From the NCBI GenBank assembly GCA_947594835.1, contig CANQEH010000022.1:1-42328 (forward strand): DNA of 42,328 nucleotides. Reading direction: 5' to 3'. Both the position numbers and the translations under genes were made by a program. Positions 1 through 42,328 of the stretch are shown in pieces. The DNA is from an uncultured Acetatifactor sp. Lineage in GTDB: Bacteria > Bacillota > Clostridia > Lachnospirales > Lachnospiraceae. The notes beneath the pieces are model-generated. The model saw only the letters and a list, made by a program, of their open reading frames with translations, ran no database searches and was not told the DNA's origin. Position 1 is the first letter of the stretch. The number at the start of each line of letters is the position of its first letter.

Positions 1-288
1 GGTGGTGCCGATGTTGGCCCCCATGATGATGCCCACCGCCTGCTCCAGCTTCATGATGCCGGAGTTGACAAAGCCAACCACCATGACGGTCACCGCCGAG
101 GAGGACTGGATCACCGCGGTGACGCCCGTGCCCACCAGAACCGCTTTCAGGCGGTTGCTGGTCAGATTCTCCAAAATCTTCTCCAGCCGTCCGCCGGAGA
201 CCCGGGCCAGGCCGTCCCCCATCATACTCATCCCGTACAAAAAGAGCGCCAGACCGCCTACCATCGTCAGTAAATCAAAAAAATCCAT
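1..288 (-). CDS. Na/Pi cotransporter family protein, N-terminal part (runs off the window)
   Basis: Reading leftward from 288, the first 96 residues are visible and the rest lies outside the window. The protein begins MDFFDLLTMVGGLALFLYGM, a hydrophobic first helix, and then shows the QSSSAV motif (about residues 61-66) and GANIGTT at the very edge. Both are hallmarks of the PF02690 repeat of NptA-type sodium-dependent phosphate transporters. The ATG at 288 follows a GAGAGG ribosome binding site. Many family members carry a C-terminal PhoU-like domain, which cannot be checked here. It lies just downstream of phoU in the same direction, but a candidate promoter in the 182-bp gap suggests it can be expressed separately. 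It would give low-affinity phosphate transport beside the high-affinity Pst system. Confidence 0.9.
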   Translation of the reverse strand, partial: MDFFDLLTMVGGLALFLYGMSMMGDGLARVSGGRLEKILENLTSNRLKAVLVGTGVTAVIQSSSAVTVMVVGFVNSGIMKLEQAVGIIMGANIGTT

Positions 289-373
289 ATGAAATTCCTC
301 TCAGTGCCTTGTGGACAGTGTTCCCTGCCGCGCCGAAGGAAGCCCAAACGCCCCTTCAAACGCAGACAAGTTT

Positions 374-402
374 ATTCTATCACAATTTCCTTTCCTTGTG
401 TA
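374..402 (-). promoter_or_regulatory. Candidate promoter for the Na/Pi transporter gene
   Basis: On the minus strand, TAGAAT (374-379) with an upstream TG forms an extended -10. TACACA (397-402) sits 17 bp further upstream as a weak -35. The start codon is about 85 nt downstream. No Pho-box-like repeats are visible next to it. Confidence 0.4.
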
Positions 403-470
403 TCACTTTTTGCACTGAGTGGATTTTTTGCCCCCGCTCTGCCCTCCCTTTGGGGGAGACGGCGCGGTTT

Positions 471-1133
471 TCAGGAGGAAAAAGCGCCCTCCATGTCGCC
501 GGTCACCCGGAAAATGGCCCACTGGCCGATGTTTACCGCATGATCCCCCACCTTTTCCAGATATTTGGCGATCATCAGATCGTCCACCACCCGGTCCGCG
601 TCCAGAAGCTGCCCACGGATGGCTTCCATCATCTCCTCTTTAACCCGGTTAAACAGCCCGTCCACGGTATCGTCCCCCTCGATCACTCTCCGGGCGTTGT
701 CCACATCCCCCTCTGTAAAGGCGGCCACCGCCTTCTGAAACAGGGCCCCCGCCTCCTGCAGCATCTCCTGCAGGGGCCCGTCCCCCTCCCCGGCAAAGGG
801 AGGGTTGCGACGCAAAAACAGCTCCGCCATATCGCCCACATGATCCCCCGCCCGCTCGATGTCGGAGACCACCTTCAGGGCCGCGGAAACCAGCCTGAGA
901 TCCCTGGCGATGGGCTGCTGCTTTGTCATAAGCGCCAGGCAGCCCGCCTCGATGCTGCGCTGTGTGTCCGCAATGGCCCTGCCCCTGTCCAGGAGCTGCT
1001 CCAGCCCCTCCCTGTCGTTTCCCTTTACCGCCAGGCACAGCTTCTCATAGCTGATCTGGACGCACTCCCCCATCTGGGCCACCCTCTGCTTCAGCTGTTC
1101 CAGCTCCTGCTCAAATCGGATCCTCGCTGCCAT
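471..1133 (-). CDS. phoU: Phosphate signalling/transport accessory protein PhoU
   Basis: PhoU is a cytoplasmic all-helical protein that links the state of the Pst transporter to the PhoR/PhoB-type two-component system and restrains phosphate uptake when phosphate is ample. The 220-residue product has the usual PhoU length and two related three-helix repeats. The metal-binding signature appears as ERAGDHVGDMAE in the first half and EKVGDHAVNIGQW near the C terminus. The ATG at 1133 follows GGGAG six bases upstream. It lies 24 bp after pstB, the usual last position of a pst operon. Confidence 0.96.
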   Translation of the reverse strand: MAARIRFEQELEQLKQRVAQMGECVQISYEKLCLAVKGNDREGLEQLLDRGRAIADTQRSIEAGCLALMTKQQPIARDLRLVSAALKVVSDIERAGDHVGDMAELFLRRNPPFAGEGDGPLQEMLQEAGALFQKAVAAFTEGDVDNARRVIEGDDTVDGLFNRVKEEMMEAIRGQLLDADRVVDDLMIAKYLEKVGDHAVNIGQWAIFRVTGDMEGAFSS

Positions 1134-1157
1134 GCTCTCTCCCTTTCCGCCGTCCCC

Positions 1158-1916
1158 TCAACCGAAACGGCCTGTGATATAATCCTCCGTCCTCTTGTCC
1201 CGGGGCCTGGAAAAAAGCGCCGCCGTGGGGCCAAATTCCACCACCGCCCCCAGCAGAAAAAAGGCTGTGTCGTCGGAAACCCTGGCCGCCTGCTGCATAT
1301 TGTGGGTCACCACCACCACGGTGTAGCTCTTTTTCAAGGCTTCCATCAGTTCCTCCACCTTTGAGGTGGAGATGGGATCCAGGGCGGAAGTGGGTTCGTC
1401 CATCAAAAGCACCTCGGGGCGTACCGCCAGGGCCCTGGCGATGCAGAGCCGCTGCTGCTGCCCCCCGGAGAGGCCAAGGGCCGGTTTTTTCAGCCGGTCC
1501 TTCACCTCCTCAAAGATGGCGGCTCCTTTCAGAGCCTCCTCCACGATGGAGTCCAGCTCCTGTTTTGCCTTGACGCCGTGGAGCCTGGGCCCGTAAGCCA
1601 CATTGTCGTAAATGCTCATGGGAAAGGGATTGGGCTGTTGGAACACCATGCCCACTTTTTTGCGCAGGAGCGTGGTGTCCACCCGTCTGTCGTAGATGTT
1701 TTCCCCGTCTAAAAGCACCTGTCCCCGGATACGCACATTCTCCACCAGATCGTTCATGCGGTTGATGCATTTTAAGAAGGTGGACTTGCCGCAGCCGCTG
1801 GGGCCGATGAGGGCGGTGACGGCCTTGTCCCGGATCTCCATCTCCACGTCCTTCAGGGCGCGGTTTGCCCCATAGTAGAGATTTAAGTCTTTTACCAGTA
1901 ATTTGCTCTTTTCCAT
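1158..1916 (-). CDS. pstB: Phosphate ABC transporter ATP-binding protein PstB
   Basis: This is the ATPase of the PstSCAB high-affinity phosphate importer. It binds the cytoplasmic face of PstA/PstC and powers uptake. The 252-residue protein has a Walker A motif GPSGCGKST (residues 38-46), a Q-loop within [11 protein letters not shown], the ABC signature LSGGQQQR, Walker B LLMDEP and a switch histidine in VVVTHNM, so all catalytic elements are intact. The [16 protein letters not shown] stretch is typical of PstB rather than other importer ATPases. It follows pstA by 16 bp and precedes phoU by 24 bp, consistent with one transcript. Confidence 0.97.
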
Positions 1917-1932
1917 ACTTCTTTGTTTCCTC

Positions 1933-2820
1933 TTACCGGGTCTTCCAGCGCCCGGCCAGCAGCTTCATCCACAGGTTGATGCACAGCACGATGACGATCA
2001 GGACACAGCCCGCCCCAAAGGCCACGTCGTACTTTCCGTTCTGCATCTGCAGATACAGCTCGATGGTCAGCGTGCCCCCGGACTCCAGCGCCTTGCCGCC
2101 CAGTTTTTTGACGTTTTCCAACAGTCCGCCCCCCAGCCTGGGCAGCAGCCGGGCGCTGCCCGCCGTAAACAAAAGGGCCGCCGACTCTCCCACAATCCGC
2201 CCCACCGCCAGGATAATGCCGGTCAGGATCCCCGGTATGGCCGACGGCAGGAGGATCGTCCGTATCATATGCCACCGGGAGGCCCCCATGCCCAGGGCGC
2301 CGCTCCGATAGCTGTCCGGCACCGTCCGCAGGGCTTCCTGGGCGTTTCGCACGATCAGCGGAAGCACCATCAGGGTCAGGGTGAAAGCGCCGGAGAGCAG
2401 GGAATAGCCAAGCCCCAGCACCTCGCCGAAGAACACCATGCCGAACAGCCCAAAGAGGACGGAAGGGATGCCGGAGAGGGTCTCCGTGGTAAACTCGATC
2501 AGTCTGACCAGCCTGCCCGGCTTTGCGTATTCGTTTAAGTAAATCGCAGCCCCCACCCCTATGGGCGTGGCCGCAAGCAGCGTCAGCACGATGATATACA
2601 GTGTGTTGACCAGGTTCCCCGCAATGCCTACCGTCTGTTTTAAGGCACTGGTCACCGTGGTCAAAAAGCTCCAGGAGAGGGTGCCTGCCCCCTTTGCAAA
2701 CACATACCCGATGACGCCGCAGAGCAGCAGCACCGAGACGGAGGCCGCGCCGTAGACCGCGCCCAGAAGGAGCGCTTCCAGGGGCCTTTTTTTCTTGTGG
2801 TACAAGGTGTCGCCCGTCAT
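1933..2820 (-). CDS. pstA: Phosphate ABC transporter permease PstA
   Basis: PstA is one of the two membrane subunits of the phosphate importer. The 295-residue product has about six predicted membrane helices and the binding-protein-dependent permease loop [31 protein letters not shown] region, where the EAA-type coupling helix meets PstB. The motif [15 protein letters not shown] is typical of Pst permeases. Its ATG overlaps the pstC stop codon in an ATGA arrangement, indicating translational coupling and equal stoichiometry with PstC. Confidence 0.96.
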
Positions 2821-3764
2821 GGGGTCTGCCCTCCTTTTTTCAAAACCCGGGTCAGGATCAGGTTGATGACCATGATGAACACAAACAGCACCAGCCCGAT
2901 GGTAAACAGCATCTGCCTGTGGGTGCCCGAGGAATATCCCATCTCGCTGACAATGGCGGTGGTCAGAAAACGCACGGAACGAAACGGCAGCGGGGCGTTC
3001 ACGCTGCTGCCCGACACCAGGGTAATGGCCATGGCCTCCCCGATGGCGCGGCCCACCCCCAGCACCACAGCGGTCACAATGCCGGACTTTGCCGCCGGAA
3101 GGATGGATTTAAAAATGGTCTGTATCCGGGAGCCGCCCAGGGCCAGGGAAGCCGCCTTGATGCTTGGCGGCACCGCCCGGATGGCGGTCTCGCTGATGTT
3201 GATGACCGTGGGCAGGATCATGATGGCGAGCACGATCACCGCCGAGAGCAGGTTGGCCCCGCCGGTAAACTGGTGCGTGGCGGAATCCCGAAACAGCCAG
3301 CGCTCCAGGCGGTACATCGCAGGGTTTAACAGATAGATGCCCAAAAGCCCGTAGATGACCGACGGGATCCCGGCCAAGAGCTCCACCGCCGGTTTCACCA
3401 CCGCCGCCACCCTCTCATCCGCCACCTCCGCCAGAAAGACGGCCGTCAGGATCCCCACCGGCACTCCCAGCAGGATGGCAAGCCCGGTTCCCACCACAGA
3501 GGTCAGGATGACATACAGAATGCCGTATCTGGGCTGGGCCGCCGTCGGCGCCCAGACAGTGGAAAACAGGATTTCCTTTAACCCCACCTGAAAGATGGCC
3601 GGAGTGCCGCTTAAGACCAGATACAGGGTGATGGAAGCCACTGCCAGAATGGCGAAGGAGGCGCAGGCGGTAAAGACGATCTGCGCCGCACGCTCTGCCG
3701 CAGCCCCGCTCTTTTTTCCGATCAGGCTTCCCGCCCCGGGTAAAATGCTTTTTTCAGCCTTCAT
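2817..3764 (-). CDS. pstC: Phosphate ABC transporter permease PstC
   Basis: PstC is the partner membrane subunit of PstA. The ORF could begin at 3857, but the ATG at 3764 (MKAEKSILPG) has a GGAAAGGAA ribosome binding site and gives a normal family start, so the upstream 31 codons are probably untranslated. The 315-residue product has about six membrane helices, a GIPSVIYGLLGIYLL segment typical of PstC, and the coupling loop AIRAVPPSIKAASLALGGSR. It is separated from pstS by about 130 bp, a spacing often seen because pstS is expressed more strongly than the rest of the operon. Confidence 0.95.
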   Translation of the reverse strand: MKAEKSILPGAGSLIGKKSGAAAERAAQIVFTACASFAILAVASITLYLVLSGTPAIFQVGLKEILFSTVWAPTAAQPRYGILYVILTSVVGTGLAILLGVPVGILTAVFLAEVADERVAAVVKPAVELLAGIPSVIYGLLGIYLLNPAMYRLERWLFRDSATHQFTGGANLLSAVIVLAIMILPTVINISETAIRAVPPSIKAASLALGGSRIQTIFKSILPAAKSGIVTAVVLGVGRAIGEAMAITLVSGSSVNAPLPFRSVRFLTTAIVSEMGYSSGTHRQMLFTIGLVLFVFIMVINLILTRVLKKGGQTP

Positions 3765-3893
3765 GCGAATTTCCTTTCCGATGCAGACGCTTTCCTCCCA
3801 CGGTATGCGCCGGCCTGACCGATCTGCCGATTTCATCCGGCGCGCGCCGCAGGGCAAAGCGTCAATGGACTTGCCGCAGGGTATGGGAAAATG

Positions 3894-4841
3894 TCACTCC
3901 ACCGTGATCAGGCCCACCGAGGAGGCGATGGCCTGCCCTTCTTCCCCCAGCACATAGGCAAACCAGTCCTGCACCAGAGGGCTCTGACTGGAGACGTCCC
4001 CCATGGTGGCCATCACAAAGGGCCTGCTCAGGAAATAGCCTCCCGCCTTGATGTTTTCCGCCGTGGCCTCCACGCCGTCCAGGGGCAGAGCGGTCACGGT
4101 ATCGTCCACCACGTCCAAAGACACATAGCCGATGGCTCCGGGGGTAGACGCTACCTTTGCCATGACTGCGCCAGTGCTGTCCAGCTCGTTGGCGTAAGCG
4201 CACTGATCCTCAATGCCCAGGATTTCCTCAAAGGCGCTCCTGGTGCCGCTTCCGGCCTCCCGTCCCACCACCACGATGGGCACGTCCGCGCCCCCTGCCT
4301 GGGCCCAGTTGGTCACCTTCCCGGTGTAGATGTCGATGAGCTGCTGTTTGGTGAGGCCGGACGCGGTGTTTGCTGGATCCACACAGACAGCGATGCCGTC
4401 GATGGCCACCACGTTTTCTACCGCTCCTGCCGCTTTCTCCTCTTCTTTTAAATTCCGGGAGGAATTCCCGATATCGGCGGTGCCGCCCAGCACTGCCTCA
4501 ATCCCGGCGCCGGAGCCTACAAACTCTGCGCTGACCGTCACTTCGGGATGGAGCTCCATGTACCCTTCCGCCAGCGCCGTGGCCAGGGTCTCCATGGAAG
4601 TGCTCCCCACCATCAGAATGGAGCCGGAGAGAGACTCCTCCTGCCCGGAAGCATCCGCCTGGGAAGCCTGGTCTGTGGGCGCAGACGCTGCATCCGCCCG
4701 GGAAGTCTGGGAAGCAGACTCTGACGTTACATCCGTCTGGCCGGAACTGGCCGCGGCATTGCTTCCACAGCCCGCCAGGCTCCCCGCCGCAAGAATGACC
4801 GCTCCCGCCAGCGCCAGTATCGTCGTACTCTTTTTCTTCAT
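3894..4841 (-). CDS. pstS: Phosphate-binding lipoprotein PstS
   Basis: PstS captures phosphate outside the membrane and hands it to PstC/PstA. The start chosen is ATG 4841 (MKKKSTTILAL), with AGGAA six bases upstream. It gives a lipoprotein signal peptide with lipobox LAGC (Cys25). After a Ser/Ala/Asp-rich linker (about residues 26-75), the periplasmic-binding fold shows phosphate-contact motifs: GSTSMETLA, FVGSGAGIEAVLGGTADIGNSSR and REAGSGTRSAFEE. It opens the pst operon. A candidate Pho box lies 150-185 bp upstream and an 81-bp palindromic repeat sits between that box and the ribosome binding site. Confidence 0.96.
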   Translation of the reverse strand: MKKKSTTILALAGAVILAAGSLAGCGSNAAASSGQTDVTSESASQTSRADAASAPTDQASQADASGQEESLSGSILMVGSTSMETLATALAEGYMELHPEVTVSAEFVGSGAGIEAVLGGTADIGNSSRNLKEEEKAAGAVENVVAIDGIAVCVDPANTASGLTKQQLIDIYTGKVTNWAQAGGADVPIVVVGREAGSGTRSAFEEILGIEDQCAYANELDSTGAVMAKVASTPGAIGYVSLDVVDDTVTALPLDGVEATAENIKAGGYFLSRPFVMATMGDVSSQSPLVQDWFAYVLGEEGQAIASSVGLITVE

Positions 4842-4856
4842 GATCATTTCCTTTCC

Positions 4857-4937
4857 GGAGCGTTCCCGCGACGGGGCGGCGCGAATCCCAAATCTGCGTC
4901 TGCCCTCAGGAGAATTTATGACGCTCCAACACAAATT
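4857..4937. repeat. Palindromic dispersed repeat, copy A
   Basis: This 81-bp segment is about 83% identical (12 differences over the 71-bp core 4857-4927, no gaps) to 36150-36230. The core is bounded by GGAGCGT and ACGCTCC, an inverted pair. One end can also form a hairpin in which AATTTATG and CACAAATT flank the ACGCTCC. It stands immediately before the ribosome binding site of pstS, so it is in the pstS leader RNA. Confidence 0.75.
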
Positions 4938-4993
4938 TTGTTTTCCTCTTTCGCTTATCAGCATAACAGGAAAACAGACAGGAAAATATCACG

Positions 4994-5026
4994 GATTGGT
5001 AAGAAGTATGTAAGATTTTTGTAAAA
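4994..5026 (-). promoter_or_regulatory. Candidate Pho box upstream of pstS
   Basis: Read on the minus strand, three hexamer-like units TTTACA, CTTACA and CTTACC follow each other at 11-bp intervals. That is the helical phasing of PhoB/PhoP direct repeats. A weak -10 (TATTTT or GATATT) lies about 15-20 bp beyond the last unit, as at activator-dependent promoters. The block directly abuts the stop codon of the amidase gene and is about 150 bp upstream of the pstS start. Assignment to PhoB/PhoP is inferred from phasing and context. Confidence 0.6.
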
Positions 5027-5560
5027 TCACACCGCCCCCACCGTCTCTAAAATCCCGTCCGCCACCGCCTGGGCCACTTCCTCAAAGCGCTGGTCAAAAA
5101 TCTGGTTGTCCGCATCCGTGTTGAGAAACCCCACCTCCACCAGCACCGCGGGCATCTTTGTCCGATTTAACACCGCCAGGCTGGGCTGGGGCCGGATTCC
5201 CAGGTCTTCAAACCCCACCTGGGCGAGCCTGCCGCCGATCCTTGCGGCAAGCCGGGCCGCCTCTCCGTAAGCGCTGTAAACCAGGGTTTCCACGCCGGAA
5301 TATTGATTGGGATAGGCGCTGGCGTTTCGATGGAGGGACACAAAGTAATCGGCCCCCACCGCATTTCCCTCCAGGGCTTTCTGCACCGGGGACTCATACC
5401 TGTCGTCCGTCCTGGTGTAATACACGTCCACTCCCCGGCGCTCTAAGATTTCCCCCACCGCAAGCGCCAGCTTCAGCGCATCGTCCTTCTCCTGTCGTCC
5501 CAGATAAACGGCCCCGGGGTTTGCGCCGCCGTGTCCCGGGTCAAGTACTACCAAGGGCAT
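5027..5560 (-). CDS. N-acetylmuramoyl-L-alanine amidase (Amidase_3 family)
   Basis: This zinc amidase would cleave the bond between N-acetylmuramic acid and L-alanine in peptidoglycan. The 177 residues are essentially the catalytic domain alone. Expected zinc ligands are H10 in DPGHGG, E24 and H77 in SLHRNA, and the catalytic glutamate is E142 in VEVGFLN. No signal peptide, membrane anchor or wall-binding repeat is visible, so it is either exported by another route or acts during lysis or sporulation in the mother cell. GGGGGG upstream of ATG 5560 serves as ribosome binding site. Its stop codon touches the pst Pho box. Its closest functional analogue is CwlD or a compact endolysin; I cannot decide between them. 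Confidence 0.88.
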   Translation of the reverse strand: MPLVVLDPGHGGANPGAVYLGRQEKDDALKLALAVGEILERRGVDVYYTRTDDRYESPVQKALEGNAVGADYFVSLHRNASAYPNQYSGVETLVYSAYGEAARLAARIGGRLAQVGFEDLGIRPQPSLAVLNRTKMPAVLVEVGFLNTDADNQIFDQRFEEVAQAVADGILETVGAV

Positions 5561-5656
5561 CCAAATTCCCCCCGTTTTTCTTTCCTGCCATACTATGCAG
5601 AGGGCGTTTGTCTGGTTCCTCCTTTTGCCCGAAAATTTTGACCCGGCATAAATTTT

Positions 5657-5717
5657 TCACCTGACAGAAAGTTTTAACCTGACAGAAAAGGTGTAGGTTT
5701 TAACCTGACAGAAAAGG
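5657..5717. repeat. Three direct repeats in a divergent intergenic region
   Basis: The string CCTGACAGAAA occurs three times, starting at 5660, 5678 and 5704. The last two copies extend to TTTTAACCTGACAGAAAAGG. Spacing is 18 and 26 bp. They lie between the amidase gene (minus strand, start 5560) and the membrane-protein gene (plus strand, start 5836), where an operator could serve either gene. The binding protein is unknown. Confidence 0.6.
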
Positions 5718-5835
5718 CGAATTGATTTTTCAGTTGTCATATGATAGAGTATTGAACATCGCAGAGCAGCGATTTGACGCAGAAACAGCGTTGCAGCGGA
5801 AAAGTGACAGGCATCTGTTAGAAGGGGAAATTTTG

Positions 5836-6570
5836 ATGGCCACAAATTTTTTGGAAAAAGAATCGATAGCGGCAAACAAGAAATTGCGCCGATTACTGTT
5901 GATTTTTATTGCAATTTTTATCGCCGCCCTTGCGGTCATTTATTTTGGGGCGGGCGACGAACTTTTTGATTTCAGCGACGAGAGGACGAAACTGATCGCC
6001 GCCGTGCTGCTTGGCGGAATAGGAATCATGCTGGTTTCTACCCTTCTCACCCTGATCCACACCATGCGGCCGGCTAAAAATGGAAAAAATCTGCTGCTTC
6101 CTTTAGCGGAAACGACGCCGGAGAAGGCGGCGGAGATCATCAACCGGGAAGTGGCCGAGGGAAAAATTCTGTATGAGGGGACACGGGATTATCATACCCC
6201 CATAAAGCATGACACGCGGGTTTTACTGACTCCCTCCTATCTGCTGTTAATCGGATACAGCATGGAAAAAATAAAGGCGATTCCCTGTGACCGGATTCTG
6301 TGGATTGGCGCCCAGACAGGCTATAAGGGAGGGCCGTATTACGCCCGTCTGATTATCTTTACGCGGGAAAAAATGCTGGATTGTGACGTAAACGATATTG
6401 GGCAGGCAAAACGGATTGCCGGGGATCTGTACCGCTACATTCCCAATGTGTTCCACGATCTCGAATGGCAGGACGATAACTTTCCACATATGCTTGAAAA
6501 GCTGTATCGGGAAGACCGCGACAGGTTTCTGGCGTTGTACGAGGAAGCGACAACAGGATTTGGAGCATAA
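5836..6570 (+). CDS. Two-helix membrane protein of unknown function
   Basis: The 244-residue product starts at ATG 5836 (MATNFLEKES), preceded by AAGGGG; an upstream in-frame ATG at 5722 lacks a ribosome binding site. Two adjacent membrane helices lie at about residues 21-41 and 54-74. They are followed by a soluble C-terminal region of about 165 residues rich in beta-type segments (LLTPSYLLLIGYSMEKIKAI, YYARLIIFTREKMLD), suggestive of a PH-like fold. I do not recognise the family. It is one of the few plus-strand genes in this part of the window, stands alone, and ends about 50 bp before a strong bidirectional terminator. Confidence 0.75.
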   Translation: MATNFLEKESIAANKKLRRLLLIFIAIFIAALAVIYFGAGDELFDFSDERTKLIAAVLLGGIGIMLVSTLLTLIHTMRPAKNGKNLLLPLAETTPEKAAEIINREVAEGKILYEGTRDYHTPIKHDTRVLLTPSYLLLIGYSMEKIKAIPCDRILWIGAQTGYKGGPYYARLIIFTREKMLDCDVNDIGQAKRIAGDLYRYIPNVFHDLEWQDDNFPHMLEKLYREDRDRFLALYEEATTGFGA

Positions 6571-6617
6571 GTCTGCGATACTCCGTATCCGGCAAACCAG
6601 GACAAATAAAAGGCATC

Positions 6618-6657
6618 AAAAAAGCAACCGCCCCAGCCAAAGTTAGGTTGCTTTTTT
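6618..6657. terminator. Bidirectional intrinsic terminator
   Basis: AAAAAAGCAACC and GGTTGCTTTTTT form a 12-bp stem with about 16 nt between the arms. It yields a U-tract in both directions. It serves the membrane-protein gene on the plus strand and the convergent PD-(D/E)XK gene on the minus strand. Confidence 0.9.
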
Positions 6658-6738
6658 GATTTCACTTGATTGATTTTGTTTCACCAGCAAAGCATATTGG
6701 AAATATATTTCCAAATTTCTAAACTTATAAACAAAATT

Positions 6739-7581
6739 TTATGCTGTATGCTCTACTTTCAATTTTTTTACTTCATCAAGCGGAAGCCCTGCATATTCCG
6801 CAATTTTTTCAAGTGTCAAAATCCCATCCGCCAACATTCTCTTTGCAGAATTGATTGCTCCTTCTTTCAATGTCTGATTCCTCATATCTTCCATAGCCCG
6901 GCACATAATTTCGATTCCCTCCTTACTCTCTTTGAAAAATCTCACCCTGTCCGCTAGTGTCCCATAGTACATATCCGCTGCGTCTGTGCAGGAGAAGTCA
7001 TGCATTAACTTCCCGATTGGCGTATCACTGCGGTAAGCGCCATTTACATACAGTATGTGCGAACCGTCCTCAAATCTTTCCCCCGTTCCTACAAAGCACC
7101 GTTCAATCGGATAGAGCGGCAGCCCTTTTCCCATTACGTCATTCTCTGTGATAAAGATTACCCACGTTTCCGGCAGCTTGTCGAAGTCCTCGCCTTTCTT
7201 CAAAAGGTTTGCGTCCATCATGCTGCTGTTGTACCTTGCTCTTTTTTTCCCGGATCCTTTGTCGGAGCGCTGTACCTCCACATTCAGTTTTGCCCCTGTG
7301 CTGTCCGTAGCCAGGATATCCAGCCTCACCGAGCGGTTCAGCAGGTTCTCCACAAATACCTGGGTGCGGACGTCCAGCACCTTTAAATCCGGCTTTTCCA
7401 GTACAATCTGTAATACCAGTTCTATGCTTGCCGTATCTCCCTCAAAACACTTTGTGAGGAAATCATCATCAAGCAGGCGAAAACCTCTTAATCTCTGTAA
7501 ATCTTCCTGATGTTTCTGGTCTATCTGTTCCGTCACTGTCAATCGTCCCACCTGCTTTCCCTTCTGTTTTCGTATCTCCAT
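6739..7581 (-). CDS. PD-(D/E)XK nuclease family transposase (Rpn-like)
   Basis: The 280-residue product matches the widespread recombination-promoting nuclease / PDDEXK_2 family, often annotated as a transposase although no terminal inverted repeats accompany it. Visible features are the N-terminal FRLLDDDFLTKCFEGD segment, the nuclease core VRLDILATDSTGAKLNVEVQR (D, then E-x-Q as the ExK-like pair), and RARYNSSMMDANLLKKGEDFDKLPETWVIFI. A C-terminal helix ends in the characteristic EYAGLPLDEVKKL. Family members cut DNA and raise RecA-independent recombination; they occur in many copies in Lachnospiraceae. GGGAGG precedes the ATG. I saw no insertion-sequence ends or target duplication. Confidence 0.85.
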   Translation of the reverse strand: MEIRKQKGKQVGRLTVTEQIDQKHQEDLQRLRGFRLLDDDFLTKCFEGDTASIELVLQIVLEKPDLKVLDVRTQVFVENLLNRSVRLDILATDSTGAKLNVEVQRSDKGSGKKRARYNSSMMDANLLKKGEDFDKLPETWVIFITENDVMGKGLPLYPIERCFVGTGERFEDGSHILYVNGAYRSDTPIGKLMHDFSCTDAADMYYGTLADRVRFFKESKEGIEIMCRAMEDMRNQTLKEGAINSAKRMLADGILTLEKIAEYAGLPLDEVKKLKVEHTA

Positions 7582-7677
7582 ACTACCATATACCTCCCGA
7601 TTTTACAAGCCGGGAGCCAGGCAAAGCCGAATCCATATAGGACTATCCCCGCTTTTCTGGGATTGGTGGAAAACCTT

Positions 7678-7706
7678 TTGACATTCCATTTCCGTTCATG
7701 TTATAT
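7678..7706 (+). promoter_or_regulatory. Strong promoter upstream of the leader ORF
   Basis: TTGACA at 7678-7683 and TTATAT at 7701-7706 are separated by exactly 17 bp. Transcription would begin near 7713 and read through the small ORF and the attenuator hairpin toward 7903. Confidence 0.8.
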
Positions 7707-7737
7707 TTTTTGCATCTTAGGAAGGGAGGGTGCAACG

Positions 7738-7824
7738 ATGCGGTGGATGCAGAAAGGCTTAATCCTGCATTTTCTTGGCTACGATATGGCTATCCACGGG
7801 ATCAGTGCGCCCTTTTTCAGGTGA
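7738..7824 (+). CDS. 28-residue leader peptide (putative)
   Basis: A short ORF starting at ATG 7738 lies eight bases after GGGAGGG and 25 nt beyond the predicted transcription start. It ends at TGA 7824, 22 nt before a terminator hairpin. The peptide (MRWMQKGLILHF at its start) has no recognisable fold. Position between a promoter and an attenuator, ahead of an MFS transporter remnant, is the arrangement of translated leaders in ribosome-mediated attenuation of resistance and efflux genes. Function is inferred from layout only. Confidence 0.5.
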   Translation: MRWMQKGLILHFLGYDMAIHGISAPFFR

Positions 7825-7846
7825 CTACGGGTCACAGTAAATGGTC

Positions 7847-7902
7847 GCGCCGATCCTTTTCTTATTTTCTTATGACGACAAAGAAAGGATGGCGCATTTT
7901 TT
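7847..7902 (+). terminator. Attenuator-type intrinsic terminator directly before a start codon
   Basis: GCGCC, ATCCTTT and CTT (7847-7863) pair with AAG, AAAGGAT and GGCGC (7881-7895), with two single-base bulges. A run of six T follows (7897-7902). The U-tract ends one base before the ATG at 7903, so full-length transcription needs this hairpin to be disrupted. Confidence 0.8.
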
Positions 7903-8196
7903 ATGCTCAAAAATATAAAACAGTTTTCTATTTCCAGACAAAAGCTGGTTCTTCTCATCCTGGAATGGTCGGTAGGCTTCCGTCCGGCAGGAAGCGTGTG
8001 GGTTCTGTTGCTGGCTCTGCGGGGATTCTCCTTGGTGGAGATCGGCTTTGCAGAGGCGGTGAGGAACACCTTCCAGACATTTGAAAAAATGGCAGTACAC
8101 AGCAAAAAGGATCTGGCGCTGGTCCTTACGGAGGACAGAGCACATGGGGACATGATCAGCAAGGCGGAAAAAGCAGGAATCTCATACAGGAGGTGA
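7903..8196 (+). pseudogene. Decayed MFS transporter (N-terminal remnant joined to unrelated sequence)
   Basis: The 97-residue ORF begins like an MFS multidrug transporter: an N-terminal MLKNIKQFSIS, then a first helix region and the motif VWVLLLALRGFSLVEIGFAEAV. That motif is the TM1-TM2 hairpin of the family (RGFSLVEIGLAE-like). Homology then stops. The remaining 45 residues are charged and soluble and carry none of the expected ten or more further helices. An MFS protein is normally about 400 residues, so this is a truncation or internal deletion. The regulatory front end (promoter, leader ORF, attenuator) is still intact. The reading frame ends at the ribosome binding site of the next small gene. 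Confidence 0.6.
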
Positions 8197-8200
8197 CTGA

Positions 8201-8434
8201 ATGACCAGGGAGCAGATAGAAACTGAATATGTGAAGCTGCGCGAAAAATACTGGGAAGAACGGGATAAGATTCAAGAAACCTACTGGAAGGAGCATCCAG
8301 ACGCATATCGGGGCGGACTGGATCATCCGAAGGAGCTGACTGTATTGCTGCGCCAATGTAACCGCGAATTTACCGACAAGGTGAATTTGCTAAGATCACT
8401 TCTGGATAATGAGAAGCGGGACGGTCAGGAGTAA
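8201..8434 (+). CDS. Small charged protein of unknown function
   Basis: The 77-residue ORF has a strong AGGAGG site ending about nine bases before ATG 8201. The product is highly charged and probably helical (EYVKLREKYWEERDKIQETY), with no cysteine pairs, membrane helix or signal peptide. It follows the MFS remnant by four bases, so both would be on one transcript, and a clean terminator closes the unit 18 bp later. I do not recognise the family. Confidence 0.6.
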   Translation: MTREQIETEYVKLREKYWEERDKIQETYWKEHPDAYRGGLDHPKELTVLLRQCNREFTDKVNLLRSLLDNEKRDGQE

Positions 8435-8452
8435 CTGAAGATAGGCAACATC

Positions 8453-8482
8453 AAAAAGACGCCTGGGAGCAGGCGTCTTTTT
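8453..8482 (+). terminator. Intrinsic terminator
   Basis: AAAAAGACGCCTG and CAGGCGTCTTTTT form a near-perfect stem with a four-base loop and a T-tract. It closes the short plus-strand unit 7903-8434. A-tracts on the other arm may let it work on the minus strand too, beyond the coiled-coil gene. Confidence 0.88.
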
Positions 8483-8584
8483 GTGTGCGATAATATCTGT
8501 CCAAGCCGCTTACGACATAAAAACTGTGCGGACGCCGCCTGGTATGGCCAGCATTCCCCTATGAATCATTGATTGAAAACTCCC

Positions 8585-9460
8585 TCAGATTTCCCGGTCG
8601 ATCATAGCGCCCTTGATATCCTCCGCCGTCAGCTGCAGCTGGGATATCAGATTTTGCACCTCCTGCCTGACGTCCGTCCTGGTCTGTTCCAGCTGAACCA
8701 TCTCCTCCACGGGAGTCTCCTCCAGGAGTTCTTCCATCTTCTCCTGCTTTTCTTCCCGCTTTCTTTGCAGTTCTTCTGTGGCTTCCCTCTTTTCCTGAAG
8801 CTTCTGGGCCTGTTCTTCCCGTTTTTCCTGTTCTTCCTCCTGACGCTCCACGGCGTCCTCCATGACCATGCCCACAATCTCGTCCTCTGCCTGCTCCAAC
8901 ACTTCTTCCGCCTGTTCTTTGGGCTTTACCATCAAGGGCTTTTTGAGGCGCATCAATGAGGTTTCCCGGATGGCGGCATTCTCCGCCCGCAGTTCATTCT
9001 GGTTTTTGGCCAGGATTTCCCGGTTGTGTCCGGCATAGTCCTCCAGTTCCCGCATCATGTTCTGGTATTCCTCGGGCTGTTCCCCGGGAGGCGTTTTGTC
9101 GGTAATCCCATAGGAGGCCTGCAGTTCCTGCTTCCTTTTCTCCACTTCCTCCAGGCTTTCCCTGGCTGCTTTTCCCTCCTCCAGAAGTTCGGCACGCCGC
9201 TCCCTGCGCTCCTCGACGTCCCGGTCGATGGCCCGGTCTCCCTCCCAGGCGTCCCGGATGATCTTCATGGCCTGCTGCCTTGCCTGCTCCTTGCGGTTTG
9301 CAATCCGCTCCCGCAGGGTCTGGTTTCCCTGCAGCGCCCCGGCATAGACCGTCTTTCGCACTTTCTTCTCCTCCCGGCCAGATTCCTCCCGGGCCCTTTC
9401 CAGCCCGGCACTCTCCCGCGTCTCCCCGGAGAAAACAGTGATATCCTTCCCAATCTTCAT
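8585..9460 (-). CDS. Coiled-coil protein of unknown function
   Basis: The 291-residue product is dominated by Glu, Arg, Gln and Lys in long heptad-like stretches: about residues 75-115, 130-165 and 200-265, the last very rich in EEQEKREEQ-type repeats. The N terminus (MKIGKDITVFSGETRESAG) is polar, and there is no signal peptide or membrane helix. GGGAGGAG seven bases upstream of the ATG is a good ribosome binding site. It stands alone between terminators at 8453 and 9514. It is probably a cytoplasmic structural or scaffold protein. I recognise no enzymatic motif. Confidence 0.7.
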   Translation of the reverse strand: MKIGKDITVFSGETRESAGLERAREESGREEKKVRKTVYAGALQGNQTLRERIANRKEQARQQAMKIIRDAWEGDRAIDRDVEERRERRAELLEEGKAARESLEEVEKRKQELQASYGITDKTPPGEQPEEYQNMMRELEDYAGHNREILAKNQNELRAENAAIRETSLMRLKKPLMVKPKEQAEEVLEQAEDEIVGMVMEDAVERQEEEQEKREEQAQKLQEKREATEELQRKREEKQEKMEELLEETPVEEMVQLEQTRTDVRQEVQNLISQLQLTAEDIKGAMIDREI

Positions 9461-9513
9461 AGCGGCTCCTCCCTGTGCGTTTTGTACGCCTTCCCTGGCT
9501 TTTCTACCCGGCT

Positions 9514-9551
9514 AAAAAGCCGATACCTCTGTGAAAGATATCGGCTTTTTT
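9514..9551. terminator. Intrinsic terminator after larC
   Basis: AAAAAGCCGATA and TATCGGCTTTTTT form a 12-bp stem closing a 13-nt loop, with U-tracts in both directions. It lies about 90 bp past the larC stop and marks the end of the nickel operon. Confidence 0.9.
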
Positions 9552-9638
9552 GTGGTTTTCCTTAATATTTTTTGAATAAGCAGACGGGCTTTGGGACTTT
9601 GCTTCTTTGAGTCTTCGCACCTTTGTTCCTTTGCCCTT

Positions 9639-11132
9639 TTACAGGCGTTTTCCCTCCTGATCGGCAGGAAAAAGCTCGTCCAGCTGCCGCCGCACCTGCT
9701 CCAGGCTGCTGCCCTGCTCCCTGGCAATGCGGGCCAGATCCTCATATTCAAATTTGCTGCGGCTTACGCTGAACCCGGAAGAGAGTTTGCGCCGCACCTG
9801 CCCGTAAGGCGTATCCAGGGTCTTTGTCTCCCGCGTCAGGACATACCGCTGCATCCGGCTTTCCCGCACGCCCAGGGTGGTGGTGTGGCCAAACAAAAGG
9901 GAGAGCATCCGCTCCCTGTCCTGCTCCCCGCACAGCACCCGGATCAGCGTGCCGGGGCGGGATTTTTTCATGCCCACGGGGACGGTGTAGACCTCCTTTG
10001 CCCCCGCCGCAAATAGCTGCTCCATGGCAAAGCCCACTTCCTCCGCCGTCATATCGTCCACGTTGCAGGACAGTTCCAGCACCACATCCGCCGTCTCCCC
10101 GCTCTCCCCCAGCATGGCCCGGACACAGTTTGCCCGGGGAAAATCCTTCTTCCCCATGCCGTAACCGACCGCTTCCGTCCGCATCAGGGGCATTTCCCCG
10201 AACTGGTCTGCAAAATACGCCAGAAGCGCCGCCCCGGTGGGCGTGCACAGCTCCCCCTGAACGCTTCCGCCGTACATCGGGATCCCCTGCAGGATCCGGG
10301 CTGTGGCGGGGGCGGGCACCGGCAGCATCCCATGGGCGCACTTCACATAGCCGCTCCCCACATGGACAGGGGACGCCACAACCCTCTGGGGGGCCAGCTC
10401 GTAAAACAAAAGGCACACCGCCACGATATCCGCGATGGCGTCCTTGGTGCCCACCTCATGGAAATGGATCTGGGACATCTCTGTGCCGTGGACGCTGGCC
10501 TCCGCCTCCGCCAGAATCCGATAGACCGCCCTGGCGTCCTCCCGCACCTTCCCCGGCAGGGCCAGGCCGTCCAGGATATGCTCGATCTGCGCCAGACTGC
10601 TGTGCTCATGGGTGTGTTGATGGCCAGATTCACTGCTATGTTCCTGGCCGTGTCCATAGCTGTGGCCGTATTCCGCGCCGTGCTCATGGCCGTGCTCATG
10701 ACTGTGGCCGTATTCCTGGCCGTGCCCGTGGCTATGGCCCTGTTCACTGCCGTGTTCCTCGCCGTGCTCATGGCTGCGGCCATATTCCGCACCGTGCTCA
10801 TGGCTGTGTCCCTGTTCACTGCCGTATTCCTCGCCGTGTTCCTGGCTGTGCCCCTGGCCGTACTCATAGCTGTGGCTGTGTTCCTGGCCGTCCTCCCCGG
10901 CATGGCCGGAGTGCATTTCCTCATCTTCCTCTGCGCCGTCTGCCTGCACGCGGATATGGGTTCCCGTGATGCCGCACTTGACGGCCCTCTCCCGCCGGGT
11001 CACGATCCCGGGCCCCAGGATCTGGTTCAGCTTTTCCAAAAATCCGTCCGGATCGGGCAGAAGCTCCAACAGCGCTCCCGTCAGCATATCCCCCGCCGCC
11101 CCCATGCCGCAGTCCAAATATAAGATCTTCAA
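9639..11132 (-). CDS. larC: Nickel-pincer cofactor nickel insertase LarC, with long His-rich insertion
   Basis: LarC performs the last step of nickel-pincer nucleotide synthesis, the CTP-dependent insertion of Ni into the dithio-ligand made by LarB and LarE. The 497-residue product is one continuous frame, whereas in Lactiplantibacillus it is split into LarC1 and LarC2 by a programmed frameshift. Conserved parts include MKILYLDCGMGAAGDM at the N terminus, SQIHFHEVGTKDAIADI and LSCNVDDMTAEEVGFAMEQL. Residues 74-178 are an insertion with 27 histidines in GHSHEHG-type units, probably a nickel store or chelator. The start codon is TTG at 11132 after AAAGGGG. It lies 72 bp after larB, and a terminator follows. 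Confidence 0.93.
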   Translation of the reverse strand: MKILYLDCGMGAAGDMLTGALLELLPDPDGFLEKLNQILGPGIVTRRERAVKCGITGTHIRVQADGAEEDEEMHSGHAGEDGQEHSHSYEYGQGHSQEHGEEYGSEQGHSHEHGAEYGRSHEHGEEHGSEQGHSHGHGQEYGHSHEHGHEHGAEYGHSYGHGQEHSSESGHQHTHEHSSLAQIEHILDGLALPGKVREDARAVYRILAEAEASVHGTEMSQIHFHEVGTKDAIADIVAVCLLFYELAPQRVVASPVHVGSGYVKCAHGMLPVPAPATARILQGIPMYGGSVQGELCTPTGAALLAYFADQFGEMPLMRTEAVGYGMGKKDFPRANCVRAMLGESGETADVVLELSCNVDDMTAEEVGFAMEQLFAAGAKEVYTVPVGMKKSRPGTLIRVLCGEQDRERMLSLLFGHTTTLGVRESRMQRYVLTRETKTLDTPYGQVRRKLSSGFSVSRSKFEYEDLARIAREQGSSLEQVRRQLDELFPADQEGKRL

Positions 11133-11204
11133 TGTTTCCCCTTTCCGCGCGTCTGCCGCCCGGGCCGCCTGTCCCGCCGCGCCCGCGCAGGCAGTCCAGA
11201 CCGC

Positions 11205-11957
11205 CTATCTTCGCTGCATATGGTTGATCCTGCTGGCCAGGTATCCGGCCCCGAATCCGTTGTCGATATTGACCACGGAGACGCCGCTGGCACAGGAATT
11301 TAACATGGACAAAAGCGCCGACAGGCCGTGGAACGAGGCCCCGTACCCAACGCTGGTGGGCACTGCAATCACAGGCGCATCCACCAGACCGCCGATGACG
11401 CTGGCCAGGGCTCCCTCCATCCCTGCGATGGCGATGACCACGCTGGCCTGGGTCAGTTCGTCCAGATGGGCCAGGGTTCTGTGCAGCCCCGCCACGCCCA
11501 CGTCGTAGAGTCTGAGCACCCGGTTCCCTAAAAACTCTGCCGTCAGCGCCGCTTCCTCCGCCACAGGCACGTCGCTGGTGCCGCCGGTAGCCACCACGAT
11601 GGTGCCCAGCCCGTCCGGCTCCGGGATCGTCCCCACGATGCCGATGCCCGCCTCCTGATGGTAAGCAAGAGGAAATACCTCTCCCACCGCCTGGGCCGCC
11701 TCCTTCCCCAGCCGGGTGATGAGGACGGCGTTCTGCCCGTTCTGGCCCATGGCTTCCAGAATGCCCAGGATCTGTCCCGGGGTCTTTCCCGCGCCGTAGA
11801 TGACCTCCGCCGCGCCCTGGCGCAGTTTCCGATGCAGATCCACCTTGGCATAGCCGATGTCAACAAAGGGCTTGGTCTTGAGCTGATGCAGGGCGTCTTC
11901 CACGGACAGCTCTCCCTGCCGCACCGCCTCCAGAATCTGTCTTTCCTGTCCTTCCAC
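11205..11957 (-). CDS. larB: Nickel-pincer cofactor biosynthesis protein LarB
   Basis: LarB carboxylates the pyridinium ring of nicotinic acid adenine dinucleotide and hydrolyses the phosphoanhydride, giving the precursor of the nickel-pincer cofactor used by lactate racemase-like (LarA) enzymes. The 250-residue product has the C-terminal PurE-like domain (ATGGTSDVPVAEEAALTAEF, IAGMEGALASVIGGLV, PTSVGYGASFHGLSALLSML) and the typical shorter N-terminal part. It starts 17 bp after the nikC-like gene, so it belongs to the transporter operon. LarE, the sulfur-insertion enzyme, and a LarA-type racemase are not in the window. Confidence 0.94.
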   Translation of the reverse strand: MEGQERQILEAVRQGELSVEDALHQLKTKPFVDIGYAKVDLHRKLRQGAAEVIYGAGKTPGQILGILEAMGQNGQNAVLITRLGKEAAQAVGEVFPLAYHQEAGIGIVGTIPEPDGLGTIVVATGGTSDVPVAEEAALTAEFLGNRVLRLYDVGVAGLHRTLAHLDELTQASVVIAIAGMEGALASVIGGLVDAPVIAVPTSVGYGASFHGLSALLSMLNSCASGVSVVNIDNGFGAGYLASRINHMQRR

Positions 11958-11974
11958 TGAACATACTCCTCTCT

Positions 11975-12859
11975 TTATCCCGGCAGGCCGCTGCTCCTGG
12001 GATTATTTTTCCTTCTCAGATAATTGCCGATATCGGTGATACAGAGGATGGTCACCGCCAAAAACGCCCCTGGCACAAGCACCGTCCACCAGGCGCCGGA
12101 GAGCAGGCCCTTTTCCGCAAGGGACAGCATACTGCCCCAGGAGATGGTTTCCAGGGGCAGGCCGATCCCCATAAAGCTTAGCGTGGACTCCATTGCCATG
12201 GCATTGCGGATATTCATGACCACCATAAACAGAATAGCTGGCATAAAATTCGGTGTCAAGTGTTTCCGCAGGATCCAAAAGAAACCGGCCCCCATGCACC
12301 GGGCCGCCAGGACAGCACCGTTCTGGCGCATCTGCCTTACCTCCGTGCGGATCACCTTTGCCATACCCGTCCAGCCCGTGGCGCCGATGGCCAGGGAAAG
12401 GGTGGCTGCGTTGGCCTTTCCCAGAATGGCCTGGAAAAAGACCGCAAGAAGCAGCCCCGGCACGCTGAGAAACAGCTCCGTAAAGCGCATCAGAAGACGA
12501 TCCAGCCACTTTGGGCCCAGCCCGCTTAACGTGCCCAGGAGCACCGCCGCCGCAGTGGACAGCGCCGTGGCCAGAAGGCCGATGCTTAAAGAAACCCTGC
12601 CGCCGGGCCAGATCATGGAAAAAAGATCCCGCCCCATGGCGTCCGTGCCAAACCAGGCGTCCCGCCCAGGGGGCAGGTTGGCCCGGTACAGATCCATATA
12701 CGGCGGGCCTTCCCAGAACCATCCGCCGAGGAAGCACCCCGCCAGAATCAGACCAAGCACGGCGGCGGAGCAAACGGGTTTCTTCTCTTTTGCCCGGCGT
12801 ATTGTCCTCTGTTGTTCCGGGGCGGGGAGGATGCCCACCTGCACAAACCTCTCATCCAA
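11975..12859 (-). CDS. nikC: Nickel/peptide ABC transporter permease, NikC/DppC type
   Basis: This is the second permease of a family-5 (peptide/nickel) ABC importer. The 294-residue product has an N-terminal helix, the GTDAMGRDLFSMIWPGGRVSL motif typical of DppC/NikC proteins, about six helices in all, and the coupling-loop region MAKVIRTEVRQMRQNGAVLAARCMGA. It overlaps the upstream permease gene by 8 bp and has an AGGTGACGGAG ribosome binding site inside it. Linkage to larB and larC points to nickel rather than peptides as substrate. No ATPase gene of the NikD/NikE type is present in the operon. Confidence 0.82.
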   Translation of the reverse strand: MDERFVQVGILPAPEQQRTIRRAKEKKPVCSAAVLGLILAGCFLGGWFWEGPPYMDLYRANLPPGRDAWFGTDAMGRDLFSMIWPGGRVSLSIGLLATALSTAAAVLLGTLSGLGPKWLDRLLMRFTELFLSVPGLLLAVFFQAILGKANAATLSLAIGATGWTGMAKVIRTEVRQMRQNGAVLAARCMGAGFFWILRKHLTPNFMPAILFMVVMNIRNAMAMESTLSFMGIGLPLETISWGSMLSLAEKGLLSGAWWTVLVPGAFLAVTILCITDIGNYLRRKNNPRSSGLPG

Positions 12860-13832
12860 ACTCCGTCACCTCCCCTGTGCGCCCCCCGTCCTCTGTGCCC
12901 AGCCGGGGATCGATCCGTCTGCAGATCCCCTGGGCCAGGAAATTGCAGGACATCAGAAAGGCCCCTGTGAGAAGGCAGACGGCCATCAGCAGGGGATAAT
13001 CCCGATACCGGGCGCTTTCATAAGCCAATGTTCCCAGGCCGGGATAAGAAAACACCGTCTCGATCACATAAGTGCCCCCCAGGAAATGGGGCGCAGAGAT
13101 GGCCATGAGGTTGATGTAGGAGGGAAGGATATTGGGCAGGCAGTGCCCAAAAAAGACCCGCCCCTTCCCCAGCCCCTTTGCCCTGGCAAGCAGCACATAC
13201 TCCGCCCGCACCTCCTCCAGCAGACGGTTGCGCACCAGATAGGCATAGTACCACAGGTGGCCGGACACCGACGCCGCCAGCGGAAGGACAAGATGCCTGA
13301 GCCGGTCAGACAGCCCCCCGTCTCCCCCTATGGAGTAAGCGCCGCTTGTGGGAAACCATTTCAGCCAGACGGAAAACACCAAAAGCAAGACGAGGGACAG
13401 CCAAAATTCCGGCAGACAGCCAAGGATCGTGCCCACCCTGCAGATCAGCCGATCCGGCAGGCGCTCCTCCTTCCAGGCGCAGAAAGCGCCCAGCCCCAGA
13501 GACAAAACAAAGATCAGCGCAAAGCTGCTAAGCCCTAAAAGCAGCGTATTCCCGATACGCCCGCCGATCACGCTTACCACATCCGTCTTGTATTTATAGG
13601 AAATGCCCAGGTCGCCGTGAAGCGCATTGCCCAGCCAGCGGGCATACTGGACGGGGAGGGGATCGTCCAGCCCCAGTTTTGCCTCCGCCCAGCTGCGCTC
13701 CTGCGGACTCATCTTCTCCGCCCGCTCCCCGTAATAAGACGTCAAAGGATCCCCGGGGGCAAGTCGAGCCACCAGAAAGACCGCCATGGAAAGCGCCCAC
13801 AGGCTGACAAAAAAATTCAGGCATTTTTTCAT
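12852..13832 (-). CDS. nikB: Nickel/peptide ABC transporter permease, NikB/DppB type
   Basis: This first permease is 326 residues from ATG 13832 (MKKCLNFFVSLWAL), which has GGGGG seven bases upstream; an upstream in-frame start at 13898 would add 22 unlikely residues. It shows the DppB-type N terminus VFLVARLAPGDPLTSYYG, a large extracytoplasmic loop (LGLDDPLPVQYARWLGNALHGDLGISY), and the coupling region RNRLLEEVRAEYVLLARAKGLGKGRVFFGHCLPN. It lies 44 bp after the binding-protein gene and overlaps the next permease. Confidence 0.82.
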   Translation of the reverse strand: MKKCLNFFVSLWALSMAVFLVARLAPGDPLTSYYGERAEKMSPQERSWAEAKLGLDDPLPVQYARWLGNALHGDLGISYKYKTDVVSVIGGRIGNTLLLGLSSFALIFVLSLGLGAFCAWKEERLPDRLICRVGTILGCLPEFWLSLVLLLVFSVWLKWFPTSGAYSIGGDGGLSDRLRHLVLPLAASVSGHLWYYAYLVRNRLLEEVRAEYVLLARAKGLGKGRVFFGHCLPNILPSYINLMAISAPHFLGGTYVIETVFSYPGLGTLAYESARYRDYPLLMAVCLLTGAFLMSCNFLAQGICRRIDPRLGTEDGGRTGEVTEFG

Positions 13833-13876
13833 GGCTGCACCCCCTTTCCTCCAAATGGTCTGCCATTTCCCCATCC

Positions 13877-15430
13877 CTACTGCCTGTTCATCTCCCACTG
13901 GGCCACGTTCCAGAAAATACCCACGCCGTGATGGCCCATGACGGTGTCGGGCGCAATGCCCTCCAGGCCGGAAACCGCCACATAATCCGCGTCCACATAG
14001 CAGAGGAACGCAAAGGCCGGATCCGCCGCAAGAGCCTCCTGGAACTGGTCGTAATATTGCGCCCTCCGGGCCGGATCGCCGGTCCTTCTGGCCTCCTGCA
14101 GCAGGCGGTCAACCTCCGGGTTGGAATAGCCGGAGTAATTGGCCCCCTTGTCCGTGCCAAACACCTTGTAGGTGTGGTCATCCGCGTCAAAGGGGCTGCC
14201 CCAGCCGATCAGGTATGCCATCTGGCCGCCCCAGTCCACCTGGGCGGGGACTTCCACGGTGCAGTGGATCCCAATCTGGCCGAGCTGCTGGGCCGCGGCC
14301 TGGGCCATGTCCAGGCGCACCTGATCCCCTGCCCCCACGCTGATCACGAAGCCCACTTCCTGCCCGTCCCGCTCGTAATAGCCACCGTCCCCCATGGTAC
14401 ATCCGGCCTCCTCCAAAAGCTGCCTGGCCTTCTCCGGGTTATAGGTGTAATGCTCCATCTCTTCGTTGTTGTAAACGTTTCTCTGCAGCGGGCCGTAGGC
14501 TGTAATGCCATGCCCTAAAAGCACAGCCTCCAGAATTGCCTGGCGGTCCAGACCGTAGCAGATGGCCGGGATCAGATCCCGGTTTTCCACCCAGTAGCTG
14601 TTCCGAAAATTAAACAGAATCCCCCGGTAGTCGGAGGTCTCCATGCGATAGACCCGGTAGCCCTCTTTCCCCTCAAACCGCTCCGCGTCCTTTGGAGTCA
14701 GCAGCGCCAGATCCAGTTCCCCCGCCTGCATCTGCAGGGCCTTTGCATTGTCGTCCGGCACGATCTTAAAGAGGATGCGGTCAATATTTGCCTCCCCTTT
14801 AAAATAATCCGGGTTTTTTACCAGGGTAATGGCCTGGCCTTCCGCCCAGTCCTCCAGCATATAGGGGCCGGTGCCCACCGGGTGCCTGAAAAACGCAGAG
14901 GTCTGCATATCCTCCCCTTCCAGCAGATGTCTGGGAAGGATGGGTATGGCCATGTAATCCAAAAAAGCCACATTGGGGGCCGAGAGCCGGAAAGAGACCG
15001 TATAGGGATCCTCCACCGTGATCTCCTGCACATCCTCATAGTTGGGCGCGTTTTCGGATCCGTTCTCCGGATCCATAATCGCTTCGATGGTAAACTTTAC
15101 ATCCTCCGCCGTAAAGGGCTCCCCGTCGTGCCAGGTCACATTTTCTTCCAGATAAAACGTATATGTGTCGGTGCTCTCATCAAAGTCCCAGTCTTTCGCC
15201 AGCCCTGATGTCACCTGGTTTTCGCCGTCATGGGCGGTCAGGCCGTTAAAAAGCAAAAGATTGATCTCGCCGTGCTCGTCCATAGCGGGGTTGATGCGGG
15301 TATAGTCCCCGCTGCCGTACACCAACGTTTCCTCTGCCGCCCCTTCCCTGACAGCGCCTTCCTCCTTCCCGCAGGCGCAAAGCGCCAGGGACAGTGCTAT
15401 CCCCAGGAAAAATGCCATGTTCTTTTTCAT
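13877..15430 (-). CDS. nikA: Nickel/peptide ABC transporter substrate-binding lipoprotein, NikA type
   Basis: This is a family-5 extracellular solute-binding protein. From ATG 15430 (MKKNMAFFLGIAL, preceded by AAAGGGAA) it is 517 residues with a lipoprotein signal and lipobox LCAC (Cys20). Family motifs include NGLTAHDGENQ, WHDGEPFTAEDVKFTIEAI, GTGPYMLEDW, QAGELDLAL and the C-terminal SGYSNPEVDRLLQEARRT. Several histidines (for example the GHHGVGIFW region at the C terminus) could coordinate nickel or a nickel chelate, but this cannot be settled from sequence. It opens the nikABC-larBC operon and is preceded by a structured leader and terminator. Confidence 0.85.
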   Translation of the reverse strand: MKKNMAFFLGIALSLALCACGKEEGAVREGAAEETLVYGSGDYTRINPAMDEHGEINLLLFNGLTAHDGENQVTSGLAKDWDFDESTDTYTFYLEENVTWHDGEPFTAEDVKFTIEAIMDPENGSENAPNYEDVQEITVEDPYTVSFRLSAPNVAFLDYMAIPILPRHLLEGEDMQTSAFFRHPVGTGPYMLEDWAEGQAITLVKNPDYFKGEANIDRILFKIVPDDNAKALQMQAGELDLALLTPKDAERFEGKEGYRVYRMETSDYRGILFNFRNSYWVENRDLIPAICYGLDRQAILEAVLLGHGITAYGPLQRNVYNNEEMEHYTYNPEKARQLLEEAGCTMGDGGYYERDGQEVGFVISVGAGDQVRLDMAQAAAQQLGQIGIHCTVEVPAQVDWGGQMAYLIGWGSPFDADDHTYKVFGTDKGANYSGYSNPEVDRLLQEARRTGDPARRAQYYDQFQEALAADPAFAFLCYVDADYVAVSGLEGIAPDTVMGHHGVGIFWNVAQWEMNRQ

Positions 15431-15496
15431 CGTATTCCCTTTCTTCACCGTTTCTTCCCAGCAAAGGGCTGCTCTGTTGGGCCCGCACTCTCCGCA

Positions 15497-15660
15497 CACA
15501 AAAAAGGCATCCTGCTTTTCTTCTGAAAAGCCATATGCCTTCTGCGCACAATTCATAAGCCTGTTCCCGTGTTTCCCGGAAACAGTGAAACGGTCTTTCT
15601 TCCAAAATATCTGATGAAGAGGCTTCTGCCCCTCTATACCCGCTTCCTGCGGGCTTATTC
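15497..15660 (-). promoter_or_regulatory. Structured 5' leader with intrinsic terminator (candidate riboswitch, class not recognised)
   Basis: Read on the minus strand, AATAAGCC (15652-15659) pairs with GGCTTATG (15554-15561) and encloses about 90 nt. Inside are hairpins CCCGC/GCGGG, AGAGG/CCTCT and either CCGT-GTTTC/GAAAC-ACGG or the alternative CTGTTTCC/GGGAACAG. Twelve nt after the closing stem begins a terminator: AAGGCAT, inner stem GCTTTTC/GAAAAGC, ATGCCTT and a T-run (15497-15541). The nikA start is 67 nt further on. Closed aptamer-like domain followed by a terminator is the layout of a transcriptional riboswitch. The motif does not match the NiCo, cobalamin or SAM consensus patterns I know. 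Confidence 0.6.
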
Positions 15661-15666
15661 TTGTCT

Positions 15667-15695
15667 ATTATATCGGATCGGGGGCGATTTGTAAA
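15667..15695 (-). promoter_or_regulatory. Promoter of the nikABC-larBC operon
   Basis: TTTACA (15690-15695) and a perfect TATAAT (15667-15672) are separated by 17 bp on the minus strand. Transcription would begin near 15660, at the first strand of the leader's closing stem. Confidence 0.85.
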
Positions 15696-15731
15696 GATGT
15701 CTGGGCGTCCATTTCTCCCGCCCGGCGCCTC

Positions 15732-16304
15732 TCAGTTTGCCGCGGGGCCTCCAAGGGCAAACGATAGAAACAGCACCAGGCAGAGGATGATCGGAAACAG
15801 CAATGCGGCAATTCCCACGATCCACGCGGCAGTATAACCCTGCTTCCTCCTGCGCCGGCGGATTCCAAATCCCACAAGCACCATCCCGGCTGCCAGGCAT
15901 AGAAATGGCATACATACAAAAAAGAACCCCTCCCATTGCATCAGGTCAATCAGAAATACCAGAAGCACCATGGCGGCGGCAGAGACAACGCCAATCACCA
16001 GATTCCTTCGCTCTATCTGGCGCTGATGGACGGCCAGGCAAATCACATTGTCCAGTGCCTCCGCCGTTTTCTCCGCAGAGATTTCGCCTTTGTGTTCTCT
16101 TTCAGACTGCATGATTTCTAATACGCTGACCCCCAGGGCATCCGCCAACGGCTTCACCGTGTTAATATCTGGAAATCCCAATCCCCTTTCCCATCTTGAA
16201 ACCGCTTTATCCGTCACCCCCAGCTTCCCTGCCAGCTCTGCCTGCGTCCATCCTTTCTCCCTTCTGACCGCGGCAATAAATTCCCCAAACCTTTTGCTGT
16301 CCAT
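15732..16304 (-). CDS. XRE-family transcriptional regulator with C-terminal membrane segments
   Basis: Residues 1-65 form a Cro/CI-type helix-turn-helix: FIAAVRREKGWTQAELAGKLGVTDKAVSRWERGLGFPDINTVKPLADALGVS. The rest holds three hydrophobic helices (about 101-121, 126-148 and 161-185) separated by a basic RRRRRK loop, which anchors the regulator in the membrane. Length is 190 residues. GAAGGAGGG precedes the ATG, and a TATAAT at 16333-16338 with TTGAAA 15 bp upstream is a possible promoter. Such proteins are common in Lachnospiraceae and often sense envelope stress or act with a neighbouring transporter. The direct target is unknown. It ends 37 bp before the nik promoter. Confidence 0.85.
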   Translation of the reverse strand: MDSKRFGEFIAAVRREKGWTQAELAGKLGVTDKAVSRWERGLGFPDINTVKPLADALGVSVLEIMQSEREHKGEISAEKTAEALDNVICLAVHQRQIERRNLVIGVVSAAAMVLLVFLIDLMQWEGFFFVCMPFLCLAAGMVLVGFGIRRRRRKQGYTAAWIVGIAALLFPIILCLVLFLSFALGGPAAN

Positions 16305-16527
16305 CGTTTTCTCCCTCCTTCTGCATAACCAGATTATAGGATACTTCCGAATTTTTCAACCGATGTATCGTAGAGTCCTCTGAAAGCCGCGTCAAAGCGC
16401 CTTTTGCTGATTTTATCATTCCAACAGACGCCCCCTTTCGGATATGATCTGTCCTGTCAAATTTACGATTGGTTGTTTCGATTTACATCCCGTCAGACTG
16501 GAATTGACCGGCGAAGCGAGAGATTTT

Positions 16528-16893
16528 TCAGTGAATCAGCATGGATAGTTTTTTCCCACAAAAAACACCTGCCAGACAGCATACAACACTTAAAAATATG
16601 TATATTCCTCCAGACAGGTAAGCCTTGTTTTCAAACAAAGTAAACGCTTCAAGCGAAAAGGTAGAAAAGGTCGTGAATCCGCCGCATACACCTGTTTTCC
16701 AAAACAAGACGGTATTCGGAGATACTTCGTTATGATTGCCCGCAATGCCTGCAATAAATCCTATCAGCGCTGCGCCTGTGATATTTATGAGCAATGTTAA
16801 GATTGGAAAACTTGTTTTAACCGGCAAAAGACTGATCGCATATCTTCCTGCTGCACCCAGCGCACCACCAAGAGAGACAAATAAAAATCCCAT
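16528..16893 (-). CDS. crcB: Fluoride channel CrcB/FluC
   Basis: CrcB/FluC forms a dual-topology dimeric channel that exports fluoride. The start chosen is ATG 16893 (MGFLFVSLGGALGAAGRY) with GGAGGT seven bases upstream, giving 121 residues, the normal size. Conserved motifs are GGALGAAGRY at the N terminus, the NITGA(A)LIGF helix with its polar track (TLLINITG), and GVCGGFTTFSTFSLE, which carries the Phe box and the TTFSTF sodium/fluoride-lining segment. Four membrane helices are evident. It has its own promoter 35 bp upstream of the start. I saw no convincing fluoride riboswitch in front of it. Confidence 0.95.
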   Translation of the reverse strand: MGFLFVSLGGALGAAGRYAISLLPVKTSFPILTLLINITGAALIGFIAGIAGNHNEVSPNTVLFWKTGVCGGFTTFSTFSLEAFTLFENKAYLSGGIYIFLSVVCCLAGVFCGKKLSMLIH

Positions 16894-16927
16894 GATTGAT
16901 ACCTCCTGCCAATGTAGATTTTCTTTG

Positions 16928-16956
16928 AGTGTATCAAAAACACTCCTGGCTTTCAA
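16928..16956 (-). promoter_or_regulatory. Promoter of crcB
   Basis: TTGAAA (16951-16956) and TACACT (16928-16933) with a 17-bp spacer on the minus strand. The predicted start is about 30 nt before the crcB ATG, too short for a riboswitch. Confidence 0.65.
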
Positions 16957-16968
16957 CCGCTCATCTGC

Positions 16969-16996
16969 AAAAAAACACCCGGCCGCAGCCGAGTGT
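16969..16996 (-). terminator. Intrinsic terminator ending the dlt-like operon
   Basis: On the minus strand ACACTCGGC and GCCGGGTGT form a nine-pair stem (one G-U) closing a TGCG tetraloop, followed by a T-run. It lies about 300 bp past the lipoprotein gene and just before the crcB promoter. The stretch 16997-17291 between them holds no gene I can support. Confidence 0.85.
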
Positions 16997-17291
16997 CATA
17001 CATAACTAGGTGAGCGTATTTAAAGGATGCACCGTATCTCATCGCTTTCTTCGTCAGGAGAGAAACGCCATGCTGATCTCACAGCCTTTTGCTGAAACAG
17101 ATAATACGATTTGCCTCTGCAAACATAAATTTATAGTTATTCAGTCTAAGCTTATAATTCAACCAGCTTTCCCTTGGAAAAACAATAGATGTTCTCTTTT
17201 TTGTATCCATACTTGTTTATGTCCATACTTGGAATTAGGTTTAGTCATGGGACCAGGCAGGGCCATCCGTCCACGCAAAAGGAACCGCCCG

Positions 17292-17873
17292 TTACTCCAG
17301 CGCGCCAGACTGGTACTGGATCGAGATGACCTGGTCGCCGTCCAGAATAAAGTTCAGCTTCATGCCGTCCTTCGCATAGGTGAGCAAAGAGCCGTTTTCC
17401 TGGTAATCCGTACCATACTTTTCCTCCACCTTTGCCCTGGAATCTCCAATGGCCACACCCTCCGGCGTCGTCACGGAATCATCCTTCAAGACCACGGCAG
17501 ACACATAATCCTTCCCGTCCGTGGGGTAAGTCTCCATCTCAAAGCCGCTGTAAGTATAAATTTTATCCAAGCCCTCAAAGGCACAGCTTGCGGCCTCGTA
17601 GTAAGAATTGGGCTCCCCCAGGGCATCCACAATGGGCGAAGCGTCCGCATCCATGGAAATGGTCACGCCGCCGCTTGCAAACACAAATCCCACAGCGCTG
17701 TCCGTGCTCTGCTGCTCTTCCTCTCCGGTGCCGGCCTGTTCGGCAGTACTCACCACGGGGGCAGCGCTCCCTCCGTCCCCCTGGATGATGTGCTCGCTCT
17801 CCCCGCAGCCTGTAAGCAGTATACCGCACACTGCGGTCAGCGCCAATCCCCGTCCCAGATCATTTCTTTTCAT
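17292..17873 (-). CDS. Lipoprotein of unknown function
   Basis: The 193-residue product has a lipoprotein signal peptide with lipobox LTGC (Cys23), a low-complexity linker rich in Gly, Glu, Ser and Gln (about 24-58), and a compact soluble domain. The stretch YETYPTDGKDYVSAVVLKDD-like beta hairpins, VAIGDSRAKVEEKYGTDY and MKLNFILDGDQVISIQYQ resemble the small-protein folds of the BLIP/SmpA-like type found in many Firmicutes lipoproteins (GDS...V...YG). It follows the SGNH-protein gene by 44 bp, so it is probably the last gene of the dlt-like operon. Function is not assigned. Confidence 0.75.
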   Translation of the reverse strand: MKRNDLGRGLALTAVCGILLTGCGESEHIIQGDGGSAAPVVSTAEQAGTGEEEQQSTDSAVGFVFASGGVTISMDADASPIVDALGEPNSYYEAASCAFEGLDKIYTYSGFEMETYPTDGKDYVSAVVLKDDSVTTPEGVAIGDSRAKVEEKYGTDYQENGSLLTYAKDGMKLNFILDGDQVISIQYQSGALE

Positions 17874-17917
17874 AAGCTTCTTCTCCTCCCTGTCTGTTCC
17901 ATAGGTTCTTCTTCCGA

Positions 17918-18967
17918 TTATGGAGTCTGCGGCGTCATGCCATACTTCTCATACTGGGCGTCCCGATCCCGCTCATAGGCCGCAGTCTTCTCCTGCCACT
18001 GCTCTGTAAGCCCTTCCTCTCCCCTGCGGTCCGCAAGCCCCATATCCTCCCGGAGATATTCCCCGAGGTAGCGCGTGATTTTTTCCGCACCCGACAGATT
18101 CAAATGCAGCCCAGCGTCATAAGTGTCCGATGAAAAGTCGAGTCCTGTCTCTTCGGTGAGTTCCAGAAAATTGAGATAGGGCAGCTCCCGCCTGCGGGCG
18201 TATTCCTCCACCTGTTCCTCCCACTGGGGATACCAGTAGGGATACAGGCTGGGCGCTTTCACCAAAAGCAGCCGGATCCCCTTCTCCCGGCAGAGATCTG
18301 CAATCTTGTCCATGTAAGTCCAGGCATTGTCGCCAAAGCTGTAATCTGCCAGAATCCTGCCCTCCGGCACATTCTCCGCAGGCCGCACATCCACCCGCAT
18401 ATAGTAGCCGTTGTGGGTCACCTGCTCCCGCCGGAACATCCCCTGTACATCCTTCACAGTCAGCTCGCTCCAACGGGAATGGTACCGCAGCAGCGGGAAC
18501 ACATACTCCAGAAAGCTTTCCCCCTCCGTCATGGAAGCCAGAATCGATTTTGCCTTAGAGCCCGACCAGCGCATTCCCTCCAGCGTCATACGGTTGTACG
18601 CCTCGCTCTGGGGTCTGTCATACTGCAGCGCAAGCACATTGAACACCACCACGTCCGGCGTCTCATAGCGGAGCGTGTCTTCCAGCAGATAATAGGACTG
18701 CCAGATCAGCTGCTGGGCGCTGCCCCGGATATAACTGTTGATTCCATACTCCTGCCATAAGACTTCAGGCGAGAAATTTTCATAGACCTCGCAGTCTCCG
18801 ATAAAGACCACGTCATGATCCTTCTCTTCCCCATAATATTCCCGGATCATAGCGCCTTCCGTGATATCGTAGATGTATTTCGGCATTAAAAGTTCCTGCA
18901 GCAGCGCCAGCGACAGTACCACCGCCGCAGCCGTGCCAAGGATTTTCCACAGTTTCCGCTTTTTCAA
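17918..18967 (-). CDS. SGNH/DltD-like protein with Cys in the nucleophile position
   Basis: The 349-residue product has one N-terminal membrane helix (about residues 7-26) and an extracytoplasmic SGNH-hydrolase-like domain. The block I motif, normally G-x-S, reads VVFIGDCEVYENFSP (Cys59). The C-terminal catalytic dyad is present as DAGLHLNLSG (Asp284 and His288). In dlt-type operons the DltD partner receives an acyl or aminoacyl group delivered by the MBOAT protein and places it on teichoic acid or another envelope polymer. The gene directly follows the MBOAT gene (82 bp). Whether Cys59 is the nucleophile, which would allow a thioester intermediate, is inference. Confidence 0.8.
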   Translation of the reverse strand: MKKRKLWKILGTAAAVVLSLALLQELLMPKYIYDITEGAMIREYYGEEKDHDVVFIGDCEVYENFSPEVLWQEYGINSYIRGSAQQLIWQSYYLLEDTLRYETPDVVVFNVLALQYDRPQSEAYNRMTLEGMRWSGSKAKSILASMTEGESFLEYVFPLLRYHSRWSELTVKDVQGMFRREQVTHNGYYMRVDVRPAENVPEGRILADYSFGDNAWTYMDKIADLCREKGIRLLLVKAPSLYPYWYPQWEEQVEEYARRRELPYLNFLELTEETGLDFSSDTYDAGLHLNLSGAEKITRYLGEYLREDMGLADRRGEEGLTEQWQEKTAAYERDRDAQYEKYGMTPQTP

Positions 18968-19049
18968 CCTTTTCCTCCCGTCCGAAGCCCCAAAGCGCGG
19001 CCGCCGGCCAACAGCGCCCCCATGACCGGCCCGGCGTCAGACCGTTGTC

Positions 19050-20645
19050 TTAAAACTGATTATAAATAAACTGGCTGGCGTCATAGCCGTTCCCATAGGC
19101 CCCTGCCAGCAGTACGATCAGAAACAGCCCGTACCAAAGGATTGCCCTGACAGGATAGGGGTACGCCGCAATCCTTTCCCGGACGCTCCCCCTTCTCTGA
19201 ACCATGCTCACTGCAAAAAGCAGCGCAAGCCCCAGGACAAGCACGCCGTAATCCACAGCGGTAAGCCCCAGCCCAAGCAGGGAGCCATCCCACAAAATCG
19301 ACCAGTTAAACTCCGTAAACATGGTGCCGAACATTCGAAAGGTCAGCGGGACGTTCCGATAGCAGTCGAACATCCTTAGACAGCTCATGAGAAGCACCGT
19401 CCGTATCACCTGAAATGCCCGAAACCACAGGCGTCCCTCCGCTTTCGGAAACCTGCCGCGCAAAAAACCGTACAGCGGGCCCAGCTCCTGCGACACCATG
19501 ATCACCACCCAGTTTCCCAAGCCCCAGACGATAAAATTCCAGCTGGCCCCATGCCAGATACCGGTGGCGGCCCAGACCGCAAAAGAGGAGAGATAGACCG
19601 GGATCCGCTTTCCCACCGTCTCGCCGAGATGCGCCCTTGACCACTTGGAAAGCTTCAGCATGGGCTTGCTCACCGATATGGGGTAAAAGATATAATCCGT
19701 AAACCAGGTTCCCATGGAAATATGCCATCTTCTCCAGTACTCCTTGATGGATTTTGAGAAGTAGGGGCGTATGAAGTTTTCCTTCACCGTGATGCCCAGC
19801 GCCTGGCCGATGCCTATGGTGATGTCAATCCCGCCGGTAAAATCCGCGTACAGCTCCAGGGCGTAAAAGAGCATTCCCACCAGCACCCACGCGCCGCTGT
19901 GGATCTCGGGCTCCCGGATGATGGCGTTCACCGCCGTCAGGATCCGATCCGCGATGACAAGCTTTTTAAAATATCCCCACAGGATCCTCTCCAGGCCCAG
20001 AGCCACCGTCCTGGCATGAAAGGGATGTTCCTCATACAGGCTCTTCCCCAGGTCGCCGAACCGGCTGATGGGGCCCTGGATCAGCTGGGGAAAAAAGGAC
20101 ACGAACAACCCCAGCCGGAAAAGGTTCTTCTCCGCCGGAACCGTCCCCCTGTAAACGTCGATCAGATACCCCAGCGCCTGAAAAGTGTAAAAGGAAATGC
20201 CCAGAGGAAGGACAAAATCAGGGACATCCAGCCGCCTTTCCAATCCCACCGCCCCAAGCAGGGCATTCGCATTAGCAATGGCAAATGCGGCATACTTCAC
20301 CACCGCAAGGATGCCCAGGTTTAACAGCAGACACAGCACCAGCAGACGCCGCTGCCTGCGTTTTCCCTTCTCCTTCCAGGCTTTCTTCTCCTCCCTGGTC
20401 AGGGTCTTGCCGCACTCTTTCACATAAGCCGCCGTCTTTTCCCCTCTGGCCTGTATGGCACGGCCAGTCAGCCAGACAGAAACGGTAGTCGTCATGATAT
20501 ACAGAAGATACTCCGGCCCCGCAAAGAAATAAAAGAGGTAACTGGCAGCCAGAAGCAGCGGCCACTGGCACTTTTTCGGCACCAGATAATAGAGAAGGAA
20601 CAGAATGGCCGCAAAGCCTATAAAGCCGTAAGATGTAAAAAGCAT
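19050..20645 (-). CDS. MBOAT-family O-acyltransferase, DltB/AlgI type
   Basis: The 531-residue integral membrane protein has about eleven hydrophobic segments and the MBOAT core. It starts MLFTSYGFIGFAAILFLLYYLVP, the typical AlgI/DltB N terminus. The region KSIKEYWRRWHISMGTWFTDYIFYP carries conserved His308, and TGIWHGASWNFIVWG carries the nearly invariant catalytic His365. It would move an activated acyl or aminoacyl group from the carrier protein across the membrane to the DltD-like partner. The start lies four bases after the carrier-protein stop. The order ligase, carrier, MBOAT, SGNH is that of dlt operons, but the sequence looks closer to alginate-type MBOATs than to canonical DltB. 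Confidence 0.9.
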   Translation of the reverse strand: MLFTSYGFIGFAAILFLLYYLVPKKCQWPLLLAASYLFYFFAGPEYLLYIMTTTVSVWLTGRAIQARGEKTAAYVKECGKTLTREEKKAWKEKGKRRQRRLLVLCLLLNLGILAVVKYAAFAIANANALLGAVGLERRLDVPDFVLPLGISFYTFQALGYLIDVYRGTVPAEKNLFRLGLFVSFFPQLIQGPISRFGDLGKSLYEEHPFHARTVALGLERILWGYFKKLVIADRILTAVNAIIREPEIHSGAWVLVGMLFYALELYADFTGGIDITIGIGQALGITVKENFIRPYFSKSIKEYWRRWHISMGTWFTDYIFYPISVSKPMLKLSKWSRAHLGETVGKRIPVYLSSFAVWAATGIWHGASWNFIVWGLGNWVVIMVSQELGPLYGFLRGRFPKAEGRLWFRAFQVIRTVLLMSCLRMFDCYRNVPLTFRMFGTMFTEFNWSILWDGSLLGLGLTAVDYGVLVLGLALLFAVSMVQRRGSVRERIAAYPYPVRAILWYGLFLIVLLAGAYGNGYDASQFIYNQF

Positions 20646-20649
20646 TTGG

Positions 20650-20880
20650 TCACTCTCCGTCCTCCAGCTTCTGGATCAGCGCATACAAAGCTTTTGCCGA
20701 GTTAAAATTTTCCGGCGTGATCTTTTCCGCCGTAATAGCCACGTCAAACCTCTCGTTGATCTCGGCAATGACGGATACAATGTCAAAGGAATCCAGTATT
20801 TTGTCGTCGATCAGCCTGTCACAGGTCGTAAAGTCAACCTCCGGATGGAGATCTTCCAAAATTTCCAACAGTTCTTCCAT
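20650..20880 (-). CDS. Acyl/D-aminoacyl carrier protein (DltC-like)
   Basis: The 76-residue product (start MEELLEILEDL at 20880, with AGGAAGG nine bases upstream) is an acidic helical carrier protein. An upstream in-frame ATG at 20901 lies inside the ligase gene and lacks a good site. The phosphopantetheine attachment serine is Ser31 in KILDSFDIVSV, a DSFD variant of the usual DS(L/I) motif also seen in DltC. It would carry the amino acid activated by the upstream ligase as a thioester. It needs a phosphopantetheinyl transferase; one is encoded at 38062. Confidence 0.88.
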   Translation of the reverse strand: MEELLEILEDLHPEVDFTTCDRLIDDKILDSFDIVSVIAEINERFDVAITAEKITPENFNSAKALYALIQKLEDGE

Positions 20881-20885
20881 CTCTC

Positions 20886-22409
20886 TCACCTTCCTTTCCA
20901 TTCCTGGGAAACGCCTGAGCGCAGCGCCGCCCTGTCAATCTTTCCGTTGGCGGTAAAGGGCATCTTCTCAAGCCGCGTGATACGATTCGGCATCATATAC
21001 CGCGGCAGTCTGTCCTTTAGGGCTTCCGCCAGCTCCTTCTCCGAAATTTCCCCCACATAGTACAGCATGATCCGGCCTTTTCCCTCATCATAGGCACAGC
21101 CTGCAATCTTCACGGGCTCCAGCAGATTCACATTGGCTTCGATTTCTCCCAGCTCGATCCGATGGCCCATATGCTTGATCTGATAATCCTTGCGGGAGAC
21201 AAATACGAGCTCTCCCTGCTCGTTGAGCCGTCCGATGTCCCCCGTCCGATAGATCATTTCGGGATAAGCCGTGTTCAGGGGATTCTGTACAAAGGCCTGC
21301 CTTGTCCGCTCAAAATCATTATAGTAACCCAGCGTCAGGGAAGTCCCACGGATACAGATCTCTCCCTCTTCGCCTGCGGCTGCCCGCTCATCCTTCTCGT
21401 TTAAAAGCAAAATCTCCGTGTTCTTAAAGGGTCGTCCGATGGGGATTGGCTCCCCGTCCTGCAGCTCGCGCTCCACTCTGTAATAGCAGCACATCCCCGT
21501 CCCTTCCGTAGGGCCGTAGAGATTGGTGAACTTCGCCTGCGGAAGCGCCTCCCGCCATTTTCTGAACTGCTTCAAGGGAAACACCTCACTGCCAAAGGCT
21601 ATGTTGCGCAGATACTGCGGCGTCACGGTGCGGAAGGTCTCAAACGCGGAGACCATCGTCAGCGCCGACACGACCCAGCAGATGGTGTTGATCTTGTGCT
21701 CGTTTAAAAACTCTACCAGCTTAACCGGCAGGGTAAACAGCTCCCGGGGGATCAGCCACGTCGTGGCTCCAAACTTGAGGGTTGGATATAATTCCTTCAG
21801 ACAGGCGTCAAAATAAAGCGGCGTCTGATTGCCAAACACCGTATTCTCGTCAAATCCCATCACCTCAGAAAGCTGTTCGATGTAGTCGATCACTGAGCGG
21901 TGGCAGGCCGCCACCCCTTTGGGAACCCCGGTAGAGCCGGAGGTAAACACAATGTAGACAGGATCCGTGTCGATGGCCCTGTCGTAAATCTTCTGCAGGG
22001 CTTCCTCGTCCACATCCCCCCCGCAGGCGTCCTCATAGAGCACGATTTCTCCCTGGAACCGAAGCTGCCTTGCCGCCTGCTCTGTGGAGGCATCACAGAT
22101 CAGCATCCCGGCCTTGACGTTTTCCAGGATCAGGTCGATGCGCACGGACGGCATTTCCTCATCAATGGGAACATAGAAATTCCCGGCGGCGATCACGCCG
22201 AAAAAAGCCGTGATCTCCTCCGGGGACTTGCCCATAAACACCACCACAGGCTGTTTCTCTATCCCTTTTCGGTGGAGAAAAGTCGCAATGGCCCGGCTCT
22301 GGCCGTAAACCTGGGCAAAGGTCATCACCCGCCTGGGGTCCGCAAAAGCTGTTTTATCCGGTTTTACACGGACGATATCATTCAGATAGTCCAGCACATT
22401 GTTCTGCAT
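20886..22409 (-). CDS. AMP-dependent amino-acid ligase (DltA-like adenylation protein)
   Basis: This 507-residue stand-alone adenylation domain would activate an amino acid with ATP and load it on the carrier protein downstream. All core motifs are present: A3 VFTSGSTGVPKG (154-165), A5 NLYGPTE (296-302), A7 YRTGD, A8 KHMGHRIELGEIE and A10 NGKIDR with catalytic Lys490. In DltA proteins a Cys in FCGEV near residue 269 helps select D-alanine. Here the same place reads AFGSEV (271-276) with no Cys, so the substrate may not be D-alanine. The next upstream gene is an Asp/Glu-type racemase. The stop codon lies five bases before the carrier-protein start. Confidence 0.85.
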   Translation of the reverse strand: MQNNVLDYLNDIVRVKPDKTAFADPRRVMTFAQVYGQSRAIATFLHRKGIEKQPVVVFMGKSPEEITAFFGVIAAGNFYVPIDEEMPSVRIDLILENVKAGMLICDASTEQAARQLRFQGEIVLYEDACGGDVDEEALQKIYDRAIDTDPVYIVFTSGSTGVPKGVAACHRSVIDYIEQLSEVMGFDENTVFGNQTPLYFDACLKELYPTLKFGATTWLIPRELFTLPVKLVEFLNEHKINTICWVVSALTMVSAFETFRTVTPQYLRNIAFGSEVFPLKQFRKWREALPQAKFTNLYGPTEGTGMCCYYRVERELQDGEPIPIGRPFKNTEILLLNEKDERAAAGEEGEICIRGTSLTLGYYNDFERTRQAFVQNPLNTAYPEMIYRTGDIGRLNEQGELVFVSRKDYQIKHMGHRIELGEIEANVNLLEPVKIAGCAYDEGKGRIMLYYVGEISEKELAEALKDRLPRYMMPNRITRLEKMPFTANGKIDRAALRSGVSQEWKGR

Positions 22410-22413
22410 CTTG

Positions 22414-23130
22414 CTACTCCGTTATCAATTGATCGTATTCCTTCTTCAGCCTGCCGCAGGCAAGCACCGCTTCCCGGGAAAGCACCTCCATCACATCCAG
22501 AAAACCCGGTTCCAGCCTGTAGTCCCGCTTGATCAGGGAAAGCTCCGTGCATCCTAACAGGATCACCTGGGCGCCCTCCCCAGACAACTGTCGGGCCGCA
22601 TCATAAAACAGCGGCATCTCCACCGGCTTTCCGGCCTTCACATTGTCGTAGATCATGTGCATGACCTGACGCTGGCCCTCTTTAGGCGGGAGCACACAAC
22701 TGATGCCCGCATCCTCCAGGGAACGCTGAAACAGGCCGCTCTGCACGGTGCCGTCCGTGGCCATCAGTCCTGCCCGTTCTACGCCCGCGTTCTTTAAATA
22801 AAGCACGGTCTTTTCAATACCGTTTAAAACCGGGCGGCCTATCCCGTCCTCCAGCTGCCGTTCAAAATAATGGGCGGTGATGCAGGGGATCGCAATGACT
22901 TCCGCCCCCAGACTGACCAGCCCCTGGCCGACCCTGATCATGGCAGGCAGCGGATTTTCCCGGCTATTATCCAATATGTATCCCGTCCGGTCCGGTATCT
23001 GGGGCATACTGTGCAGCAGGACTTCCATGTGCTCCTGATCCGTCTGCGCATCGCTCATCTGAACCAGCAGCTGCAGGAAATATGCCGTGGCCATGGGACC
23101 CAGACCGCCGATCACACCCAGCTTTTTCAC
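22414..23130 (-). CDS. Aspartate/glutamate racemase family protein
   Basis: This cofactor-independent racemase family inverts acidic amino acids using two cysteines. The product, about 238 residues from GTG 23130 (KKLGVIGGLGPMATAYF), has a GGAG site six bases upstream; an upstream GTG at 23160 gives ten atypical residues. Catalytic cysteines are in IAIPCITAHYF and ILLGCTELSLI, and the GGLGPMAT loop typical of aspartate racemases is intact. It lies four bases before the ligase gene, so translation is coupled. A racemase inside a dlt-like operon suggests it makes the D-amino acid that the ligase uses. Aspartate, glutamate and broad-specificity activity cannot be told apart here. Confidence 0.88.
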   Translation of the reverse strand: MKKLGVIGGLGPMATAYFLQLLVQMSDAQTDQEHMEVLLHSMPQIPDRTGYILDNSRENPLPAMIRVGQGLVSLGAEVIAIPCITAHYFERQLEDGIGRPVLNGIEKTVLYLKNAGVERAGLMATDGTVQSGLFQRSLEDAGISCVLPPKEGQRQVMHMIYDNVKAGKPVEMPLFYDAARQLSGEGAQVILLGCTELSLIKRDYRLEPGFLDVMEVLSREAVLACGRLKKEYDQLITE

Positions 23131-23172
23131 ATCGCACTCCAATCCGCGCCTCCCGCGCACTCCGATGATCCG

Positions 23173-24783
23173 TCAGTTTACCTGGGGGTAAGCGTCGTGG
23201 TCGTAATTATGGGAATTGTGGTGGGAAGCGGAATAGTTCATCAGATCTGCATCCGTCCACAGGAAAAATCCCCTGGGGCCTCCCTGTCTGGGACAGGTGT
23301 CAAAGTGAAGCCATCCTTCCCCCACGTCTACCAGATTCCAGTAATGCATGGTTTTGGCGGGTATCTTTTGAATATCCATATTGGTGATGCCCGCCCTGGT
23401 CAGCAATTCTTTTGACGTAAACGCAAACACCCTGCAGTCGCCCTTTCGCAGCGCCAGCCCCTCATAGGCGGATTTGATCCAGTCATCCCCGTCGGAATGG
23501 CTGATATACGCTACATTGGTCGTGACCCATGTAAAAATCGCTTCCGCTTTCTGCCTCTGGGTCATCCCCTCCGTGATGATCCCTGCCAGCACCTGGTCGG
23601 CCAGACCATCCACCTCTTCCTGCGTATATGCTCTGGCCGCTACGGTGAGGGAAACCGTGACGCTGGAGACATTGCCCGCTTTGTCCGTGGCAGTGTAAAC
23701 CACCGGGTACACTCCGGGCTCCGCCAGATTTACCTTTGACGTGTCCACAGCAAGGGCAGGCTCCGCCTGACTGTTGTCCGTGACGGAAATATTCTTTCGG
23801 TAGGAGACGCTATCTCCCAGATACACCCTTAGATCGGAGGCGCCATGGATGACGGGGGCCTCCGTATCCGCTTTCAGTGTCAGAAACGCCGTTTCCACCG
23901 TCTGGTTGCCTCCAGCGTCACTGGCCAGAAGGCGTACCTCCTGCTGCCCCTCCAGGCTCCAGTCCGGCTCCTGTTCAAAGGCGACCGTAACGTCCGTCTT
24001 ATCCCTGATATCGGTCACAAAATCCATTGCCTCCCGCGGCGTCATGCAGAACCCTTCCAGATCCTGCACTTCCAGCTGCGGCGGCACGGTATCTTCCACC
24101 CGGAGCAGCGAGTCATACGTCTCTCCGCCCAGCTTAAGGCGGATCCGATGTTCTCCCACTGTGGTGACATCCAGATTTTCGACGTCTGTCACAAAAGCCG
24201 CTTCTTCATTTGTCAGCACAAAATCAGACACGGCGGGCAGCGGGTCTCCCACTTCCATGACGACCACGTCCACCACGCTGGAAATAAAAAGTTCCGCGCT
24301 CAGCGCCGTGACGTTTCCTCCCAGGTCTGTCAGCACCACGCTCACAGTCTGGGAGCCCGGATTCCCGAAATCCGGAGCCGTCCCCCACGCGCAGGTCACC
24401 GCCGTGACGTCCGAAATCCCTGTCACAAAATCTTCAGGCCCGCAGCTCTCTCCCAGCATAATGCTTTTTGAGACTGCCGTCGCAGCCGGGGGCACCGTAT
24501 CCGCCACGATCAGGCGGCAGTCATGGGTAAACCAGCCGCTCTTTACCTTTACCTGATACTCTCCGGGTACCGTAACGTCAAACTGGGTTCCCTCCGCAAA
24601 CACTGCCTCCGGATCCGATTTTTTCAAAAAATCGGAGGGCGTCACATTCACACCTGCTTCCACACGGCAGACCTTGTATGCCAGGGAGTCAACATAAAAC
24701 CACCCGCCCAGGCCAAGGCCCACAAGCAGCGCCGCCAGCACGGCAATGACAATGATTCTCCTTTTTCCAAGATTTTTCCACAT
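23173..24783 (-). CDS. Membrane-anchored transglutaminase-like protein with Ig-like domains
   Basis: The 536-residue product has an N-terminal membrane anchor (about residues 10-28). Four or so Ig-like/HYR-type beta domains follow, marked by repeated DTVPPxxxV, TEAPVIHG and YTATDKAGNVSSVTVSLTV. A C-terminal transglutaminase-like cysteine protease domain ends the protein. The triad is Cys450 in RKGDCRVFA, His480 in MHYWNLV and Asp495 in LHFDTC. Such domains act outside the cell as proteases, transamidases or peptidoglycan-peptide enzymes. GAGGT precedes the ATG and a promoter is visible 20-45 bp upstream. It is the first gene of the seven-gene envelope operon. Confidence 0.85.
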   Translation of the reverse strand: MWKNLGKRRIIVIAVLAALLVGLGLGGWFYVDSLAYKVCRVEAGVNVTPSDFLKKSDPEAVFAEGTQFDVTVPGEYQVKVKSGWFTHDCRLIVADTVPPAATAVSKSIMLGESCGPEDFVTGISDVTAVTCAWGTAPDFGNPGSQTVSVVLTDLGGNVTALSAELFISSVVDVVVMEVGDPLPAVSDFVLTNEEAAFVTDVENLDVTTVGEHRIRLKLGGETYDSLLRVEDTVPPQLEVQDLEGFCMTPREAMDFVTDIRDKTDVTVAFEQEPDWSLEGQQEVRLLASDAGGNQTVETAFLTLKADTEAPVIHGASDLRVYLGDSVSYRKNISVTDNSQAEPALAVDTSKVNLAEPGVYPVVYTATDKAGNVSSVTVSLTVAARAYTQEEVDGLADQVLAGIITEGMTQRQKAEAIFTWVTTNVAYISHSDGDDWIKSAYEGLALRKGDCRVFAFTSKELLTRAGITNMDIQKIPAKTMHYWNLVDVGEGWLHFDTCPRQGGPRGFFLWTDADLMNYSASHHNSHNYDHDAYPQVN

Positions 24784-24800
24784 GATTCTACCTCAGAATA

Positions 24801-24848
24801 AAAATACGCTTTTAAAGGTATTTTGTCAATATCAAAACTTTTTGATAT
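24801..24848 (-). promoter_or_regulatory. Promoter and palindromic operator of the dlt-like operon
   Basis: On the minus strand TTGACA (24824-24829) and TATTTT (24801-24806) are separated by 17 bp. Directly upstream, touching the -35, is a 20-bp near-perfect palindrome (24829-24848) with arms ATATCAAAA and TTTTGATAT. This is a good position for a repressor or activator. The regulator is unknown. Confidence 0.65.
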
Positions 24849-25144
24849 CCCCCATCTTCAAAGTCCTCATGTCCCACAATCAGCTATTTTAAAGGTAATT
24901 CCCAATGCCAGAATCGTTCCTGGAAAACATATCTTTCAGTGTGTCTCCAATGGCGTACAAATAAATTGCAGCATTTCATAAGTCTTCCATTTCAATATTC
25001 TTATCCTGATAGGCTGAATACATATATGATTTATTTATTAAATAGAATCTTTCATGATTGTATTGAAGATGCCCGAAAATAGAAAATATGCGTGCAAAAT
25101 AAGAGTACTTTTCCTTTTCCCGTACTGTCTATAACTCAACATAA
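24849..25144. other. AT-rich intergenic region, leader-distal flank of the CRISPR array
   Basis: About 300 bp of AT-rich sequence with no supportable gene. It separates the envelope operon promoter from the old end of the CRISPR array. The string TTTTAAAGGTA occurs both here (near 24889) and in the promoter region (near 24811). I see no further degenerate repeats. Confidence 0.6.
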
Positions 25145-26430
25145 ATTTTAATCCACACTCCCGCGTGGGGAGTGACAGGAGGATATAGCCTTCTACAACG
25201 CCAAAATAAATATTTCAATCCGCACTCCCGCGTGGGGAGTGACTGTGGCTAATACATAGGGTGCCACGCCATCATAGATTTCAATCCACACTCCCGCGTG
25301 GGGAGTGACACTCATAACCAGTAACAGTCACACCAACAGAAAATTTCAATCCACACTCCCGCGTGGGGAGTGACCTGTATGAGTCATGCCTGGACAGTTA
25401 TACAGTTATTTCAATCCACACTCCCGCGTGGGGAGTGACGCCGTCAATCGCCTCTCTAACTTTTCTGATGTCGAATTTCAATCCACACTCCCGCGTGGGG
25501 AGTGACTTGTTTGGCTGGCAACAGGTTCTGCCTAACAAGCGATTTCAATCCACACTCCCGCGTGGGGAGTGACAGACGGTTTCCATCCGCCTTGCCCGGC
25601 TATGTTATTTCAATCCACACTCCCGCGTGGGGAGTGACGCGTTTTGCCCTTTCTGTCCGTCCACTCGATGGGATTTCAATCCACACTCCCGCGTGGGGAG
25701 TGACCTTTCGGATCGAGATCCTGTGGCCGTCCAGCGACACCATTTCAATCCACACTCCCGCGTGGGGAGTGACTCATTAGAGGGTATATCTTTTGTGCAT
25801 TTTTACTATTTCAATCCACACTCCCGCGTGGGGAGTGACACGGCCTCATATGCCGGGCAGACATAGGGAGAGTATTTCAATCCACACTCCCGCGTGGGGA
25901 GTGACAGAGTTGCAAGAGGTAAATGCAAAATATGCAGAATTTCAATCCACACTCCCGCGTGGGGAGTGACCGGCGCTGGGGACGGTGGTAAACCCTATTA
26001 TTTTATTTCAATCCACACTCCCGCGTGGGGAGTGACTTGGAATTTTGATCCGTTTTACGGCTTTTCTTCAATTTCAATCCACACTCCCGCGTGGGGAGTG
26101 ACCATTAGAGGGTATATCTTTTGTGCATTTTTACTATTTCAATCCACACTCCCGCGTGGGGAGTGACGCGGGCCCGTTGTATTAACCAGGACGATCTCTG
26201 TATTTCAATCCACACTCCCGCGTGGGGAGTGACTTTTTCATCATCAGCACATCCAAACAGTTTTTGATTTCAATCCACACTCCCGCGTGGGGAGTGACAC
26301 AGCGGATATGGCAATTACGGCGCAAACACAATATTTCAATCCACACTCCCGCGTGGGGAGTGACAAAGTCTGGCTTAAGTGATTATGAGATTCTGGAGAT
26401 TTCAATCCACACTCCCGCGTGGGGAGTGAC
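25145..26430 (-). CRISPR. Type I-C CRISPR array, 20 repeats and 19 spacers
   Basis: Twenty 32-nt repeats start at 25145, 25212, 25278, 25343, 25408, 25475, 25542, 25607, 25673, 25742, 25808, 25874, 25939, 26005, 26071, 26136, 26202, 26267, 26333 and 26399. Spacers are 33-37 nt. In the transcribed (minus) direction the repeat is GTC, stem ACTCCC, loop CACGC, stem GGGAGT, then GTGGATTGAAAT: the classic type I-C form. The two repeats at 25145 and 25212 each carry one substitution, marking that side as the old, leader-distal end. The new end therefore faces cas2. Two spacers, at 25774-25807 and 26103-26135, are the same sequence. Confidence 0.99.
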
Positions 26431-26593
26431 AGCAATTTCCAACAAAAAACATATCAGTCTCTCTCGGAAATTGTCAAAATGAACCAAATATTTCCATCAA
26501 TCTGGCAGCTTGCCGATCCATTTCGGACAGCTGCCAAGTGATACTGCGGTGCGAAATGCCCATGCTTTTTATGACCATATGTCATTCGCACTG
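26431..26593 (-). promoter_or_regulatory. CRISPR leader
   Basis: The 163-bp gap between the cas2 stop and the newest repeat is where the leader (array promoter and integration signals) should be, given repeat degeneration at the other end. It contains an imperfect inverted repeat, GGCAGCTTGCC and GGACAGCTGCC (about 26503-26538). No clear consensus promoter stands out. Confidence 0.7.
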
Positions 26594-26884
26594 TCATAAG
26601 ATGAGAAACTCATCTGCCTTCATTCCCCTCTCCACTCCAAAATGCTCAACCTTTGTCGCATAATGATTCCCCAGATAGTAAAATCTCAGACTGTCCAGTT
26701 TCTCGTCTATTATTTCGCATAACCGCTCTTTTAACATTACGCTTTGAGCATGATCGACGATACATTCAAAAACGGAATTCTGCACTCTCCGTCCATAATT
26801 TACACACTCTCTTGCGACCTTGCGGAGCCGTTTTTTCCCCGCATCAGATTCTGTGTTTACATCATAAGCAATCAAAACTAACAT
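26594..26884 (-). CDS. cas2: CRISPR-associated endonuclease Cas2
   Basis: Cas2 dimers bridge two Cas1 dimers in the spacer-integration complex. The 96-residue protein has the ferredoxin-like start MLVLIAYDVNTE with the conserved Asp8 after the first strand, followed by RRLRKVARECVNYGRRVQNSVFEC (KRLRKVAR in the actual text), typical of type I-C Cas2. It follows cas1 by nine bases and is the last cas gene before the array. Confidence 0.97.
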   Translation of the reverse strand: MLVLIAYDVNTESDAGKKRLRKVARECVNYGRRVQNSVFECIVDHAQSVMLKERLCEIIDEKLDSLRFYYLGNHYATKVEHFGVERGMKADEFLIL

Positions 26885-26893
26885 TGGCCTCTC

Positions 26894-27925
26894 CTATTTC
26901 CATAGAAACATTGGATATTGGTCTAGATCTCCACGCAGATATCTGGCCAGCAGCATAGCCTGCACAAACGGCACCATACCCCATTCCACTTTTTCTTCCA
27001 GAAATGGATGTGTGATCATTTCTCTTTTTTTGCTTTGCCATTCCTCGAGAACCCGCTTCCTCGCATCGTCATTGAGCAGCACTGCCCCATTCTCTTTTAC
27101 TGTAAAATCACGTTTTGATACAATCCGCCGGTTGATCAGCGTCAAGACAAACCGATCCGCCACAACAGGCCGCAGCTCCTCCATCATATCCAAGGCAAGC
27201 GACATCCTGCCCGGACGATCCGTATGCAGGAAACCGACATAGGGATCCAATCCAACAGTCTCCAGTGCAGCGCCTGCCATGCCTGTCAGCAGCGTATAGG
27301 CAAAAGACAGCAGCGCGTTTACACGATCCTGCGGCGGCCGCCGGTTCCTGCCCGGGAAGCAGAAGTCCGTTTTCTGCTGCAGGATCAGCTCATTCAAAAC
27401 GCTGAAATAAAGGCTTGCCGCCTCCCCTTCCAGCCCCCTGAGCAGAGCTGGATCAGAACACTTCTGGATCTCTGTCAGGGACTTCTGCAGAAAAGAGGAA
27501 ACTCTTTTTACCTTTTCCGTGTCTATCTGCATACCATGGTCTCTGATTGCCCGCTCCAACACCCATCGGGAATTGTACACTTTCCCCAAAATACAGTTTC
27601 GGGCAATGGCCATGCTCCGATCCGTGTTTTCGGAGTCCCTGTACTGCTGTTTTCTCAGCAGCACATTCCCCTGCACTTTCCCGCTCACCCTGGCCAAAAA
27701 TCTGCCCTGGGGCGTCAGGAAGCTGACGGCAATGTTTTTCTCCATACACGCCCCCATCAGCGCCGGGCTCATTCCCCTGTAACCAAACGAAACAATGCTC
27801 TCCAGATTGTGCAGCGGCAGACGCCCTATCTCCGTTTCTCCATCGTATACCACCACATTCTCGCCGTCGAGAGATAGATAACTTCCTGACGAAGTTACAT
27901 ACAGAGTATTCGCAAGCTTTTTCAT
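26894..27925 (-). CDS. cas1: CRISPR-associated endonuclease Cas1 (type I-C)
   Basis: Cas1 is the integrase of the adaptation complex. The start chosen is ATG 27925 (MKKLANTLYVTSSG), overlapping the cas4 stop in an ATGA; the longer frame reaching 28036 is inside cas4. The 343-residue product has the N-terminal beta domain (YLSLDGENVVVY) and the C-terminal helical domain. Metal-binding residues lie in LRGLEGEAASLYF (Glu), GFLHTDRPGRMSLALDMMEELRP (His and Asp/Glu). It is intact and of normal length. Confidence 0.97.
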   Translation of the reverse strand: MKKLANTLYVTSSGSYLSLDGENVVVYDGETEIGRLPLHNLESIVSFGYRGMSPALMGACMEKNIAVSFLTPQGRFLARVSGKVQGNVLLRKQQYRDSENTDRSMAIARNCILGKVYNSRWVLERAIRDHGMQIDTEKVKRVSSFLQKSLTEIQKCSDPALLRGLEGEAASLYFSVLNELILQQKTDFCFPGRNRRPPQDRVNALLSFAYTLLTGMAGAALETVGLDPYVGFLHTDRPGRMSLALDMMEELRPVVADRFVLTLINRRIVSKRDFTVKENGAVLLNDDARKRVLEEWQSKKREMITHPFLEEKVEWGMVPFVQAMLLARYLRGDLDQYPMFLWK

Positions 27926-28590
27926 TCCATCCCCCCTGAAAGCCTGTTTTCTATATAAGTCTTTACAGACGGCATTTTCCCAAGACGCGGCATACAGATA
28001 TCCTTTAGGGAACAAGTCGGACATCCCTTTGTCCACTTTCCCTGCGGTGTGCGGCCCTTTTCATAAAGGCGGTGCATATCCGCTGTCATTTCCTGCACTT
28101 TGCACCGAAGATCCTGTCCGACTGTCACAGGCTCCCTACGCCGTATTTCACCGTAATACAGCGCTCCCTCGAAGACAGGGACAGAAAACATTTCTTCCAG
28201 GCACATTGCCTGTGCTGCCAGCTGGATCACATCTGCCTCTGTCCCTTTTGGCTTCCCTTTCTTATACTCCACAGGAAAGGGCCGATATGTCCCTTTGTGT
28301 CCAAAGAGAGGAATGCCTTGTTCCGCTGTTTGAAACTCTACGACATCACATTCTCCGCATATTCCCAGCGTCCGGGAATGGATGGGCAGTCCTCTGGTGA
28401 TCAGCACATCGCCTCTTTTTTCATAGGAAAATTTATCATGGGCTCTTTTATGAAAGATTTCGCCCACAGCCGTATGTACATTTTCCTGCCATTGCCGCTC
28501 AATATGGATCAATGCCCATTGTCTTTTGCAGAAGGCGTAGTGCTGGATACCGGAAAGCAGCAGAAAGTCCTCTTCGTCATATTCCATCAT
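27922..28590 (-). CDS. cas4: CRISPR-associated exonuclease Cas4
   Basis: Cas4 trims prespacer ends and ensures PAM-correct integration with Cas1-Cas2. The 222-residue product has the four iron-sulfur cysteines Cys21, Cys190, Cys193 and Cys199, and a RecB-like nuclease core with GICGECDVVEF (Asp82) and PVEYKKGK (Glu108, Lys110). It overlaps cas7 upstream and cas1 downstream by 4 bp each, so the adaptation genes are translationally coupled to the effector genes. Confidence 0.96.
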   Translation of the reverse strand: MMEYDEEDFLLLSGIQHYAFCKRQWALIHIERQWQENVHTAVGEIFHKRAHDKFSYEKRGDVLITRGLPIHSRTLGICGECDVVEFQTAEQGIPLFGHKGTYRPFPVEYKKGKPKGTEADVIQLAAQAMCLEEMFSVPVFEGALYYGEIRRREPVTVGQDLRCKVQEMTADMHRLYEKGRTPQGKWTKGCPTCSLKDICMPRLGKMPSVKTYIENRLSGGME

Positions 28591-29480
28591 ATTTTCCTCG
28601 AAACCTGCACGGTACCGGGGATCTGTTCCTGACAGATTTCTACAAGGTAATCGGAATATTGCCTGGGGTATTCCACCCCTTCCTTTTTCTGGACTTTTAC
28701 CGCTTCAAACAGCTTGTATGCCGGGCAGTCCCCCAATTCTTTGCTGTGTTTGAACACGATCAGCTCCCTCACCGACATTTTCCCCCGGGCCGCAGAGTGG
28801 TCAATCTCAAACATATTGATGATAGCATCCCACAAAAGTTCCAAGTCCTCCTCTGAAAACCCTGTGGTCTTTCTGGCCAGGTTCGCCGAGATAAAGCCCT
28901 CTGCCCGATACAGCGCATAGGGCACGATATTTTTTCTGCCCATTTCCGTGTTCTTGTTTTCAGCATCTTTTTCCGTTGTAATCGCCACCCGCGTGATGGT
29001 CACTTCCTGGCTGACGATGGGGTCTATACTTCTTGCAAAGCCCAGCTGCACCGGCCCCCGCACCTGGCCGCAGTTCAGCGCCGCTTTTACGAAAGTCGTC
29101 ATGACTGCGCCGAAGGTTCTGATGTCATAGAAATTCTGGCACATGAAATCCCGTATCTGCCTGTCAATGTCCGGGTTCTCTTTCTTCTTTTCCTTTACGG
29201 TCTTTTCATCGACCCCTAAATACTGATAGGCTTCGCTGTCGCTGCGGTTTAAGGGCATATCCTCTTTGATATAGATCCGATAGCCCGGTTCATCCTCCTT
29301 GACCGTCTGGATGTAGTTGCGGATCTTTCTTTTCAGGCATACATCTGTCACCAGCCCATAACCGCTTTCCGGGTCTATCCTGGGAAGGTTGCCCGCATCC
29401 GGATCCCCATTGGGATTTCCGTTCTCCACATCAAACAAAATAACAAACTCATACCTGTTTTTAATTACTTCTGCTGCCAT
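28587..29480 (-). CDS. cas7: Type I-C Cascade backbone protein Cas7 (Csd2)
   Basis: Cas7 polymerises along the crRNA spacer to form the backbone of the interference complex. The 297-residue product starts MAAEVIKNRYEFVILFDVENGNPNGDPDAG, the family signature with its NPNGDPD loop, and contains KAALNCGQVRGPVQLGFARSIDPI and SANLARKTTGFSEEDLELLWDAIINMFE, typical of Csd2. AAGGAGG precedes the ATG. It lies four bases after cas8c. Confidence 0.97.
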   Translation of the reverse strand: MAAEVIKNRYEFVILFDVENGNPNGDPDAGNLPRIDPESGYGLVTDVCLKRKIRNYIQTVKEDEPGYRIYIKEDMPLNRSDSEAYQYLGVDEKTVKEKKKENPDIDRQIRDFMCQNFYDIRTFGAVMTTFVKAALNCGQVRGPVQLGFARSIDPIVSQEVTITRVAITTEKDAENKNTEMGRKNIVPYALYRAEGFISANLARKTTGFSEEDLELLWDAIINMFEIDHSAARGKMSVRELIVFKHSKELGDCPAYKLFEAVKVQKKEGVEYPRQYSDYLVEICQEQIPGTVQVSRKI

Positions 29481-29483
29481 CTT

Positions 29484-31229
29484 TCAATCCTCCTTCTCTT
29501 TCTTTTCATATCTTTTTTGTGTCTGATGATAATACCCGAGAATGAACATTCCCTGTTCTTCCAGGTTCAAACGCTTTGGATACGCCGATGTCTGACCATC
29601 TCCCACAGTTATTTTTGCCTGTAAATTTCCAAGCAGCTTTTCATCTTCCAAAGCCCGGCCTTTATTGCCAATCTTCCTCATGTGGCTGTTCTTCAGCCTG
29701 AAAAGCAGGGGAAATACCAGGGCAGGCGTTGTGCAGGCCGAATTAAAGTACCTGTCCTTGATGGTTGCGTTGATATCTGGATTGGCGGCTTCCTGGATTC
29801 CTTCCAACACCGCAAATTCCCTTCCAAGCACATACGCGACATTCTGGTTGTTTTCGTTTAGTTCCACAGTGACCTCCTCCTTATAGTTATGCATTAGAAA
29901 TGCCTTCACAATTGCCGCCCTGCCAGGTGTTACATTCCCTTGCTCCGCTTTCACTCTGCCCAACAGGGTGCTGTACAGCGAAGCAGGATACCTCTCCCCC
30001 GACAGGATCGCGCGATAAACAGCTGCGGCCATATGGGGTATGGGATTTTTTTCTCTGGATTTTTGATTCACCGTCTCCTGGAGCATAGACCAAATCCCCT
30101 TATATTCCTCCTGATCCCATTTCGGCCTTACAATCTTCATTCTGCTGTAATGCTCCGTCAGGTGCCGCAATATATTGCCAAAGCTGTCCTGATAAAAGAA
30201 TCGGACGGAAAGCCTGGCGGCGTTGGGGGAAAGCCCTAAGATATAAAATCTCTCCGCCGGGCTGAATCCTCCAAGCGCATCTGTATCTATCCCTTTCCCC
30301 TGCTCCAGGTTTTGGAAAACACCCCGCAAAACATTCTGCGCGTCCTTTCGCGCTTCCATCATGTCGGCAAAAATGTTCTGATATTGCGGTTCGCCGCTTT
30401 CTGCCCAATAGACGATCATGGTATCTCCCAAAATACTCCGATGCTCACTGTCCGCGATCAGATCATTTAACGCCGTGGTATAAGCGTACATGGCTCTGCC
30501 GCTCACCGGTGCATTAAAGCTCTGCTCCTTGCCGTAGGACTCAAACGCCGGAGCGTTGAAGGAGACCAGGGCCGCCCCGCTGGACTGCGCTCCAGGGATG
30601 CCTTTGATCAGCGTATGGATCCGCGCAATGCTTTCTCTCCGTCCCGTTACCAGGCAGATCCCGTTCCGCGTTTCTTCTGTGCCGCTTTTTCTATAGTTTT
30701 CCCAGGCTCCCTGTATCTCGTCGTCTTCCTGGACATACCGGCCTTTATATTGGAAAATCAGATTGCTGTTTGTCAGAATATCTTCTTTATCCCTCTGCAG
30801 ACACGGAAACTCCTCCGCCGTCTCCGGATCCCAGCGCTCGAAAAATGCCGTTACCGCCCGGGCCGCAGGACTGCCGCATTTTCCCAGTATCTCAATATGT
30901 TTTTCCTTCGCGGCCTGAAAACACTGGATCGCACGCTCCGGCTTTCCTTTCTGGTCGATTCCCAGCATATAGCTGGAATTGTCACAGAGGAAATTGGCCG
31001 ATATGCCGGAAGACCGTATGACCATCTCCGGCACTTTGATCTCTTGGGGCAGAAACATCTTTTTCTTCCCCCTCTGTTCCTCCCGTTTTATCGGTATGAC
31101 ATTGAGCAGATGCCCCTCCGCATCCAGTTCCAGCACATAAGATACTTTCGCCTTGCACCAGCCCGGCTGCTCCACTTTTCCCTGTTCCGCCAGCTTCTCA
31201 TAATGATCGGCCAACGCCTGTAAGATCAT
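29484..31229 (-). CDS. cas8c: Type I-C Cascade large subunit Cas8c (Csd1)
   Basis: Cas8c recognises the PAM and, through an internal translation start in several I-C systems, also supplies the small Cas11c subunit. The start chosen is ATG 31229 (MILQALADHYEKLAEQG), overlapping the cas5 stop (ATGA) with GAGGTG upstream, giving 581 residues. Csd1 features include the N-terminal YEKLAEQGKVEQPGWCKAKVSYVLELD, a central SFNAPAFESYGKEQSFNAPVSGRAMYAYTTALN segment and FYILGLSPNAARLSVRFFY. An internal start for Cas11c near the last 120-130 codons is expected from the family but was not resolved here. Confidence 0.96.
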   Translation of the reverse strand: MILQALADHYEKLAEQGKVEQPGWCKAKVSYVLELDAEGHLLNVIPIKREEQRGKKKMFLPQEIKVPEMVIRSSGISANFLCDNSSYMLGIDQKGKPERAIQCFQAAKEKHIEILGKCGSPAARAVTAFFERWDPETAEEFPCLQRDKEDILTNSNLIFQYKGRYVQEDDEIQGAWENYRKSGTEETRNGICLVTGRRESIARIHTLIKGIPGAQSSGAALVSFNAPAFESYGKEQSFNAPVSGRAMYAYTTALNDLIADSEHRSILGDTMIVYWAESGEPQYQNIFADMMEARKDAQNVLRGVFQNLEQGKGIDTDALGGFSPAERFYILGLSPNAARLSVRFFYQDSFGNILRHLTEHYSRMKIVRPKWDQEEYKGIWSMLQETVNQKSREKNPIPHMAAAVYRAILSGERYPASLYSTLLGRVKAEQGNVTPGRAAIVKAFLMHNYKEEVTVELNENNQNVAYVLGREFAVLEGIQEAANPDINATIKDRYFNSACTTPALVFPLLFRLKNSHMRKIGNKGRALEDEKLLGNLQAKITVGDGQTSAYPKRLNLEEQGMFILGYYHQTQKRYEKKEKED

Positions 31230-31885
31230 CTCATCACCTCGCAATCCTTTAGATCCAGTACACCGTCCTCCAGCACAGCCCTAAAAAATGTGGGCTGTAT
31301 GTTTTCCGGATCGGTGTAATCCATGTCGTACAGCATAAATCCCAGATCCTTGCGTTCTCCCGGATAAGCTGTTTCTACTTCGTTTTCTTCATAAAGCGCC
31401 ACATTGGCCGGAAATTCGCGGCATCCGAAATAGGGCTGGTGGTAACATTCGCCTCGCCGCAGCCTGCGCATGACAATGTCCTTGAACTTTCCCGGGTTGT
31501 CTGTGTCGTTGGCCTTGTCGGTCATCTCGAAATGCGCTTCAATAACGTAGTCCACATCGCGCAGTATCATGGACGCCCTCTGCACGATTTCCGCTTTGCT
31601 GCAGATGCTTAAATCTTCCCTTTTCCCTTGCATGACGCCCAGCGCACGGCTGCCTGAAACCTTGCTCTTTACCTCGTTCCTGCGCACGCTCGTAAACCGA
31701 ATCGGCTTTCTGAGATAAATCTTGTCCACAACCCATCTGCAGCCAGGATGCCAATAAACAGCTTCCAACAATCCCCGGGCAGCCGATGGCGTTATGATGT
31801 CATAGCTGCATCGTTCCACTTTCATCTCAGGTCTGCAGAATAGGGCATACTCCCCCCATGCTCTTATTTTTACTCCATATGCCAC
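31226..31885 (-). CDS. cas5c: Type I-C Cas5c (Cas5d), crRNA-processing endoribonuclease
   Basis: Type I-C has no Cas6; Cas5c cuts the repeat RNA at the base of its hairpin and stays on the 5' handle. The start chosen is GTG 31885 (read VAYGVKIRAWGEYALFCRPEMK), which has a perfect GGAGGTGAG site and matches the family N terminus. The frame open up to 31972 would add 29 unrelated residues and cover the promoter. The product is 219 residues with SYDIITPSAARGLLEAVYWHPG and the C-terminal YFGCREFPANVALY motif. It heads the cas5-cas8c-cas7-cas4-cas1-cas2 operon. Its 48-nt leader contains the site matched by the crRNA-like RNA at 32068. Confidence 0.95.
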   Translation of the reverse strand: MAYGVKIRAWGEYALFCRPEMKVERCSYDIITPSAARGLLEAVYWHPGCRWVVDKIYLRKPIRFTSVRRNEVKSKVSGSRALGVMQGKREDLSICSKAEIVQRASMILRDVDYVIEAHFEMTDKANDTDNPGKFKDIVMRRLRRGECYHQPYFGCREFPANVALYEENEVETAYPGERKDLGFMLYDMDYTDPENIQPTFFRAVLEDGVLDLKDCEVMR

Positions 31886-31900
31886 GCTCTCACCTCCATA

Positions 31901-31920
31901 TTCATTTATTGCTTTGTGTC
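31901..31920 (+). promoter_or_regulatory. PAM plus protospacer-like target of the crRNA-like RNA, in the cas operon leader
   Basis: TTC (31901-31903) is followed by ATTTATTGCTTTGTGTC (31904-31920), identical over all 17 bases to the start of the spacer-like segment at 32068-32084. Identity stops after base 17. The site lies between the predicted cas transcription start (about 31933) and the cas5 ribosome binding site. Confidence 0.85.
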
Positions 31921-31939
31921 CGTTTTTCCTATAAGTTAT

Positions 31940-31968
31940 ATAATACAATTCGTCTTCTGATATGTCAA
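31940..31968 (-). promoter_or_regulatory. Promoter of the cas5-cas8c-cas7-cas4-cas1-cas2 operon
   Basis: A perfect TTGACA (31963-31968) and TATTAT (31940-31945) are separated by 17 bp on the minus strand. This is a strong constitutive-type promoter for genes that are usually kept low. Transcription would start near 31933. Confidence 0.88.
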
Positions 31969-31983
31969 TCAAATTTTAAAAAA

Positions 31984-32014
31984 TTGAGTAAAAATGTTTC
32001 ATCTATGCTATAAT
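31984..32014 (+). promoter_or_regulatory. Promoter of the crRNA-like RNA
   Basis: TGC followed by a perfect TATAAT (32009-32014) is an extended -10. TTGAGT (31984-31989) lies 19 bp upstream as a -35. It is divergent from the cas promoter, 16 bp away. Confidence 0.7.
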
Positions 32015-32019
32015 GTAGT

Positions 32020-32115
32020 AGCTTCTTCTATTTGTGTCGATTACATTTTGTAGTCGTGGGTTGAAATATTTATTGCTTTGTGTCATAGGGCCGCTGTACG
32101 CCGATACAGCGGCCC
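32020..32115 (+). ncRNA. CreR-like cas-regulating guide RNA (diverged repeat, spacer-like segment, terminal hairpin)
   Basis: The RNA would start near 32020. At 32036-32067 it holds a 32-nt diverged repeat: GTC, stem GATTAC, loop ATTTT, stem GTAGTC, then GTGGGTTGAAAT. The array repeat has the same parts with the same lengths: GTC, ACTCCC, CACGC, GGGAGT, GTGGATTGAAAT. The stem sequence is changed throughout yet both sides still pair, and the Cas5c handle differs at one of 12 positions. The spacer-like segment begins at 32068; its first 17 nt match the cas operon leader next to a TTC PAM. A perfect 11-bp hairpin (GGGCCGCTGTA / TACAGCGGCCC, 32088-32115) replaces a second repeat. The pattern fits the CreR class of guides that turn the effector complex on its own promoter. 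Function is inferred; the elements are read directly. Confidence 0.85.
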
Positions 32116-32121
32116 TGTCCG

Positions 32122-34257
32122 TTACCAGAACACCCCTGCGCCCTGTCCGGCATCCGCTTTCAGTCCGACTTCCTCCGAGTAGCATCCAAGATCGCGCAAA
32201 ACTGCTATTTCCTCGTCTATTTCCTCTATCAAGCCTGCCCCTTTCAGATTTTCGTAGACACTGTCGTATACGTTTACACTGTACTGCCCTATCCTGCGCA
32301 TCAGATCCCTGCCCGGCATCCCATACCGCAGTGCTTCTTCCAGTTCTTTCCCTTCCTCCGTATCACAGATCAGTATCATTTTCCCGCTCTGCTCAATCAG
32401 ATGAAAATCCTTCGCCACTGCCCGGAAAGGTATGTTATCCGATTTCGCCTCGTTCAATCTGTCCAGAATGGCTTTTTTGTCTAACCCCTCCCCTCTTAAA
32501 TAAAACAATCGTTCAAAATACGCATGGATGGCATCTGGAGAAGCGATATCCTCAAATTCCCGCAAGATCTGTTCCGAGACGGCCACTGCCTGCCTCATGT
32601 CATTGCTGCCATTTCCTTCTCCTTCGGCAAATTGAAAGATATGGGTCTGACTGGCCGATGGATCCCGCCTGCCTTCCCGGTTACAGCGTCCTGCCGCCTG
32701 CAGCAGGGAATCCAGCCCTGCCAGTTCCCGGTATACTGTCTGAAAATCCAGATCCACACCCGCCTCTACCAGACTGGTGGCAATTACCACACAGTCCTGC
32801 CCCGTTTCCAGCCGCATCCTGATCTCCTGCAGTTTTTTTCGTCTGTGGATGGGATACAGGTAGGTGGACAGGTGATACAGACCGTCTTTTCCTTCCAGTG
32901 CCTCATATATTTCCTGCACACGTTTTCTGGTATTTAAAATGCAAAGCGCCTGCCGCTCCCGGCTTAACCGGCCGACCAATTCCCCCTCCTCCCATTCGCC
33001 CTCTTTGACGAACTGCGTCCTTCGGAACAATGCGTACTGCGCCCCCGCATCAGGACAGATTTCTCCCCTGTACAGCCTGCCAGGCAGTATCTGTCCCAAT
33101 GCCGGCTGGGTTGCCGTACACAAAACCGCCGTGCATCCGTAGTTTAAGACCAGCTCACTGACTGCCCTCATACAAGGCTTTAGATAATCTGCCGGAAGCA
33201 TCTGCGCTTCGTCAAAAATCAGTACGCTTCCCGCGATGTTGTGCAGTTTTCTGCAACGGGATGGCTTGTTTGAAAAAAGAGATTCAAAAAACTGGACATT
33301 GGTGGTGACCACCACAGGTGCATCCCAGTTTTCCGATGCCAGCTGTTTTAGAGCCAATTCTTCCCCGTCTTTGTACAACGCGTTACAGTGATCCTCCAAC
33401 ACCTGATCAGCGCCCAGGATATCGGCAAATATCTTCGCGTTCTGCTCAATGATACTGGTATAAGGAAGCACATAAATGATCCGGTCCAGCTTATGTACCT
33501 GTGTATGCTGCAGTCCAAACGCCAGAGAAGCAACCGTCTTTCCTCCGCCTGTGGGCACCGTCATATGGTAAATGCCCTGCTTCCCTCTCCCTTTTTCGAT
33601 ACAGGCTCTCAGTATTTCGGTCCGATGGGCATTGAGCGTCCCCGCTTCCCTGCAATCCAGCCAGGGACGGATTTTCTTTTCCAGGCGGTTCCACAGTTCA
33701 CCCATGGATACATAGGGATATTCCCGTCCCTGGCCTGACATAAAATGCTCCGTGTCCAAAAAATCAGCGTCAACAAGACAGGAATAGAGCATACGGATAA
33801 AAAACGTCACGCCAAAAAACTTCTCTTTCCCATCTAGTACTTCCAGTTTGGGAATGTCCGGAGTGACAGGGGCAATTTCTTCCCGGAAGGATCCATAGTC
33901 CGATATTTTCTTTTTTAACCGCCCCCACAGGCTAGGACAGCCGCTTTCGTCCGCTGGGCTTCCCCCGTCCGGCAGACCCGCGTGATGTCCCGCAATACAG
34001 TACGCCGCAGGGAGACATTTATGCGCCTGCATCTCGACTGCGCCTGCGGTGGAATGGTCTGTCTTGCACTCCTCCCCGCGGATCCTCCTCTGGAATTCTT
34101 CGGAATATTTACCGATGTCATGCATCATCCCACAGGCATAGCCCCAGTCTTTACAGTGGAATCTTTCCGCAAACCCTCCTGCCAGTTCCGCCACACGGTA
34201 TAAATGCTCATTCAGTGCCTGCTCTCTCCCATCGGCCGATCTATGCGCCAGATACAT
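32122..34257 (-). CDS. cas3: CRISPR-associated helicase-nuclease Cas3
   Basis: Cas3 is recruited by DNA-bound Cascade and unwinds and degrades the target. The start chosen is ATG 34257 (MYLAHRSADGREQ) with AGGAGGG seven bases upstream, giving 711 residues. The N-terminal HD nuclease has His46-Asp47 in MMHDIGKYSEEF, KTDHSTAG and AGHHAGLPDGG. The helicase has Walker A VPTGGGKT (about 234-241), the DEAH-box variant FDEAQML (349-354), CTATQPALG and the C-terminal QAAGRCNREGR. All catalytic motifs are intact. A TGCTATAGT extended -10 about 50 bp upstream gives it its own promoter, separate from the cas5 operon. Confidence 0.96.
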   Translation of the reverse strand: MYLAHRSADGREQALNEHLYRVAELAGGFAERFHCKDWGYACGMMHDIGKYSEEFQRRIRGEECKTDHSTAGAVEMQAHKCLPAAYCIAGHHAGLPDGGSPADESGCPSLWGRLKKKISDYGSFREEIAPVTPDIPKLEVLDGKEKFFGVTFFIRMLYSCLVDADFLDTEHFMSGQGREYPYVSMGELWNRLEKKIRPWLDCREAGTLNAHRTEILRACIEKGRGKQGIYHMTVPTGGGKTVASLAFGLQHTQVHKLDRIIYVLPYTSIIEQNAKIFADILGADQVLEDHCNALYKDGEELALKQLASENWDAPVVVTTNVQFFESLFSNKPSRCRKLHNIAGSVLIFDEAQMLPADYLKPCMRAVSELVLNYGCTAVLCTATQPALGQILPGRLYRGEICPDAGAQYALFRRTQFVKEGEWEEGELVGRLSRERQALCILNTRKRVQEIYEALEGKDGLYHLSTYLYPIHRRKKLQEIRMRLETGQDCVVIATSLVEAGVDLDFQTVYRELAGLDSLLQAAGRCNREGRRDPSASQTHIFQFAEGEGNGSNDMRQAVAVSEQILREFEDIASPDAIHAYFERLFYLRGEGLDKKAILDRLNEAKSDNIPFRAVAKDFHLIEQSGKMILICDTEEGKELEEALRYGMPGRDLMRRIGQYSVNVYDSVYENLKGAGLIEEIDEEIAVLRDLGCYSEEVGLKADAGQGAGVFW

Positions 34258-34386
34258 TTTTCTGCCCTCCTTAAGAAAGATCTGTTTTCTGCTGGTGATA
34301 TCCACTATAGCACATTACGAGTCCTATAAACCGTACTTAAAACAGTATCCCGTCCCCTGCCGCACCGGCCTGACAGAATCCTCTCC

Positions 34387-36135
34387 TCACCCCGTAAACT
34401 GGCTGTGATACAATTGTGCGTAAAATCCTCCCTGGGAGAGCAGCGTCTCATGATTCCCCTGCTCCACGATATTGCCGTCCCGCATCACTAAAATCACATC
34501 CGCCTCCCGGATAGTGGAGAGCCTGTGGGCCACGATAAAGCTGGTCCGCCCCTCCATCATTCTGGCAAAGGCGTTCTGGATCTTTAACTCCGTCCTGGTG
34601 TCGATGGAGGAGGTGGCCTCGTCCAGAATCAGCATGGGCGGCAGGCACAGCATCACCCTGGCGATGCACAAAAGCTGTTTCTGCCCCTGGGACAGGCCGC
34701 CTCCCTCCTCCGAGATCACCGTGTCATACCCCTGGGGCAGACGTCTGATAAAGCTGTGGGCATGGGCGGCCCTGGCGGCCTGTTCCACCTCCGCATCCGT
34801 TGCCTCCGGCTTCCCCATGCGGATGTTGTCCCGGATGGTGCCCCACCGCAGCCAGGTCTCCTGCAGAACCATGCCGTAACTGGTGCGCAGGCTGCCCCGG
34901 GTGATCTGCCGGATGTCCGTGCCGTCCACCCGGATGGAACCGCTGTCCACATCGTAAAAGCGCATGAGCAGATTGATCAGGGTCGTCTTGCCGCAGCCCG
35001 TGGGACCCACGATGGCCACCCGCTGGCCGGACTTTGCGTCCAGGGAAAATCCCTGGATCAGCCTCTGTCCCGGCACATAGCTGAAAGATACCTGTTCCAG
35101 GCTCACCGCTCCTGCTGTCTGCTCCAGCACCCTGGCACCCGGCGCATCAGGCGCCTGGGGCGTCTCCTGAATGAGCTCCAGGATTCTGGCGGCGCAGGCT
35201 AAGGCATTCTGCAGTTCCGTCACCACCCCGGAAATCTCATTGAAGGGCTTTGTGTATTGGTTGGCATAGCTTAAGAGGCAGGAAAGCCTTCCCACGCTGA
35301 TTCCGCCCCGGATGGCCACAAAGGCGCCAAAGACGCCAACCCCCGCATAAACTAAGCTGTTGACGGCCCGGGTGACGGGGTTGGTGATGGAGGAATAAAA
35401 GATCGCCCGCAGCGAACATTCCTCCAGCCGTCTGTTGCCTTCCGCAAACTGCTCCCTCACTGCGTCCTCCCGGGAGAAAGCCTTCACCAGCTTTTGATTT
35501 CCCACCGTCTCCTCGATCAGGGCCGTCTGCTCTCCCCTGGCCCTGGACTGCAGCTGGAACATGGAATAGGTTCTGGAAGCGATGAATCGGGCCGCCAGAA
35601 AGGACACCGGCGTGACGCAGACCACCACCAGGGCGATGGGCACATTGGCGGCAAACAGGAAAAACAGCGTGCCGATGATGGTCAGCACGCCGGTAAACAG
35701 CTGGGTAAAGCCCATGAGCAGCCCGTCTGCCAAGGCGTCCACATCGGCGATGACACGGCTGATCAGATCCCCGTGGGCATGGGCGTCCAGATAGCGCAGG
35801 GGAAGCTGCTGCAGCTTATGGAAGGCGTCCTCCCGGATATCTTTCACCACATGGTAAGTAATGTAGCTGTTCGACAGATCCATCACCCACTGGGCAGCGG
35901 CGGTAGCGCAAACAGCCGCCCCGATCTTCCAGAGGATGGCAAAAAGGCCCGGAAAGTCCACCCTTCCTTTCCCCAGGAGCAGATCCACCGCATTCCCCGT
36001 CAAGATCGGCACATAGAGCGTAAGCCCCACGGTCACCGCCGCCAGCATCAAAGAAAGGCCCGCCAGGAGCCGATATTTTTTCAGGTAAAGGAGCATCTGC
36101 CCCAAAGTCTTCTTCCGATCCAGTCCCGTTTCCAT
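34387..36135 (-). CDS. ABC exporter half-transporter, catalytically complete subunit
   Basis: The 582-residue protein has a six-helix type IV exporter membrane domain (about 1-320) and a C-terminal ATPase: Walker A VGPTGCGKTT, Q-loop YGMVLQETWL, signature LSQGQKQLL, Walker B MLILDEATSSIDTRTE and switch histidine FIVAHRLST. All catalytic residues are present. It pairs with the product of the gene immediately upstream, whose site is degenerate, as in the TM287/288, LmrCD and BmrCD exporters. Substrate is unknown; drugs, lipids and peptides are all possible. GAGGTTACG precedes the ATG, and the palindromic repeat copy B ends just before that site. Confidence 0.9.
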   Translation of the reverse strand: METGLDRKKTLGQMLLYLKKYRLLAGLSLMLAAVTVGLTLYVPILTGNAVDLLLGKGRVDFPGLFAILWKIGAAVCATAAAQWVMDLSNSYITYHVVKDIREDAFHKLQQLPLRYLDAHAHGDLISRVIADVDALADGLLMGFTQLFTGVLTIIGTLFFLFAANVPIALVVVCVTPVSFLAARFIASRTYSMFQLQSRARGEQTALIEETVGNQKLVKAFSREDAVREQFAEGNRRLEECSLRAIFYSSITNPVTRAVNSLVYAGVGVFGAFVAIRGGISVGRLSCLLSYANQYTKPFNEISGVVTELQNALACAARILELIQETPQAPDAPGARVLEQTAGAVSLEQVSFSYVPGQRLIQGFSLDAKSGQRVAIVGPTGCGKTTLINLLMRFYDVDSGSIRVDGTDIRQITRGSLRTSYGMVLQETWLRWGTIRDNIRMGKPEATDAEVEQAARAAHAHSFIRRLPQGYDTVISEEGGGLSQGQKQLLCIARVMLCLPPMLILDEATSSIDTRTELKIQNAFARMMEGRTSFIVAHRLSTIREADVILVMRDGNIVEQGNHETLLSQGGFYAQLYHSQFTG

Positions 36136-36149
36136 CGTAACCTCATTCC

Positions 36150-36230
36150 GGAGCGTTCTCTAGGCGGGGCGATGCGAATCTCAAATTCGCGTCTGCCATC
36201 AGGGGAATTTGTGACGCTCCGGCACAAATT
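36150..36230. repeat. Palindromic dispersed repeat, copy B
   Basis: Second copy of the element at 4857-4937, same orientation. Here the terminal hairpin is perfect: GAATTTGTG and CACAAATTC flank ACGCTCCGG (36205-36231), and an internal GCGAAT/ATTCGC pair (read on the minus strand) is also intact. It fills most of the 113-bp gap between the two exporter genes and ends next to the ribosome binding site of the downstream one. Confidence 0.75.
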
Positions 36231-36248
36231 CCAACACATCTCTTCCCG

Positions 36249-37982
36249 TTACCGATCAGCGGGATACTGGGAATCATAGATTTCCCGATACACGCTGCAG
36301 CGCTCCAGCAGTTCCTCATGGGTTCCGATCCCGGCCAGCCGTCCGTCCTCCAGCACCAGAATCTGATCCGCGTGGCGGACGGCGGAGGCCCGCTGGGAGA
36401 CAAGAAACGTGGTCATCCGCCCTTCCAGACTGCGGAGGGCCGCCCGCAAGGCCGCGTCCGTCCCATAGTCCAGCGCCGAGGCGCTGTCGTCCAGAATCAG
36501 GATCTCGGGCTGGCGCACCAGGGCCCTGGCAATGGTCAGCCTCTGCCTCTGCCCCCCGGAGAAATTCCTGCCGCCCTGGGCCACCTCTGCGTCCAGTCCT
36601 CCCTCTTTTCCCTCCGCCACTTCCCTGGCCTGGGCCAGGCCGAGGGCCTGCCACATCTCCTCCTCGGTGGCGTCGGGCTTGCCCCACTGTAAGTTGCTGC
36701 GGATCGTCCCCTGAAAAAGCACTGCCCCCTGGGGCACGATCCCCACCCGGCCCTTTAACTCCTGCTCCGGTATCTGCCGGATGTCTCGTCCTTCCAGCCG
36801 CACCGTGCCCTCTGTTGCCGGGTAAAAGCCTGGGATCAGATGGACAAGGGAGGTCTTGCCGGATCCGGTGCCGCCGATAATGCCCACGGTCTGGCCCTTC
36901 TCCACCTGGAAACTGATATCCCGCAGAGTCTCCGCCCCCGCGTCCTGATAGGTGAGGGACACATGGTCAAACTCCAGAAAAGGCGCGTCGGCGGACGGCG
37001 TTTCCCCTTTCCCCTCCTGTTCCCAGGGCGTGCCCTGGATCTCGAACACTGCCGCCACCCGGTCTGCACAGGCCACAGATTTTGTGACGGTGACGATCAG
37101 GTTTGCCAGCTTCACCAGCTCCACCAGAATCTGAGACATATAATTTAAGATGGCCACCACCTGGCCCTGGGTGAGATTGCCCAGGTTGACCTGAATGGCT
37201 CCCGTATACAGCAGGGCCATGATGGCGGCATTTACGATCACATAGGTGACAGGATTCATGATGGCGCTGATCCTGCTCACAAAGACCTGGCCGGAAAACA
37301 GGGTCTGGGTGCTCTCCCGGAACCGTTCTTCCTCCTTCTCCTCCCGGTGAAAGGCCCGGATGACCCTAACGCCCGTCAGGTTTTCCCTGGTAAGCCTCAG
37401 CACCTTATCCAGCTGTGCCTGCACCTTCCGGTAGAGGGGCATGGTCCAGACCAGAACGCCGAACACCACCAGCGCAAGCAGCGGAATGGCCACTGCAAAG
37501 AGCAGGGCGCTCTTGACGTCGATGGCAAAGGCCATGGCCATGGCGCCGAACACGATGACGGGGGAACGCAGAAACAGCCGCAGCACCAGGTTTACCCCGG
37601 ACTGCACCTGATTGATATCGCTGGTCATACGGGTGATCATGGCAGAAGTGCCCAGCCTGTCAATGGCAGTGAAGTCCAGGCTCTGAAGGTGGTCAAACAG
37701 CGCCTGGCGCAGCCTGGCAGAAAAACCCACCGCCGCTTTTGCCGCGAAAAACTGGGCCGTGATGGAGGCCGCAAGCCCCACCGCCGCCAGAATCAGGAGA
37801 CAGGCCCCCATCTTGCCGATATAGACCATGTCCCGGTTCTGGATCCCCCGGTCGATGATCGCCGCCATCACCAAAGGCACCAAAAGCTCGAAGGCAGCTT
37901 CCAGCAGTTTAAAGAGCGGCGCCAGCACCGTCTCCTTGCGATGATCCGATAAATAGGGAAGCAATGTTTTCAGCCGTTTCAT
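36249..37982 (-). CDS. ABC exporter half-transporter, degenerate-site subunit
   Basis: The 577-residue protein starts at ATG 37982 (MKRLKTLLPYLSDHRK) after AGGGG; a GTG at 38009 is a weaker alternative. It has six membrane helices and an ATPase with Walker A IGGTGSGKTS, Q-loop VGIVPQGAVLFQ and signature FSGGQRQR. Walker B reads LILDDSASALD, with Asp in place of the catalytic Glu, and the switch region TFLVSQRASAV has Gln in place of His. These are the marks of the degenerate nucleotide site of heterodimeric exporters. It lies 79 bp after the phosphopantetheinyl transferase gene. Confidence 0.9.
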   Translation of the reverse strand: MKRLKTLLPYLSDHRKETVLAPLFKLLEAAFELLVPLVMAAIIDRGIQNRDMVYIGKMGACLLILAAVGLAASITAQFFAAKAAVGFSARLRQALFDHLQSLDFTAIDRLGTSAMITRMTSDINQVQSGVNLVLRLFLRSPVIVFGAMAMAFAIDVKSALLFAVAIPLLALVVFGVLVWTMPLYRKVQAQLDKVLRLTRENLTGVRVIRAFHREEKEEERFRESTQTLFSGQVFVSRISAIMNPVTYVIVNAAIMALLYTGAIQVNLGNLTQGQVVAILNYMSQILVELVKLANLIVTVTKSVACADRVAAVFEIQGTPWEQEGKGETPSADAPFLEFDHVSLTYQDAGAETLRDISFQVEKGQTVGIIGGTGSGKTSLVHLIPGFYPATEGTVRLEGRDIRQIPEQELKGRVGIVPQGAVLFQGTIRSNLQWGKPDATEEEMWQALGLAQAREVAEGKEGGLDAEVAQGGRNFSGGQRQRLTIARALVRQPEILILDDSASALDYGTDAALRAALRSLEGRMTTFLVSQRASAVRHADQILVLEDGRLAGIGTHEELLERCSVYREIYDSQYPADR

Positions 37983-38061
37983 CTTTATACCCCTGGCGTG
38001 CTTCAGCACACACCCCTCTTTTTAGAATTTGAACGTTTCTGCCGCTTCAGCGGCTCTTGCA

Positions 38062-38793
38062 TCAGCATGGGCTTTGTGCGCCATCACACTTCCCCTCCCA
38101 GGTGCAGGCCGCCATCCGATACCCCTTGAGGCAGTCCCAGAACCGCCACCGCAGCCCCTCCATCCCTTTCTCTGTGACATCTGACCCGGATACCGCCAGG
38201 ATCCCCTCCCCGGTCAGCTTTCCATAGGCCTCCTTGCGCGTCCAGAGACGGTAAAACAGCTCCCGCCTTTCTTCCTCCCCCGGGCAGGCGGAAAGCGCCT
38301 CCTGCTCCCGCCTGCAAAAAAAACGCCCGGCGATCCGGTCCAGACGCTCCCCGGATACCTTCTCCATGCGCTGGATATCCACGCCGATCTCCTCCCCGGC
38401 CACGCCGCAGCACACATAGCTGCCGGAGTGGGACAGATTAAAATAAAAAGGACGCCCCGCCAGATAAGGTTTTCCATGTTTCCCGTACTCCATTCCCAGC
38501 GGGATCGGCTTTCCCAGGCACGCGATCACCCGGGCCGGATCGTACTCCGCCAGGCCGTCCCCCAAAAGCCTGCAGGGCCGGAGAATTTTTTCCGTTTTGC
38601 CCTCCAGGGCTTCCCGGGCTGCAAGCTGCAGCAAAAGTCCGGCCCCCAGACAGGCCGCCCTGGCCGCCCCGCAGCGCATCCCTGCCGCTTTTTCCTGCCT
38701 GTGGGGATCCACCTTTTCAAACGCCTCCTCCACAAGCCCCGGCTCTCCTTCTAAAAGGGCCTCCAGGGAGAGCAGATAATATCTTTCTTCCAT
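38062..38793 (-). CDS. 4'-phosphopantetheinyl transferase, Sfp type
   Basis: Sfp-type enzymes move phosphopantetheine from coenzyme A to a serine of carrier proteins. From ATG 38793 (MEERYYLLSLEALL) the product is 243 residues; the open frame further upstream runs through a terminator-like hairpin and is unlikely to be translated. Core motifs are KPYLAGRPFYFNLSHSGSYV, GVDIQRMEK with the metal-binding Asp, and LFYRLWTRKEAYGKLTGEG with the W-x-x-KEA signature. A possible partner in this window is the DltC-like carrier protein at 20650; an unseen peptide synthetase exported by the neighbouring ABC pair is another option. Confidence 0.9.
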   Translation of the reverse strand: MEERYYLLSLEALLEGEPGLVEEAFEKVDPHRQEKAAGMRCGAARAACLGAGLLLQLAAREALEGKTEKILRPCRLLGDGLAEYDPARVIACLGKPIPLGMEYGKHGKPYLAGRPFYFNLSHSGSYVCCGVAGEEIGVDIQRMEKVSGERLDRIAGRFFCRREQEALSACPGEEERRELFYRLWTRKEAYGKLTGEGILAVSGSDVTEKGMEGLRWRFWDCLKGYRMAACTWEGKCDGAQSPC

Positions 38794-38836
38794 CCCGTCC
38801 GCCCCCGTTTTTTTCAAAAAATGTGCCATAAATCTT

Positions 38837-38869
38837 GGCCGCCATGCCTGGATTTCCCGCATGGCGGCC
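38837..38869 (-). terminator. Hairpin after aspS
   Basis: GGCCGCCATGC and GCATGGCGGCC form a perfect 11-bp stem with an 11-nt loop, 22 bp beyond the aspS stop. The T-run (six T) comes about 14 nt after the stem rather than directly, so termination may be partial. Confidence 0.6.
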
Positions 38870-38890
38870 TGACTGCTTCCCAAACCCTGT

Positions 38891-40681
<1,791 letters not shown>

Positions 40682-40747
40682 ACTATCCTCTTTCCCGCCG
40701 TCTAAGCGGCTCTTTTCTTCCCGCTGGGGATGCCGGAGCCGAAGATC

Positions 40748-42010
40748 TCAGTTCTTCAGCGCCTCCCTGTAAAACTCTGCAAACTCCTGATAGCCCTCTG
40801 CCGTCAGCTGCTCCTTCTGGAACTTTTTATTCTTGTTCATGCGCACCACCAGAACCTGGTTTCCGTCCTCCCGGGCCTTCTGGGCCTTTGCGATCACCTC
40901 GCACAGCTTTTCCCCAGCCACGCCCTTCTCCACCAGATAAGCAATCCTCCGGGGTCTGCCCGGTATCTGGAAGCCGCTCTCTAAAAGCAGCATTACGATC
41001 CGCTCAAAGCCGATGGAAAACCCGCAGGCCGGCACGTCGTTTCCCGTAAACTTCCCAACCATCTTATCATACCTTCCGCCGCCGCCGCAGCTGACGCCAA
41101 GCCCCGCAATAGCGACCTCAAAGATGGTACCCGTGTAATAGGACATCCCCCGCACCAGCGCAGCGTCGAATATCATCCGGAAATCCGCCGCCTTTGTGGC
41201 TTCCACGCTGTCCATGATCTCTCTCAGATTCCGGGTGACCGTCGGATCCAGCACCCCGGCAAGCTTCTCCTCCAGATAAGCCAGGCCGTCCTCTGCCCGG
41301 GCAAACCCCTGGTAGAGATCCAGATATTTCTCTGTGCAGGCCTTCTCAAAGCCGTTCTCCAGAAGTTCCTTCTCCACGCCCTCCAGGCCGATCTTGTCCA
41401 TCTTGTCTAAGGTGATGAACACACTGTCGTAAGAGACCTCCGGAAAGCCGCTGTAAGCTGCCATGGCCTTTAAGATCTCACGGTCGTTGATACGGATCTC
41501 AAACCCCTGGAAACCCAGGCGTCCCAAGGTGGTGGTGGTGGCCAGGATCAGCTCGATCTCCGCCAGATTGGAGGGCTCGCCAAGAATGTCGATATCACAC
41601 TGCATGAACTGGCGGAACCGTCCTCTCTGGGGCCTCTCCGCCCGCCACACGTTGCCCATCTGCAGCGCCTTAAAGGGGGAGGGCAGCTGGGCGGCGTTGT
41701 TGGAATAGTACCGCACCAGGGGCACCGTTAAGTCGTAGCGCAATCCCCCGTCCACTACGTCCTCCTCCGTCAGGGCCTGGGCCACATCCAGCTTCTCGCC
41801 CCGCTTTAAAATCTTAAAGATCAGCTTTTCGTTGTCCCCGCCCTGCCTGCTTGTGAGGTTTGCGATATTTTCCACACAGGGCGTCTCAATGGACGTAAAT
41901 CCAAACTGCCCGTAAGTCTCCTTGATCACCCGGATACAGTAATCCCTAATCTGCATTTCCTCCGGCAGGATATCCCTCATGCCCGTCGTGGGCTTCTTGC
42001 ACAGCGCCAT
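40748..42010 (-). CDS. hisS: Histidyl-tRNA synthetase
   Basis: This class II synthetase charges tRNA-His. From ATG 42010 (MALCKKPTTGMRDILP) the product is 420 residues with GGGGAGG upstream; the frame open to 42046 adds 12 residues without support. Motif 1 and 2 regions are visible (TPCVENIANLTSRQGGDNEKLIFK and WRAERPQRGRFRQFMQCDIDILG), as is the HisA-type GLGVSCGGGGRYDKMVGKF. Motif 3 is ACGFSIGFERIVMLL, followed by the anticodon-binding domain. A strong promoter is 50-80 bp upstream, leaving no room for a T-box. Confidence 0.98.
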   Translation of the reverse strand: MALCKKPTTGMRDILPEEMQIRDYCIRVIKETYGQFGFTSIETPCVENIANLTSRQGGDNEKLIFKILKRGEKLDVAQALTEEDVVDGGLRYDLTVPLVRYYSNNAAQLPSPFKALQMGNVWRAERPQRGRFRQFMQCDIDILGEPSNLAEIELILATTTTLGRLGFQGFEIRINDREILKAMAAYSGFPEVSYDSVFITLDKMDKIGLEGVEKELLENGFEKACTEKYLDLYQGFARAEDGLAYLEEKLAGVLDPTVTRNLREIMDSVEATKAADFRMIFDAALVRGMSYYTGTIFEVAIAGLGVSCGGGGRYDKMVGKFTGNDVPACGFSIGFERIVMLLLESGFQIPGRPRRIAYLVEKGVAGEKLCEVIAKAQKAREDGNQVLVVRMNKNKKFQKEQLTAEGYQEFAEFYREALKN

Positions 42011-42065
42011 ATTCTTCCTCCCCTGCCGTATTTTGCGGCAGCTCACTTCCTGTTTTAACTATTCT

Positions 42066-42094
42066 ATCTTATCCGCTTTCCCAAATACTGTCAA
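42066..42094 (-). promoter_or_regulatory. Promoter of hisS-aspS
   Basis: A perfect TTGACA (42089-42094) and TAAGAT (42066-42071) with a 17-bp spacer on the minus strand, about 50 nt before the hisS start. Confidence 0.85.
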
Positions 42095-42235
42095 TATTGC
42101 AGTGCACAAAAGTATGTGTCAAGTACTCGTTGGCACTTTTCCTGTTTTCTTTATGAGTTCTCGTTTTTCATGCAATCAATACTGCCATCTGCACATCTGT
42201 CGTCTGCTGATTCTGTATCTGGCAGACAACAGGGC

Positions 42236-42328
42236 TTATCCCATGAACGCCCTCTTGAATGCCTTGCGGGATGCCGTCTGCATCGCCTCCAAGAGCGGCA
42301 TATGGCTGTTTATCAGATCCGCATAGAT
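42236..42328 (-). CDS. C-terminal fragment of an unidentified protein (runs off the window)
   Basis: An open frame enters from the right edge and ends at TAA 42236, giving 30 residues ending in KAFKRAFMG. A hairpin (CTGTTGTCTGC / GCAGACGACAG, 42197-42232) follows the stop, though without a T-run, which supports a real gene end. Too little is visible to name a family. The stretch 42100-42196 between it and the hisS promoter holds nothing I can support. Confidence 0.4.
   Translation of the reverse strand: MYADLINSHMPLLEAMQTASRKAFKRAFMG

Follow-up and report, generated by a model that had tools for sequence, protein, structure and literature searches.

Background

The closest described systems are the CreR RNAs, which a 2026 review gives for types I-B, I-E and V-A (PMC13131331) and a 2025 review for "Type I and Type V-A" (PMC12737573). 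As these and a third source describe them, they are crRNA-like RNAs encoded by a mini-CRISPR among the cas genes; their complementarity to the cas promoter region is limited, and they use the cognate effector to repress the cas genes (PMC13131331, PMC12737573, PMC12948488). For CreTA, which is related, the number of ectopic repeats is given as "one or two" (PMC9458426), so that two repeats are no strict criterion for CreR; the 2025 review regards CreTA as clarified to date in type I-B alone and asks about similar mechanisms in other types (PMC12737573). Type I-C is described as among the commonest subtypes of CRISPR (PMC7684278).

Here we describe a minigene between cas3 and cas5 of a type I-C system from an uncultured Acetatifactor sp. 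It resembles CreR in being a crRNA-like element located among the cas genes, in its limited match to the cas promoter region and, as far as can be predicted, in using the cognate effector against the cas genes. It is unlike CreR in belonging to type I-C, with predicted trimming by Cas5c rather than Cas6, and in having one degenerate repeat plus a hairpin in place of the second repeat; in the I-C device as a whole, the target may also be without the base at position 12. With CreTA and CrePA it shares a degenerate repeat, a partial promoter match and (predicted here) repression by Cascade, but those modules repress a toxin, whereas the target in the window lies directly before cas5.

Two further bodies of work are relevant. 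Shmakov et al. 2023 reportedly surveyed standalone repeats near cas operons, mostly of type I, with spacers partly matching cas promoters, and I-C examples may already be within that survey. The long tracrRNA of Cas9 (Workman 2021) is said to be a natural guide that leads the effector to its own promoter, where it binds without cutting; it differs from the minigene in being of type II and a tracrRNA-derived single guide, and the two RNAs are unrelated. Among the matches listed for CreR-like RNAs, I-C self-regulation and CRISPR-repressed toxins in the literature, there was no I-C CreR, and the primary surveys may hold one. The I-C guide may thus be a variant of CreR not previously described, unless it stands in those surveys.

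The minigene and its repeat

The window, meaning the whole stretch of 42,328 nt that was analysed, carries cas3-cas5c-cas8c-cas7-cas4-cas1c on the minus strand together with an array whose repeat forms a hairpin, as is found in type I-C systems (Table 1). Two array repeats at the 25143 end are decayed, and the array spacers at 25775-25807 and 26103-26135 are nearly identical in sequence. The cas3-cas5 gap is about 237 nt long.

Table 1. Positions of the I-C locus, the minigene and its target in the window
Feature	Position	Strand	Basis
CRISPR array, 32-nt repeats	25145..26430	-	repeat search, genome motif count
cas1c	26894..28036	-	open frame; family match from residue 40 onward
cas4	27922..28590	-	family search
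cas7	28587..29480	-	family search
cas8c	29484..31244	-	family search
cas5c	31226..31885	-	GTG start behind GGAGG, read from sequence
TTC PAM of target	31901..31903	+	read from sequence
Target (protospacer) in cas5 leader	31904..31920	+	sequence match
Predicted cas5 promoter TTGACA-17-TATTAT	31940..31968	-	consensus scan, 11/12
Predicted extended -10 (TGC TATAAT) of guide gene	32006..32014	+	read from sequence
Degenerate I-C repeat: GTC, stem arms 32039-32044/32050-32055, handle 32056-32067	32036..32067	+	sequence, folding, genome count
Predicted Cas5c cut site	after 32056	+
17-nt guide, exact copy of 31904-31920	32068..32084	+	sequence match
14-bp hairpin (32085-32098/32105-32118), likely RNA end	32085..32118	+	folding, 32081-32120 z = -5.69
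cas3	32122..34305	-	family search

A sequence-only reading of this DNA had proposed that the gap holds a diverged I-C repeat with its parts preserved, and this repeat is indeed there, with small shifts in coordinates. On the plus strand (32036-32067) it reads GTC GATTAC ATTTT GTAGTC GTGGGTTGAAAT, and the array repeat on the minus strand is GTC ACTCCC CACGC GGGAGT GTGGATTGAAAT. The claim of a replaced stem with pairing kept also holds, as the 6-bp stem of new sequence still pairs, with one G-U, and so does that of a tail one base off the array handle, since 11 of the 12 tail bases are kept, plus GTC. In the genome of 2.76 Mb there are 19 copies of the handle motif GTGGRTTGAAAY, 18 of them in the array and one in the minigene; as in CreR, a degenerate repeat of the cognate array lies outside the array and inside the cas locus. 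The RNA from 32024 to 32120 has a folding z of -3.86, and 0 of 200 shuffles were as stable, while the psi-repeat alone gives z = -2.41, with 5 of 200 shuffles as stable. Avoidance of recombination with the array, which the sequence-only reading named as a reason for the replaced stem, may have played a part.

The flanking signals agreed with the sequence-only reading in part. The TGC-TATAAT expected before the minigene is present, but a -35/-10 consensus scan gave no plus-strand promoter there, and there is no good -35. The strong 3' hairpin exists as well, although it has 14 bp rather than the 11 bp first given; it is without a T-run, and the terminator scan found 0 terminators. Two repeats flanking the guide, a feature of CreR, were not seen in the window, where a single repeat is followed by the hairpin. 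An Rfam search of 31850-32200 and a search with the gap as query against plasmid DNA gave no match, and none was found in the viral contigs searched.

An exact guide match in the cas5 leader

The segment after the repeat had been called spacer-like only, and its match was overlooked: it is a perfect 17-nt copy of a site behind TTC in the cas5 leader. When up to 3 mismatches were allowed, the guide had 2 matches against 0.09 expected in shuffles. In a genome search with TTC plus the guide, positions 6 and 12 being free, the cas5 site is the only exact match, and at 3 mismatches there are 3 unrelated sites plus the guide's own copy. The target lies in the leader, shortly after the predicted cas5 promoter and before the cas5 start; from the PAM to the presumed GTG start of cas5 there are about 16 nt, and no gene lies between. 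Thus, the guide has limited complementarity to the cas promoter region beside a cognate PAM, as CreR guides do. In Xanthomonas oryzae the I-C system was tested with TTC as its PAM (PMC8406640), and both TTC and TTT serve the I-C system of Neisseria lactamica (PMC10865793).

Because the guide matches the start of its own cas operon exactly, the CRISPR complex is predicted to down-regulate itself. The exact 17-nt match and the TTC PAM support the earlier proposal of a CreR-type regulator in a I-C system, and we consider it very probable from the sequence that the minigene (32036-32118) is a single-repeat CreR-type guide, with which the I-C Cascade likely represses its own cas operon.

Guides and targets in related I-C loci

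Related loci were collected by a cas5 protein scan, which gave 199 relatives; the best 80 loci of the 199 were kept and measured together with the window (81 in total). A first whole-locus scan was loose and discriminated poorly (31 of 81 loci, against 6 to 26 of 81 with decoy handles), and a gap-only, PAM-blind test came after it. This test used the 38 loci, window included, in which the cas3-cas5 gap is at least 100 nt, short enough to scan and without an array. Left out were 6 loci whose cas3 end was out of reach, 35 in which the gap is below 100 nt, L021, which has a small CRISPR array within the gap, and L034, whose gap exceeds 1500 nt and holds a 492-aa transposase-like ORF.

Handle-like sites, defined by at least 10 of 12 bases, number 32 in the 38 gaps, and 31 of them are on the strand opposite the cas genes; dinucleotide shuffles gave a mean of 6.9 and a maximum of 19, as AT-rich gaps yield some by chance. 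The 17 nt after each handle were then compared with the whole gap, with positions 6 and 12 unscored (15 positions scored). A score of at least 13/15 was reached by 25 of 32 sites, against 24 of 1184 when guides were paired with other loci and 7 of 640 when they were shuffled; at 14/15 or better the numbers are 23 of 32, 9 of 1184 and 0 of 640. Five more loci (L022, L039, L059, L065 and L088) match if the target is without one base at position 12, and these fits reach 14 to 16 of 16, with TTC, against 0 of 172 in the control; this deletion model was devised after seeing the misses and fixed before the order-wide fresh sample described below.

The sequence-only reading had suggested that related I-C loci be compared in their cas3-cas5 gap, and the comparison bears it out: the device of handle, guide and target is on the same strand in 30 of the 38 gap loci, with guides that differ and each match their own target. 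Accordingly, 30 of the 31 opposite-strand sites have a target, one per locus, and the remaining one is a chance site, the second in L038. The other 8 gap loci have no such handle-like site. Cultured species with the device include Fusicatenibacter saccharivorans, Eubacterium barkeri and Roseburia porci.

Two fresh samples were also scanned. In the class-wide one (29 loci, 7 with a gap of at least 100 nt), 4 of 7 match (L099, L100, L101 and L106), L112 is partial (12/15, TTC), and no match was found in L114 and L120. In the order-wide one (12 loci, 6 with a gap), 5 of 6 match, all with TTC (L140, L142, L143, L144 and L146), and L141 has a handle for which no target was found. There are repeats among the samples: the guide and target of L100 equal those of L054/L056, and L139 equals L023. 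L024, L115 and L143 contain same-strand handles that lack a target and are put down to chance.

In loci without a cas3-cas5 gap the device is rare. Of 64 loci scanned upstream of cas3, 2 (L056 and L090) show it, as a guide-like element with a TTC target nearby; L056 has a guide-like element in its cas3-cas5 gap too, and L090 is without a gap. In plasmid-borne I-C systems of other groups (Nitratidesulfovibrio, Zymomonas, Leptolinea, Geminicoccaceae and Brevibacillus), 0 of 5 have the device in the stretches scanned.

Pairing signature and structure

For the following counts L053 and L056 were removed as duplicates, which leaves 23 non-redundant ungapped matches. Of these, 21 have TTC as the PAM and the other 2 have TTT. 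Position 6 is mismatched in 10, position 7 in 3, position 12 in 17 and position 13 in 1, and every other position up to 15 pairs throughout. Thus 27 of the 31 mismatches within positions 1-15 fall on positions 6 and 12, which were unscored in the selection; the score cut-off itself explains in part why the scored positions show so few. Beyond position 15 there are 3 mismatches at 16 and 8 at 17, and at positions 18-24 each position is mismatched in 14 to 20 of the 23, about random, so the match ends near position 17. From these alignments position 12 looks free and position 6 only partly so (mismatched in 10 of 23, against about 17 if random). In class 1 effectors, every sixth guide base is described as flipped out (PMC11127173).

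The repeat structure that had been taken as preserved is kept across loci as a short hairpin, but not in the fixed form of a 6-bp stem with a 5-nt loop: a stem of at least 3 bp flush with the handle is present in 23 of 23, against 36% of shuffles. The stretch with the hairpin after the guide has energies of -14.9 to -40.9 kcal/mol in the 23, values without a shuffle control. The guides are diverse, with a median pairwise identity of 7/17, and similar guides show two-sided changes in guide and target, for example L064/L068 at position 10. Guide-target pairing is therefore conserved among relatives, as it is for CreR.

A sigma70-like promoter on the cas strand lies beside the target in 18 of 23 loci, against 8.5% of shuffles. 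For the guide gene itself, enrichment of a -10 is only slight (16 of 23 loci, where shuffles give 46%). In a consensus scan whose placements are uncontrolled, 14 of 27 targets overlap the region from -30 to +20 around the -10 start, 4 of 27, window included, are slightly further downstream of the -10, 7 of 27 precede, by a short distance, the -35 of the best predicted promoter, and in L018 and L031 (2 of 27) the best-scoring promoter is elsewhere than the target.

Genes between target and cas5, and other readings

Nine related loci (L024, L025, L029, L031, L039, L140, L141, L142 and L144) have a DUF3990-like gene of 153-183 codons between cas3 and cas5, with a conserved partner gene of 146-153 codons beside it. 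DUF3990 was confirmed by Pfam for two proteins and matched by eye for the others, and two partners gave no family. The target is before the pair in all nine loci except L141, where none was found. L143 has the partner gene alone, and in L022 and L027 short stretches just upstream of cas5 look by eye like the end of the partner, as if the pair had been lost. In L018, the closest relative, a 29-codon hydrophobic ORF lies between target and cas5, about 251 nt upstream of cas5; its match to Hol_Tox is sub-threshold (E = 0.003, 17.8 bits against a cut-off of 23.3). The DUF3990 pairs and the L018 ORF may be CRISPR-repressed toxin modules, and the relatives that carry them may be of the CreTA/CrePA kind.

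These genes favour a reading in which the guide of the window acts as the CreA of a CreTA or CrePA module, repressing a toxin before cas5 so that loss of Cascade is harmful. However, in CreTA and CrePA the target promoter drives a toxin, and in the window no gene is found between target and cas5; for the window this reading is rejected as very unlikely.

The guide could also be an antisense small RNA that pairs with the leader of the cas5 mRNA shortly before the ribosome-binding site and stops translation with no part for Cascade, and in the window it is indeed complementary to the leader, about 6 nt from GGAGG. Against this, the guide has the sense of the cas mRNA in 7 of the 23 loci, and such flips of the target strand between loci argue against an antisense RNA; the 7 targets noted above lie upstream of the best predicted promoter, and neither the TTC PAM nor the crRNA handle nor the freedom at positions 6 and 12 would have a role. 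We reject it as highly improbable. Least probable of all, and also rejected, is a functionless remnant, a stray decayed repeat next to a copy of the cas5 leader that is due to chance or duplication: a single locus could have come about in this way, and repeats at the array end are decaying too, but widely differing guides match their own targets with two-sided changes, and strand, PAM, handle and the match end near position 17 are all kept.

Proposed mechanism

For the CreR-type guide, we propose the following sequence of events. The minigene RNA would begin near 32021, and Cas5c would cut it at the foot of the small hairpin, leaving an 11-nt handle; in I-C, the 5' handle is described as clamped by Cas5c and Cas7 (PMC7684278). 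Cas5, Cas7 and Cas8 would assemble on the trimmed RNA and bind the target in the cas5 leader, where the bound Cascade would block RNA polymerase, so that cas5-cas8-cas7-cas4-cas1 would be repressed. In the window the 17-nt site is downstream of the -10, and a full 35-nt footprint would reach the transcription start. I-C Cascade without Cas3 is reported to repress a promoter, one repeat and one spacer being enough (PMC10865793). In Xanthomonas, I-C self-killing is reported to need at least 27 matching bp (PMC8406640), so 17 should allow binding without cutting; since 17 matching positions are likely too few for Cas3, the complex would only block RNA polymerase. The output would be self-adjusting: when Cascade is occupied by crRNAs or disabled by anti-CRISPRs, the operon would be de-repressed.

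Implications

For the I-C Cascades of Lachnospiraceae and other Clostridia in general, the chances seem to us evenly balanced that they have a built-in single-repeat guide for whatever promoter precedes cas5, which would be an autorepressor in streamlined loci and a fuse with a DUF3990 pair or a tiny membrane peptide elsewhere, and which would pair in three blocks of five bases, the base between blocks being free or perhaps even lacking in the target. If this is true, one conserved address would act either as a thermostat for Cascade or as a fuse, set off by loss or inhibition of Cascade; if the genes before cas5 are toxin modules, CreR and CreTA/CrePA would be joined at that one address.

A guided I-C self-repressor that can be recognised from sequence alone, and in cultured species, would make the question about other CRISPR types directly testable. 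Natural 17-nt guides, which likely bind without cutting, would be a ready design rule for repression by intact I-C systems, and a guided self-repressor would predict how I-C systems respond to anti-CRISPRs.
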